A stretch of 39,760 bases of DNA from Clostridium sp. (GTDB lineage Bacteria; Bacillota; Clostridia; Lachnospirales; Lachnospiraceae), in the NCBI GenBank assembly GCA_023664775.1, contig JAMPEW010000029.1:1-39760 (forward strand). Direction: 5' to 3'. Shown one piece after another: positions 1-39,760 of this stretch. Positions within the stretch are counted from its first letter, which is position 1. Each line of letters starts with the position of its first letter. The notes below the pieces were generated by a model that searched no databases, was not told the DNA's origin, and saw nothing but the letters and a program-made list of their open reading frames with translations. The translations under genes and the position numbers were made by a program.

Positions 1-52
1 CCTTGAAATGCTGGAGTCAGAGTCCAGTGCCTTACCATTTGGCGATAGCCCA
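1..52 (-). tRNA. tRNA-Gln (anticodon CTG), 3' end cut off by the window edge
   Basis: Read on the minus strand, the sequence starts TGGGCTATCGCCAAATGG, which is typical of bacterial tRNA-Gln. A D-arm (GCC/GGC) is followed by a perfect anticodon stem CTGGA/TCCAG enclosing the 7-base loop CTCTGAC, with anticodon CTG reading CAG codons. The T-arm and 3' acceptor strand lie outside the window. The identity is read directly from the anticodon; only completeness is unknown. Confidence 0.9.
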
Positions 53-213
53 TTACGAAAAGATATTATAAAATAACAGAAAAAAAAAAGCAAGTATTTT
101 TTTAAAAAATAAGAAAAAAATACACAAAAACTATAGTTTGCTGTTATTATATATGTAAATTGCATTTTTATGTATCATTATTGCCAATGGAAGAAACATT
201 TTTATTAAACTAT

Positions 214-242
214 TTGACAAACAGCACATCATGGTTTAGAAT
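214..242 (+). promoter_or_regulatory. SigA-type promoter for the 113-residue gene
   Basis: TTGACA at 214-219 and TAGAAT at 237-242 are separated by exactly 17 bases, 33 bases before the start codon at 275. The region 53-213 upstream is very AT-rich and shows no gene. Confidence 0.75.
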
Positions 243-274
243 TTCACATGTTATAAACGGTTAGGAGGATTGCT

Positions 275-616
275 ATGAGCAGCATAATTTACGTTGTACC
301 ATGGGCGATATGTGATACGGACAGTATATATGTAAAAAAGGTTCCAAGCGATGAGGTTGCGGAGTTAGAGGTTGGGACTCCTGTATGGGACTGGTGTATA
401 AAAAAGATTGTTCCTAATCCTGATAGGAGGAGTAAGGACAAATATGCAATTATAGATGTTTATAATGGTTATGATACACAGAAAAACGAAAAGGGAGTTT
501 CGTTTTTCTCATTAAGCAATTCAGCAGATAAGCTTACAGAGTGCGGTTTTGAAAAGGCATCAGATACAGAGGCAGCTTATATTAAACAAAAGGTGTTAAA
601 GACTGCAAAAAAATAA
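275..616 (+). CDS. hypothetical 113-residue cytoplasmic protein
   Basis: I do not recognise this protein. It has no signal peptide and no membrane segment. It begins with a hydrophobic strand containing IIYVVPWAI, has a mixed beta-like middle (VGTPVWDWCIKKIV, YAIIDVYNGYD) and ends in a lysine-rich helix. An excellent ribosome site AGGAGG (263-268) sits 6 bases before the ATG. The gene has its own promoter (214-242) and its own terminator (645-667), so it is a monocistronic unit between a tRNA gene and cvfB. Its good codon structure, promoter and terminator argue that it is real and expressed, but nothing in the sequence gives a function. Confidence 0.75.
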   Translation: MSSIIYVVPWAICDTDSIYVKKVPSDEVAELEVGTPVWDWCIKKIVPNPDRRSKDKYAIIDVYNGYDTQKNEKGVSFFSLSNSADKLTECGFEKASDTEAAYIKQKVLKTAKK

Positions 617-644
617 ATGTACAGGTTGTATGTAAAGTAATAAG

Positions 645-667
645 GAGCTGAAAAACGGCTCTTTTTT
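645..667 (+). terminator. intrinsic terminator after the 113-residue gene
   Basis: GAGCTG (645-650), loop AAAAA, CGGCTC (656-661) form a 6-bp stem with one G-T pair, followed directly by six Ts. Confidence 0.75.
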
Positions 668-719
668 ACCTTGAAAATGTATTTGCCATAGTATGGTTTT
701 ACAGGAAATGGAGTTTGAC

Positions 720-1565
720 ATGATAGAAGTAGGAAAATGGAATACCTTAAAGGTAGTGAGAGAAAAGGAATTTGGGGTATATCTGGCAGAGGAAGGCGGT
801 GCTGCAAGGGATGCTGTGCTGCTGCCTAAAAGACAGGTGCCTGAAGATACAAAAATCGGCGATGCCTTAAAGGTATTTATATACAGGGATTCCTCTGACA
901 GGCTTATCGCAACCGTGAATGAGCCATACATTACAATCGGTGAGATAAAAAGGCTTGTTGTGAAAGGCGTAACAAATATAGGTGCATTTATGGATTGGGG
1001 TCTTGAAAAGGATATTTTTCTTCCGTTTAAGGAGCAGACAACCAAGGTGAAAGAGGGAAAAGAGTACCTTGTGAGAATGTATGCGGATAAATCCGAGAGG
1101 CTTTGCGTTTCCATGAAGCTGTATAATTATCTTCTACCTATCAAGGAGGGCTACGAGAAGGGACAAGGCTTTAAGGGCATCATATACGAGTATAAGCAGG
1201 GTATGGGAGCCTTTGTTGCCATAGATGATAAGTACAGTGGATTGATTCATGAAAATGAGATTTACAACAATGTTTATGTTGGAGATGAGGTAGAGGGACG
1301 CATTGTAAATATAAGAGAGGATGGCAGGGCAGACCTTGCACTTAATGATGTGGCATATAAGCAGATGATTTCAGACAGTGAGATGGTATACGATGTCATA
1401 AAAAGCTACAAGGGTGTGCTTCCCTTTAACGACAAAGCAGATAAGGAGCTTATAAAAAAGGAGCTGGGACTCAGCAAAAATGCCTTTAAGCGTGCTGTTG
1501 GAAAGCTGCTTAAGGAGGGCAAAATAAAAATTACGGAAAAAACGATTGAAATAAGGAGGAAATAA
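720..1565 (+). CDS. cvfB: CvfB-like S1-domain RNA-binding protein
   Basis: The product (281 residues from the ATG at 720) matches the CvfB/YitL family: tandem S1-type OB-folds followed by a C-terminal winged helix. The N-terminal [20 protein letters not shown] is the family's characteristic opening. A second S1 unit follows ([22 protein letters not shown]) and a third ([19 protein letters not shown]). The end ([34 protein letters not shown]) is the winged helix. In staphylococci CvfB binds RNA and affects virulence gene expression; its role here is inferred only. An in-frame ATG at 693 is possible, but the purine-rich AGGAAATGGAG (702-712) lies just before 720 and family alignment starts there. 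ridA follows 2 bases after the stop, so the two genes are co-transcribed. Confidence 0.85.
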
Positions 1566-1567
1566 AA

Positions 1568-1951
1568 ATGAAGGAAATAATTTCAACAAAAAAGGCACCT
1601 GCGGCAATCGGACCATATTCACAGGCAGTTGTTGTGGGCGATATGATTTATACGTCAGGTATGATACCGATTATACCTGAGACGGGAGAGCTTGAAGGTG
1701 GTGATATTACTGCACAGGCACGTCAGGCAATCTCTAATCTGATTGCACTCCTTGAGGAGGCAGGCGCAGATGCACAGTCAGTTGTAAAGACTACCGTATT
1801 CATAAAGGATATGAATGATTTTGCAAAGGTAAATGAGGTTTATGCGGCATTTTTTACGGACAATTATCCGGCGCGCTCTTGCGTCGAGGTGGCAAGGCTG
1901 CCAAAGGACGTGCTGATAGAGATTGAGGCAGTGGCAATAAAAAATAAGTAA
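1568..1951 (+). CDS. ridA: RidA family reactive enamine/imine deaminase
   Basis: This is a 127-residue RidA/YjgF/Rid-family protein of the usual length. Family hallmarks are the N-terminal [21 protein letters not shown], the middle [21 protein letters not shown] and the C-terminal [23 protein letters not shown]. The arginine in PARSCVEV is the residue that binds the carboxylate of the 2-aminoacrylate-type substrate. RidA hydrolyses reactive enamines and imines made by PLP enzymes such as threonine dehydratase, and it protects branched-chain aminotransferase. Finding it 110 bases before ilvE therefore makes metabolic sense. Its ribosome site AGGAGG overlaps the end of cvfB, consistent with translational coupling. 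Confidence 0.93.
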
Positions 1952-2061
1952 AATCTTGCGCAATTAACATTAGGGTGGTAAACTAGATTGGGTAGAAAAT
2001 CTGATAAGTCATAGAAACGAAAATACAAGGCGAGACAATCAGGGAAAGGAAGTATACGATT

Positions 2062-3084
2062 ATGAGTAAAAATATTGATTGGTCAAATTTAGGCTTTGCT
2101 TACATGGAAACGGATAAGAGATTTGTATCAAATTATAAGGACGGAGCTTGGGACGAAGGAGCGCTTATTGATGATCCGATGGTTACAATGAGTGAATGTG
2201 CCTGCGTTCTCCAGTATGCACAAACCTGTTTTGAGGGGTTAAAAGCATATACGACTGAGGACGGACGTATTGTATGCTTCAGACCTGACCTGAATGCACA
2301 GAGAATGGCAGATACATGTAAAAGACTTGAGATGCCTGTATTTCCTGAGGATAGATTTGTACAGGCTGTTGTTGATACCGTAAAGGCAAATGCAGACTAT
2401 GTTCCGCCGTTTGGGTCGGGAGCGACACTCTACATAAGACCATACATGTTCGGAAGCAATGCTGTAATCGGTGTAAAGCCGGCTGATGAGTATCAGTTCC
2501 GTGTATTTACAACACCTGTAGGTCCTTATTTTAAGGGCGGGGCAAAGCCTATCGTTATTCGTGTCAGTGATTTTGACAGGGCAGCGCCTCATGGAACGGG
2601 ACATATCAAGGCGGGACTTAACTATGCAATGAGCCTTCATGCAATTGTGGATGCGCATGATAAGGGCTATGCTGAAAATATGTATCTTGATGCTGCTACA
2701 CGTACGAAGGTTGAGGAGACAGGCGGAGCAAACTTTATTTTCATAACGAAGGACGGCAAGCTTGTAACGCCTAAGTCAGACAGTATTCTTCCTTCCATTA
2801 CAAGACGCTCACTTATGGTTGTTGCTGAGAAATATCTCGGTATGACCGTTGAGCACAGAGAGGTATATTTTGATGAGGTTAAGGATTTTGCCGAGTGCGG
2901 TCTTTGTGGAACGGCAGCAGTAATTTCGCCTGTAGGAAGGATAGACGACCACGGAAAGGAAATCTGCTTCCCAAGCGGCATGGACGATATGGGACCTGTA
3001 ACAAAGAAGCTTTATGATACGCTTACGGGTATTCAGATGGGCAAAATAGAAGCGCCTGAGGGATGGATTAAGGAAATAAAATAA
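2062..3084 (+). CDS. ilvE: branched-chain-amino-acid aminotransferase
   Basis: This is a 340-residue class IV PLP aminotransferase of the larger IlvE type. It makes or degrades leucine, isoleucine and valine by transamination with 2-oxoglutarate/glutamate. The PLP-binding lysine is K183 in HGTGHIKAGLNYAMS. CFEGLKAY (about 56-63), FRPDLNAQRM (73-82) and the glutamate in TKVEETGGANFIFI (about 219) are conserved elements around the cofactor. The C-terminal ECGLCGTAAVISPV binds the phosphate. The ORF starts with ATG after GGAAAGGAAG. The 110-base gap after ridA contains only a weak promoter candidate (TTGCGC 1956-1961, 17 bases, TAAACT 1979-1984), so read-through from ridA is likely. A strong terminator ends the unit. 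Confidence 0.93.
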   Translation: MSKNIDWSNLGFAYMETDKRFVSNYKDGAWDEGALIDDPMVTMSECACVLQYAQTCFEGLKAYTTEDGRIVCFRPDLNAQRMADTCKRLEMPVFPEDRFVQAVVDTVKANADYVPPFGSGATLYIRPYMFGSNAVIGVKPADEYQFRVFTTPVGPYFKGGAKPIVIRVSDFDRAAPHGTGHIKAGLNYAMSLHAIVDAHDKGYAENMYLDAATRTKVEETGGANFIFITKDGKLVTPKSDSILPSITRRSLMVVAEKYLGMTVEHREVYFDEVKDFAECGLCGTAAVISPVGRIDDHGKEICFPSGMDDMGPVTKKLYDTLTGIQMGKIEAPEGWIKEIK

Positions 3085-3098
3085 CAGTGAAATCTGAC

Positions 3099-3126
3099 AT
3101 GGGGTTGTCGCGGCAACCCCATTTTC
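3099..3126 (+). terminator. intrinsic terminator after ilvE
   Basis: A 9-bp perfect stem, ATGGGGTTG (3099-3107) with CAACCCCAT (3114-3122), encloses a 6-base loop and is followed by TTTT. Confidence 0.88.
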
Positions 3127-3155
3127 AATATGTACATATGTAAAGGCGGTAAAAT

Positions 3156-3857
3156 ATGAGTTATGTAAGATTTAAGGATGTATGCAAAACCTATCACAGT
3201 GGTGACGTTAAGGTGGAGGCGCTGAAAGGTGCAAGCTTTGAGGTCGAAAAAGGCGAGATATGTGTTATCGTGGGACAGTCAGGCGCAGGAAAGACAACAC
3301 TGTTAAATATATTGGGCGGTATGGATAAGCTTACAAGCGGAGAAATATATCTTGAGGATAAAAAGGTGTCTGCGCTTAGCAAAAAACAGCTTGCCACCTA
3401 CAGAAGGCAGGATATAGGTTTTGTATTTCAGTTTTACAACCTGATACCCAATCTTACGGCAATAGAAAATATAGAAATTGCAACACAGCTTTCAAAGGAG
3501 CCTATGGACCCTGAGGAAGTGCTTGCGCTTGTGGGTCTTACAGACAGGCGTGACAACTTCCCTACACAGCTTTCAGGAGGAGAACAGCAGAGGGTGTCAA
3601 TTGCAAGAGCACTTGCCAAAAATCCGAAGCTTCTTTTGTGTGACGAGCCTACGGGAGCCCTTGACTATGAAACGGGCAAGGCTGTACTAAAGCTTTTACA
3701 GGATTGCAGCAGGAAAAATAAAATGACAGTTATTATCATTACGCACAATCAGGCATTAACTGCTATGGCAGACAGAATAATCAAGGTTAAAAACGGACAC
3801 ATTTCCTCCGTAAGAATAAATGAAAACGTTATTCCGGTGGAAAATATTGAATGGTAA
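3156..3857 (+). CDS. ABC transporter ATP-binding protein, MacB/LolD/BceA type
   Basis: This 233-residue nucleotide-binding subunit has Walker [10 protein letters not shown] at 40-48, a Q-loop (FVFQFYN, 89-95), signature LSGGEQQR at 139-146, Walker B LLLCDEP with catalytic E164, a D-loop GALD and a switch histidine in IITHNQ. The sequence type is that of lipoprotein-release and antimicrobial-peptide exporters (MacB, LolD, BceA). These power FtsX-like permeases that work by mechanotransmission rather than classical channel transport. The partner permease starts 86 bases downstream. The substrate is not deducible. Its ATPase is clearly homologous to the one at 12804, so the window holds two systems of the same class. 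Confidence 0.93.
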
Positions 3858-3943
3858 ATGCTGTGAAAGCGGATTAACAAAACACTTTAATTTGCTTCAA
3901 AAATATTAAAATTTATGGATTAAGTTTTGATTGGAGATAAAAA

Positions 3944-6577
3944 TTGAAGAATGCATATGGTAAAAACATTACCCGTACCATAGGAGGAAGCTTTGGAAGG
4001 TATCTTGCCATTATGGCGATTATCGCTTTGGGCGTAGGTTTTTTTTCGGGGCTGAAGGTGACAAAGCCTGCCATGGTAACGACGGGAAACAATTACATAA
4101 GGGAACACAGCCTGTACGATTTTAAGCTGCTTTCCACCTATGGCTTTACTGATGATGAGGTAAAGAAAATGTCTGAGACGGCAATGGCTGCCGAGGGAGC
4201 GTATAGTCAGGATTTTATTTACGTGGATTCCGAGGGGAATGAGTCTGTCATCAAGGCAAATTCCATTACCGAAAATGTAAATAGCTTAAAGCTTGTATCG
4301 GGACGCCTGCCAAAGGATGAAAGCGAATGTGTGCTTGACGCTTATTCCTACGGCGAGGATATGATAGGCAGGGAAATTTCCATTGATGAAAGTAACTCGG
4401 ATGAGATAAAGGACGCTTTTTCAAGAAATACCTATACCGTTGTGGGTACTGTGTATTCTCCTGTATATCTGAATTATGAAAGGGGAACCACGAGTCTTGG
4501 AAATGGAAGGCTTGGAGGCTTTGTCTACATGCTTCCTGATGCGTTTGCCTTGGAATATTATACGGAGCTGTATCTGAAATGTCAGGACAGCTATGACATA
4601 TATACAGAGGAATATGATGATTTTATTGATGCGAGAGCCTTTTACATTGAGGAGCATTTAAAGGAGACTGCAAACGCAAGATATGAGGATTTGCTTGATG
4701 AAATAAATTCCGAGTATGACGAGGCTGCCAGCGAAATTAAGGATAAGGTTACTGACGCTTACAGGGAGGCTTTTTATGAGCAGATGATGGCGCAGGGCTT
4801 TACAGAGTCCATTATAGACGCTTTTCTTGCCGATGGAACATTGGAGCTTCCACAGGAGGATATCGATAAGGAAATTGACAGGCTTGTAGGCGAAATAGAG
4901 CTGCCGGAGCTTGTTGAGCCTGAAACCTTTGTGCTTGATAGAAATTCAAATATTGGGTATGTGTGCTTTAAAAATGATTCCGCAATCGTTGAGGGGATTG
5001 CAAAGGTATTTCCGGTGTTTTTCTTCCTTATCGCGGCACTTGTGTGTTCAACGACAATGACGAGGATGATTGATGATGAAAGAGGGCAGATCGGAACCTT
5101 TCGTGCGCTTGGCTACAGTAATTCCTCCATCATTGCAAAATATATCATTTATTCGGGAAGTGCAGCAGGCATCGGCGGGCTTGCCGGCTTTTTCGGCGGT
5201 ACGTTTTTGTTTCCGTATGTTATATGGTTTGCCTATGATTTGATGTACGGCTTTGCAGAAATTAAATACTATTTTTCGGGAACGATGCTTGTACTTTCCC
5301 TGCTTGTGGCGTTTCTTTGCTCTGCGGGCACAACATACCTTGCCTGCAAAAATGAACTGAGATGTATGCCTGCTGAGCTGATAAGACCGAAGGCGCCTGC
5401 CGCAGGAAAAAGAATCTTGCTTGAAAAGATGAATTTTATTTGGAAGCATATGAAATTTCTTCACAAGGTTACTGCAAGAAATGTATTCAGATTTAAAAAG
5501 CGTATGTTTATGATGATTATAGGAATTGCAGGGTGCATGGCGCTTGTTATGACGGGGCTTGGTCTAAAGGATTCCATTTCAAACATTGCGGCATTTCAGT
5601 ATGATGAGATAGAAATTTTTGACATAGACGCAACATTTTCAGGGTCAGTGGACGATGCTTCAAGAGATGAAATTGAAAAGCAGCTTGGGACTGTGATAAG
5701 CACATCAACGGAAATCTATAAAACCTCGATGGAATACCGTACGGATGACGTGTCAAAGACGGTATATCTTACTGCCGCTGATGGGGATAGCCTTGAGAGC
5801 TTTGTCGATTTTCACAAAAACGGAAAAAAGGTGGAATATCCGGAGTATGGAGAGGTATTGCTTTCTAATGGGCTTGCTGAGATGGCAGGCGTAAAGGTGG
5901 GAGATGTCTTTACGCTTACGGATAATGACGGAAGAAAGACCGAGCTTAAGGTTTCCGGTATATTTGAAAACTATGTGTGGCATTATGCATATGTAACGCC
6001 TGAAACCTATAGTGACTTTTTTGATGCGGAATATGAGCCTAATTCCATGTTTATTAATCTTTCGGAGGAGGCAGACCCATATGAGGCTGGAGCAACGCTT
6101 ACGGATATAGACGGCATTATGAATGTGAATGTCGTTGCCGCATTAAAGGACAGGATAGCCAATATGATGAAAATGCTTGATTCAGTTGTATGGCTTGTAA
6201 TCGGCTGTGCTGCTGCGCTTGCATTTATTGTGCTGATTAACTTGAGCAATATTAACATAACGGAGCGTGTAAGGGAAATTGCAACAATAAAGGTATTAGG
6301 CTTTTATTCGGGCGAGACGGGCGCTTATGTGTTCAGGGAAAACCTTGTCCTTACCATACTTGGAATTATTGTGGGAGTGCCGCTTGGAAAATGGCTTCAT
6401 GCGTTTGTCATTTCCCAAATTAAAATCGACCTTATATCCTTCAAGATAACCATACTGCCTATCAGCTATGTCATAGGCGTAATAATGGTGCTTATGTTTT
6501 TGGTGATAGTGGATATGATTATGAGAAGGAAGCTTGAGGCTATTGATATGGCAGAATCCCTTAAATCCATAGAATAA
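3944..6577 (+). CDS. FtsX-like ABC transporter permease (877 residues)
   Basis: This is the partner permease of the ATPase at 3156. It has an N-terminal membrane helix (residues about 20-37), a large extracytoplasmic region (about 40-350) and a first FtsX three-helix block (about 360-480, with DDERGQIGTFRALGYSNSSI as the cytoplasmic coupling motif). A second N-terminal-like helix (about 525-545) is followed by a second external domain and a final FtsX block (about 745-870, with REIATIKVLGFYSGET). The first external domain contains a long acidic helical insert (about 225-320) that may form a coiled coil. The start is TTG at 3944, supported by TTGGAG seven bases upstream; no ATG fits. Two-FtsX-block permeases of this size are common in Clostridia for peptide or lipid-related export or sensing; the precise role is unknown. 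Confidence 0.88.
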   Translation: MKNAYGKNITRTIGGSFGRYLAIMAIIALGVGFFSGLKVTKPAMVTTGNNYIREHSLYDFKLLSTYGFTDDEVKKMSETAMAAEGAYSQDFIYVDSEGNESVIKANSITENVNSLKLVSGRLPKDESECVLDAYSYGEDMIGREISIDESNSDEIKDAFSRNTYTVVGTVYSPVYLNYERGTTSLGNGRLGGFVYMLPDAFALEYYTELYLKCQDSYDIYTEEYDDFIDARAFYIEEHLKETANARYEDLLDEINSEYDEAASEIKDKVTDAYREAFYEQMMAQGFTESIIDAFLADGTLELPQEDIDKEIDRLVGEIELPELVEPETFVLDRNSNIGYVCFKNDSAIVEGIAKVFPVFFFLIAALVCSTTMTRMIDDERGQIGTFRALGYSNSSIIAKYIIYSGSAAGIGGLAGFFGGTFLFPYVIWFAYDLMYGFAEIKYYFSGTMLVLSLLVAFLCSAGTTYLACKNELRCMPAELIRPKAPAAGKRILLEKMNFIWKHMKFLHKVTARNVFRFKKRMFMMIIGIAGCMALVMTGLGLKDSISNIAAFQYDEIEIFDIDATFSGSVDDASRDEIEKQLGTVISTSTEIYKTSMEYRTDDVSKTVYLTAADGDSLESFVDFHKNGKKVEYPEYGEVLLSNGLAEMAGVKVGDVFTLTDNDGRKTELKVSGIFENYVWHYAYVTPETYSDFFDAEYEPNSMFINLSEEADPYEAGATLTDIDGIMNVNVVAALKDRIANMMKMLDSVVWLVIGCAAALAFIVLINLSNINITERVREIATIKVLGFYSGETGAYVFRENLVLTILGIIVGVPLGKWLHAFVISQIKIDLISFKITILPISYVIGVIMVLMFLVIVDMIMRRKLEAIDMAESLKSIE

Positions 6578-6596
6578 AATAAAGCTTGTTTGTGTT

Positions 6597-6626
6597 TTGA
6601 CATAGGCAAAAACTTATTGATAAAAA
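6597..6626 (+). promoter_or_regulatory. candidate SigA promoter for the spermidine-synthase-like gene
   Basis: A perfect -35 TTGACA (6597-6602) is followed after 18 bases by TAAAAA (6621-6626); ATAAAA would give 17 bases. No terminator separates this from the permease gene, so read-through is also possible. Confidence 0.5.
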
Positions 6627-6650
6627 ATTTCATTGAAAAGGAAAGCTGTT

Positions 6651-8270
6651 ATGAGTGAAAAAAGAATATTAAAGAATAAGGTGTTTTTGTACCTGACGGA
6701 ATTTTTTGCGGGAATGTCCGTAATGGCTGTGGAGCTTGGGGCAAGCAGGCTTCTTGCACCGTATTTCAGCTCCTCGCAGATTGTCTGGACAATCATTATC
6801 GGAACAATTATGATTGCAATGGCACTTGGCAATATATACGGAGGAAGAAGTGCAGACAAAAATCCAAATCCCGATAAGCTTTACGGCAGAATTTTAATTG
6901 CAGCCGTATGGATTGCATTGATTCCTTTTGTGGGGAAATATATTATTTTGGGTATTTCGGCACTTCTTGTTTTTACGGTTAATAACAACTTTCTCATATG
7001 GGCGGCGTTTTGTGCCTGCATGGTTATATTTGTATTTCCACTTTTTCTTCTTGGAACGGTCACGCCGTCCCTTGCAAAATATTCAGTGGAAAGCCTTGAG
7101 GAAAGCGGGAAGGTTGTAGGCAACCTTGGGGCATTTAACACAATAGGAAGTATCATTGGAACATTCCTGCCGACCTTTGTAACCATACCTGCGGTGGGAA
7201 CGTCCATTACATTTCTTATATTTTCAGGTGTGCTTATGCTCCTTGGAATTATATATTTTGTAAGCTGTAGGGCAGGGAAGGTTAAGTCTGCCGTTTCGGT
7301 TGTGGTTCTTATTATAAGCTGCATTTTTGGTTCATCGGACAGCTTTGCATTTTGGGAAAAGGATTTGACCTATGAGGGAGAGTCCATATACAATTATCTT
7401 CAGGTTATGGAAAATGATGAGAAGGTGTATCTTTCCACAAATGTTCTTATTGGCATACAATCTATTTATGTCAAGGAGGAGAGGCTTACAGGCATGTACT
7501 ATGATTATGCAATGGCAGCTCCCCTTATGGCAGGCCTGTCAAAAAAGGACGGCATGAATATTCTCATTCTTGGCATGGGGACGGGAACCTATGCAACCCA
7601 ATGTAGCAGATACTATGATAATGTTGTCTGTACGGGAGTTGAGATTGATGAAAAAATAACAAAGCTTGCAAGAGAGTATTTTGAGCTGCCTGAGGATGTA
7701 CAGGTTACAACCTATGATGGCAGGGCGTACTTGAATGTAATAGATGAGAAATACGACGTTATCATGGTGGACGCTTATCAGGATATAACAATTCCATTTC
7801 AGATGTCATCAGTTGAGTTTTTCACTCTTGTAAAAGAACATCTTACGCCTGACGGGGTTATGGTTGTAAATATGAACATGAGGAGCAACAGTGAGGGTGA
7901 TATTAATCAGCATCTTCAAGATACTATTTCGCAGGTGTTTGAGGAGGTTTATATTGTTGATATTGGAGGCTCCACGAACCGTCAGCTTTTCGCTTCAAAT
8001 AATGCGGCTATGATAGAAACCTTTTATGACGAGGTGGAGGCATTATCATCGGATGATGCATTGCAGGGTGAATTGAAGAATTTTATGGAACAAAAGCTGG
8101 AGGGAAGCCTTGTTGCATATGAGGCAGGCAGCTATATTATGACTGATGATAAGGCACCTGTGGAGCTGCTTGGAATGAAGGTCATAGATGGGCTGATTAA
8201 GGATGAGGTTTTGTATTACAAGGAAATATATGAGGAGGAAGGACTGGAGGGGCTGCTGGACAGACTGTAG
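6651..8270 (+). CDS. membrane protein fused to a spermidine-synthase-like domain
   Basis: The product is 539 residues from the ATG at 6651, which has AAGGA eight bases upstream; an in-frame TTG at 6633 is less likely. The N-terminal part (about 1-235) holds seven to eight hydrophobic helices. The C-terminal part (about 240-480) is a Rossmann domain of the spermidine synthase family. It contains LILGMGTGTY (about 305-314, S-adenosyl binding), GVEIDEKI with the acidic ribose-binding residue, YDGRAYL, and VDAYQD in the place of the aminopropyltransferase catalytic aspartate. Such 'fused MFS/spermidine synthase' proteins are common in bacteria, but their substrate is unestablished. No speD (AdoMet decarboxylase) lies nearby, so polyamine synthesis cannot be claimed; methyl or aminopropyl transfer to a membrane-associated substrate is speculation. 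Confidence 0.8.
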   Translation: MSEKRILKNKVFLYLTEFFAGMSVMAVELGASRLLAPYFSSSQIVWTIIIGTIMIAMALGNIYGGRSADKNPNPDKLYGRILIAAVWIALIPFVGKYIILGISALLVFTVNNNFLIWAAFCACMVIFVFPLFLLGTVTPSLAKYSVESLEESGKVVGNLGAFNTIGSIIGTFLPTFVTIPAVGTSITFLIFSGVLMLLGIIYFVSCRAGKVKSAVSVVVLIISCIFGSSDSFAFWEKDLTYEGESIYNYLQVMENDEKVYLSTNVLIGIQSIYVKEERLTGMYYDYAMAAPLMAGLSKKDGMNILILGMGTGTYATQCSRYYDNVVCTGVEIDEKITKLAREYFELPEDVQVTTYDGRAYLNVIDEKYDVIMVDAYQDITIPFQMSSVEFFTLVKEHLTPDGVMVVNMNMRSNSEGDINQHLQDTISQVFEEVYIVDIGGSTNRQLFASNNAAMIETFYDEVEALSSDDALQGELKNFMEQKLEGSLVAYEAGSYIMTDDKAPVELLGMKVIDGLIKDEVLYYKEIYEEEGLEGLLDRL

Positions 8271-8284
8271 GAAAAGCTGCGTGC

Positions 8285-9073
8285 TTAGTGTGGCAGCGTC
8301 TTGACGTATTCCTCAAGGCAAAGGTTATGCTCCGTCATTTCCTTTGCTGCATCATAACCTACATAGCGGTAGTGCCATGGCTCGTTTATGATGCCTGTGA
8401 TTTCTGTTTTATCTTCGGGATAGCGTTTTACAAACCCATATTTCCATGCATTTTCATAAAGCCAGTCGTAAACCTCATATCCGTATGAGTTTACGCCGTC
8501 TGCATTGATATCAATTGCAAGTCCGAGCTGATGCTCGCTTGTGCCTGGAATGGCAACCCATTCCTCTGCTTTTTCCTTCGCTTCCTCGTCTGAATAGCCC
8601 TCCGCAATATATTCCTGTATTTTTTCGTCCATTAACTGCTGCTGTTTTTCGTATGTGCGCCAGCCTGAAACAACCTCAGGATAAATGCCATCTGCCCGCA
8701 TATCGTCAAACATTTCCTGAAGATAAGGGTATATGCGTGCGTCTACGATCTGTCCGTTTGAAAGGGTTACTGTGTCTAGTGTGTAGTTGTCAGGCAGCGG
8801 ATGGTCTTTGTTTACCAAAATAAGCATCCAATCATTATCTTGTAAATCATCATTTTGGCTGTCTTCTGCTGGCTCCGAAGCTTCCGGGTTGATTTTGCCT
8901 GTACCCGCATCACTGCCGTTTTCGGAAAATACAGTGGTATATGATGCATTTTTATCTGACTTCCCAAGCAGGTTGATAAGAAGAATGAAAGAAGCGGCAA
9001 TAACAATGCACAAAATAATAAGCATCTGTCTTAAAATACGGGATTGGTTTTTTCTTTTCTTTGTATTACTCAT
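8285..9073 (-). CDS. vanY: VanY-like D-alanyl-D-alanine carboxypeptidase, membrane anchored
   Basis: This is a 262-residue M15B zinc peptidase. Reading from the ATG at 9073 (AAGGAG nine bases upstream), it has a basic N-terminus, one membrane helix (about 17-36) and an acidic low-complexity linker. The catalytic domain follows (about 80-262). The zinc and catalytic signatures are both intact: SEHQLGLAIDI (H181, D188) and NEPWHYRYVG (E231, H234). The enzyme should face the outside and remove the terminal D-Ala from peptidoglycan pentapeptides. It converges on the spermidine-synthase-like gene with 14 bases between the stops. It follows vanS in the same direction, but a terminator (9133-9178) lies between them. 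In vanG-type glycopeptide clusters R, S and Y adjoin a ligase; here no ligase, VanT or VanW is seen, so a housekeeping cell-wall role is more likely. Confidence 0.88.
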   Translation of the reverse strand: MSNTKKRKNQSRILRQMLIILCIVIAASFILLINLLGKSDKNASYTTVFSENGSDAGTGKINPEASEPAEDSQNDDLQDNDWMLILVNKDHPLPDNYTLDTVTLSNGQIVDARIYPYLQEMFDDMRADGIYPEVVSGWRTYEKQQQLMDEKIQEYIAEGYSDEEAKEKAEEWVAIPGTSEHQLGLAIDINADGVNSYGYEVYDWLYENAWKYGFVKRYPEDKTEITGIINEPWHYRYVGYDAAKEMTEHNLCLEEYVKTLPH

Positions 9074-9132
9074 GTCTGGTGTCTCCTTTTTGGTAATGCT
9101 TTTGCCTTGCGGCATACAGGATTTTTGGCAAC

Positions 9133-9178
9133 AAAAAATCGCCCTGTCATGTACTGATTGTACAGAAACAAGGCGATT
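9133..9178 (-). terminator. hairpin terminator between the vanS-like and vanY-like genes
   Basis: On the minus strand AATCGCC (9178-9172) pairs with GGCGATT (9143-9137), with an inner CTGT/ACAG pairing, and is followed by a T-rich tract. It lies after vanS and before vanY, so it would limit vanY transcription unless it is read through. Confidence 0.7.
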
Positions 9179-9239
9179 GATGTTTTTGTTTTTTATTATA
9201 AACAGCTTACAAATTTATATGCAATTTCTTACAATTTTC

Positions 9240-10370
9240 TTACGGAAGGGGAAGAACGACCTCAAAGCAGGTGATGTTATCTGCGCTTGCTGCAGTTATG
9301 GTTCCCTTATGAAGCTCAACAATATGCTTTGCAATGGCAAGCCCAAGTCCTGTGCCGCCGCTGCTTGTGCTTCTTGCCGTATCAAGACGGTAAAATTGTT
9401 CAAATATCCGTTCAAGCTTATCGGCGGGGATTGTATTTCCCTCGTTGGAAAAGCTGATGGACACATGGTCTGCCTCTGTCTTTAGGCTTACCGTAAGCTT
9501 GGAATTTTCGTAGCTGTAATTAACGGCGTTTCTTAAGATGTTATCGAAAACCCGTTGCAGCTTGTCTGCATCGCAGGATAACATAATGTCCGCCTTTGCT
9601 TCAAGGCTGCATGTAATATTTTTGTCTGCAAGCATAGGACTAAATTCAAATACAAGCTGCTCCAACATTCTTGTCAGATTTATTTTACCGTATTCAAGGG
9701 AAATGTTTGACAGGTTAAATCTTGTGATTTCAAAAAACTCATTGATTAAATCCTCAAGACGCTCCGCCTTGTCTAAGGTTATGGACAGGTATTTTTTTCG
9801 TGTTTCTTCCGAAATTGCAGGCTCATCCCGTAAAAGCGTCAAATACCCTATGACAGAGGAAAGGGGTGTTTTTAAATCATGTGCAAGATACATGACAAGG
9901 TCATCCTTGCGTTGATTTGCAAGCTGTGCATCCAGCTTTCTTGTTGAAAGGGTATGCCGTATGGCATTTATCTTTTTTTCCGTGGAGGCAAGCTCAGGCA
10001 AAAGCACAACCTCCTCCTCTGACTCCTTTGCAAGCGCATCTATTCCCCTATGGATTTCCTCAAAATATTTTGTAAAGGATTTCAGGTAAAAGTGAAAGAT
10101 TATAAAAAATAATGCAGCTATCGTAAGGGAAATGATTGTGCCGGCATATATTTGCACATGGTTGTGGTAAATATTAAGGGCAGTGAGATAGTCAAATTTA
10201 AAAACATGTTCAAGCACATATATAAACCAGTTTCCGAATTTTGCGTAAATAAAATTATTGTATAGAATCCAGACAAATAGGATTGCGCCAAGAAGCATGA
10301 AAACTGTTTGAAAAAATATTTTTGCTTTAATTTGATTAAAATCCTTGTTTTTTTTGGTTTTATTTTTCAA
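9240..10370 (-). CDS. vanS: VanS-like sensor histidine kinase
   Basis: This 376-residue membrane histidine kinase has two transmembrane helices (about 18-40 and 76-97) flanking a very short external loop of about 35 residues, so it may sense within the membrane or through a partner. A HAMP-like linker leads to the dimerisation domain with phospho-acceptor H164 in YLAHDLKTPLSSVIGYL. The ATPase domain has the N-box (FDNILRNAVNYS), the G1 region (SFSNEGNTIP), the F-box (FEQFYR) and GGTGLGLAI. The arrangement matches VanS of G/C-type vancomycin systems and related Clostridia kinases. It overlaps the end of the regulator gene by 11 bases, so the two are translationally coupled. The ligand is not deducible. 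Confidence 0.85.
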   Translation of the reverse strand: MKNKTKKNKDFNQIKAKIFFQTVFMLLGAILFVWILYNNFIYAKFGNWFIYVLEHVFKFDYLTALNIYHNHVQIYAGTIISLTIAALFFIIFHFYLKSFTKYFEEIHRGIDALAKESEEEVVLLPELASTEKKINAIRHTLSTRKLDAQLANQRKDDLVMYLAHDLKTPLSSVIGYLTLLRDEPAISEETRKKYLSITLDKAERLEDLINEFFEITRFNLSNISLEYGKINLTRMLEQLVFEFSPMLADKNITCSLEAKADIMLSCDADKLQRVFDNILRNAVNYSYENSKLTVSLKTEADHVSISFSNEGNTIPADKLERIFEQFYRLDTARSTSSGGTGLGLAIAKHIVELHKGTITAASADNITCFEVVLPLP

Positions 10371-11061
10371 TTGTATATCCCACTCCCCATACCGTTTTTA
10401 TGAATTTTTTATTTTTTGACGTGTCGTTCATTTTTTCCCGCAGTCTTCTGATATGCACCATGACCGTATTATTGCTGTCAAAATATTTTTCGCCCCACAT
10501 AGCCTCGAACAGCTCCTCGGAGGAAATAACCCTGCCCTGGTTTTCGCAGAGATACCAAAGGATAGAAAATTCAATTGGCGTAAGGTGAAGCTCCTGCTCA
10601 TAGAGATAGCATTTGTGGCTTTCCTTGTTTAATAAAAGCCCTCTTATGTCACATACCTCGGCTGTATCAGTCGGGACAGGGGAGCTTACATTGTATTTTT
10701 TATACCGCCGTAGCTGCGTTTTTACACGCGCGACCGCCTCAAGTGGATTGAAGGGCTTTGTAATATAATCATCGGCACCCAGCGTAAGTCCCATTATCTT
10801 GTCGTTGTCCGTAACCTTGGCAGTGAGCATGATAACAGGATAAAAAAACTGTTCCCGTATTTTCTGCAAAATGTGAAAACCGTCAACATCGGGAATCATA
10901 ACATCCAAAATCGCCAAATCAAATTCGACCTCAGCAATACATTTTAATGCGTCTGTTCCGTTGTAAAATTTGTATACCGTGTAGCCGTCATTTGTCAGGT
11001 AAACCTCCATAAGGTCGGCAATTTCCTTTTCGTCGTCCACCAAAAGGATTTTTTCGCTCAT
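10360..11061 (-). CDS. vanR: VanR-like OmpR-family response regulator
   Basis: This is a 233-residue regulator with an N-terminal receiver (acidic pocket DD at 9-10, phosphorylated D53 in LAILDVMIPD, conserved T in MLTAK and K in ITKPF). The C-terminal winged-helix DNA-binding domain runs from about 130 to 230, including LTPIEFSILWYLCENQGRV and VMVHIRRLREKM. The ATG at 11061 has AAGGAGGAC upstream. It is the first gene of a minus-strand unit with the vanS-like kinase and probably senses cell-envelope state together with it. A weak promoter candidate on the minus strand has -35 TTGCAT (11148-11143) and -10 TATATC (11125-11120) with 17-base spacing. Confidence 0.9.
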   Translation of the reverse strand: MSEKILLVDDEKEIADLMEVYLTNDGYTVYKFYNGTDALKCIAEVEFDLAILDVMIPDVDGFHILQKIREQFFYPVIMLTAKVTDNDKIMGLTLGADDYITKPFNPLEAVARVKTQLRRYKKYNVSSPVPTDTAEVCDIRGLLLNKESHKCYLYEQELHLTPIEFSILWYLCENQGRVISSEELFEAMWGEKYFDSNNTVMVHIRRLREKMNDTSKNKKFIKTVWGVGYTIEK

Positions 11062-11190
11062 TTTATGTCCTCCTTATCAATGGTAGTGCATCTCCTGTCG
11101 GGTTCTGTAAATTATGCATGATATAATGGTATTTATATTAAAATGCAATGTGGAAAATGTCAAATGCTTAAAGCAAACATAACAAATGAA

Positions 11191-11219
11191 TGGAAAAGAT
11201 ACTTGTTTGATGATATAAT
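11191..11219 (+). promoter_or_regulatory. candidate promoter of the DUF3791/DUF3990 island
   Basis: A perfect -10 TATAAT at 11214-11219 is preceded at 17 bases by TGGAAA (11191-11196; 4 of 6 matches to TTGACA). The remaining sequence between vanR and 11356 is AT-rich and shows no gene I can support. Confidence 0.45.
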
Positions 11220-11355
11220 TTTAAATGTAGTATTAATAATGGATAAATCGTTAAAACAACAAGATAATGCTTAGATACTGTAAGCGAAAAAGTTGAAAAT
11301 ATTAAGGGGTTTATGGCAAAAGAAAGATTTGTTTGGTAATGAGGAGATATTCTAT

Positions 11356-11574
11356 ATGGAAGAACAAAAAAAAGTGATTAATTTTACAGTTTCCTTCGTA
11401 AACGAATTTGCACAAAAGCATAATCTTAGCGTTAAGGAGGCGTTTCAATATTTATTTCAGTTTAAAGGCATTGAATTTATAAAGAAAAATTACGAAGCGG
11501 AACATACGTTGCCTTTTGATACAATATTAGAAGATGTTGGCTATTTATGTAAAAGAAATGGAGGGACGCTATGA
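11356..11574 (+). CDS. DUF3791 family small protein
   Basis: This is a 72-residue protein starting at the ATG at 11356, which has GAGGAG nine bases upstream; an in-frame ATG at 11293 lacks such a site. It is predicted to be mostly helical (VINFTVSFVNEFAQKHNLSVKEAFQYL). It has the DUF3791 pattern in which a central helix is followed by GIEFIKKNYEAEHTLPFDTILEDV. Its stop overlaps the next start (ATGA, 4 bases), so it is coupled to the DUF3990 gene. In many Firmicutes and Bacteroidetes these two families are adjacent. A toxin-antitoxin or effector-chaperone relationship is plausible but inferred. Confidence 0.75.
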   Translation: MEEQKKVINFTVSFVNEFAQKHNLSVKEAFQYLFQFKGIEFIKKNYEAEHTLPFDTILEDVGYLCKRNGGTL

Positions 11575-12074
11575 AATTGTATCATGGGAGTAACACGGAA
11601 ATTGACAATATTAATCTTGCAATGTGCAGACCTTACAAGGATTTTGGTACAGGATTTTATTTAACGGATATAAAGGAACAAGCTGAAAGAATGGCTGTAA
11701 GGGTTTCTCAGATTTATGGAGGTACCCCTTTTGTAAATGTTTTTGATATACAAGATGATTTTAGGACATTACAGAATATTAAAATAAAAGATTTTGGAGA
11801 GCAGACAACGGAAGAATGGGCAAGATTCGTTATGAACAATAGAAACCGGTTATTTGATGATATAAAAAATGAATTGTGTAATCAAGATAATAAGTATGAT
11901 ATTGTTATAGGTCCTGTTGCAGATGATAATATGGCTTTGCTTTTTCGTCAATATGAAAATGAGATGATTGATTTTCCAACTTTAATAAAAGGTATGATTT
12001 ATAAGAAAACATCCTCTCAATATTCGTTTCATACTGAAAAAGGCATTAGACTTCTACAAAGAAAGGATGGCTAA
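11571..12074 (+). CDS. DUF3990 family protein, ADP-ribosyltransferase-like
   Basis: This 167-residue protein begins MKLYHGSNTEI and continues PYKDFGTGFYLTDIKEQAERMA. That pattern (YHGS, then DFG-GFY, then a helix with AxRxA) is characteristic of DUF3990, which Pfam groups with the ADP-ribosyltransferase-fold clan. The middle contains VVNVFDI-type strands and YDIVIGPVADD, also typical of the family. No signal peptide is present, so it should act inside the cell. The histidine and tyrosine of YHGS and FGTGFYL would correspond to NAD-binding positions in that fold, but catalysis is not proven for this family. It is coupled to the small genes on either side, which suggests a toxin-like module. 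GC content is visibly lower than in flanking genes. Confidence 0.72.
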   Translation: MKLYHGSNTEIDNINLAMCRPYKDFGTGFYLTDIKEQAERMAVRVSQIYGGTPFVNVFDIQDDFRTLQNIKIKDFGEQTTEEWARFVMNNRNRLFDDIKNELCNQDNKYDIVIGPVADDNMALLFRQYENEMIDFPTLIKGMIYKKTSSQYSFHTEKGIRLLQRKDG

Positions 12075-12075
12075 A

Positions 12076-12306
12076 ATGAGCAAACAAGAGCAACTAATTG
12101 AATTTGTAATACAAGATATTATTGAAATGATTACAATTGATAAGGGCATAGAGTATGATGATGCAATGAACCGATTTTATCATTCTGAGGTTTTTGATAA
12201 ACTTCAAAATACAGAAACGGGATTATACGCACAAAGCTCGGCGTATGTGTATGACCTTTATAAAGATGAATTGAATTTTGGGCATATTGTACAAGCTGAA
12301 ATTTGA
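12076..12306 (+). CDS. small helical protein of the DUF3990 island
   Basis: The product is 76 residues from the ATG at 12076, placed one base after the DUF3990 stop with AAAGG about nine bases upstream; an ATG at 12067 is also possible. The sequence is acidic and helical: EFVIQDIIEMITIDKGIEYDDAMNRFY, then TGLYAQSSAYVYDLYKDEL. I do not know a named family for it, but its pattern recurs in my memory next to DUF3990 genes. As the immediate partner downstream of the ADP-ribosyltransferase-like gene it is an antitoxin candidate; this is inference from position only. Confidence 0.65.
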   Translation: MSKQEQLIEFVIQDIIEMITIDKGIEYDDAMNRFYHSEVFDKLQNTETGLYAQSSAYVYDLYKDELNFGHIVQAEI

Positions 12307-12316
12307 AACCTATCAA

Positions 12317-12436
12317 ATGTTGATTGACTAGAATTTGGAAATGTGGGATTTTAGTCCTGCTGCATTATTTGATATGTGGGAAAGTGAGCAGATTACAGGT
12401 GATCCTCGCAATTCTTTGTATATAAGGAGAGATTGA
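12317..12436 (+). pseudogene. small reading frame interrupted by an in-frame TAG
   Basis: Between two intact small genes, one frame reads FETYQMLID, then TAG at 12329-12331, then NLEMWDFSPAALFDMWESEQ and on to RRD before TGA at 12434-12436. The two halves look like one continuous small acidic protein, which suggests a gene disabled by a nonsense change. The downstream half alone (31 residues from ATG 12341) has no convincing ribosome site. It could instead be a genuine microprotein or coincidence. Confidence 0.35.
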
Positions 12437-12437
12437 A

Positions 12438-12656
12438 ATGCCAAAGGAAATGAGCTTTTTTATTTTTTTGCTGGAACATTACGCATCCTATAAAAAGACA
12501 AGTGCTGACAAGGTATTAATGAAGTGGGATGCTCTTGGTTTGACTGATTTTATTTATTGTATGTATGAGAGGTATCATACTGAGCGGATTGAAAATGCAT
12601 TTGAGGATATAGACAGACTTATCCTGAATTGTGACACGACGGTTATTGACAACTAA
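12438..12656 (+). CDS. DUF3791 family small protein (second copy)
   Basis: This 72-residue protein begins MPKEMSFFIFLLEHYASYKKTSADKVL. It ends with the pattern LGLTDFIYCMYERYHTERIENAFEDIDRLI, which I recognise as the DUF3791 type. It is clearly different in sequence from the copy at 11356 but has the same length. The ribosome site AAGGAGAG sits about six bases before the ATG. It is the last gene of the island, followed 16 bases later by a perfect 15-bp hairpin. A role as cognate antitoxin or accessory of an ADP-ribosyltransferase-like protein is possible, but its own DUF3990 partner is not present beside it. Confidence 0.7.
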   Translation: MPKEMSFFIFLLEHYASYKKTSADKVLMKWDALGLTDFIYCMYERYHTERIENAFEDIDRLILNCDTTVIDN

Positions 12657-12672
12657 CTGTAAGCTTGATATA

Positions 12673-12714
12673 CTAAAAGGGCTATCAAATATTCTTTGCT
12701 GATAGCCCTTTTAG
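12673..12714 (+). terminator. perfect 15-bp hairpin terminator closing the island
   Basis: CTAAAAGGGCTATCA (12673-12687) pairs perfectly with TGATAGCCCTTTTAG (12700-12714) around a 12-base loop. The AAAA/TTTT ends make it usable in both directions. Confidence 0.85.
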
Positions 12715-12747
12715 AATGTGCAGACGCATTATTTTTTTAAACATTAA

Positions 12748-12763
12748 GTTAGTTATGGCTAAC
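12748..12763. promoter_or_regulatory. GTTAG-N6-CTAAC palindrome upstream of the second ABC operon
   Basis: GTTAG (12748-12752) and CTAAC (12759-12763) form an inverted repeat 41 bases before the ATPase start. The possible -10 TAACAT (12760-12765) overlaps its right arm. The shape recalls DtxR/MntR-family metal-dependent repressor boxes (TTAGG...CCTAA type), but identity is not proven. Confidence 0.4.
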
Positions 12764-12803
12764 ATGAAGTTAAAAATAAAAAACAGATAAAGGAGAATTT
12801 GCA

Positions 12804-13508
12804 ATGAATAAAATCGTAGAGCTAAAAAATGTCAAAAAAACATACCGCACAGGCGAAAAAGAATTTAACGCATTAGATGGTGTAGACCTTGAAATTGAAA
12901 AGGGAAAGTTTGTGGTGATATTAGGACCTTCAGGTGCAGGCAAATCCACACTGCTTAATCTTATTGGAGGAATGGATATTCCTACAGCGGGACAGGTGAT
13001 TGTGGACGGCGAGGACATATCAAAGTATTCGGAGGATAAATTAAGCGATTACCGTGCAGGCTCCGTTGGATTTATATTCCAGTTTTATAACATTCTCCCG
13101 ACACTTACGGTTTTGGAAAATGTGGAGCTTGTAAAGGATATTGTGGAAAATCCCATAGATTCCCATATAGCACTCGAAAAGGTCGGTCTTTCCGAGCACG
13201 AAAATAAATTTCCGAACCAGCTTTCAGGCGGCGAGCAACAAAGAGTTTCCATTGCAAGGGCAGTTGCCAAAAACCCAAAGGTACTTCTTTGCGATGAACC
13301 TACGGGAGCCCTTGACTCGGCAACGGGTGTTGATGTATTAAAGCTCCTTATGGAGCAGTGCAAAAATGAAGGGAACACGGTTATTATCGTAACCCATAAC
13401 AGCCTTTTTGCGGACATTGCCGACACGGTAATACGGGTTAAAAACGGCAAAATCAAATCCGTTGTCCAAAATGAAGCTCCTAAGAGTATTGAGGAGGTGG
13501 AGTGGTAA
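12804..13508 (+). CDS. ABC transporter ATP-binding protein, MacB/LolD/BceA type (second system)
   Basis: This is a 234-residue ATPase with Walker A GPSGAGKST (41-49), Q-loop FIFQFYN, signature LSGGEQQR (140-147), Walker B LLCDEP with catalytic E165, GALD, and the switch histidine in IVTHNS. It is close in layout to the protein at 3156, especially around FQFYN and the signature. The permease start overlaps its stop (TAATG), with AGGAGG inside the end of this gene, so the two subunits are translationally coupled. A palindrome (12748-12763) in the leader may be an operator. The substrate is unknown. Confidence 0.93.
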   Translation: MNKIVELKNVKKTYRTGEKEFNALDGVDLEIEKGKFVVILGPSGAGKSTLLNLIGGMDIPTAGQVIVDGEDISKYSEDKLSDYRAGSVGFIFQFYNILPTLTVLENVELVKDIVENPIDSHIALEKVGLSEHENKFPNQLSGGEQQRVSIARAVAKNPKVLLCDEPTGALDSATGVDVLKLLMEQCKNEGNTVIIVTHNSLFADIADTVIRVKNGKIKSVVQNEAPKSIEEVEW

Positions 13509-15904
13509 TGCTAAAGCGTAAGGCAATGCGGGATATAAAAAATAATCTGTCCTCATTTATTACCATTTTTCTTATGGCGTTTCTCGGCGTGCTTGCTTTT
13601 TCAGGAATCCATGCCTATATGGATGGCATGGAGGACAGTGCAAACCGGTATTATGAAAAAAATAATCTTCAGGATTTGTGGGTCATGGGAGAAAACTTCG
13701 ACGATGATGCCATGAAGGAAATCCGTGAGCTTGACGGCGTGAAAAATGCAGAGCGGGCACTTGTAGTCAATACAAGCTTAAATAGCTTTGATAATGTTGA
13801 CATTGAAGCGAACTTTATAGAAACAAACGAAATTTCAGTTATGCATGTGGTAGACGGCGAAAACTTTGCCCCTGACAAAAAGGGCATTTGGTTTGACAGC
13901 TATCTTGCGGAAAATATAGGGGTTAAGGTTGGCGATGAAATTACGCTTACATATAATGACTATGAAATAACAGGAAAGATATTGGGACTTATCAATACGC
14001 CCGACCATGTATACAGCATCAAGGATGAGTCGGCAATATTCCCTACCCATAAGGATTATGGATATGCATATATGTCAATGGATATGTTTCCACAGCAATT
14101 CATGATTGATGAGGCAAAGAAAGAAATTGCCAGTGAACTGGATATTTCGGTAACTGATGTCACAGACGAGGTGTTTGACATGGCACTGCCTGAGTTTGAC
14201 CCGGCGGAGCACTATGTATTTACAAACGTCTATGTTGATGTAGCGGAGGATGCAGACTTAGAGGCTGTCAAGTCGGATATCCAAAATAAAATAAAGGCAG
14301 CCACAGCGGTGACAGACAGAGACGCAAACATATCAGTAGCAGAATACCAGAGTGAGGTTGACGAGGGCAAAACCTACTCAAGCGTGTTCACGCTGTTGTT
14401 TTTGTTCATTGCAATTCTTTCTGTCGTTACTACCATGCACCGTTTTGTAAAAAAACAGAGGACGCAGATAGGAACGCTGAAGGCACTCGGAATCAAAAGA
14501 AGAAAAATTCAGTGGCATTACATCAGCTATGGCTTTTTCATAAGTCTTTTGGCTGCGGCTTTGGGAATTGTCTTAGGAAGGCTTTTAATTGGAAACTTCT
14601 TTATCAGTATGCAGGTGGAAATGTTTGAAATGCCTGACATGAGAGTAAAGACGCTTCCTGTTGTATATGTTGTCGCCTGCGGAGTTGTGGCACTGATTAC
14701 ATTTGTGACTTATCTTACCTGCCGCAAGGTTTTGAGTGAGCCTGCCAGTGAAGCACTCCGGCTTGAGGTTCCTAAGGTTAAGGCTGGCGAGGTAAAGCCA
14801 TCAAGAGGACTCACAAAAAAATTCCCGGTCGATGTCAGATGGAATCTTAGGGATATAAAGAGAAATAAGGGAAGAACGGCTACGGGAATTGCCGGAATTG
14901 TCGGCTGCACCATGCTGATTGTGTGTGCGTTTGGCATGCGGGACACAATGAAATTTTTTATAGACTGGCAGTTTGAAAAGCTATATCAGTTTGGCTATAA
15001 GCTTTCACTGGAATCAGGAATATCCGATGAGGATTTAGAAAACATATATGATAAATATGGGGATGCCACAAGCATGACCCTTGCAATCGAATATACCTCC
15101 CCTGACGGGGAAAAAAGCACGCAGCGGCTTGTTATAAACGATTCCGATGGACTTGTAAGGTATACAGGTCATAAGGCACAGAACATAACGATATCCGATG
15201 GCGGCATATATCTTTCCGAAAAGCTGGCAGATAACCTTGGACTGAAACAGGGCGATACCGTCACATGGAGCGTTTATGGGGAGAGTCAGGAATACAAAAC
15301 GGAGATTATCGGAACCTACAAGGAACCTCAGGGGCAAAGCTTTGGCATAACAAGGGAATATGCAAAGGAGCTTGGCATTGACTACAAGCCTGATGCCGTT
15401 TACACAAATACTGACCTTGACGGTGTAAAAAGCATACCGGGCGTATCCATCATTCAAAATAAGGCAGATCTGAAAACGGGAACACTGTCCATGATTGATA
15501 TGATGAACATGCTTGTCGGATTGTTAATTGGCGTATCTGTGATACTTGCAGTGGTAATCATTTACAATCTCGGCATACTCTCCTTCTCCGAGAAGCAGTA
15601 TCAGTTTGCCACAATGAAGGTGCTGGGATTTCGGGCGAAAAAGATAAAGAAAATATATGTCATGCAGAATATATGGATCGGAATTGCCGCAATTATACTT
15701 GGAATGCCATTTGGCTACATGATGACGGTGCTTATATTTAAAATGGCAATCGGTGATAACTTTGATATGCTGGTACATATAAGTCCTATTACATATATAG
15801 CAGGAGCAGCCGGAACATTTATCGTTACCTATATTGTAAATATGATGCTTGCAAGAAAAGTAAAAACGATAGACATGGTAACAAGCCTGAAGGCAAACGA
15901 ATAA
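13508..15904 (+). CDS. FtsX-like ABC transporter permease (798 residues)
   Basis: This is the partner of the ATPase at 12804. The start is ATG 13508, overlapping the ATPase stop, with GAGGAGG about ten bases upstream; a GTG at 13502 is a less likely start. An N-terminal helix (about 15-36) is followed by an external domain (about 40-285) and a first FtsX block with the coupling motif KKQRTQIGTLKALGIKRRKI. A second helix (about 460-480) precedes a second external domain and the final FtsX block with QYQFATMKVLGFRAKKI. The end LARKVKTIDMVTSLK matches the same position in the 3944 permease (MRRKLEAIDMAESLK), so the two permeases share ancestry. It lacks the long acidic helical insert of that protein. 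Confidence 0.9.
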   Translation: MLKRKAMRDIKNNLSSFITIFLMAFLGVLAFSGIHAYMDGMEDSANRYYEKNNLQDLWVMGENFDDDAMKEIRELDGVKNAERALVVNTSLNSFDNVDIEANFIETNEISVMHVVDGENFAPDKKGIWFDSYLAENIGVKVGDEITLTYNDYEITGKILGLINTPDHVYSIKDESAIFPTHKDYGYAYMSMDMFPQQFMIDEAKKEIASELDISVTDVTDEVFDMALPEFDPAEHYVFTNVYVDVAEDADLEAVKSDIQNKIKAATAVTDRDANISVAEYQSEVDEGKTYSSVFTLLFLFIAILSVVTTMHRFVKKQRTQIGTLKALGIKRRKIQWHYISYGFFISLLAAALGIVLGRLLIGNFFISMQVEMFEMPDMRVKTLPVVYVVACGVVALITFVTYLTCRKVLSEPASEALRLEVPKVKAGEVKPSRGLTKKFPVDVRWNLRDIKRNKGRTATGIAGIVGCTMLIVCAFGMRDTMKFFIDWQFEKLYQFGYKLSLESGISDEDLENIYDKYGDATSMTLAIEYTSPDGEKSTQRLVINDSDGLVRYTGHKAQNITISDGGIYLSEKLADNLGLKQGDTVTWSVYGESQEYKTEIIGTYKEPQGQSFGITREYAKELGIDYKPDAVYTNTDLDGVKSIPGVSIIQNKADLKTGTLSMIDMMNMLVGLLIGVSVILAVVIIYNLGILSFSEKQYQFATMKVLGFRAKKIKKIYVMQNIWIGIAAIILGMPFGYMMTVLIFKMAIGDNFDMLVHISPITYIAGAAGTFIVTYIVNMMLARKVKTIDMVTSLKANE

Positions 15905-15928
15905 AAGGAATATCCATGCTGTACACAT

Positions 15929-16011
15929 GGCTCGCCAGTGAATAGGATATGTTTTTATATATGTAAGTATATACCTTGCATATAAAGACATATACCCTCT
16001 ACAGGCGAGCC
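15929..16011. repeat. large imperfect inverted repeat / cruciform-like element
   Basis: GGCTCGCC (15929-15936) pairs with GGCGAGCC (16004-16011). Inside, AGGATATGT pairs with ACATATACCCT with small bulges, and the centre AAGTATATACCTT is nearly self-complementary. T-runs (16022-16026 and 16034-16041) follow a short distance downstream. It could be a bulky terminator for the ABC operon, a structured RNA or a mobile repeat. Confidence 0.6.
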
Positions 16012-16052
16012 GCTTGTAGTTGTTTTTAGTGTGATTTTTTTAAATCTGCATC

Positions 16053-16081
16053 TTGATATTCTGCACAACAGTGAATATAAT
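16053..16081 (+). promoter_or_regulatory. SigA-type promoter of the small membrane protein gene
   Basis: TTGATA (16053-16058), 17 bases, then a perfect TATAAT (16076-16081). Confidence 0.75.
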
Positions 16082-16134
16082 ATATAAATAAATTTGCAGT
16101 CTGTCCTGCACCTATATTACACATGGAGGTACAT

Positions 16135-16461
16135 ATGGAAAACACAAATTCAGGAAAAAATACATGTATCGTTATTGGCGGTTACATGGTAGTAAAGAGC
16201 ATTATTAATCTTGTTATGGGACCGGGGCTTGGAAATGTGATTACGCTTGTTGTCAGTGTAGTGCTTGCATTTACGCTTATTGCAGGAGTTAAGTACTTCA
16301 ATTTCATTACGGCGGCATATCTTGTTGTCATTTTTCTCATGCATGTTGTGGGAAATATTGCAGGACATCATTGGTTTTATTTGGCAGAAGGCATCATTGA
16401 CGTGATATGTTCGTTTCTATTAGTTGCAGGAAGCGGCGTGAGGGCGCATTTTGATGAATAG
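16135..16461 (+). CDS. small hydrophobic membrane protein, unknown function
   Basis: The product is 108 residues from the ATG at 16135. GGAGGT (16125-16130) sits 4 to 5 bases upstream, which favours it over the ATG at 16123. After a short polar N-terminus (MENTNSGKN) it has three to four hydrophobic segments (about 12-30, 37-55, 58-77 and 82-101). The family is not recognised. It has its own promoter and precedes the chemosensory operon, which also has its own promoter, so the two are probably independent units. Confidence 0.7.
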   Translation: MENTNSGKNTCIVIGGYMVVKSIINLVMGPGLGNVITLVVSVVLAFTLIAGVKYFNFITAAYLVVIFLMHVVGNIAGHHWFYLAEGIIDVICSFLLVAGSGVRAHFDE

Positions 16462-16501
16462 AATTTTTTTTGTTGAAAACCCCCTTTAAAGCAATGTGCC
16501 G

Positions 16502-16530
16502 TTGACAAATAAAATAAAAAATTGTATTAT
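16502..16530 (+). promoter_or_regulatory. strong SigA promoter of the chemosensory operon
   Basis: TTGACA (16502-16507), 17 bases, TATTAT (16525-16530), 49 bases before the first start codon. It is a vegetative-type promoter. I see no SigD/Sigma-28 type element in this leader. Confidence 0.82.
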
Positions 16531-16579
16531 TTAGGGGTGGAAATAACACTTTAAGATACATGCATGGAGGCATCGCAAT

Positions 16580-18001
16580 ATGGAGCTTGGATGGTTAAAT
16601 TCACAAATTGCAAATGAAGCAATTGAGCTTATTCTTGTTTTCGATAAGGATGGTAAAATTCTATATGGAAACCGAACGGCAGAGGATAAGCTTGAATATA
16701 GCAATGATGAGCTTTTAGCATGTGGCATGTCTCAGATCTTCAGACAGGATTTTGCAGCCTGTGACACATTTTTAGATGGTATTGAAAAGGGAAATAAGGA
16801 GCTTGCTATGTATCGTAAAAACAACTCCTGTTTCTCTGTTAACGTGCGTATTATTACGACCGATATACCTGATACATACATAATTATGGCGGAGGATATT
16901 ACTGCCAGCATAAACAAAAGAGTGAGAAAGCTGAAGGAAGACGAGGAGGAAAGCAACAGAGGCAGAAATCAGTTTACTGCCAATGTTACGCATGAGCTTA
17001 GAACTCCTGTCAATGGCATCAAGGGACAGGCATTAGCACTCCGTGAGGAGATAGAGGACCCGCAGCAAAAAAAGATGCTGGATGTTATATTGCATTGCTG
17101 TGAAAACATGCTTTCCCTTATCAATGACGTTTTGGATTATGCAAAGATTGAAACGGGCAAATTTACGATAGATGAAACGGAATTTGATTTTTACGAGCTG
17201 ATGGAAAAGGTAATAGCCACGCACAGTATGGAGATAAACCGTAAGGAGCTTCGGCTGAATGTCAGCATAGATGAGCAAATTCCACGGTTTATGATTGGCG
17301 ATGAGCTTAGAATCGGACAGATACTTAACAATCTTTTATCCAATGCGGTAAAGTTTACAACGGTTGGCTATGTCAGCCTTGCAATAAACAAGACAATGCA
17401 GGTAAATGATGAGGTTGAGCTTTTTTTTATGGTGAAAGATACCGGTATCGGAATTTCACCTAAGGAGCAGGATAAGCTGTTTCAAAATTTTAGTCAGGTG
17501 GATGCATCCATTACAAGACGGTTTGGAGGCATAGGACTTGGGCTTGTAATTACAAAGCAACTGATTGAGCTTATGAATGGAAATATTTATTTGGAAAGCG
17601 AAAAGGGAAAGGGCAGTACATTTTCCTTTTCAATTAAGCTGAAAACAACCGAAAATCCTGAGGATAATCAGAGACAGACCTATGCTGATTGGAATAATTA
17701 TGTAAATGAAGAAGATTTATATACAGAAGGTCTCATGCAGTTTGGAGAGCCTGAAAACAGGCAGGAGCTTAAAAAACGTATGGATAAGCTTGTGCTTTCC
17801 ATTGAGCTTGGCGCATGGGAAAAGGCGGAGGTTCTTGCATCTACAGTGAAGGCACTTGTGGAGGGTGCAGGAGAGGACATAAAGAAACATGTACTCCGTA
17901 TGGAAATGGCAATCAGAAAAGCAAATTATGATAGAAGCATGGCGGCATATGACAATTTGAAAAACGCTCTCATCACAGGGCTTGATGAAAAGGAGTCTTG
18001 A
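16580..18001 (+). CDS. soluble PAS-domain sensor histidine kinase with a C-terminal helical domain
   Basis: This 473-residue kinase has no membrane segment. Its parts are a PAS domain (about 8-108: ELILVFDKDGKILYGN), a HisKA domain with phospho-acceptor H138 in VTHELRTPVNG, and a HATPase domain (about 240-365: NNLLSNAVKFT, VKDTGIGIS, FGGIGLGLVIT). A C-terminal helical domain follows (about 398-470). That last region has the length and spacing of an Hpt bundle but ASTVKALVEGAG where an Hpt protein carries its phospho-histidine, so it looks like a non-phosphorylatable docking version. The gene is first in the chemosensory operon and the HD-domain receiver follows one base after its stop. It probably phosphorylates that protein and perhaps the receiver at 21015. 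The ATG has GGAGG nine bases upstream. Confidence 0.85.
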   Translation: MELGWLNSQIANEAIELILVFDKDGKILYGNRTAEDKLEYSNDELLACGMSQIFRQDFAACDTFLDGIEKGNKELAMYRKNNSCFSVNVRIITTDIPDTYIIMAEDITASINKRVRKLKEDEEESNRGRNQFTANVTHELRTPVNGIKGQALALREEIEDPQQKKMLDVILHCCENMLSLINDVLDYAKIETGKFTIDETEFDFYELMEKVIATHSMEINRKELRLNVSIDEQIPRFMIGDELRIGQILNNLLSNAVKFTTVGYVSLAINKTMQVNDEVELFFMVKDTGIGISPKEQDKLFQNFSQVDASITRRFGGIGLGLVITKQLIELMNGNIYLESEKGKGSTFSFSIKLKTTENPEDNQRQTYADWNNYVNEEDLYTEGLMQFGEPENRQELKKRMDKLVLSIELGAWEKAEVLASTVKALVEGAGEDIKKHVLRMEMAIRKANYDRSMAAYDNLKNALITGLDEKES

Positions 18002-18002
18002 T

Positions 18003-19100
18003 ATGGAAAGAAAACACATTGACGATGAGACACCAAAAATACTTATAGTCGACGATATTGACATGAATGTGGCTATTTTGGATAATATTCTTCAAAGCGG
18101 AGGCTATGATACAATTTGTGCTACAAATGTCCATGATGCCTTGGAGTTAATTAAGGTAAATAAGCCGTCACTTGTTTTGTCGGATCTTTCTATGCCGGAG
18201 ATAGACGGCATGGAGTTTTGCCGAATGCTTAAAAACAATCCGAAAACAAGGGATATCCCTTTTGTATTTATAACCGTGCTTGATACGACAAGCGAAAAGG
18301 AACAGGCTTTTTCAACGGGAGCGGTTGATTTTATACCGAAGCCCTTTGACAGCATAGAGGTTATCATGCGTGTCAAAAACCATGTTACCAACTATCAGCT
18401 GAAACAGCAGATGGGTGATTATAACCGCATGATGCATAAGCTTGTTGATGAGCAGAAAAAACAGTTAGAGCAGGCACAGGAAAATGTGTTAATGTCTCTT
18501 GTAAAGCTCATGGGAAAGCGTGACGAAAAGCTTGGCGCGCATATGGCAAATGTTGGCTACAACAGCCGGGTGATGGCACAGGGCTTGCAGCTCCTTCCTA
18601 AATTTGAGCATGAGATTACGGACAAATTTATTGAAACGATTGAAAAAGCAGCGATGCTTCATGATATAGGCAGTTTTATTTTGGAAAATCAGACGGAACC
18701 GGCAAAACAACAGCCGGGACAGTGGGATGAGGAATACATAAAAAGCTGTCTTGAGAAAAGCTCTGAGATACTTGAGGAGATATGTGCCGATCAGATTGAC
18801 GGCTATTATCTTACCATGGCGATTGAGATAGTAAATTATCACTATGCCAATTGGAACGGAACAGGTTATCCTACCTTAAAGGGCGCAAGTATTCCTTTAG
18901 AGGCAAGAATCGTCGCATTGCTTGATGACTTTGACAATTCTACATCAAGGGGAACAGACGTAACAGTGGATTCTGTCGAAGAAAAAATAAAAATTATAAA
19001 TGAAAATAGTGGAGTTTACTATGATCCCGATCTTGTTGATGTATTCAATAAGATATGGAGACAAATGAAAGTAAATGAACATTTTGATAAAAATGTTTAA
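18003..19100 (+). CDS. response regulator with HD-GYP-like output domain
   Basis: The product is 365 residues from the ATG at 18003 (AAAGGAG seven bases upstream). The receiver has its acidic pocket DD (17-18), D61 in LVLSDLSMPEIDG and K113 in IPKPF. A short coiled linker (about 130-165) leads to an HD-GYP-like domain. There H180, the HD pair 220-221 in LHDIG, H280 and NGTGYP (285-290), and D309 are recognisable. The histidine normally found in the HPxxG motif is missing (sequence YIKSCLEKSSEIL), and LHDIGK reads LHDIGS. HD-GYP proteins hydrolyse cyclic di-GMP; with a lost metal ligand this one may be weak or act as a binding or output protein. It lies one base after the kinase gene and is its likely target. 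Confidence 0.82.
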   Translation: MERKHIDDETPKILIVDDIDMNVAILDNILQSGGYDTICATNVHDALELIKVNKPSLVLSDLSMPEIDGMEFCRMLKNNPKTRDIPFVFITVLDTTSEKEQAFSTGAVDFIPKPFDSIEVIMRVKNHVTNYQLKQQMGDYNRMMHKLVDEQKKQLEQAQENVLMSLVKLMGKRDEKLGAHMANVGYNSRVMAQGLQLLPKFEHEITDKFIETIEKAAMLHDIGSFILENQTEPAKQQPGQWDEEYIKSCLEKSSEILEEICADQIDGYYLTMAIEIVNYHYANWNGTGYPTLKGASIPLEARIVALLDDFDNSTSRGTDVTVDSVEEKIKIINENSGVYYDPDLVDVFNKIWRQMKVNEHFDKNV

Positions 19101-19139
19101 ATATATTATTAATAAGACTTTACGTCTGAGGAGGCAGAT

Positions 19140-19943
19140 GTGATAACAGATAATGAATTTAAACGTATTGTAGCGTACATGAAACAAAACTTTGGAATTG
19201 AACTCGGGCAAAAACGGGTTCTAGTAGGCGGAAGGCTTGAAAATTACCTTGTAAGAAACGGCTATGCAAGCTATAATGAATTTATGGCTAAGGTCGAAGC
19301 AGACCCGGGTGGTTCCGCGGCTACTGATTTAGTAAATGTTCTGACGACAAACCACACATATTTTATGCGTGAGAGTGCACATTTTGACTTTATGAAAAAG
19401 GTTGCACTGCCTTGGGCGAAGAAATATGCTGGGAACACGAAGGATCTTCGGGTATGGTGCGGAGCATCTTCTACGGGTGAGGAGCCTTACACACTGGCGA
19501 TGGTAATACATGACTTTTTCGGATTTGACCATAAGGGCTGGGATACAAGGATTCTTGCCACGGACATATCAAAAAGAGTGCTTGAACATGCAGTAAGGGG
19601 CGTGTATTTGGGAGAAAATATAGAACCCCTGCCTGAAAACTGGAAGTCGCATTACTTCAAGAAAATTAGTGAAGAAGAATACAGAGTGACGGATGAGCTT
19701 AAGAAAGAAGTCATTTACAGACAGTTTAATCTTATGAATCCGTTGCCGTTTAAGCGAAAGTTCCATATTGTATTCTTGCGTAATGTAATGATATACTTTG
19801 AGGATGATACAAAGCATGACCTTGTAAATAGGATATATGATTTTATGGAACCGGGTGGATATTTATTTATTGGTACAACGGAGAGCTTAGACAGAAATAA
19901 GGTCAAGTTCCAATATGTCCAGCCTTCAATATATAGAAAATAG
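19140..19943 (+). CDS. cheR: chemotaxis methyltransferase CheR
   Basis: This 267-residue S-adenosylmethionine-dependent methyltransferase methylates receptor glutamates. The N-terminal helical domain (about 1-75) is followed by the SAM domain. Hallmarks are LTTNHTYFMRESAHFDF, WCGASSTGEEPYTLAM (the SAM loop), ILATDIS (acidic ribose binder), FNLMNPLPF and LRNVMIYF. Family members usually have FCRNVMIYF; here Cys is Leu. The start is GTG at 19140 with a strong GAGGAGG five bases upstream. It works together with CheB on the receptor encoded at the end of this operon. The receptor has no C-terminal NWETF-type tether for CheR. Confidence 0.93.
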   Translation: MITDNEFKRIVAYMKQNFGIELGQKRVLVGGRLENYLVRNGYASYNEFMAKVEADPGGSAATDLVNVLTTNHTYFMRESAHFDFMKKVALPWAKKYAGNTKDLRVWCGASSTGEEPYTLAMVIHDFFGFDHKGWDTRILATDISKRVLEHAVRGVYLGENIEPLPENWKSHYFKKISEEEYRVTDELKKEVIYRQFNLMNPLPFKRKFHIVFLRNVMIYFEDDTKHDLVNRIYDFMEPGGYLFIGTTESLDRNKVKFQYVQPSIYRK

Positions 19944-19954
19944 GGGGAAAAAGT

Positions 19955-20977
19955 ATGCGACCAATCAGGGTTTTAGTATGTGATGACTCGTTGATGTTCA
20001 GAAACATGCTTGTAAAAGGCCTTAATGCTGATCCGAATATTGAAGTTGTGGCACAGGCGGCTGATGCATATGAGGCGAGAGACGCTATCATAAAATATAA
20101 GCCTGATGTTATGACCCTTGATGTGGAAATGCCAAAGATGAGCGGTATAGAATTTGTTAAAAAGCTTATGCCGCAGTATCCGCTTCCCGTTGTTATGATA
20201 AGCTCATTAAATGACAAGGTATTTGACGCCCTTGATGCAGGAGCAGTGGATTTTGTTAAGAAGCCTACCAGTATGGATCAGGCAAAGCTTCACGAATTTT
20301 TCACGCAGGATCTTGCGGCAAAGGTGAAGATTGCTTCAACTGCAAAGGTTGCCAAGTATAAGCTTGCTGGCGCAGAAACCGTTTCGGGACATATAAGCAC
20401 GGCAAATAAAAACCGTATTGTTGCAATCGGAGCGTCAACAGGCGGAACAGAGGCAATTTATGAGGTAGTAAAGAGGTTTAAAAGAGATATACCGGGTGTT
20501 GTCATTGTACAGCATATGCCGCCGGGCTTTACAAAAATGTATGCAGACCGTCTGAATAATCAGTGTGAGGTTGCCGTTAAGGAGGCAGTGACGGGAGATG
20601 TGGTGCGTCAGGGACAGGTGCTCCTTGCACCAGGCAGCATGCAAATGAAGCTCGTTAAGGTCAACGGAGTTTATCAGGTAGAATGTAAGGGCACTGAAAG
20701 GGTCAATGGACACTGCCCTTCCGTAGACGTTCTCTTTCATTCTGTAGCCAAGCTTGTAGGAAAGGATGCTGTTGGCGTTATCCTTACCGGCATGGGCGGT
20801 GATGGCGCAAAGGGACTTTTGGAGATGCGCAGAGCAGGGGCGCAGACAATCGGACAGGATGAAGCAACCTGCGTTGTTTACGGTATGCCGAAGGTGGCAT
20901 ATGATTTAGGTGCTGTTCAGCACCAGTTAGGCATTACGGCTATTGCAGGAAAAGTTTACAGCCTGTTAAGCAAATAG
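19955..20977 (+). CDS. cheB: chemotaxis methylesterase/response regulator CheB
   Basis: This is a 340-residue two-domain protein. The receiver domain has DD at 10-11, D56 in VMTLDVEMP and K103 in VKKPT. The methylesterase/deamidase domain has the catalytic triad S161 (IGASTGGTEA), H187 (VQHMPPGFT) and D283 (TGMGGDGA). It removes methyl groups from, and may deamidate, receptor glutamates once phosphorylated by CheA. The ATG follows AGGGGGAAAAAGT, 11 bases after the cheR stop. All key residues are intact, so the adaptation pair CheR/CheB appears functional. Confidence 0.95.
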   Translation: MRPIRVLVCDDSLMFRNMLVKGLNADPNIEVVAQAADAYEARDAIIKYKPDVMTLDVEMPKMSGIEFVKKLMPQYPLPVVMISSLNDKVFDALDAGAVDFVKKPTSMDQAKLHEFFTQDLAAKVKIASTAKVAKYKLAGAETVSGHISTANKNRIVAIGASTGGTEAIYEVVKRFKRDIPGVVIVQHMPPGFTKMYADRLNNQCEVAVKEAVTGDVVRQGQVLLAPGSMQMKLVKVNGVYQVECKGTERVNGHCPSVDVLFHSVAKLVGKDAVGVILTGMGGDGAKGLLEMRRAGAQTIGQDEATCVVYGMPKVAYDLGAVQHQLGITAIAGKVYSLLSK

Positions 20978-21014
20978 ATACATACACATACCTATAGAAA
21001 GGAGCAAGGCGCGA

Positions 21015-21407
21015 ATGAAAATTTTATTGGCAGAAGATGACTTTGCCAGCCGGAAATTTATGGATAAGCAGCTCTCTAAGTATGGAGAATGTGACGTCAT
21101 GGTGGATGGCGAGGAAGCAGTGGATGCTTTTATGATAGCGCTTGAAGACGGAGAACCTTATGATTTGGCGTGTCTTGACGTCATGATGCCAGTCATGGAC
21201 GGGTATCAGGTTTTGAGGGCAATCCGAAATATTGAAGCGCAAAAGGGGATCCCAAAAGAAAAATGCGTTAAAGTCATTATGACTACTGCACTTAACGATG
21301 AGCGTAATGTCAAAATGGCATTTGAGCTTGGATGTGAAGCGTACGCAGGGAAACCAATAGATGTGGAAAAATTCGAAAAGGTACTAAAAAAGCTGAATCT
21401 TATATAA
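21015..21407 (+). CDS. cheY: single-domain response regulator (CheY-like)
   Basis: This is a 130-residue receiver with no output domain: acidic pocket DD at 8-9, phospho-acceptor D55 in LACLDVMMPVMDG, switch T90 in KVIMTTA and K113 in YAGKPID. The order within the operon, between cheB and cheA, makes it the natural phosphate target of CheA. It begins MKILLAEDDFASRKF and lacks the flagellar-switch-binding signature I would expect of a classical Bacillus CheY, so it could act on another target or as a phosphate sink. AAGGAGC precedes the ATG. Confidence 0.85.
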   Translation: MKILLAEDDFASRKFMDKQLSKYGECDVMVDGEEAVDAFMIALEDGEPYDLACLDVMMPVMDGYQVLRAIRNIEAQKGIPKEKCVKVIMTTALNDERNVKMAFELGCEAYAGKPIDVEKFEKVLKKLNLI

Positions 21408-21446
21408 GAGGGAAAGCAAAGGTAAATCCTTAAGATTGGAGGAAGT

Positions 21447-23594
21447 ATGGCAGACGAATTTAATACTGACAGCATGCTTTCCATGTTTTTGTATGAAAGC
21501 GGAACGCTTCTTGAAAAGCTGGAGGGCATCATATTAGAAAAACAGGATGCAGATTGTTTTGACGATGCCGACATTAATGAAATCTTCCGTATAATGCATA
21601 CAATCAAAGGCTCATCAGGAGTTATGATGTATGATAACATTATGAAGACCTCCCATAAGCTTGAAGATGTATTTTACTATTTAAGGGAATCTCACCCTGA
21701 CGATGTTCCACATTTGGAACTTGTGGAAAAGGTGCTTGCGGTATCGGACTTTATTACAGGTGAAATCGAGAAAATCAAAAACGGAGATGCACCTGATGGA
21801 GACGAAAGCGGCATTATACAGGGATTAGATGAGTTTTTGGGAGAACTCAAGGGTGATATTAAGAAACAGGGAAGAAGGCTTCCGAAGGAAAATAAGCAGG
21901 AGGAGCCGAGTCAGTTTTATATATCACCTGTAGCAGAGGAAGACAGTCATTTTTACAGGATTGTCATTCATTACAGAAATGACACACAAATGAGTAACAT
22001 AAGGGCATATTCCGCAACATATGCTTTAAAGGAGATTGCAGAGGATCTTCTTTATATGCCTGAGGATATTTTATCCAATGAGGCAAGTGCGGACACAATT
22101 TTGCTGGAGGGCTTTTATATGCTCCTTCAGACAAAAAGCAGCAAGGATGAGGTCTTGGGTCTCATAGATAACGCTGAGGCTGAGCAGATAGATTTTGACG
22201 AGATTACTGCTGAGGAGTATGGAAAAGGTGTTGCTGATCTTGGACAGGGAGAAGCACCGATTATCATTAAGCTTGATGATGAGAAGAAAGACGAGAAGAA
22301 AGCAGAAGCTCCTAAGAAGGAGGACACACCGCCGCCTAAGCCTGGCGATTATGTTGTGAAATCAAAGGAAACCGGCAAGGGAAAAACGCTTGCAAAGAAT
22401 CATGTGAAGCAGCAGCAGGCAGTTATAAGCGTAAATGTAGAGAAAATGGATGCGCTTATGGATCTCATCGGAGAGCTTGTTATAGCTGAGGCGGTTGTGC
22501 TTCAAAATCCTGACTTGAAGGTGCCGGGACTTGAGCTTACGAATTTCCAAAAGGCTTCCGGTCAGCTTTCGAAGATTACGACAGATTTGCAGGACGTTAT
22601 CATGTCCATGAGAATGATGCCGCTTACAAGCACATTCCAAAAGATGAAGCGTATCGTATTCGATGTATCGAGAAAGCTTGGCAAGGACATTGACCTTGAG
22701 GTAATTGGTGAAAACACAGAGGTAGATAAAAATATTATAGAAAACATTTCCGACCCGCTTATGCATTTGGTCAGAAATTCCGTAGATCATGGTATCGAGG
22801 ATGACCCTGCAGCCCGTGTGGCAAAGGGTAAGCCTGAAAAAGGAACCATTACACTGGAGGCTAAGAACGAAGGCGGAAAGGTTTACATTACCGTTAAGGA
22901 TGACGGTAAGGGACTGAACAAGGAGTCGCTTTACAATAAGGCGCTTGAGCATGGTCTTATTGATAACAAGCCTATGTCAGAGTTTCAGGAAAAGGAAATA
23001 TACAGGTTTATTACGTTACCTGGATTTTCCACAAAGGAAGAGGTTACAGAGTATTCCGGAAGAGGCGTTGGAATGGATGTTGTTGTAAAGAACATTCAGA
23101 GCATCGGAGGAAGACTTGATATTGAGAGTGTTGAGGGCGAGGGCTCAGAAATGACGCTTATCATACCGCTTACGCTTGCCATTATAAATGGTATTGTGGT
23201 AGAGGCGGGAGACACCTTCTTTGTCATAGAAACCGCTTCTGTAAAAGAGTTTGTAAGAGTTGGCGAGGACGCGCTCATACAGGAGCCTAGCGGAGCAGAG
23301 ATTATGGTTCTCAGGGGAGAATGTCATCCGTTCATCCGTTTAGGCGAAAGATATGATCTGCCGAATGCTTGCAGTAAGGTAGATGAAGGTATCGTTGTTG
23401 TATTGGAACATGAAGGCAGTTTGGTTTGTGTCTTAATTGACCGTCTGCTTCAGGAACAGGAAATTGTTGTCAAGCCTATACCTTCCTATGTGAAGAAGGT
23501 TAGGGGACTTTCAGGCTGTACCCAGCTTGGTGACGGCAGCATTGCTCTGATTCTTGATACTGCCGGGCTGATGCTTGACGAGGAAAGGAGATAG
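21447..23594 (+). CDS. cheA: chemotaxis histidine kinase CheA
   Basis: This 715-residue kinase has all expected domains. The Hpt domain has phospho-histidine H51 in RIMHTIKGSSG. A P2-like regulator-binding region (about 155-250) leads into a charged Lys/Glu/Pro-rich linker (about 265-315). The P3 dimerisation helices (about 328-400: NVEKMDALMDLIGELVIAEA) precede the P4 ATPase (HLVRNSVDHGIEDD, VKDDGKGL, LPGFSTKEEVTEYSGRGVGMDVV). The P5 CheW-like domain occupies about 560-712. It phosphorylates CheB and the CheY-like receiver under control of the receptor. The ATG has TTGGAGGAAGT upstream, and CheW starts four bases after its stop. Confidence 0.96.
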   Translation: MADEFNTDSMLSMFLYESGTLLEKLEGIILEKQDADCFDDADINEIFRIMHTIKGSSGVMMYDNIMKTSHKLEDVFYYLRESHPDDVPHLELVEKVLAVSDFITGEIEKIKNGDAPDGDESGIIQGLDEFLGELKGDIKKQGRRLPKENKQEEPSQFYISPVAEEDSHFYRIVIHYRNDTQMSNIRAYSATYALKEIAEDLLYMPEDILSNEASADTILLEGFYMLLQTKSSKDEVLGLIDNAEAEQIDFDEITAEEYGKGVADLGQGEAPIIIKLDDEKKDEKKAEAPKKEDTPPPKPGDYVVKSKETGKGKTLAKNHVKQQQAVISVNVEKMDALMDLIGELVIAEAVVLQNPDLKVPGLELTNFQKASGQLSKITTDLQDVIMSMRMMPLTSTFQKMKRIVFDVSRKLGKDIDLEVIGENTEVDKNIIENISDPLMHLVRNSVDHGIEDDPAARVAKGKPEKGTITLEAKNEGGKVYITVKDDGKGLNKESLYNKALEHGLIDNKPMSEFQEKEIYRFITLPGFSTKEEVTEYSGRGVGMDVVVKNIQSIGGRLDIESVEGEGSEMTLIIPLTLAIINGIVVEAGDTFFVIETASVKEFVRVGEDALIQEPSGAEIMVLRGECHPFIRLGERYDLPNACSKVDEGIVVVLEHEGSLVCVLIDRLLQEQEIVVKPIPSYVKKVRGLSGCTQLGDGSIALILDTAGLMLDEERR

Positions 23595-23597
23595 TAC

Positions 23598-24110
23598 ATG
23601 GCTGAAGAGTTGAAAGAAGAACTGATGGAGGAAGATTTACAAAAGGGTAAATTCATGACCTTCCAGACAGGCAAAGAGTACTTCGGTATAAGCATAAGTT
23701 TCGTAAACGAAATAATTGCCATGCAGCCAATCACGGCAATACCTGAAGTAGACGACTACATTAAGGGACTGATAAATCTTCGTGGCAAGATTATTCCTGT
23801 AATTGATGTTCGGTTGAGATTTAAAATGGAACCTGTAGAGTACAACGACAGAACATGTATCATCGTTATTGATGTTAAGAATACGGTGATAGGATTAATT
23901 GTCGAGAAGATAGCAGAGGTGGATGACATTATGGATGATGACATAGTTCCACCACCTGCCATAGGACATAAGGATAATGAGAGCAATAAGTATGTATACG
24001 GTCTTGCAAGAACCGGGGATACAGTTAAGCTTTTAATTGACCCTGAGAAGCTTATAGGACAGAAGGACATAAATATGCTTGAAGAAATTTCAGACAAAGA
24101 ACAAAAATAA
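23598..24110 (+). CDS. cheW: chemotaxis adaptor CheW
   Basis: This is a 170-residue SH3-like adaptor that couples CheA to the receptor. A short acidic N-terminal extension (about 1-18) precedes the CheW fold. Family motifs are FMTFQTGKEYFGISISFVNEIIAMQPITAIPEVDDYIKG split over two strands, LINLRGKIIPVIDVRLRF and LIVEKIAEVDDI. The end ARTGDTVKLLIDPEKLI also matches. AGGAAAGGAG lies within the end of cheA. It is a CheW rather than CheV, since no receiver domain is attached. Confidence 0.95.
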   Translation: MAEELKEELMEEDLQKGKFMTFQTGKEYFGISISFVNEIIAMQPITAIPEVDDYIKGLINLRGKIIPVIDVRLRFKMEPVEYNDRTCIIVIDVKNTVIGLIVEKIAEVDDIMDDDIVPPPAIGHKDNESNKYVYGLARTGDTVKLLIDPEKLIGQKDINMLEEISDKEQK

Positions 24111-24125
24111 AAAGGAGTGTATACC

Positions 24126-25913
24126 ATGAAGAAGAAAAAATTTTCAATAAACAATATGGCTGTAAAAGCTAAAATCGTAACTTTTAGTATTGTTATGCTT
24201 GCGTTTATGATTATTATCGCAGCTGTTGGTTTGATTTCTGCAAACAGAATCAATAAGTCGGAAGAAGAACGCTATAACCATTATGCAATGGGTCAGTTTT
24301 ACCTGAGTCAGGCATTTTCAAGTGCTGCTAATGTTGAGATGAGCATCCGTAACATGATAATGCTATCCACGGATCCAACAAGTCTTAGTGAGCAGGAAAA
24401 CTTGATTGCCAGCTACAAGAAGGAAATTGCAGATGAATTTGCAAAGTTCGAGGCAAATCTCAGTTCATATTCAAAAGATATTGTTGATGAATATGAGGAT
24501 GTTCAGGATGCCATGGAGGAGTGGAGTGACTCAATAGATGCACAAATAGCGCTTGCTAAGAGTGGAAAATCAAGTGAGGCATTCCAGAACCTTATGGGTG
24601 ATGGTGCCAAGATTACTGAAAATGCAAAGACTGAATTGACGGCGCTTCTTACAAAGCTTGAGAAGGAAGCAGACGAGAACGGCGAGAAGGTTGACAATGA
24701 GCATGTTATCTTTACAGCAGTCATTATCGCAGTAGCAGTAGTTGCAATTATTATTACACTTATCTATGGTGCAATGCTTATCAATGGTATTTCAATGCCT
24801 GTTGCAAAGCTTTCAGAGGCTGCAAGAAAGCTTGCAATTGGTGATGTTGATGTAGATTGTGAGAAAATACATGATGATGACCTCGGCGAATTGATGGATG
24901 AATTTGCAATCATGGCTGATGGAATAAGGGATCAGGTAAGAATTGCAGACGTTATTGCCAGAGGTGACTTTACAGTAGATGTTAAGCCTAGAAGTGATAA
25001 GGATATTCTTGGAAAGTCACTTAGAAAGCTTGTTATTGATGAGAATATGACCCTCAACAACATTAAGGAGGCAGGTTCACAGATTACAGTTGGTTCTGAG
25101 CAGGTTGCAAGTGCAAGCCAGGCATTGGCACAGGGTGCTACAGAGCAGGCAAGTGCACTTGAGGAGATAACAGCATCCATGCATGAGGTTACTCAGCGTA
25201 CAAAGGACAACGCAGAAGAAGCTGGTGTAGCAAGCAACTTAGTAAATAACATCAAGGATATGGCAACAACTGGAAATGAACACATGAAGGAAATGATGGA
25301 GGCTATGGACGGCATCAATCAGTCATCAGAGGTAATTTCCAAGATTATTAAGACGATAGATGATATATCATTCCAGACGAATATCCTTGCACTTAACGCA
25401 GCAGTTGAGGCTGCACGTGCAGGCGTACATGGCAAGGGCTTTGCAGTAGTTGCAGAGGAGGTAAGAAGCCTTGCAGCAAAGAGTGCTTCCGCAGCAGGCG
25501 AGACCGCAGAGATGATAGAGGATTCTATCCACAAGGCAGCAAATGGTACTAGAATTGCTGAGGAGACTGCGAAGTCACTTGATGAGATTGTTAACTCAAT
25601 TGATGAGATTGTTGTTCGCATAGGCAACATCAAGGTTTCATCCAATGACCAGGCTGCTTCCATTTCACAGATTGATCAGGCTATCTCACAGGTATCTACA
25701 GTTGTACATACAAATGCCGCTACAAGTGAGGAGAGCGCAGCTGCCAGTGAGGAGCTTTCAAATCAGGCACTTACGCTCAAAAACCTTATTTCAAACTACA
25801 AGCTTACATCATCATCAGGTGGAAGAAGCTCTTTCACAGAGATGCCATCTTCATCCTATGAGGATACTGATGAGCCAATCATTTCTCTTGACGGAGATTT
25901 TGGTAAGTACTAA
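24126..25913 (+). CDS. methyl-accepting chemotaxis receptor
   Basis: This is a 595-residue receptor from the ATG at 24126 (AAAGGAG eight bases upstream; an in-frame GTG at 24117 is less likely). TM1 is at about 17-38. The helical external domain (about 40-192) is of the four-helix-bundle size. TM2 at about 193-219 is followed by a HAMP domain and a second HAMP-like segment ([14 protein letters not shown]). The signalling hairpin has the conserved tip [18 protein letters not shown]. Manual alignment of the arm from EEITASM to FQTN gives exactly the spacing of E. coli Tsr, which suggests a 36-heptad class rather than the 44-heptad class usual in Firmicutes. Candidate methylation sites are the Glu/Gln pairs around QASALEEI and [11 protein letters not shown]. 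It ends in a Ser-rich acidic tail. Confidence 0.92.
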
Positions 25914-25944
25914 GATATATAAAGGTGGATTTACCACAGAAGCT

Positions 25945-25980
25945 AAAAAAGACCGGATAAATTTATGTCCGGTCTTTTTT
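25945..25980. terminator. bidirectional terminator of the chemosensory operon
   Basis: AAAAAAGACCGGA (25945-25957) pairs with TCCGGTCTTTTTT (25968-25980) around a 10-base loop, giving a strong stem with six Ts. Confidence 0.92.
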
Positions 25981-26025
25981 GCTCCTATATAAAGCTGTGG
26001 CAACACAAAGAGTACCGAAAGTACA

Positions 26026-26055
26026 TTGTTCTATAACATTTTTTATGGATAATAT
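26026..26055 (+). promoter_or_regulatory. candidate promoter of the 273-residue gene
   Basis: TTGTTC (26026-26031), 18 bases, TAATAT (26050-26055). Only a moderate match. Confidence 0.4.
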
Positions 26056-26078
26056 TACTATGATTTGGGAGGCGATTC

Positions 26079-26900
26079 ATGAAAGATGCAAAAAAAATAT
26101 TAATGAAAGCATTTGATATAAAAATAGTCAATAGAAAAGCAGTTATAGCTGAGATAAGCAATGAAGAATTTGACTATGCAAAAGAAAAAGGAATCATGTT
26201 CCCATACATAAAAACCGTACAACATGATGAATGTCTCAAGCGAATATCCGATGCACTTAGCCGTATAACTCCTGAGGATGCTGCAAATGCTTTTTTATAC
26301 AGCCTTTCTTCAAGAAAGCTTGAATATCGTTCCGTATTAGGAAGCTATTGGTATGCAAAAGCAATACCGCCGCATGCTAGTACTGCTTCCGGATCTTGTA
26401 ATATTTGTCAATGGGATACTTACAATAATTTATCATGTAATGCAGAATATAAAAATCATTACAACGTTCTGAATTATGAGCGATATAAATATGGCGGTGT
26501 TCGTCATACTGATGCAGTGTATGCTCTTTTTGACCTTGAGGAATTTTTAAAACTACCAAAGGTCAAGCATACCAAAGAAGATGAAGCTATATTATTTGCG
26601 ATCTTGTCTTGTGTAGAAAATTTGCAGCCATATCAAAAGGTGGGAGGCTTACGAAAAGCGGTTACTTCTGCTAAATTATTTAAGTCTAATGCAAATGAGA
26701 TAGAAGTTATTATAAATATTTTAGGAATTTGTGGTATTCTTGAAAGCGCTGAACACCATTGTTATGATGAAGGATTTATGGATTGTATAAACAGAAATCC
26801 TCCGGAACTAACGAATGATTATGACTATCCTGTTAATTGGTGGAAAGCGGAAAATGGTATAAATAAATCCCGATTTGAAATGGTTTTTGCAATGTGTTAA
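26079..26900 (+). CDS. hypothetical 273-residue protein with conserved-looking Cys/His positions
   Basis: I do not recognise a named family. The protein is soluble. After an alpha/beta N-terminus (DIKIVNRKAVIAEISNEEFDYAKEKGIMFPY) comes a helical region. A Cys motif SCNICQWDTYNNLSC follows at about 106-120. The C-terminal half is helical with a closing pattern of AEHHCYDEGFMDCINRNPPEL and then YPVNWWKAENGIN. Paired Cys plus HHC suggests a metal site or structural disulfide, but this is inference. The ribosome site GGGAGGCG lies about six bases before the ATG. It stands alone between the chemosensory operon terminator and its own terminator. AT content is somewhat higher than in its neighbours. 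Confidence 0.7.
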   Translation: MKDAKKILMKAFDIKIVNRKAVIAEISNEEFDYAKEKGIMFPYIKTVQHDECLKRISDALSRITPEDAANAFLYSLSSRKLEYRSVLGSYWYAKAIPPHASTASGSCNICQWDTYNNLSCNAEYKNHYNVLNYERYKYGGVRHTDAVYALFDLEEFLKLPKVKHTKEDEAILFAILSCVENLQPYQKVGGLRKAVTSAKLFKSNANEIEVIINILGICGILESAEHHCYDEGFMDCINRNPPELTNDYDYPVNWWKAENGINKSRFEMVFAMC

Positions 26901-26973
26901 ATTCTGATTTATGCAATTAACTGATACTAATCAGCATCAAATTGACAGGAGATTGGAATGAATAATAAATATA

Positions 26974-27009
26974 AGCCCTAAAGCAAGTTTCATCAATCGC
27001 TTTAGGGCT
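26974..27009. terminator. hairpin terminator between the 273-residue gene and cotJC
   Basis: AGCCCTAAAGC (26974-26984) pairs perfectly with GCTTTAGGGCT (26999-27009) around a 14-base loop. The right side continues ATATTTCTTTGTATTT, so it can serve the plus-strand gene; the converging cotJ operon may also use it. Confidence 0.8.
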
Positions 27010-27045
27010 ATATTTCTTTGTATTTAAAATATTAATTGGATTTGT

Positions 27046-27687
27046 TTAATTTCCACAGTTACATTTATTCATATCAACACATGGCGCAGCCTTGTCAAAA
27101 GCAGAGTTAAATGCGTAGAAGTTTTTGTCATCCAGTTTATCGGTAACAAGTCTCAAGGATTCGCCGAATCTCTGGAAGTGGACAACCTCCCTTGCTCTCA
27201 GGAATTTAATCGGCTCATAAACGTCAGGATAATCCTTACAGAGCCTTAAAATATTGTCGTAGGTGCTTCGTGCCTTTTGCTCGGCAGCCATATCCTCGTA
27301 AAGGTCTGTAATCGGGTCGCCCTTGCTTTGAAATTCACAGGCATTAAATGGTATACCGCCTGCGGCCTGCGGCCAAAGTCCGAGCGTATGGTCGACATAG
27401 TATTTATCAAATCCTGATACTTTAATTTCCTCCATGGAAAGATCCTTTGTCAACTGATAAACGATGGTGCCGATAATTTCCAAATGTCCAAGCTCCTCAG
27501 TACCGATGTCATTTAAGGTTGCCATAACCTCCTTGTAAGGCATTGCATAGCGCTGTGAAAGATAGCGCATAGAAGCAGCAAGCTCGCCGTCAGGTCCTCC
27601 AAACTGACTTATAATTGCCTGAGCAAGCTTCGCATTCGTTTCTTTTATATTTACAGGACATTGTAGTCTCTTTTCATATACCCACAT
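27046..27687 (-). CDS. cotJC: spore coat protein CotJC (manganese-catalase family)
   Basis: This is a 213-residue protein of the Mn-catalase/CotJC family. The start is the ATG at 27687 (MWVYEKRLQCPVNIKETN), which overlaps the cotJB stop as TAATG; a longer frame has no support. It is a ferritin-like four-helix bundle. The metal ligands are visible as glutamates and histidines in GGPDGELAASMRYLSQR, IGTEELGHLEIIG and LRAREVVHFQRFGESL. It ends in a Cys-containing tail (CVDMNKCNCGN). CotJC is laid down in the coat by the mother cell and may remove hydrogen peroxide. It is the last gene of cotJABC. Confidence 0.95.
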   Translation of the reverse strand: MWVYEKRLQCPVNIKETNAKLAQAIISQFGGPDGELAASMRYLSQRYAMPYKEVMATLNDIGTEELGHLEIIGTIVYQLTKDLSMEEIKVSGFDKYYVDHTLGLWPQAAGGIPFNACEFQSKGDPITDLYEDMAAEQKARSTYDNILRLCKDYPDVYEPIKFLRAREVVHFQRFGESLRLVTDKLDDKNFYAFNSAFDKAAPCVDMNKCNCGN

Positions 27688-27941
27688 TAACAGCCACACT
27701 CTCCTTCCCAAGGCCAAGGTTTATTTACCCAATCCCAATAATTACATGCATTTACATCATATCTGTTTAAAGGTCCGTAATTTGCCGTGTAGTCACACAC
27801 TGCTTCCCTTCGTATTTCCTTAAACTCGTTGTAGGCGTCGATTGCGTCTGCACAGTCGGGATGTGTGTTAAGGAAAAGCGTTATGTCGTCAAGCATAAAT
27901 GAAACCTGACTGATAAAATTAAATAATTCTTTTTTATTCAT
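27687..27941 (-). CDS. cotJB: spore coat protein CotJB
   Basis: This is an 84-residue protein from ATG 27941; an ATG three codons earlier at 27950 is possible. The family pattern is LFNFISQVSFMLDDITLFLNTHPDCADAI, then YNEFKEIRREAVCDYTANYGPL and the C-terminal WDWVNKPWPWEGEC. It is a small partner of CotJA and CotJC in the inner coat. It is tightly packed between the two, with its stop overlapping the cotJC start. Confidence 0.94.
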   Translation of the reverse strand: MNKKELFNFISQVSFMLDDITLFLNTHPDCADAIDAYNEFKEIRREAVCDYTANYGPLNRYDVNACNYWDWVNKPWPWEGECGC

Positions 27942-27950
27942 GTTATGCAT

Positions 27951-28286
27951 CTACATTTTCCCCCTTGAGCCACAGAATATAAGATTTAGACAAGGAAATG
28001 CCGTACCCTCCCGTAAAGCTGTACAAGGGTCGTAAAGCTCACCGAAGGACTGCATTGGCACAAACCCCATCGCAAGCGGCATGGTAGACATCTGCTTGTT
28101 GCTGTCCCCACAGTCATCCCTGCAATCACAGGAGGCTTTTCGCATACAGGAATTGTCTGACTGACAATTGTTTGGATTTCCAAATTTTTGTAAATTATTT
28201 CTGCCGTAGCTGTATGACTGGCTGGAACCTTGCGGGTATCCGTTTCGACCCATGCCGCCACGGCCATATGATCTCATTGTATCCAA
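27951..28286 (-). CDS. cotJA: spore coat-associated protein CotJA with long N-terminal extension
   Basis: This 111-residue protein has a C-terminal part (about 69-108: MPLAMGFVPMQSFGELYDP, ALREGTAFPCLNLIF) that is the conserved CotJA domain. The first roughly 65 residues are low complexity: Gly/Tyr/Ser/Asn-rich, then Cys-rich (CMRKASCDCRDDC). That extension is longer than in the Bacillus protein and resembles coat cross-linking segments. The start is TTG at 28286, supported by AGAGAGG seven bases upstream; the next ATG (28277) is too far from it. A mother-cell (SigE) promoter is expected upstream. On the minus strand a CATAATAC stretch near 28320 is a weak -10 candidate. Confidence 0.85.
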   Translation of the reverse strand: MDTMRSYGRGGMGRNGYPQGSSQSYSYGRNNLQKFGNPNNCQSDNSCMRKASCDCRDDCGDSNKQMSTMPLAMGFVPMQSFGELYDPCTALREGTAFPCLNLIFCGSRGKM

Positions 28287-28507
28287 AATAAAATCCTCTC
28301 TTTCTAATATACTCAGTATTATGCTGGTGCTTTTAGTTGTTATAGTTTAATACTATGTATTTTTTAATAAAATGTGAAAAATTCTTTTCATATTGCAAAG
28401 TAATGTGTAAAATAATAAAATAAAATGGAATGCATTATTTTGAAATTATTTCTGCCTGCAACAAGCCGAGCTGTCTGCCGTAATTTTGATTTGCAAAAAG
28501 GAGTAGT

Positions 28508-29515
28508 ATGAGTTACAGATTAGAAAAAAAGAAGGTAATTTCAAGTATCATTAAGTGGGTGCTGATACTGGGGCTGCTTGCCTTTGCATGTGTAAAATAC
28601 AAATCATTTTTTAGAGATGCAATGAATGAGATTTCAGATATATCTGCTGAAAGCATAGCATTGTGCGCAGTGCTTGCCAATCTATATTTTTTGGCAGAGG
28701 GCATAATCATAAGCAGAATGACCTCGAAGGAGGAACATACCTTGTCGCTGCTTCAGGGAATAAGCTGTGCATACATGTGTGCATTTTATAGGGTTTCCAC
28801 CTTGGGAAGCGGAACTGCTGTCGCACAGCTTTACTATTATAATGCAAAAAAAATAAGCGTAAGCCGTGCAAGCGGCATGTCTATGGCGCAGTATACATTT
28901 ATGAAAATAACGGTTGGCGTTATGGGGATTTGTTCCTTTATCATACTTATCATTTCAGGAGACAAAGATATAAAAAAATATTGGGGCTATATGCTTGCAG
29001 GCTCTATCGTAATAGCGCTTGTGTGCCTCTTTTTGTTTATAATTACCGTGTCGGAGAAAATATCGAATTTACTTATAAAGCTTTGTTATAAGCTTGTCAA
29101 GGAAAAAAGTAAGCTTTATCCAAAGCTTGCTGATGGGGAAAAGGCAGTGGAAAATCTCCAGGAATGTGGAAGGATGCTTTGGCATGACAAGCTGCTGTTT
29201 GTACAGGTTATACTTTTAAATGTATTCAAATTTGCCTGCTGGTACTGCATACCCGGTATCGTATTCAGGGAGCAGTTTGATGTGGGAATGCTTACATGCC
29301 TGCTTCTCATGGCTGTGTGCAATATGATAGGCTGTGTCATGGTTGCACCATCGGGTGTGGGAACGCTTGAATTTGTCGTTACAATATTTTTTGGCACGAT
29401 AATACCTGAGGCGGACGTCATTGCGGCAACATTGGTAATTTATAGATTTTTCACGTGGATTGTGCCTTTTGCCATAGGTATAATTCCAGCACTCTTTTTA
29501 AGGAAAAATGAGTAG
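28508..29515 (+). CDS. UPF0104 / lysylphosphatidylglycerol-synthase-type membrane flippase-like protein
   Basis: This is a 335-residue integral membrane protein with seven to eight helices. It belongs to the family that forms the flippase half of MprF (UPF0104, 'flippase-like domain'). Recognisable motifs are the early RVSTLGSGTAVAQLYYY loop, MAQYTFMKI, and the late VAPSGVGTLEFVVTIFFG with RFFTWIVPFAIG at the end. No aminoacyl-transferase domain is attached. Such stand-alone proteins are thought to move a lipid or lipid-linked precursor across the membrane; the substrate is unknown. AAAAGGAG precedes the ATG. The gene is divergent from cotJ across 221 bases of AT-rich sequence and converges on the next gene with one base between the stops. 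Confidence 0.87.
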   Translation: MSYRLEKKKVISSIIKWVLILGLLAFACVKYKSFFRDAMNEISDISAESIALCAVLANLYFLAEGIIISRMTSKEEHTLSLLQGISCAYMCAFYRVSTLGSGTAVAQLYYYNAKKISVSRASGMSMAQYTFMKITVGVMGICSFIILIISGDKDIKKYWGYMLAGSIVIALVCLFLFIITVSEKISNLLIKLCYKLVKEKSKLYPKLADGEKAVENLQECGRMLWHDKLLFVQVILLNVFKFACWYCIPGIVFREQFDVGMLTCLLLMAVCNMIGCVMVAPSGVGTLEFVVTIFFGTIIPEADVIAATLVIYRFFTWIVPFAIGIIPALFLRKNE

Positions 29516-29516
29516 G

Positions 29517-30128
29517 TTACTTATAAAACAGCTTTGTTTCATCTATGATTTTGTATTCGTTGTCCGAGTAGTCAACAATGATAACATTACAGTTTTCCTG
29601 AAGACCGCCTGACCAAAAATATTCTGTAGAGTGTTTTTTTATGTAGCTCATGATTGCTTTGTTTAAGGCACCGTGGGCTACAATCATGATACGCTCATAT
29701 TTGTTTTGCAGCGGCTCAATTACCTCCTGCATAAAATCGCCTGCACGTGCTATTAAGTGCTCAAGCGTTTCTCCGTCGTCAGCAGGCACATATAAATGAG
29801 GCTGCTTGAAGAAAAATTTAAAGGTAAGGCTGTCATCCTTTAAAAGCTCCGAAAAGCTTTCGCCTTCAAAATGTCCGAAGGAAAGCTCCTTTATTCTGTC
29901 ATCGGTTATTATGGGGATGTCCCTGTCGCCTTTTATAAGCGAAGCAGTTTCATAGGCTCTTTTTAAGGGACTTGAATAAATAACATCAATTTTTGTGTCC
30001 TTTAGTGCAATTCCCGTTTTGACTGCCAAAGTCCTGCCGTTTTCATTCAGTTCTATGTCCGTACTCCCTTGAAGCCTTTTTCCCTGATTCCACAATGTTT
30101 CTCCGTGGCGTACAATATATAGTTCCAT
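29517..30128 (-). CDS. histidine phosphatase family protein
   Basis: This is a 203-residue protein of the phosphoglycerate-mutase-like histidine phosphatase family. The catalytic H8 lies in IVRHGETLWN. The phosphate-binding arginine lies in YSSPLKRAYETA, the acidic residue in FGHFEG and the second histidine in IVAHGAL. It is more like the broad phosphatase/CobC group than true phosphoglycerate mutase, which is longer. The substrate cannot be assigned; no cobalamin genes are near. AAGGAAAC precedes the ATG. It lies 45 bases downstream of ung in the same direction and is probably co-transcribed with it. Confidence 0.88.
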   Translation of the reverse strand: MELYIVRHGETLWNQGKRLQGSTDIELNENGRTLAVKTGIALKDTKIDVIYSSPLKRAYETASLIKGDRDIPIITDDRIKELSFGHFEGESFSELLKDDSLTFKFFFKQPHLYVPADDGETLEHLIARAGDFMQEVIEPLQNKYERIMIVAHGALNKAIMSYIKKHSTEYFWSGGLQENCNVIIVDYSDNEYKIIDETKLFYK

Positions 30129-30173
30129 GTTGTTTCCTTTCCGAAAGTATTAAAGTGTACAATAATACCGTTG

Positions 30174-30848
30174 TCAAATGTTTTCTATCTGCCAGTCTAT
30201 AGGGGCAATGCCGTTTTTCTCCAAAAATGCATTCGTGCTGCTGAAATGCTTACAGCCGAAAAAACCTCTGTAGGCTGAGAGGGGAGATGGATGAGGCGCC
30301 TTTAATATCAGGTGCTTCGGGTTATTCAGCATAGCTGCCTTTTTTCCTGCAAAGCCTCCCCACAGAAGAAACACAATCGGTCTGTCCTGCCCGTTTACAA
30401 TACGGATTGCCGCGTCAGTAAATTCCTCCCAGCCCTTTCCCTGATGGGAGGCTGCCTGATGTGCTCGTACCGTTAATACAGCGTTCAGCATGAGAACGCC
30501 CTGCTTGGCCCACTTTACAAGATAGCCGTTGTTTGGAATATAGCAGCCCACATCCTCCGCAAGCTCTTTGTAAATATTGACAAGGGAAGGGGGAATGTCA
30601 ACTCCCGGCTTTACCGAAAAGCATAGACCATGTGCCTGATTTGGCTCGTGGTAAGGGTCCTGCCCGATAATGACGCACTTTACATCGGAAAGCGGCGTGA
30701 GGTGAAATGCGTTGAATATGTCATCGCCTGGCGGGAAAATTTGTCGTGTTGCATATTCCTTTCCGATAAAATCAAATAACTCCCTGTAATATTGTTTTTT
30801 GTATTCCGGTGACAGGGCATCTGCCCAGTCGTTTGATATTGGCGGCAT
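30174..30848 (-). CDS. ung: uracil-DNA glycosylase (family 1)
   Basis: This 224-residue enzyme removes uracil from DNA at the start of base excision repair. Both active-site motifs are intact: D64 in VIIGQDPYH and H186 in APHPSPLSAYRGFFGC. FNAFHLTPL, SVKPGVDIPPSL and the LMLNAVLTVRAHQAASHQGKGW segment are also typical. The length is normal. Minus-strand CGGAGG precedes the ATG. A promoter on the same strand is given at 30930-30958. Confidence 0.96.
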   Translation of the reverse strand: MPPISNDWADALSPEYKKQYYRELFDFIGKEYATRQIFPPGDDIFNAFHLTPLSDVKCVIIGQDPYHEPNQAHGLCFSVKPGVDIPPSLVNIYKELAEDVGCYIPNNGYLVKWAKQGVLMLNAVLTVRAHQAASHQGKGWEEFTDAAIRIVNGQDRPIVFLLWGGFAGKKAAMLNNPKHLILKAPHPSPLSAYRGFFGCKHFSSTNAFLEKNGIAPIDWQIENI

Positions 30849-30929
30849 ATTTTTTCCTCCGTAAATACATATTCTAAAATGGGACGTTTACGCTTTATTA
30901 TAGTTTCAATTAGTAAACGAATTAGCACC

Positions 30930-30958
30930 ATTATAACACAGATGCCGATTGTTGTATA
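30930..30958 (-). promoter_or_regulatory. promoter candidate for ung and the phosphatase gene
   Basis: On the minus strand, TATACA (30958-30953), 17 bases, then a perfect TATAAT (30935-30930), about 80 bases before the ung start. Confidence 0.6.
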
Positions 30959-31013
30959 ATTCAATTTTTATCAGGGGAATTGATGGTAACACGGTTAGGG
31001 TAAAGTTTTTTAG

Positions 31014-31042
31014 TTGACACACAATAAAAAATATGTTAAAGT
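31014..31042 (+). promoter_or_regulatory. SigA promoter of the leuA T-box transcript
   Basis: TTGACA (31014-31019), 17 bases, TAAAGT (31037-31042). It lies just ahead of the T-box leader. Confidence 0.8.
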
Positions 31043-31049
31043 TTCTTAA

Positions 31050-31399
31050 ACAGGAGAAAGCATCCTGCTAAGATGCTTTGCTCTAAATATGGAAAAGCGA
31101 TGAAAAGGAATAGTAGGAATTTGCTGAATTTCAGAGAACTGTCGGGTGGTGTGAGACAGTATTTGGTGGATTGTATATTATGACATTTATGATGTTGTGA
31201 TATATGCGAACTCGCCTTGGAGCAGCCGGTTGAACGGTACCGATGGTATCAGTAGACTTGGACGGAGCCTGACCGTTATAGCAGGAGGATATATGACTTA
31301 GTCCGTATCCTGATGAGTGCATACATTTCATGTATGAATTAGAGTGGTACCGCGTAAAACTTGCGTCTCTAAAGTTTAGAGATGTGGGTTTATTTTTTT
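31050..31399 (+). promoter_or_regulatory. T-box riboswitch controlling leuA
   Basis: The roughly 350-base leader between the promoter and leuA has the standard T-box parts. A 5' hairpin is formed by AAGCATC/GATGCTT. The Stem I base is GCGA (31097-31100) with TCGC (31212-31215). An AGTA motif (31112-31115) and an apical region with CTGTC/GACAG arms follow. The T-box itself is AGAGTGGTACCGCG (31341-31354), overlapping a terminator (31357-31399). The UGGU bases would pair with an ACCA tRNA end. Uncharged tRNA binding should favour the antiterminator and turn leuA on. Response to tRNA-Leu is inferred from the gene controlled; the triplet at the usual specifier place is not a leucine codon by my reading. 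Confidence 0.85.
31357..31399 (+). terminator. T-box regulatory terminator
   Basis: AAAC-TT-GCGTCTCT pairs with AGAGATGT-GG-GTTT around AAAGTTT, followed by ATTTTTTT. It is mutually exclusive with the antiterminator that uses the TGGTACCGCG bulge. Confidence 0.8.
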
Positions 31400-31446
31400 G
31401 CAGGTACATCATTAAGTTATAAAAATATATTAAGGAGGTAAAAGTT

Positions 31447-33117
31447 ATGAAAAATTACGAACACTACAAGCGCGGATATTACATGCCGCCGGAAAAAAGC
31501 ACAAGCTGGGTTGACAAAGAGTACATTGACAAGGCTCCTGCATGGTGCAGCGTAGACCTTAGGGACGGTAATCAGGCACTTATCGTTCCTATGAGCCTTG
31601 ATGAGAAAATAGAGTTTTTTAAGGAGCTTATCAGAGTTGGATTTAAGGAAATAGAGGTTGGTTTCCCTGCTGCATCCGAAACGGAGTATGCATTTTGCCG
31701 CACGCTTATAGAGGACAATCTCATTCCTGATGATGTGACGATTCAGGTGCTTACACAGGCAAGGGAGCACATTATAAAGAAAACCTTTGAGGCGGTGCAG
31801 GGAGCTAAAAATGTTATCGTCCATCTTTACAATTCCACCTCCTACGCACAGAGAACGCAGGTGTTCAAAAAGTCGAAGGAGGAGATACTTAAGATAGCAA
31901 CTGACGGAGCAAAGCTTTTAAACGAGCTGGCAGATGAGTATGGCGTCAAATATCAGTTTGAGTATTCGCCTGAGAGCTTTACAGGAACAGAGGTTGAATA
32001 TGCCCTTGAGGTATGTAATGCCGTTATAGATGTATGGAAGCCTACGCCTGACAGAAAGGTGATTATCAATCTGCCTGCAACGGTGGAAATGTCGCTGCCT
32101 CATGTATATGCCAGTCAGATAGAATATATGAACAACAATTTCCATGACAGGGAGAACATCATTTTATCCCTGCATCCACATAATGACAGAGGCTGCGGCG
32201 TGGCAGATGCGGAGCTTGGAATACTTGCGGGAGCGGACCGTATTGAGGGTACGCTTTTCGGAAATGGAGAGAGAACAGGAAATGTGGACATTATCACCCT
32301 TGCCATGAATATGTTTACCCATGGAGTTGACCCGCAGCTTGATTTGTCTGATATACCGAGAACGACAGAGATTTATGAGAGGCTGACAAGGATGCATGTA
32401 TACGAGCGTTCGCCGTATACCGGTAAGCTTGTGTTTGCGGCCTTTTCCGGTTCACACCAGGATGCAATTGCAAAGGGAATGAAATTCAGGGAGGAGGACA
32501 AAAAGCAGATGTGGACAGTGCCTTATCTTCCTCTTAATCCTGAGGATATCGGCAGGAAATATGATGGTGACGTTATAAGGATAAACAGCCAATCGGGAAA
32601 GGGCGGCATCGGTTACATTCTTGAACAGAAATATGGCTTTGACCTGCCTGCAAAGATGCGGGAGGATTTTGGTTACACAGTCAAGGGCGTGTCCGACCAT
32701 GAACACAAGGAGCTTTCGCCTAAGGAAATCCTTTCCATATTTCAGGAGGAATATGTAAATCATAAGGAGCCTGTTACACTTTTGGAATGTCATTACAAGC
32801 AGGTGGACGGCATTGATGCAGAGGTAACGATTGAGGTAGATAATGAGAAAAAGATTTACCATGGACATGGAAATGGAAGGCTTGATGCAGTCAGCAATGC
32901 AATTATGAAGCACTTTAACATAAGATTTTCGCTTGTAACCTACAAGGAACATGCGCTTCAGCTTGGCTCAAACTCACAGGCATGTGCCTATGTGGGCATA
33001 GAGGTTGAAGGCATTGACAAAATTGTGTGGGGCGCAGGCATAAAAACAGATATTGTGGATGCATCGGCATTTGCTCTTATAAGCGCATTAAACAGAACCG
33101 GTCGTATGAAAAAGTAA
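31447..33117 (+). CDS. leuA: 2-isopropylmalate synthase
   Basis: This 556-residue enzyme catalyses the first committed step of leucine synthesis, condensing acetyl-CoA with 2-oxoisovalerate. It is of the longer type-2 LeuA (Corynebacterium/Clostridia style). The TIM-barrel catalytic domain (about 30-310) has the substrate motif DLRDGNQAL (37-45) and the metal-binding HPHNDRGCG, plus GNGERTGNVDI. The subdomain (about 320-420) includes SGSHQDAIAKG. The C-terminal leucine-sensing domain (about 430-550) ends in TDIVDASAFALISALNR. The ATG follows AAGGAGG. Control is by the T-box upstream and probably by leucine feedback through the last domain. leuB, leuC and leuD are not in the window. Confidence 0.95.
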   Translation: MKNYEHYKRGYYMPPEKSTSWVDKEYIDKAPAWCSVDLRDGNQALIVPMSLDEKIEFFKELIRVGFKEIEVGFPAASETEYAFCRTLIEDNLIPDDVTIQVLTQAREHIIKKTFEAVQGAKNVIVHLYNSTSYAQRTQVFKKSKEEILKIATDGAKLLNELADEYGVKYQFEYSPESFTGTEVEYALEVCNAVIDVWKPTPDRKVIINLPATVEMSLPHVYASQIEYMNNNFHDRENIILSLHPHNDRGCGVADAELGILAGADRIEGTLFGNGERTGNVDIITLAMNMFTHGVDPQLDLSDIPRTTEIYERLTRMHVYERSPYTGKLVFAAFSGSHQDAIAKGMKFREEDKKQMWTVPYLPLNPEDIGRKYDGDVIRINSQSGKGGIGYILEQKYGFDLPAKMREDFGYTVKGVSDHEHKELSPKEILSIFQEEYVNHKEPVTLLECHYKQVDGIDAEVTIEVDNEKKIYHGHGNGRLDAVSNAIMKHFNIRFSLVTYKEHALQLGSNSQACAYVGIEVEGIDKIVWGAGIKTDIVDASAFALISALNRTGRMKK

Positions 33118-33138
33118 AATTCATTCAAGGTATTTTTG

Positions 33139-33167
33139 TTGTATTATGACATTTGATATGTTAAAAT
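33139..33167 (+). promoter_or_regulatory. candidate promoter between leuA and the HD-domain gene
   Basis: TTGTAT (33139-33144), 17 bases, TAAAAT (33162-33167). The expected transcript start (around 33174) would fall inside the first arm of the hairpin at 33169, so this promoter and an RNA role for the whole hairpin are hard to reconcile. Confidence 0.4.
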
Positions 33168-33168
33168 A

Positions 33169-33233
33169 TGCCCTAAGGGGTATCGCCAAAGGTGGTGGAT
33201 GCCTTAGGGCAAGGCTCCATGCGAGGCATGGAG
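33169..33233 (+). ncRNA. unidentified double-hairpin element ahead of the HD-domain gene
   Basis: Hairpin 1: TGCCCTAAGG (33169-33178) pairs perfectly with CCTTAGGGCA (33202-33211). Within its loop, ATCGCC and GGTGGT pair (with wobbles) around AAA. Hairpin 2: CTCCATGC (33215-33222), loop GAG, GCATGGAG (33226-33233). No T-run follows, so it is not a standard terminator. I cannot match it to a riboswitch class I know. Confidence 0.5.
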
Positions 33234-33288
33234 TATTAGTGAAATATGACGTAAATACACATTTTAATTATTTTGAGGAGGTTATGCT

Positions 33289-34413
33289 ATGCTTTTTATA
33301 AAAGCTGAAGACTTAAAATATGGCATGCGTCTAGCAAAGCCGATTTACAATAAGACAGGTGTCCTGCTTTATGAGCGCAACACAGGACTTACGATGCAGG
33401 GTATAGAGAGTGTGAAGAATTTTGGCCTTCTCGGACTTTATATTCTTGAGCCGGCAGAACCTGTTCCGCCTATGACAGAGGAGGATTTGGATTTCGAGAG
33501 ATTTCAGACTATGGCAGTGTTTAGCATACGTGAGGAGCTTGACAGCCTCATAGCAGGAAGGGAACCGAAAAATTTAAAGCGTCTTTCACATGCAATTATC
33601 ACGAATTACGGAAGGCTCGACCATAAGATTTCATTTACGCAAAATCTTAGAAGTACTACGGATTATGTATATAAGCATGTAATAAATACAGCCATACTTT
33701 CTGCGCTTATTTCTTCTCATGCGGGAATCGGTCCTAACGAGCAGGAGGAGCTTGTGCTTGCAGCTCTTTTGCATGATACAGGTAAGCTTCTGCTTCCAAG
33801 CAGGGTAAGGGATAAATATGATGATTATGATGCCAATGACATGGTAATGGTAAGAAAATTTCAGGCGGACGGACTTGGTCTTATACGTCCGGAGCTTGGG
33901 CTTAACAGTGGCGTGAAGCGTGTTGTTGCACAGATGCATCGTATGGAATATGGCAGTGATGAAGGCGATGAGGGTAAGATACTGAAAAGCACCAAGGTAC
34001 TTAAGGTTGCAAATCTTTTTGATACAATGACATGTATGAAGCTTAACAGCGAATCTATATCTGAAATTGCAGCGATAAAGCATCTGCTTAAAAATCAGAA
34101 GGAATACGGCTCGGAAATCGTTGGGGCACTTGTTAAGAGCATCAATATTCTTACACCGGGAGTATGTATCGAACTCACGAACAAGGAAAAGGGTCTTGTT
34201 ATAACTGAAAATACGGATAACATTTTAAGACCGATGGTGCTTGGCTTCACAACAAACAAGATTTATGATTTGAGCAATGACAGTGTATACAAAAAGTATA
34301 AGATTGTTGATATTATGAAGACGATGGATAACCGTATTAAGGTTGACAATGAACGTCTTGAGGAATACAGAAACAGAGGCGATAGTGCATTTACAGACCG
34401 TCGCAGAGGATAA
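33289..34413 (+). CDS. HD-GYP-like signalling protein with degenerate motifs
   Basis: This is a 374-residue soluble protein. The N-terminal part (about 1-60: IKAEDLKYGMRLAKPIYNKTGVLLYERN) is the small beta domain often found before HD-GYP domains. The HD domain has YVYKHVINTAILSALI, then LLHDTGK, a variant of HDIGK with the HD pair intact. VAQMHRMEYG takes the position of the usual HHE-GYP segment, and VANLFDTMT replaces ADVFDALT. The GYP signature is absent and one metal-ligand aspartate is Asn, so cyclic di-GMP hydrolysis is doubtful. A C-terminal extension ends in DRRRG. The ribosome site GAGGAGG is seven bases before the ATG. The next gene starts three bases after the stop. Confidence 0.78.
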   Translation: MLFIKAEDLKYGMRLAKPIYNKTGVLLYERNTGLTMQGIESVKNFGLLGLYILEPAEPVPPMTEEDLDFERFQTMAVFSIREELDSLIAGREPKNLKRLSHAIITNYGRLDHKISFTQNLRSTTDYVYKHVINTAILSALISSHAGIGPNEQEELVLAALLHDTGKLLLPSRVRDKYDDYDANDMVMVRKFQADGLGLIRPELGLNSGVKRVVAQMHRMEYGSDEGDEGKILKSTKVLKVANLFDTMTCMKLNSESISEIAAIKHLLKNQKEYGSEIVGALVKSINILTPGVCIELTNKEKGLVITENTDNILRPMVLGFTTNKIYDLSNDSVYKKYKIVDIMKTMDNRIKVDNERLEEYRNRGDSAFTDRRRG

Positions 34414-34416
34414 AGC

Positions 34417-35541
34417 ATGGCAGAAAACGTATTTAACGAAAAACAGGATTACTTGATAGGTGCCAGGAATGAGGTCGTAAAACGTGACAGTATGGCGTCA
34501 GAGCTTGATAAGATGAGGGCGCATCAAAAAAAACTCACGAAAAATATTGCGGCAGAGGAAAAGTCCATAGCTGACGAAATCACAGCTACACTGAAAAAGC
34601 GTAAGCAGGAAATATCAAATACCTATGATGAGAGATTGGACGATAACCGGGCACGCAAGAAAAAGGTATCCTCAAAGCGTGACAAAAAGAAAAACCAAAG
34701 AATAAATCAGCGTATAGATGATGAGACAAAGGATATTCATAAAAATACACGTGAGCTTGAGGTAGAGATGAAAACCTTATTTAAAAAAAATAAGGTTCCG
34801 TCATTTTGCTCCACCAAGCTTTACTATGTCATGTTTATGCCTAGAGGAATTGCAGAGGTATTTGGACTGCTGGGTTGTTTCCTGCTTTTCTTTGCAGGAC
34901 TTCCGGCAGGCATAACGGCACTTGTGAAGATATTTGTTTTAGATGAAAAAAAGGATATAAATGTAGCCTTTTGGTGCGTGCTGATTGCGGCATGTCTTGT
35001 TATATTACAGCTTGTCATTTATTTTGCACTGTACAATACAACTAAGATACGTCACAGTGATGTTATAAAGCAGGGCAGAAGCATACGAGACAAAATGAAG
35101 GCGAATGACCGTCAGGCAGATGCCATCAAAAACTCGATTAGTAAGGATAAGGACGAAAGTGCATACAATTTAGATGCATATGATGAAAAGCTTGCAAACC
35201 TTGATGCTGAGGCTGATACAATAGGAGCAGAAAAGCAGGAGGCATTAAGGGCATTTGAAGCAGATACCAGGCAGCTTATCATAGATGAGATAAACGGAAG
35301 ACGCCTCCAGACCGTTGAGGATATGAAGGCGGAAAAAAAGGAACTTGAGGAAAAAATTGCCAAGGGTGAAAAAATGTATTCGGATAAGGTTCTGCAGATT
35401 ACAAATCAGTATGCTTCGTATTTGGGTGAGGAGCTTTGCAGGGAGGATAAGCTCAGCGACCTCATAGCAATTATGGAGGAAGGGCAGGCAGCCACTGTTT
35501 CCGAAGCAATCAACCTCTATAAGGGTAAGACGCCAAAGTAG
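34417..35541 (+). CDS. coiled-coil membrane protein of unknown function
   Basis: This is a 374-residue protein. A long, highly charged N-terminal coiled coil (about 18-125, rich in Lys, Glu and Asp) precedes two adjacent membrane helices (about 147-170 and 184-207) separated by a short loop. A second charged coiled coil (about 215-325) and a small C-terminal helical tail follow. With both coiled coils on the same, probably cytoplasmic, side it could be a scaffold or assembly factor. I recognise no family. It is co-transcribed with the HD-GYP-like gene (three-base gap), so the pair may form one signalling unit. Its last 25 bases overlap the end of yyaC on the other strand. Confidence 0.75.
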   Translation: MAENVFNEKQDYLIGARNEVVKRDSMASELDKMRAHQKKLTKNIAAEEKSIADEITATLKKRKQEISNTYDERLDDNRARKKKVSSKRDKKKNQRINQRIDDETKDIHKNTRELEVEMKTLFKKNKVPSFCSTKLYYVMFMPRGIAEVFGLLGCFLLFFAGLPAGITALVKIFVLDEKKDINVAFWCVLIAACLVILQLVIYFALYNTTKIRHSDVIKQGRSIRDKMKANDRQADAIKNSISKDKDESAYNLDAYDEKLANLDAEADTIGAEKQEALRAFEADTRQLIIDEINGRRLQTVEDMKAEKKELEEKIAKGEKMYSDKVLQITNQYASYLGEELCREDKLSDLIAIMEEGQAATVSEAINLYKGKTPK

Positions 35542-36089
35542 CCAATGGAATGCTTTAAGGCGTCTGCGATACAGTTTGCCAATGTGACAACAGTATAAAG
35601 CCTTGTGCTTTGTAAAAGACCAGAGTGGTGACCTGAAATATTTACGATACCAGTGATAGATATATCCCCTATCGCTGGTAATTTTTTATTTACACCCTTG
35701 CCTGGCAAGATAGGGGTATTGCTGACTGTAATATGCCCTACATGACAGCCCTGCCCTAGGGCAGCGTCCACTGCAATGATAAATGGATTTTCAATCTTCA
35801 TATTTATCTCGCTTATTGTTTCCCGTATGTTTAAGGCGTGTACAGGAGTTTGCAGACAGCCCATTACCTTAATCCGGCTGTCATAATTTACAAGCTGGTC
35901 GCCCACAAGCGGACCAAGGCAGTCGCCTGTCGCCCTGTCTGTTCCGATACACAGTATAATTGGCGTGTAGCTTGAAATCAAATCCTCCGGCATAAGCTCT
36001 GAAATGAAATCCCCTAATTCTATATATGAATAGCTGTTTAATGTATCAAAATACTGCATTATTGCATTTTCCTGAAGAATATTGTTCAT
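35517..36089 (-). CDS. yyaC: spore protease YyaC
   Basis: This is a 190-residue YyaC-family protein, a sporulation protein related to the germination protease GPR. Family motifs are IILCIGTDRATGDCLGPLVGDQL, then VHALNIRETI, IIAVDAALG and GDISITGIVNISG with the SGLLQSTRL segment. The GTDR-TGD and VDAALG aspartates occupy the positions of the GPR aspartic dyad. The ATG at 36089 has AGAGG six bases upstream. It is predicted to be expressed during sporulation. The neighbouring intergenic region has a perfect Spo0A box. The 3' end overlaps the coiled-coil gene convergently. Confidence 0.9.
   Translation of the reverse strand: MNNILQENAIMQYFDTLNSYSYIELGDFISELMPEDLISSYTPIILCIGTDRATGDCLGPLVGDQLVNYDSRIKVMGCLQTPVHALNIRETISEINMKIENPFIIAVDAALGQGCHVGHITVSNTPILPGKGVNKKLPAIGDISITGIVNISGHHSGLLQSTRLYTVVTLANCIADALKHSIGYFGVLPL
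35528..35565. terminator. inverted repeat at the overlapping ends of the coiled-coil gene and yyaC
   Basis: AGACGCCAAAG (35528-35538) pairs with CTTT-AA-GGCGTCT (35553-35565), with AA unpaired. It lies across both stop codons. No T-run is present, so termination would be weak or Rho-assisted. Confidence 0.4.
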
Positions 36090-36189
36090 ACATACCTCTG
36101 GCTTTACTTGGGTCAGTGATTATTATTAGCATATGCAGCTATTGTAGACAAATTGAAAAAATTTTAAACAAATACCCATAAATACATAT

Positions 36190-36196
36190 TGTCGAA
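36190..36196 (+). promoter_or_regulatory. Spo0A box (TGTCGAA)
   Basis: TGTCGAA matches the core 0A box exactly and sits in the 252-base gap between yyaC and the LysM gene, about 100 bases from yyaC and 145 from the LysM gene. A near match on the minus strand (TTCTGTCGCT, 36250-36241) lies 45 bases away. Confidence 0.45.
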
Positions 36197-36341
36197 ACAA
36201 AAAACAAATATAAAAAACATGCGATTGAAATTAAAGGGCAAGCGACAGAATTTGACTATGTAACGGTATGGGACATGCTATTCTCTCTTTATTACAGTAT
36301 GTAGCAATTGTCTAAAATAGTTTTAGAGAGAGGTGGAAGGA

Positions 36342-37586
36342 ATGATAGAAATCATCTATGACAAGTCAAAGGAAAAAGCGGAGAAGGAGGAAGAAAGCAG
36401 CAGGACTGTTGCAAATGACGACAGAAACAGTGATGCGAATGAAAACGCCGAAAATGTCAAGCTGCCGAAAAATATAAGACAAATAGGAAATCCCTGCGGG
36501 AATAAAAGAATTTACATAGAGGATTATGTCGTTACGTATCTTAATTATATATCAAGACCGGGAAGCACGCATGCGAGAGGGGCCATTCTGCTTGGAGAAA
36601 TGAAACATTCACAGGTAGGTGATATTGTATTTATAAGCGGGGCGGTGGATGCGCAGAATATTGAATTTGATATGGACGAGAGTAAATTTGACCAGGAGGT
36701 ATGGTCAGGGATATATGCGGAAATAAAGGAAAACTTCCCGGAGCTTTCCGTAGTGGGGTGGTTTCTATCAAGAATGGGTTTTTCCACTGCGGTAAATGAA
36801 AAAATAGAGAAAATGCACGTGGAAAATTTTTCGGGAAAAAATAAGGTTTTATATGTGACCGATTCCTTAGAATCAGAGGACGCATTTTATATGTATGAGA
36901 AAGGACAGCTTGTCAAGCAGAGAGGATATTATATATATTATGCGCAGAATGAGCCTATGCAGAGCTATATAATAAAGAAGAAAACGGGCATGGAGGAGGA
37001 GACAGACACAGAAATACACAGAAAGGACGAGGAGCTCATCAAGCAGTACCGTGAAAAAAATTCCCATGGAAAAGAGCCAAGGACTAATAATATCAGCCTT
37101 ATATATGTAGCAAGCTCATTTGTCGTATTGGTTATGCTTGCTATGGGAATAACTGTTATAAGCAATTATGATAAAATGAAGGAAATGGAAATATCCATTA
37201 ACAGGCTTGAGCTTACTGCAGATGCAAATGAGGATACGGTACAGGTGCTTGCCACAGAACAGAACGATAAAAATACTGAGGCAGAGCAAACTGTAACAGA
37301 TGCTGACAAAATGACAGCGGGACAGGCAGATATTGACACTGAAGCTGGAAAGCCTGCAGAAAACACAGAGGAGGATGTGACGAAAGAGCAGATACTTCCT
37401 GCAATGACGAACGGAAATCCTACCTATTATACGGTAAAGGCGGGAGATACGCTTTCCTCCATTGCTTACGAGGCATACGGTTCGGTTGTGTATGCCGAGG
37501 ATATTGCCAAGGCAAACAAAATGGATTTGGAGGATAACATATATGAGGGAGATGAAATATTACTTCCGGCAATTGACGCAAGATAG
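36342..37586 (+). CDS. membrane protein: inactive JAMM/MPN-like domain, TM helix, LysM domain
   Basis: The product is 414 residues from ATG 36342 (AGGTGGAAGG upstream; a GTG at 36333 is less likely). An acidic disordered start (1-45) is followed by an alpha/beta domain (about 55-212) that resembles the JAMM/MPN fold: YIEDYVVTYLNYI, GAILLGEM, ISGAVDAQN, VVGWFLSRMGFS (137-148), KVLYVTDSLESEDAFYMY and a closing YYIYYAQNE. The zinc motif GWxHSHPG of active deubiquitinase-type enzymes is replaced by GWFLSRMG, so catalysis is not expected. A charged linker, one TM helix (about 251-275), an acidic Thr/Glu-rich external stretch and a C-terminal LysM domain (about 366-412: YYTVKAGDTLSSIAYEAYG) follow. 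The MPN part would be cytoplasmic and LysM would bind peptidoglycan outside. It is first in a run with DUF5711 and CvpA genes. Confidence 0.78.
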   Translation: MIEIIYDKSKEKAEKEEESSRTVANDDRNSDANENAENVKLPKNIRQIGNPCGNKRIYIEDYVVTYLNYISRPGSTHARGAILLGEMKHSQVGDIVFISGAVDAQNIEFDMDESKFDQEVWSGIYAEIKENFPELSVVGWFLSRMGFSTAVNEKIEKMHVENFSGKNKVLYVTDSLESEDAFYMYEKGQLVKQRGYYIYYAQNEPMQSYIIKKKTGMEEETDTEIHRKDEELIKQYREKNSHGKEPRTNNISLIYVASSFVVLVMLAMGITVISNYDKMKEMEISINRLELTADANEDTVQVLATEQNDKNTEAEQTVTDADKMTAGQADIDTEAGKPAENTEEDVTKEQILPAMTNGNPTYYTVKAGDTLSSIAYEAYGSVVYAEDIAKANKMDLEDNIYEGDEILLPAIDAR

Positions 37587-37644
37587 CATTTAGATGTATA
37601 CTATTATGGATGTTTTTTAATTTCTAGTATATATGAGGAATAAC

Positions 37645-38883
37645 ATGAAGGATAAAAAAAGGAATAAAACGGACAATGTAGTATATATGGGCGGCTCTGA
37701 GGAAGCATTGAAAAACAATAAAGAGGCAGCATACAGGGCACGAAAACAAAAAAGTATAAAGATGACAGTTCTTTTGCTGGCAATCGTTATTGCGGCAGTC
37801 AGTGCCATTGTACTGTTAAATAGGGAATACCATAGCTATAAGGTTCAGGAGAGAAATGAAACTCAATATGAGAATACCGCAGGGTATGTCCAGTTTTGTG
37901 GCAATCTGCTTAAATACACACCTGACGGAGTGTCATATATTGATGCAAATGGAAATGTGGTGTGGACGGCAGGCGTAAATATGAAAATGCCTATGGCTGT
38001 AACAAGCGGAAGCTATGCTGCAGTTGCTGATATGAGCGGCAATGAGGTTTACATTTTCAGTGAGGAGGGTCAGGTAAGCAGCCTTACCATGCCATACACC
38101 ATCTGCGACGTGGATGTTGCCAATCAGGGCGCCTTTGCCGTTGTTTTAGAAAGTGAAAAAACAAATTATGTGAATATTTACGATAAAAACGGTGATAGTA
38201 TACATGAAATGCAGACGACCATAGGAAAGAGTGGTTATCCTCTTGATATAACCATTTCCAATGACGGCAGGAAATTATTTACAAGCTATATAAATGTAAA
38301 CTCAGGCACCGTGCAGAATAATCTTGCTGCATATAACTTAGGGGACGTAGGACAAAATGCCAACGCCGATAGAATGGTGGGTGGTTACAAGCTTGACGGA
38401 CAGATTGTGCCTAAGGTGCAGTTTATCAGCAATGATACCCTGGCTGCATTTGGAACAAGCAGCATAAAAATATATTCCATGAAGGAAAAACCGAATGAAA
38501 AGGCTGAAATTGATTTTGAGGGCGAAATAAGGAGTGTTTTTTATAATGAGGATTACATAGGCTTTGTTCAGGAGGAAAAATCAGATGATGGGGAATCGGG
38601 CTATGTGATGAGAGTGTATGATACAAGGGGAAATAAAAAATTTACGGAAACGATAGACTTTAACTATGATAATATATATGCTGCCGAAAAGGAGATAATC
38701 GTAACAGGCGATGTAAACTGTAAAATCATAAGAACAAGTGGAAGCATAAAATTTGACGGAATGTTGTCAGGAAAAATTTTAAGTATGGTTCCAAGCGGAA
38801 AGAAGCTTAGCTATGTTGTGGTATACGATGATGCTACGGAAATCATAAAATTAAAATCGGATAAGTCTTCCGAAAACGAGTAA
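37645..38883 (+). CDS. DUF5711 family membrane-anchored protein
   Basis: The product is 412 residues from ATG 37645, with GAGGA five bases upstream; an ATG at 37633 lies before that site. A charged cytoplasmic start (about 1-38) is followed by one membrane helix (about 39-59, VLLLAIVIAAVSAIVLL). A large external domain of repeated beta strands comes next (for example TPDGVSYIDANGNVVWTAG, SGSYAAVADMSGNEVYIFSEEG, YPLDITISNDGRKLFTSY), which has the look of a beta-propeller. I recognise it as DUF5711. The function is unknown. It lies 58 bases after the LysM gene and 21 bases before the CvpA gene, all in the same direction, suggesting an envelope-related unit. Confidence 0.82.
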   Translation: MKDKKRNKTDNVVYMGGSEEALKNNKEAAYRARKQKSIKMTVLLLAIVIAAVSAIVLLNREYHSYKVQERNETQYENTAGYVQFCGNLLKYTPDGVSYIDANGNVVWTAGVNMKMPMAVTSGSYAAVADMSGNEVYIFSEEGQVSSLTMPYTICDVDVANQGAFAVVLESEKTNYVNIYDKNGDSIHEMQTTIGKSGYPLDITISNDGRKLFTSYINVNSGTVQNNLAAYNLGDVGQNANADRMVGGYKLDGQIVPKVQFISNDTLAAFGTSSIKIYSMKEKPNEKAEIDFEGEIRSVFYNEDYIGFVQEEKSDDGESGYVMRVYDTRGNKKFTETIDFNYDNIYAAEKEIIVTGDVNCKIIRTSGSIKFDGMLSGKILSMVPSGKKLSYVVVYDDATEIIKLKSDKSSENE

Positions 38884-38904
38884 AGGTTGAATGTGGAGCA
38901 AAAG

Positions 38905-39684
38905 ATGAATTATCTCGCTGTTATTGTGGGCATTATTTTCATAGTATGCATATTTATAGGATATAAACACGGACTGTTCAGGTCGGCGCTTAAGCTTGTG
39001 CTGCTTGTACTGTCCTTGCTTTTGTCCTATTTTCTTTCACCTATGCTTGCTGATGCGATTATACAATATACAAATGTTGACGAATATTTCAAGACAAAAG
39101 CATATTCTGTTATAGAAAAAACCGTGAAGGAAAATGTTGAGGAAAATTTAAAGAATGAGCTTGGTATCACCTCGGAGGATGTAGTGGAGGAGATTACCGA
39201 TGAAGCTATGAAGGAGGACCCTGCAAAAGTGCAGCAGGTAGCTATAATAAATAAAATGAAGGTGCCTGAATTTATAAAAACCGCACTTATGGACAATAAC
39301 CATGACGAGGCAAGAAAAAGTTTGGGAGTAAACAGCTTTTACGAATACATTTCCACATATATAAGCCGCATGATTATAAATGCAATGGCATTTGTGCTGT
39401 CCTTTGCATTTCTTCTTATTATTTTTGCAATTGCAAGTATCATATCAGCGGTGGCTGTGCGTATTCCTATCATTGGAGGCATAAACCGCCTGGGTGGAAT
39501 GTTGTTTGGCTTTTTTGAGGCGCTTTTTATCGTGTGGATATGCTTTGTGCTTGTGGCGATTATTCCTGATACGCAAATCGGAAACTGGTTCTTTTCCCAA
39601 ATTGATGACAGCAGCATACTTACTATAATATATGAAAAAAATATATTTATGAAGGTAGTAACAGGGCTTAATCATTTATTGTAA
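38905..39684 (+). CDS. CvpA family membrane protein
   Basis: The product is 259 residues from ATG 38905, with GGAG seven bases upstream; TTG and GTG codons at 38887 and 38893 are possible but lack a site. Helices are at about 3-18, 22-42, 158-182 and 198-222. The family signature is visible at both ends: FIGYKHGLFRSALKLVLLVLS, and IIGGINRLGGMLFGFFEALFIVWICFVLV. Between helices 2 and 3 is a long charged insert (about 60-145), larger than in typical CvpA. CvpA proteins are linked to envelope integrity and bile-salt tolerance in enteric bacteria; in Firmicutes the role is unknown. No terminator hairpin is evident after the stop. Confidence 0.85.
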   Translation: MNYLAVIVGIIFIVCIFIGYKHGLFRSALKLVLLVLSLLLSYFLSPMLADAIIQYTNVDEYFKTKAYSVIEKTVKENVEENLKNELGITSEDVVEEITDEAMKEDPAKVQQVAIINKMKVPEFIKTALMDNNHDEARKSLGVNSFYEYISTYISRMIINAMAFVLSFAFLLIIFAIASIISAVAVRIPIIGGINRLGGMLFGFFEALFIVWICFVLVAIIPDTQIGNWFFSQIDDSSILTIIYEKNIFMKVVTGLNHLL

Positions 39685-39714
39685 TTTTAATTACATTTTT
39701 TTGCCAAAAAACTG

Positions 39715-39743
39715 TTGACATTCAAAAATCACTGTGCTATTAT
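39715..39743 (+). promoter_or_regulatory. strong SigA promoter at the window's right edge
   Basis: A perfect TTGACA (39715-39720), 17 bases, TATTAT (39738-39743). It drives a transcript that begins at about 39750 and lies outside the window. Confidence 0.85.
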
Positions 39744-39760
39744 CTAATAGCTGTCGCAAA

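Follow-up and report, generated by a model that had tools for sequence, protein, structure and literature searches.

Rpn11/CsRpn11 and BRCC36 are active JAMM deubiquitinases. Rpn8 and CSN6 are dead MPN subunits, found as scaffolds of the proteasome lid and of the COP9 signalosome, respectively, and pairing between MPN domains is common. Among LysM proteins, SipL of C. difficile is a sporulation protein; it is not known to have an MPN domain or a membrane helix. A bacterial JAMM peptidase, BilC of BilABCD, is described in the available text of PMC11354881 as part of an ISG15-like system. The literature searched, most of it open-access, gave no description of a JAMM/MPN-LysM membrane protein, nor of a JAMM protein linked with sporulation and peptidoglycan, and no earlier case of a pseudo-deubiquitinase in bacterial cell differentiation was found there. 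LysM is not mentioned in the part of PMC1779556 that could be consulted, and the corresponding part of PMC3482391 is unrelated to the JAB-LysM protein described here.

The window, 39,760 nucleotides of DNA from a Clostridium sp. of the Lachnospiraceae, holds a gene (Table 1) whose product resembles each of these systems in part. Compared with Rpn11/CsRpn11 and BRCC36, the window protein has all five catalytic positions replaced and adds a membrane helix and a LysM domain, and its own genome has no match to a RING (PF14446, E up to 0.001) or an E2 (PF00179, E up to 0.01). Like Rpn8 and CSN6, it has an MPN fold without a metal site (best profile E values 0.028 for Rpn8 and 0.058 for CSN6), and the domain is probably a scaffold. 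Unlike them, it is bacterial and tied to the membrane. BilC is matched weakly (E 0.039) by an active relative (L132, 6171-7127); the window protein differs from BilC in its dead site, membrane helix and LysM domain, and as a whole it matched none of the PADLOC models at E up to 0.1. LysM is shared with SipL, from which an MPN domain and a membrane helix are not known. The order JAMM, transmembrane helix, LysM is shared with active JAMM-LysM proteins of other Clostridia (L112, L116, L129, L130 and L133); in contrast to the window protein, these have an intact E/HxH/S/D set and are clustered with genes for a ubiquitin-like protein (UBL), E1, E2-like and RING proteins.

Table 1. Positions in the window of the gene, its protein parts and its upstream sites
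Feature	Position	Strand	Basis
Predicted Spo0A-activated promoter, CGACA-N3-TTTGAC-N22-TATTCT (CGACAGAATTTGAC-N22-TATTCT)	36243..36284	+	
Perfect 0A-box core TGTCGAA, intergenic	36190..36196	+	
Whole gene, 414 aa: pseudo-JAMM/MPN domain, transmembrane helix, linker, LysM	36342..37586	+	
Pseudo-JAMM/MPN domain, about residues 42-212	36465..36977	+	
Position of JAMM catalytic Glu, here A78	36573..36575	+	
Position of HxH zinc ligands, here L142-S-R144	36765..36773	+	
Position of JAMM S-x-x-D, here N152 and I155	36795..36806	+	
Family motif N203xxM206xxY209, kept in the pseudo branch, other residues in active relatives	36948..36968	+	
Predicted transmembrane helix, about residues 256-274	37107..37163	+	hydropathy window
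LysM domain, residues 363-409	37428..37568	+	PF01476, 33.4 bits (cut-off 20.9)
yyaC (spore protease YyaC, DUF1256), divergent conserved neighbour	35517..36089	-	TIGR02841, 167.7 bits

The earlier note had read a JAMM/MPN domain from four motifs, which were found in order at residues 80-87, 98-106, 137-148 and 169-175. Its proposed check by profile or predicted structure returned an MPN fold with the zinc site absent: the predicted structure gave that fold on fold comparison, and the family profile (76 proteins after removal of identical ones) matched the Rpn11-like 6fjv at E 3.3e-5. PF01398 was matched by 49 of the 76 members at E up to 1 (best 4.7e-7), the score of the window member alone being below the cut-off; no NCBIfam model matched the pseudo-MPN domain. 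By predicted fold and sequence profile, the window protein is a member of the JAMM/MPN superfamily. Chance resemblance to JAMM was considered and rejected on profile and fold. The whole architecture given in that note, a dead JAMM/MPN domain followed by a membrane helix and LysM, was borne out, LysM being present in 75/76 family proteins (E up to 0.01).

The more positive flank of a membrane helix is normally cytoplasmic (the positive-inside rule). In this family the N side is the more positive flank in 59 of 76 proteins and the less positive in nine; for the window protein the charges are +1 on the N side and 0 on the other. Because of this bias the pseudo-MPN domain is predicted to be cytoplasmic, as had been suggested, and the outer half of the protein should grip peptidoglycan through LysM.

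The zinc site of the window protein has been replaced. Alignment with active relatives puts A78, L142, R144, N152 and I155 at the positions of the JAMM metallopeptidase (MPN+) site, and the loss of both histidines (to L and R) noticed at first sight is thus confirmed. Both histidines together occur in none of the 76 sequences; Glu is kept in 23, the first His in ten and the second in one. Among 47 non-redundant members, the commonest residue at each catalytic column reaches at most 55%, as opposed to 98-100% for E60, D61, N203 and M206. Ten membrane-bound active relatives show the reverse: they are 100% conserved at the five catalytic columns and mostly differ at the columns of E60, D61, N203 and M206, where their commonest residues are K (0.3), Q (0.8), G (0.7) and I (0.9). 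A survey of the segment GWFxSRxG, proposed as a further check, found that GW is kept across the order and that the rest is not conserved; the strongly conserved columns lie elsewhere, in E60-D61-Y62 and in GYxxYYxxNxxMxxY. Judged from these residues, the domain is non-catalytic and its zinc site dead. Hydrolysis by another set of residues draws some support from three members of the order (L068, L072 and L074), where the sole change is Gln in place of the second His, E, the first H, S/T and D being retained. The window protein, however, has lost Glu, both His, Ser and Asp, and retained activity of this kind is very improbable. The state of those three looks like an early stage of site decay.

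Active forms were found in other Clostridia. A draw across the class gave a match in 27 of 391 genomes, 17 of which lie outside the order, and 26 sequences were added to the alignment, five from the same family and 21 from beyond the order. The complete E/HxH/S/D set is present in 11 of the 26. One of these (L127) shows no membrane helix; the other ten, from six Clostridia genomes (6/391 of the class draw), each have a hydrophobic segment. Pfam JAB is above cut-off in all ten and LysM in five, so that the five proteins with the JAMM-helix-LysM order exceed both Pfam cut-offs. In five of the six genomes the active JAMM gene is clustered with genes for a YukD-like UBL, a ThiF-type E1, an E2-like protein and a RING protein; the contig of the sixth is 4.2 kb long and has a RING gene between two JAMM genes. 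For example, the cluster at L132 contains, by Pfam, YukD, ThiF, UQ_con (27.4 bits, cut-off 27) with FHA, and Prok-RING_1, and it also includes a trypsin-like protease. From their gene content these clusters are a putative wall-anchored deubiquitinase-like system. A 2011 study of prokaryotic RING operons may describe these UBL clusters. The clusters at L132, L133, L134, L135 and L137 each have UBL, E1, E2-like and RING genes and one or two membrane-bound active JAMMs, one with LysM; L136 has RING only.

In a quick tree without bootstrap (67 rows: 47 of the 76 after thinning at 60% identity, plus the 26 others, less six that were short, near-duplicate or masked), the branch of the window protein is one group (SH-aLRT 99), separate from the active rows. 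We infer that the pseudo form may descend from, or share an ancestor with, the membrane-bound active JAMM proteins.

With such relatives, the domain might have lost hydrolysis and yet still serve at the membrane as a binding site for a UBL or for proteins tagged with one. The active relatives do sit beside YukD-like UBL, E1, E2-like and RING genes, and the dead eukaryotic subunits Rpn8 and CSN6 have stayed in ubiquitin machines. However, across 99 genomes of the order Prok-RING_1 reached E 0.001 in four and its cut-off in one, there in a fragment at a contig end, and UQ_con reached E 0.01 in one and its cut-off in none. These searches covered the RING and E2 models, and UQ_con is a weak probe here, since one operon E2-like protein scores only 27.4 against a cut-off of 27. 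A role as UBL receptor appears unlikely.

At the locus, the gene is adjoined by yyaC in 60 of 79 loci, divergently in 57; the adjacency holds for 35/35 of the closest loci and 25/44 of the more distant ones. According to the available text of PMC9332280, the yyaC1 and yyaC2 promoters of C. perfringens are active during sporulation and at no other time; spore numbers are reduced in a yyaC1 mutant, and the spores of a yyaC2 mutant hardly germinate. Both yyaC and the pseudo-JAMM gene were absent from all eight DUF5711 loci examined in genomes without SpoIVA (tblastn, 1e-4). In four of the eight, from the genus of the window, leuA, an HD protein, a coil protein, DUF5711 and CvpA follow in order, some of the flanking genes being cut by the ends of the stretches. 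In one genome (G046) a RecR-like ORF, identified by eye, lies beside DUF5711, and L149 has yyaC and the gene between them. The coiled-coil gene of the window (34417-35541), whose product shows two hydrophobic segments on inspection by eye and matches no Pfam family above cut-off, stays in place in the four genomes whose locus lacks yyaC and the pseudo-JAMM gene.

The gene could be a passenger that tracks sporulation through the locus it shares with yyaC, the Spo0A-type sites serving yyaC. Their divergent linkage and joint absence are what this would give. Against it, 19 of the 79 loci carry the gene with no yyaC neighbour visible within the stretch examined, the protein sequence is kept throughout the order and has invariant columns, and the predicted promoter points at the window gene, with 57 bases between the end of its -10 and the ATG. 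We regard the passenger explanation as decidedly improbable.

That promoter lies in the intergenic region shared with yyaC, which is 252 bases long. Its pattern has one match in the window and none in 100 shuffles. Across the genus, the architecture occurs in 24 of 30 upstream regions (none in 200 shuffles), with a spacer of 22 bases in 19 and 23 in five, a count to be taken as a footprint and not as an independent test, the pattern having been derived from these same sequences, which are related by descent. Six of the 30 lack it, one of them (L030) only from a mis-set start. Over both strands of 31 loci, two of which (L001 and L002) are the same place, there are 26 matches, all at this site. 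In the spoIIG promoter of B. subtilis the spacer is 22 bases long and the boxes stand 10 bases from each other. In the same genus as the window, CGAC-N22-TATAAT was first noticed upstream of spoIIGA and then counted (L160-L189): 27 of 30 loci carry it, with a spacer of 22 bases every time although 18 to 26 were permitted. The other three are L178, whose single match falls outside the range, probably owing to a short left flank, and L186 and L187, which are short loci. The window upstream site resembles these spoIIGA promoters; the -10 differs, TATAAT at spoIIGA versus TATTCT at the window gene. CGACA is the reverse complement of TGTCG, and the 0A core is given in the available part of PMC3485338 as TGTCGAA, with contacts at G2, C4 and G5. 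C. difficile Spo0A binds the DNA upstream of spoIIGA weakly, according to the same part of that paper. We infer that the gene may be switched on early by Spo0A~P, like spoIIG. A lone TGTCGAA box was rejected as evidence, as the window has two and 3.5 are expected by chance. The spoIIGA pattern CGAC-N22-TATAAT is a usable signature for Spo0A targets.

The distribution of the gene follows sporulation genes. Against SpoIVA in the 99 genomes of the order, 78 have both, one the gene only, two SpoIVA only and 18 neither (96/99 agree). For the subset of 68 with a completeness of 90% or more, contamination not being filtered, the counts are 56, 0, 1 and 11 (67/68 agree; Fisher 7.8e-12). Agreement with Spo0A_C is 66/68 in this subset and 91/99 overall. 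The P values overstate the association because the genomes share descent; the absences are spread over several genera and families. Rechecking with the profile left all 20 gene-less genomes without a match at E 0.001, one having a match at E 0.244 that was taken as chance. The sole SpoIVA exception at this completeness (G063, 95%) has SpoIVA and Spo0A, and the gene was not found in it even by profile; the remaining two mismatches are genomes 67% (G056) and 83% (G095) complete. As a control, the downstream neighbour DUF5711 is kept in 11 of the 12 gene-less genomes that are at least 90% complete (Fisher 0.45). In the full set of 99, to which incomplete genomes contribute, 15/20 keep it and it is itself associated (Fisher 0.0034). 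DUF5711/CvpA was rejected as a functional unit with the gene on account of this retention in 11 of 12 and of its position downstream of the gene in 50 of 79 loci (scored by script, L012 counting as 'up' from a small overlap). According to the available text of PMC8340488, distinct lineages of gut Firmicutes have lost sporulation, in keeping with the gene's distribution. As the gene comes and goes with spore formation, it probably encodes an unrecognised sporulation protein. One copy (L035), its N-terminal part 77% identical to the window protein, comes from a record that bears the name Bacteroides sp. (MAG NALB_7821a_19); the gene is otherwise found in Lachnospiraceae, and that name is probably wrong.

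LysM proteins act in vegetative cells of many bacteria, and the protein might instead be a general wall sensor of growing cells, independent of sporulation, in which LysM reads the state of peptidoglycan and the pseudo-MPN domain relays it to a cytoplasmic partner. The earlier note had suggested such a transmission of wall state; the sporulation-like behaviour of the gene narrows that possible role. The architecture suits this, and so does the frequent position of the gene before DUF5711, which most SpoIVA-less genomes keep. Its absence from all 11 SpoIVA-less genomes at least 90% complete, its joint absence with yyaC where flanking genes stay, and the predicted Spo0A-type promoter make a general sensor an unlikely explanation.

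The reading preferred here, to which we give a probability of about 0.62, is that the gene encodes a sporulation membrane protein built on a dead JAMM/MPN domain, an early, Spo0A-driven docking protein tied to peptidoglycan. Spo0A~P would turn the gene on before or at asymmetric division. Outside the membrane, LysM would hold the protein on septal or forespore peptidoglycan, and the cytoplasmic pseudo-MPN domain would dock one or more sporulation proteins at that membrane, using the conserved EDY and GYxxYYxxNxxMxxY motifs and not the catalytic site. A second MPN protein of the same genome was tried as partner and rejected, since a search with PF01398 finds the window gene only, in contrast to what is known of Rpn8 and CSN6; a homodimer or some other partner is therefore more likely. 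A wider statement, that Lachnospirales spore formers recruited a dead Rpn11/Rpn8-like domain from a membrane-bound deubiquitinase of a bacterial UBL system and use it, driven by Spo0A, to tether peptidoglycan across the membrane to the cytoplasmic sporulation machinery, is tentative, and we would put it at somewhat less than even odds.

If true, this would be a new use of the MPN fold, in bacteria and tied to the wall through the membrane. For a dominant group of gut bacteria, which pass between hosts with the help of their spores, the protein would also be a new early sporulation factor. The comparison has brought to light active JAMM-LysM proteins of other Clostridia that are anchored in the membrane and encoded beside ubiquitin-like operons, and with these the step from peptidase to structural protein is open to study in living species.

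Other states of the site were seen among the added sequences. Three related membrane proteins (L122, L124 and L125) have SYSTHPDVHPTEQD, with the second His and the Asp kept and the first His lost; no LysM motif was found in them by script. L114 and L115 (at L138 and L139) are intermediate, with HTC for HTH, the remaining JAMM residues kept and a transmembrane helix present, and no UBL, E1, E2 or RING gene was found in their stretches. A second dead branch (proteins L119, L120 and L121, at L141, L142 and L143) has GWYGVR in place of GWxHTH, followed by a transmembrane helix and a LysM-like C-terminus; FliD-like ORFs, identified by eye, lie some kilobases from these genes.
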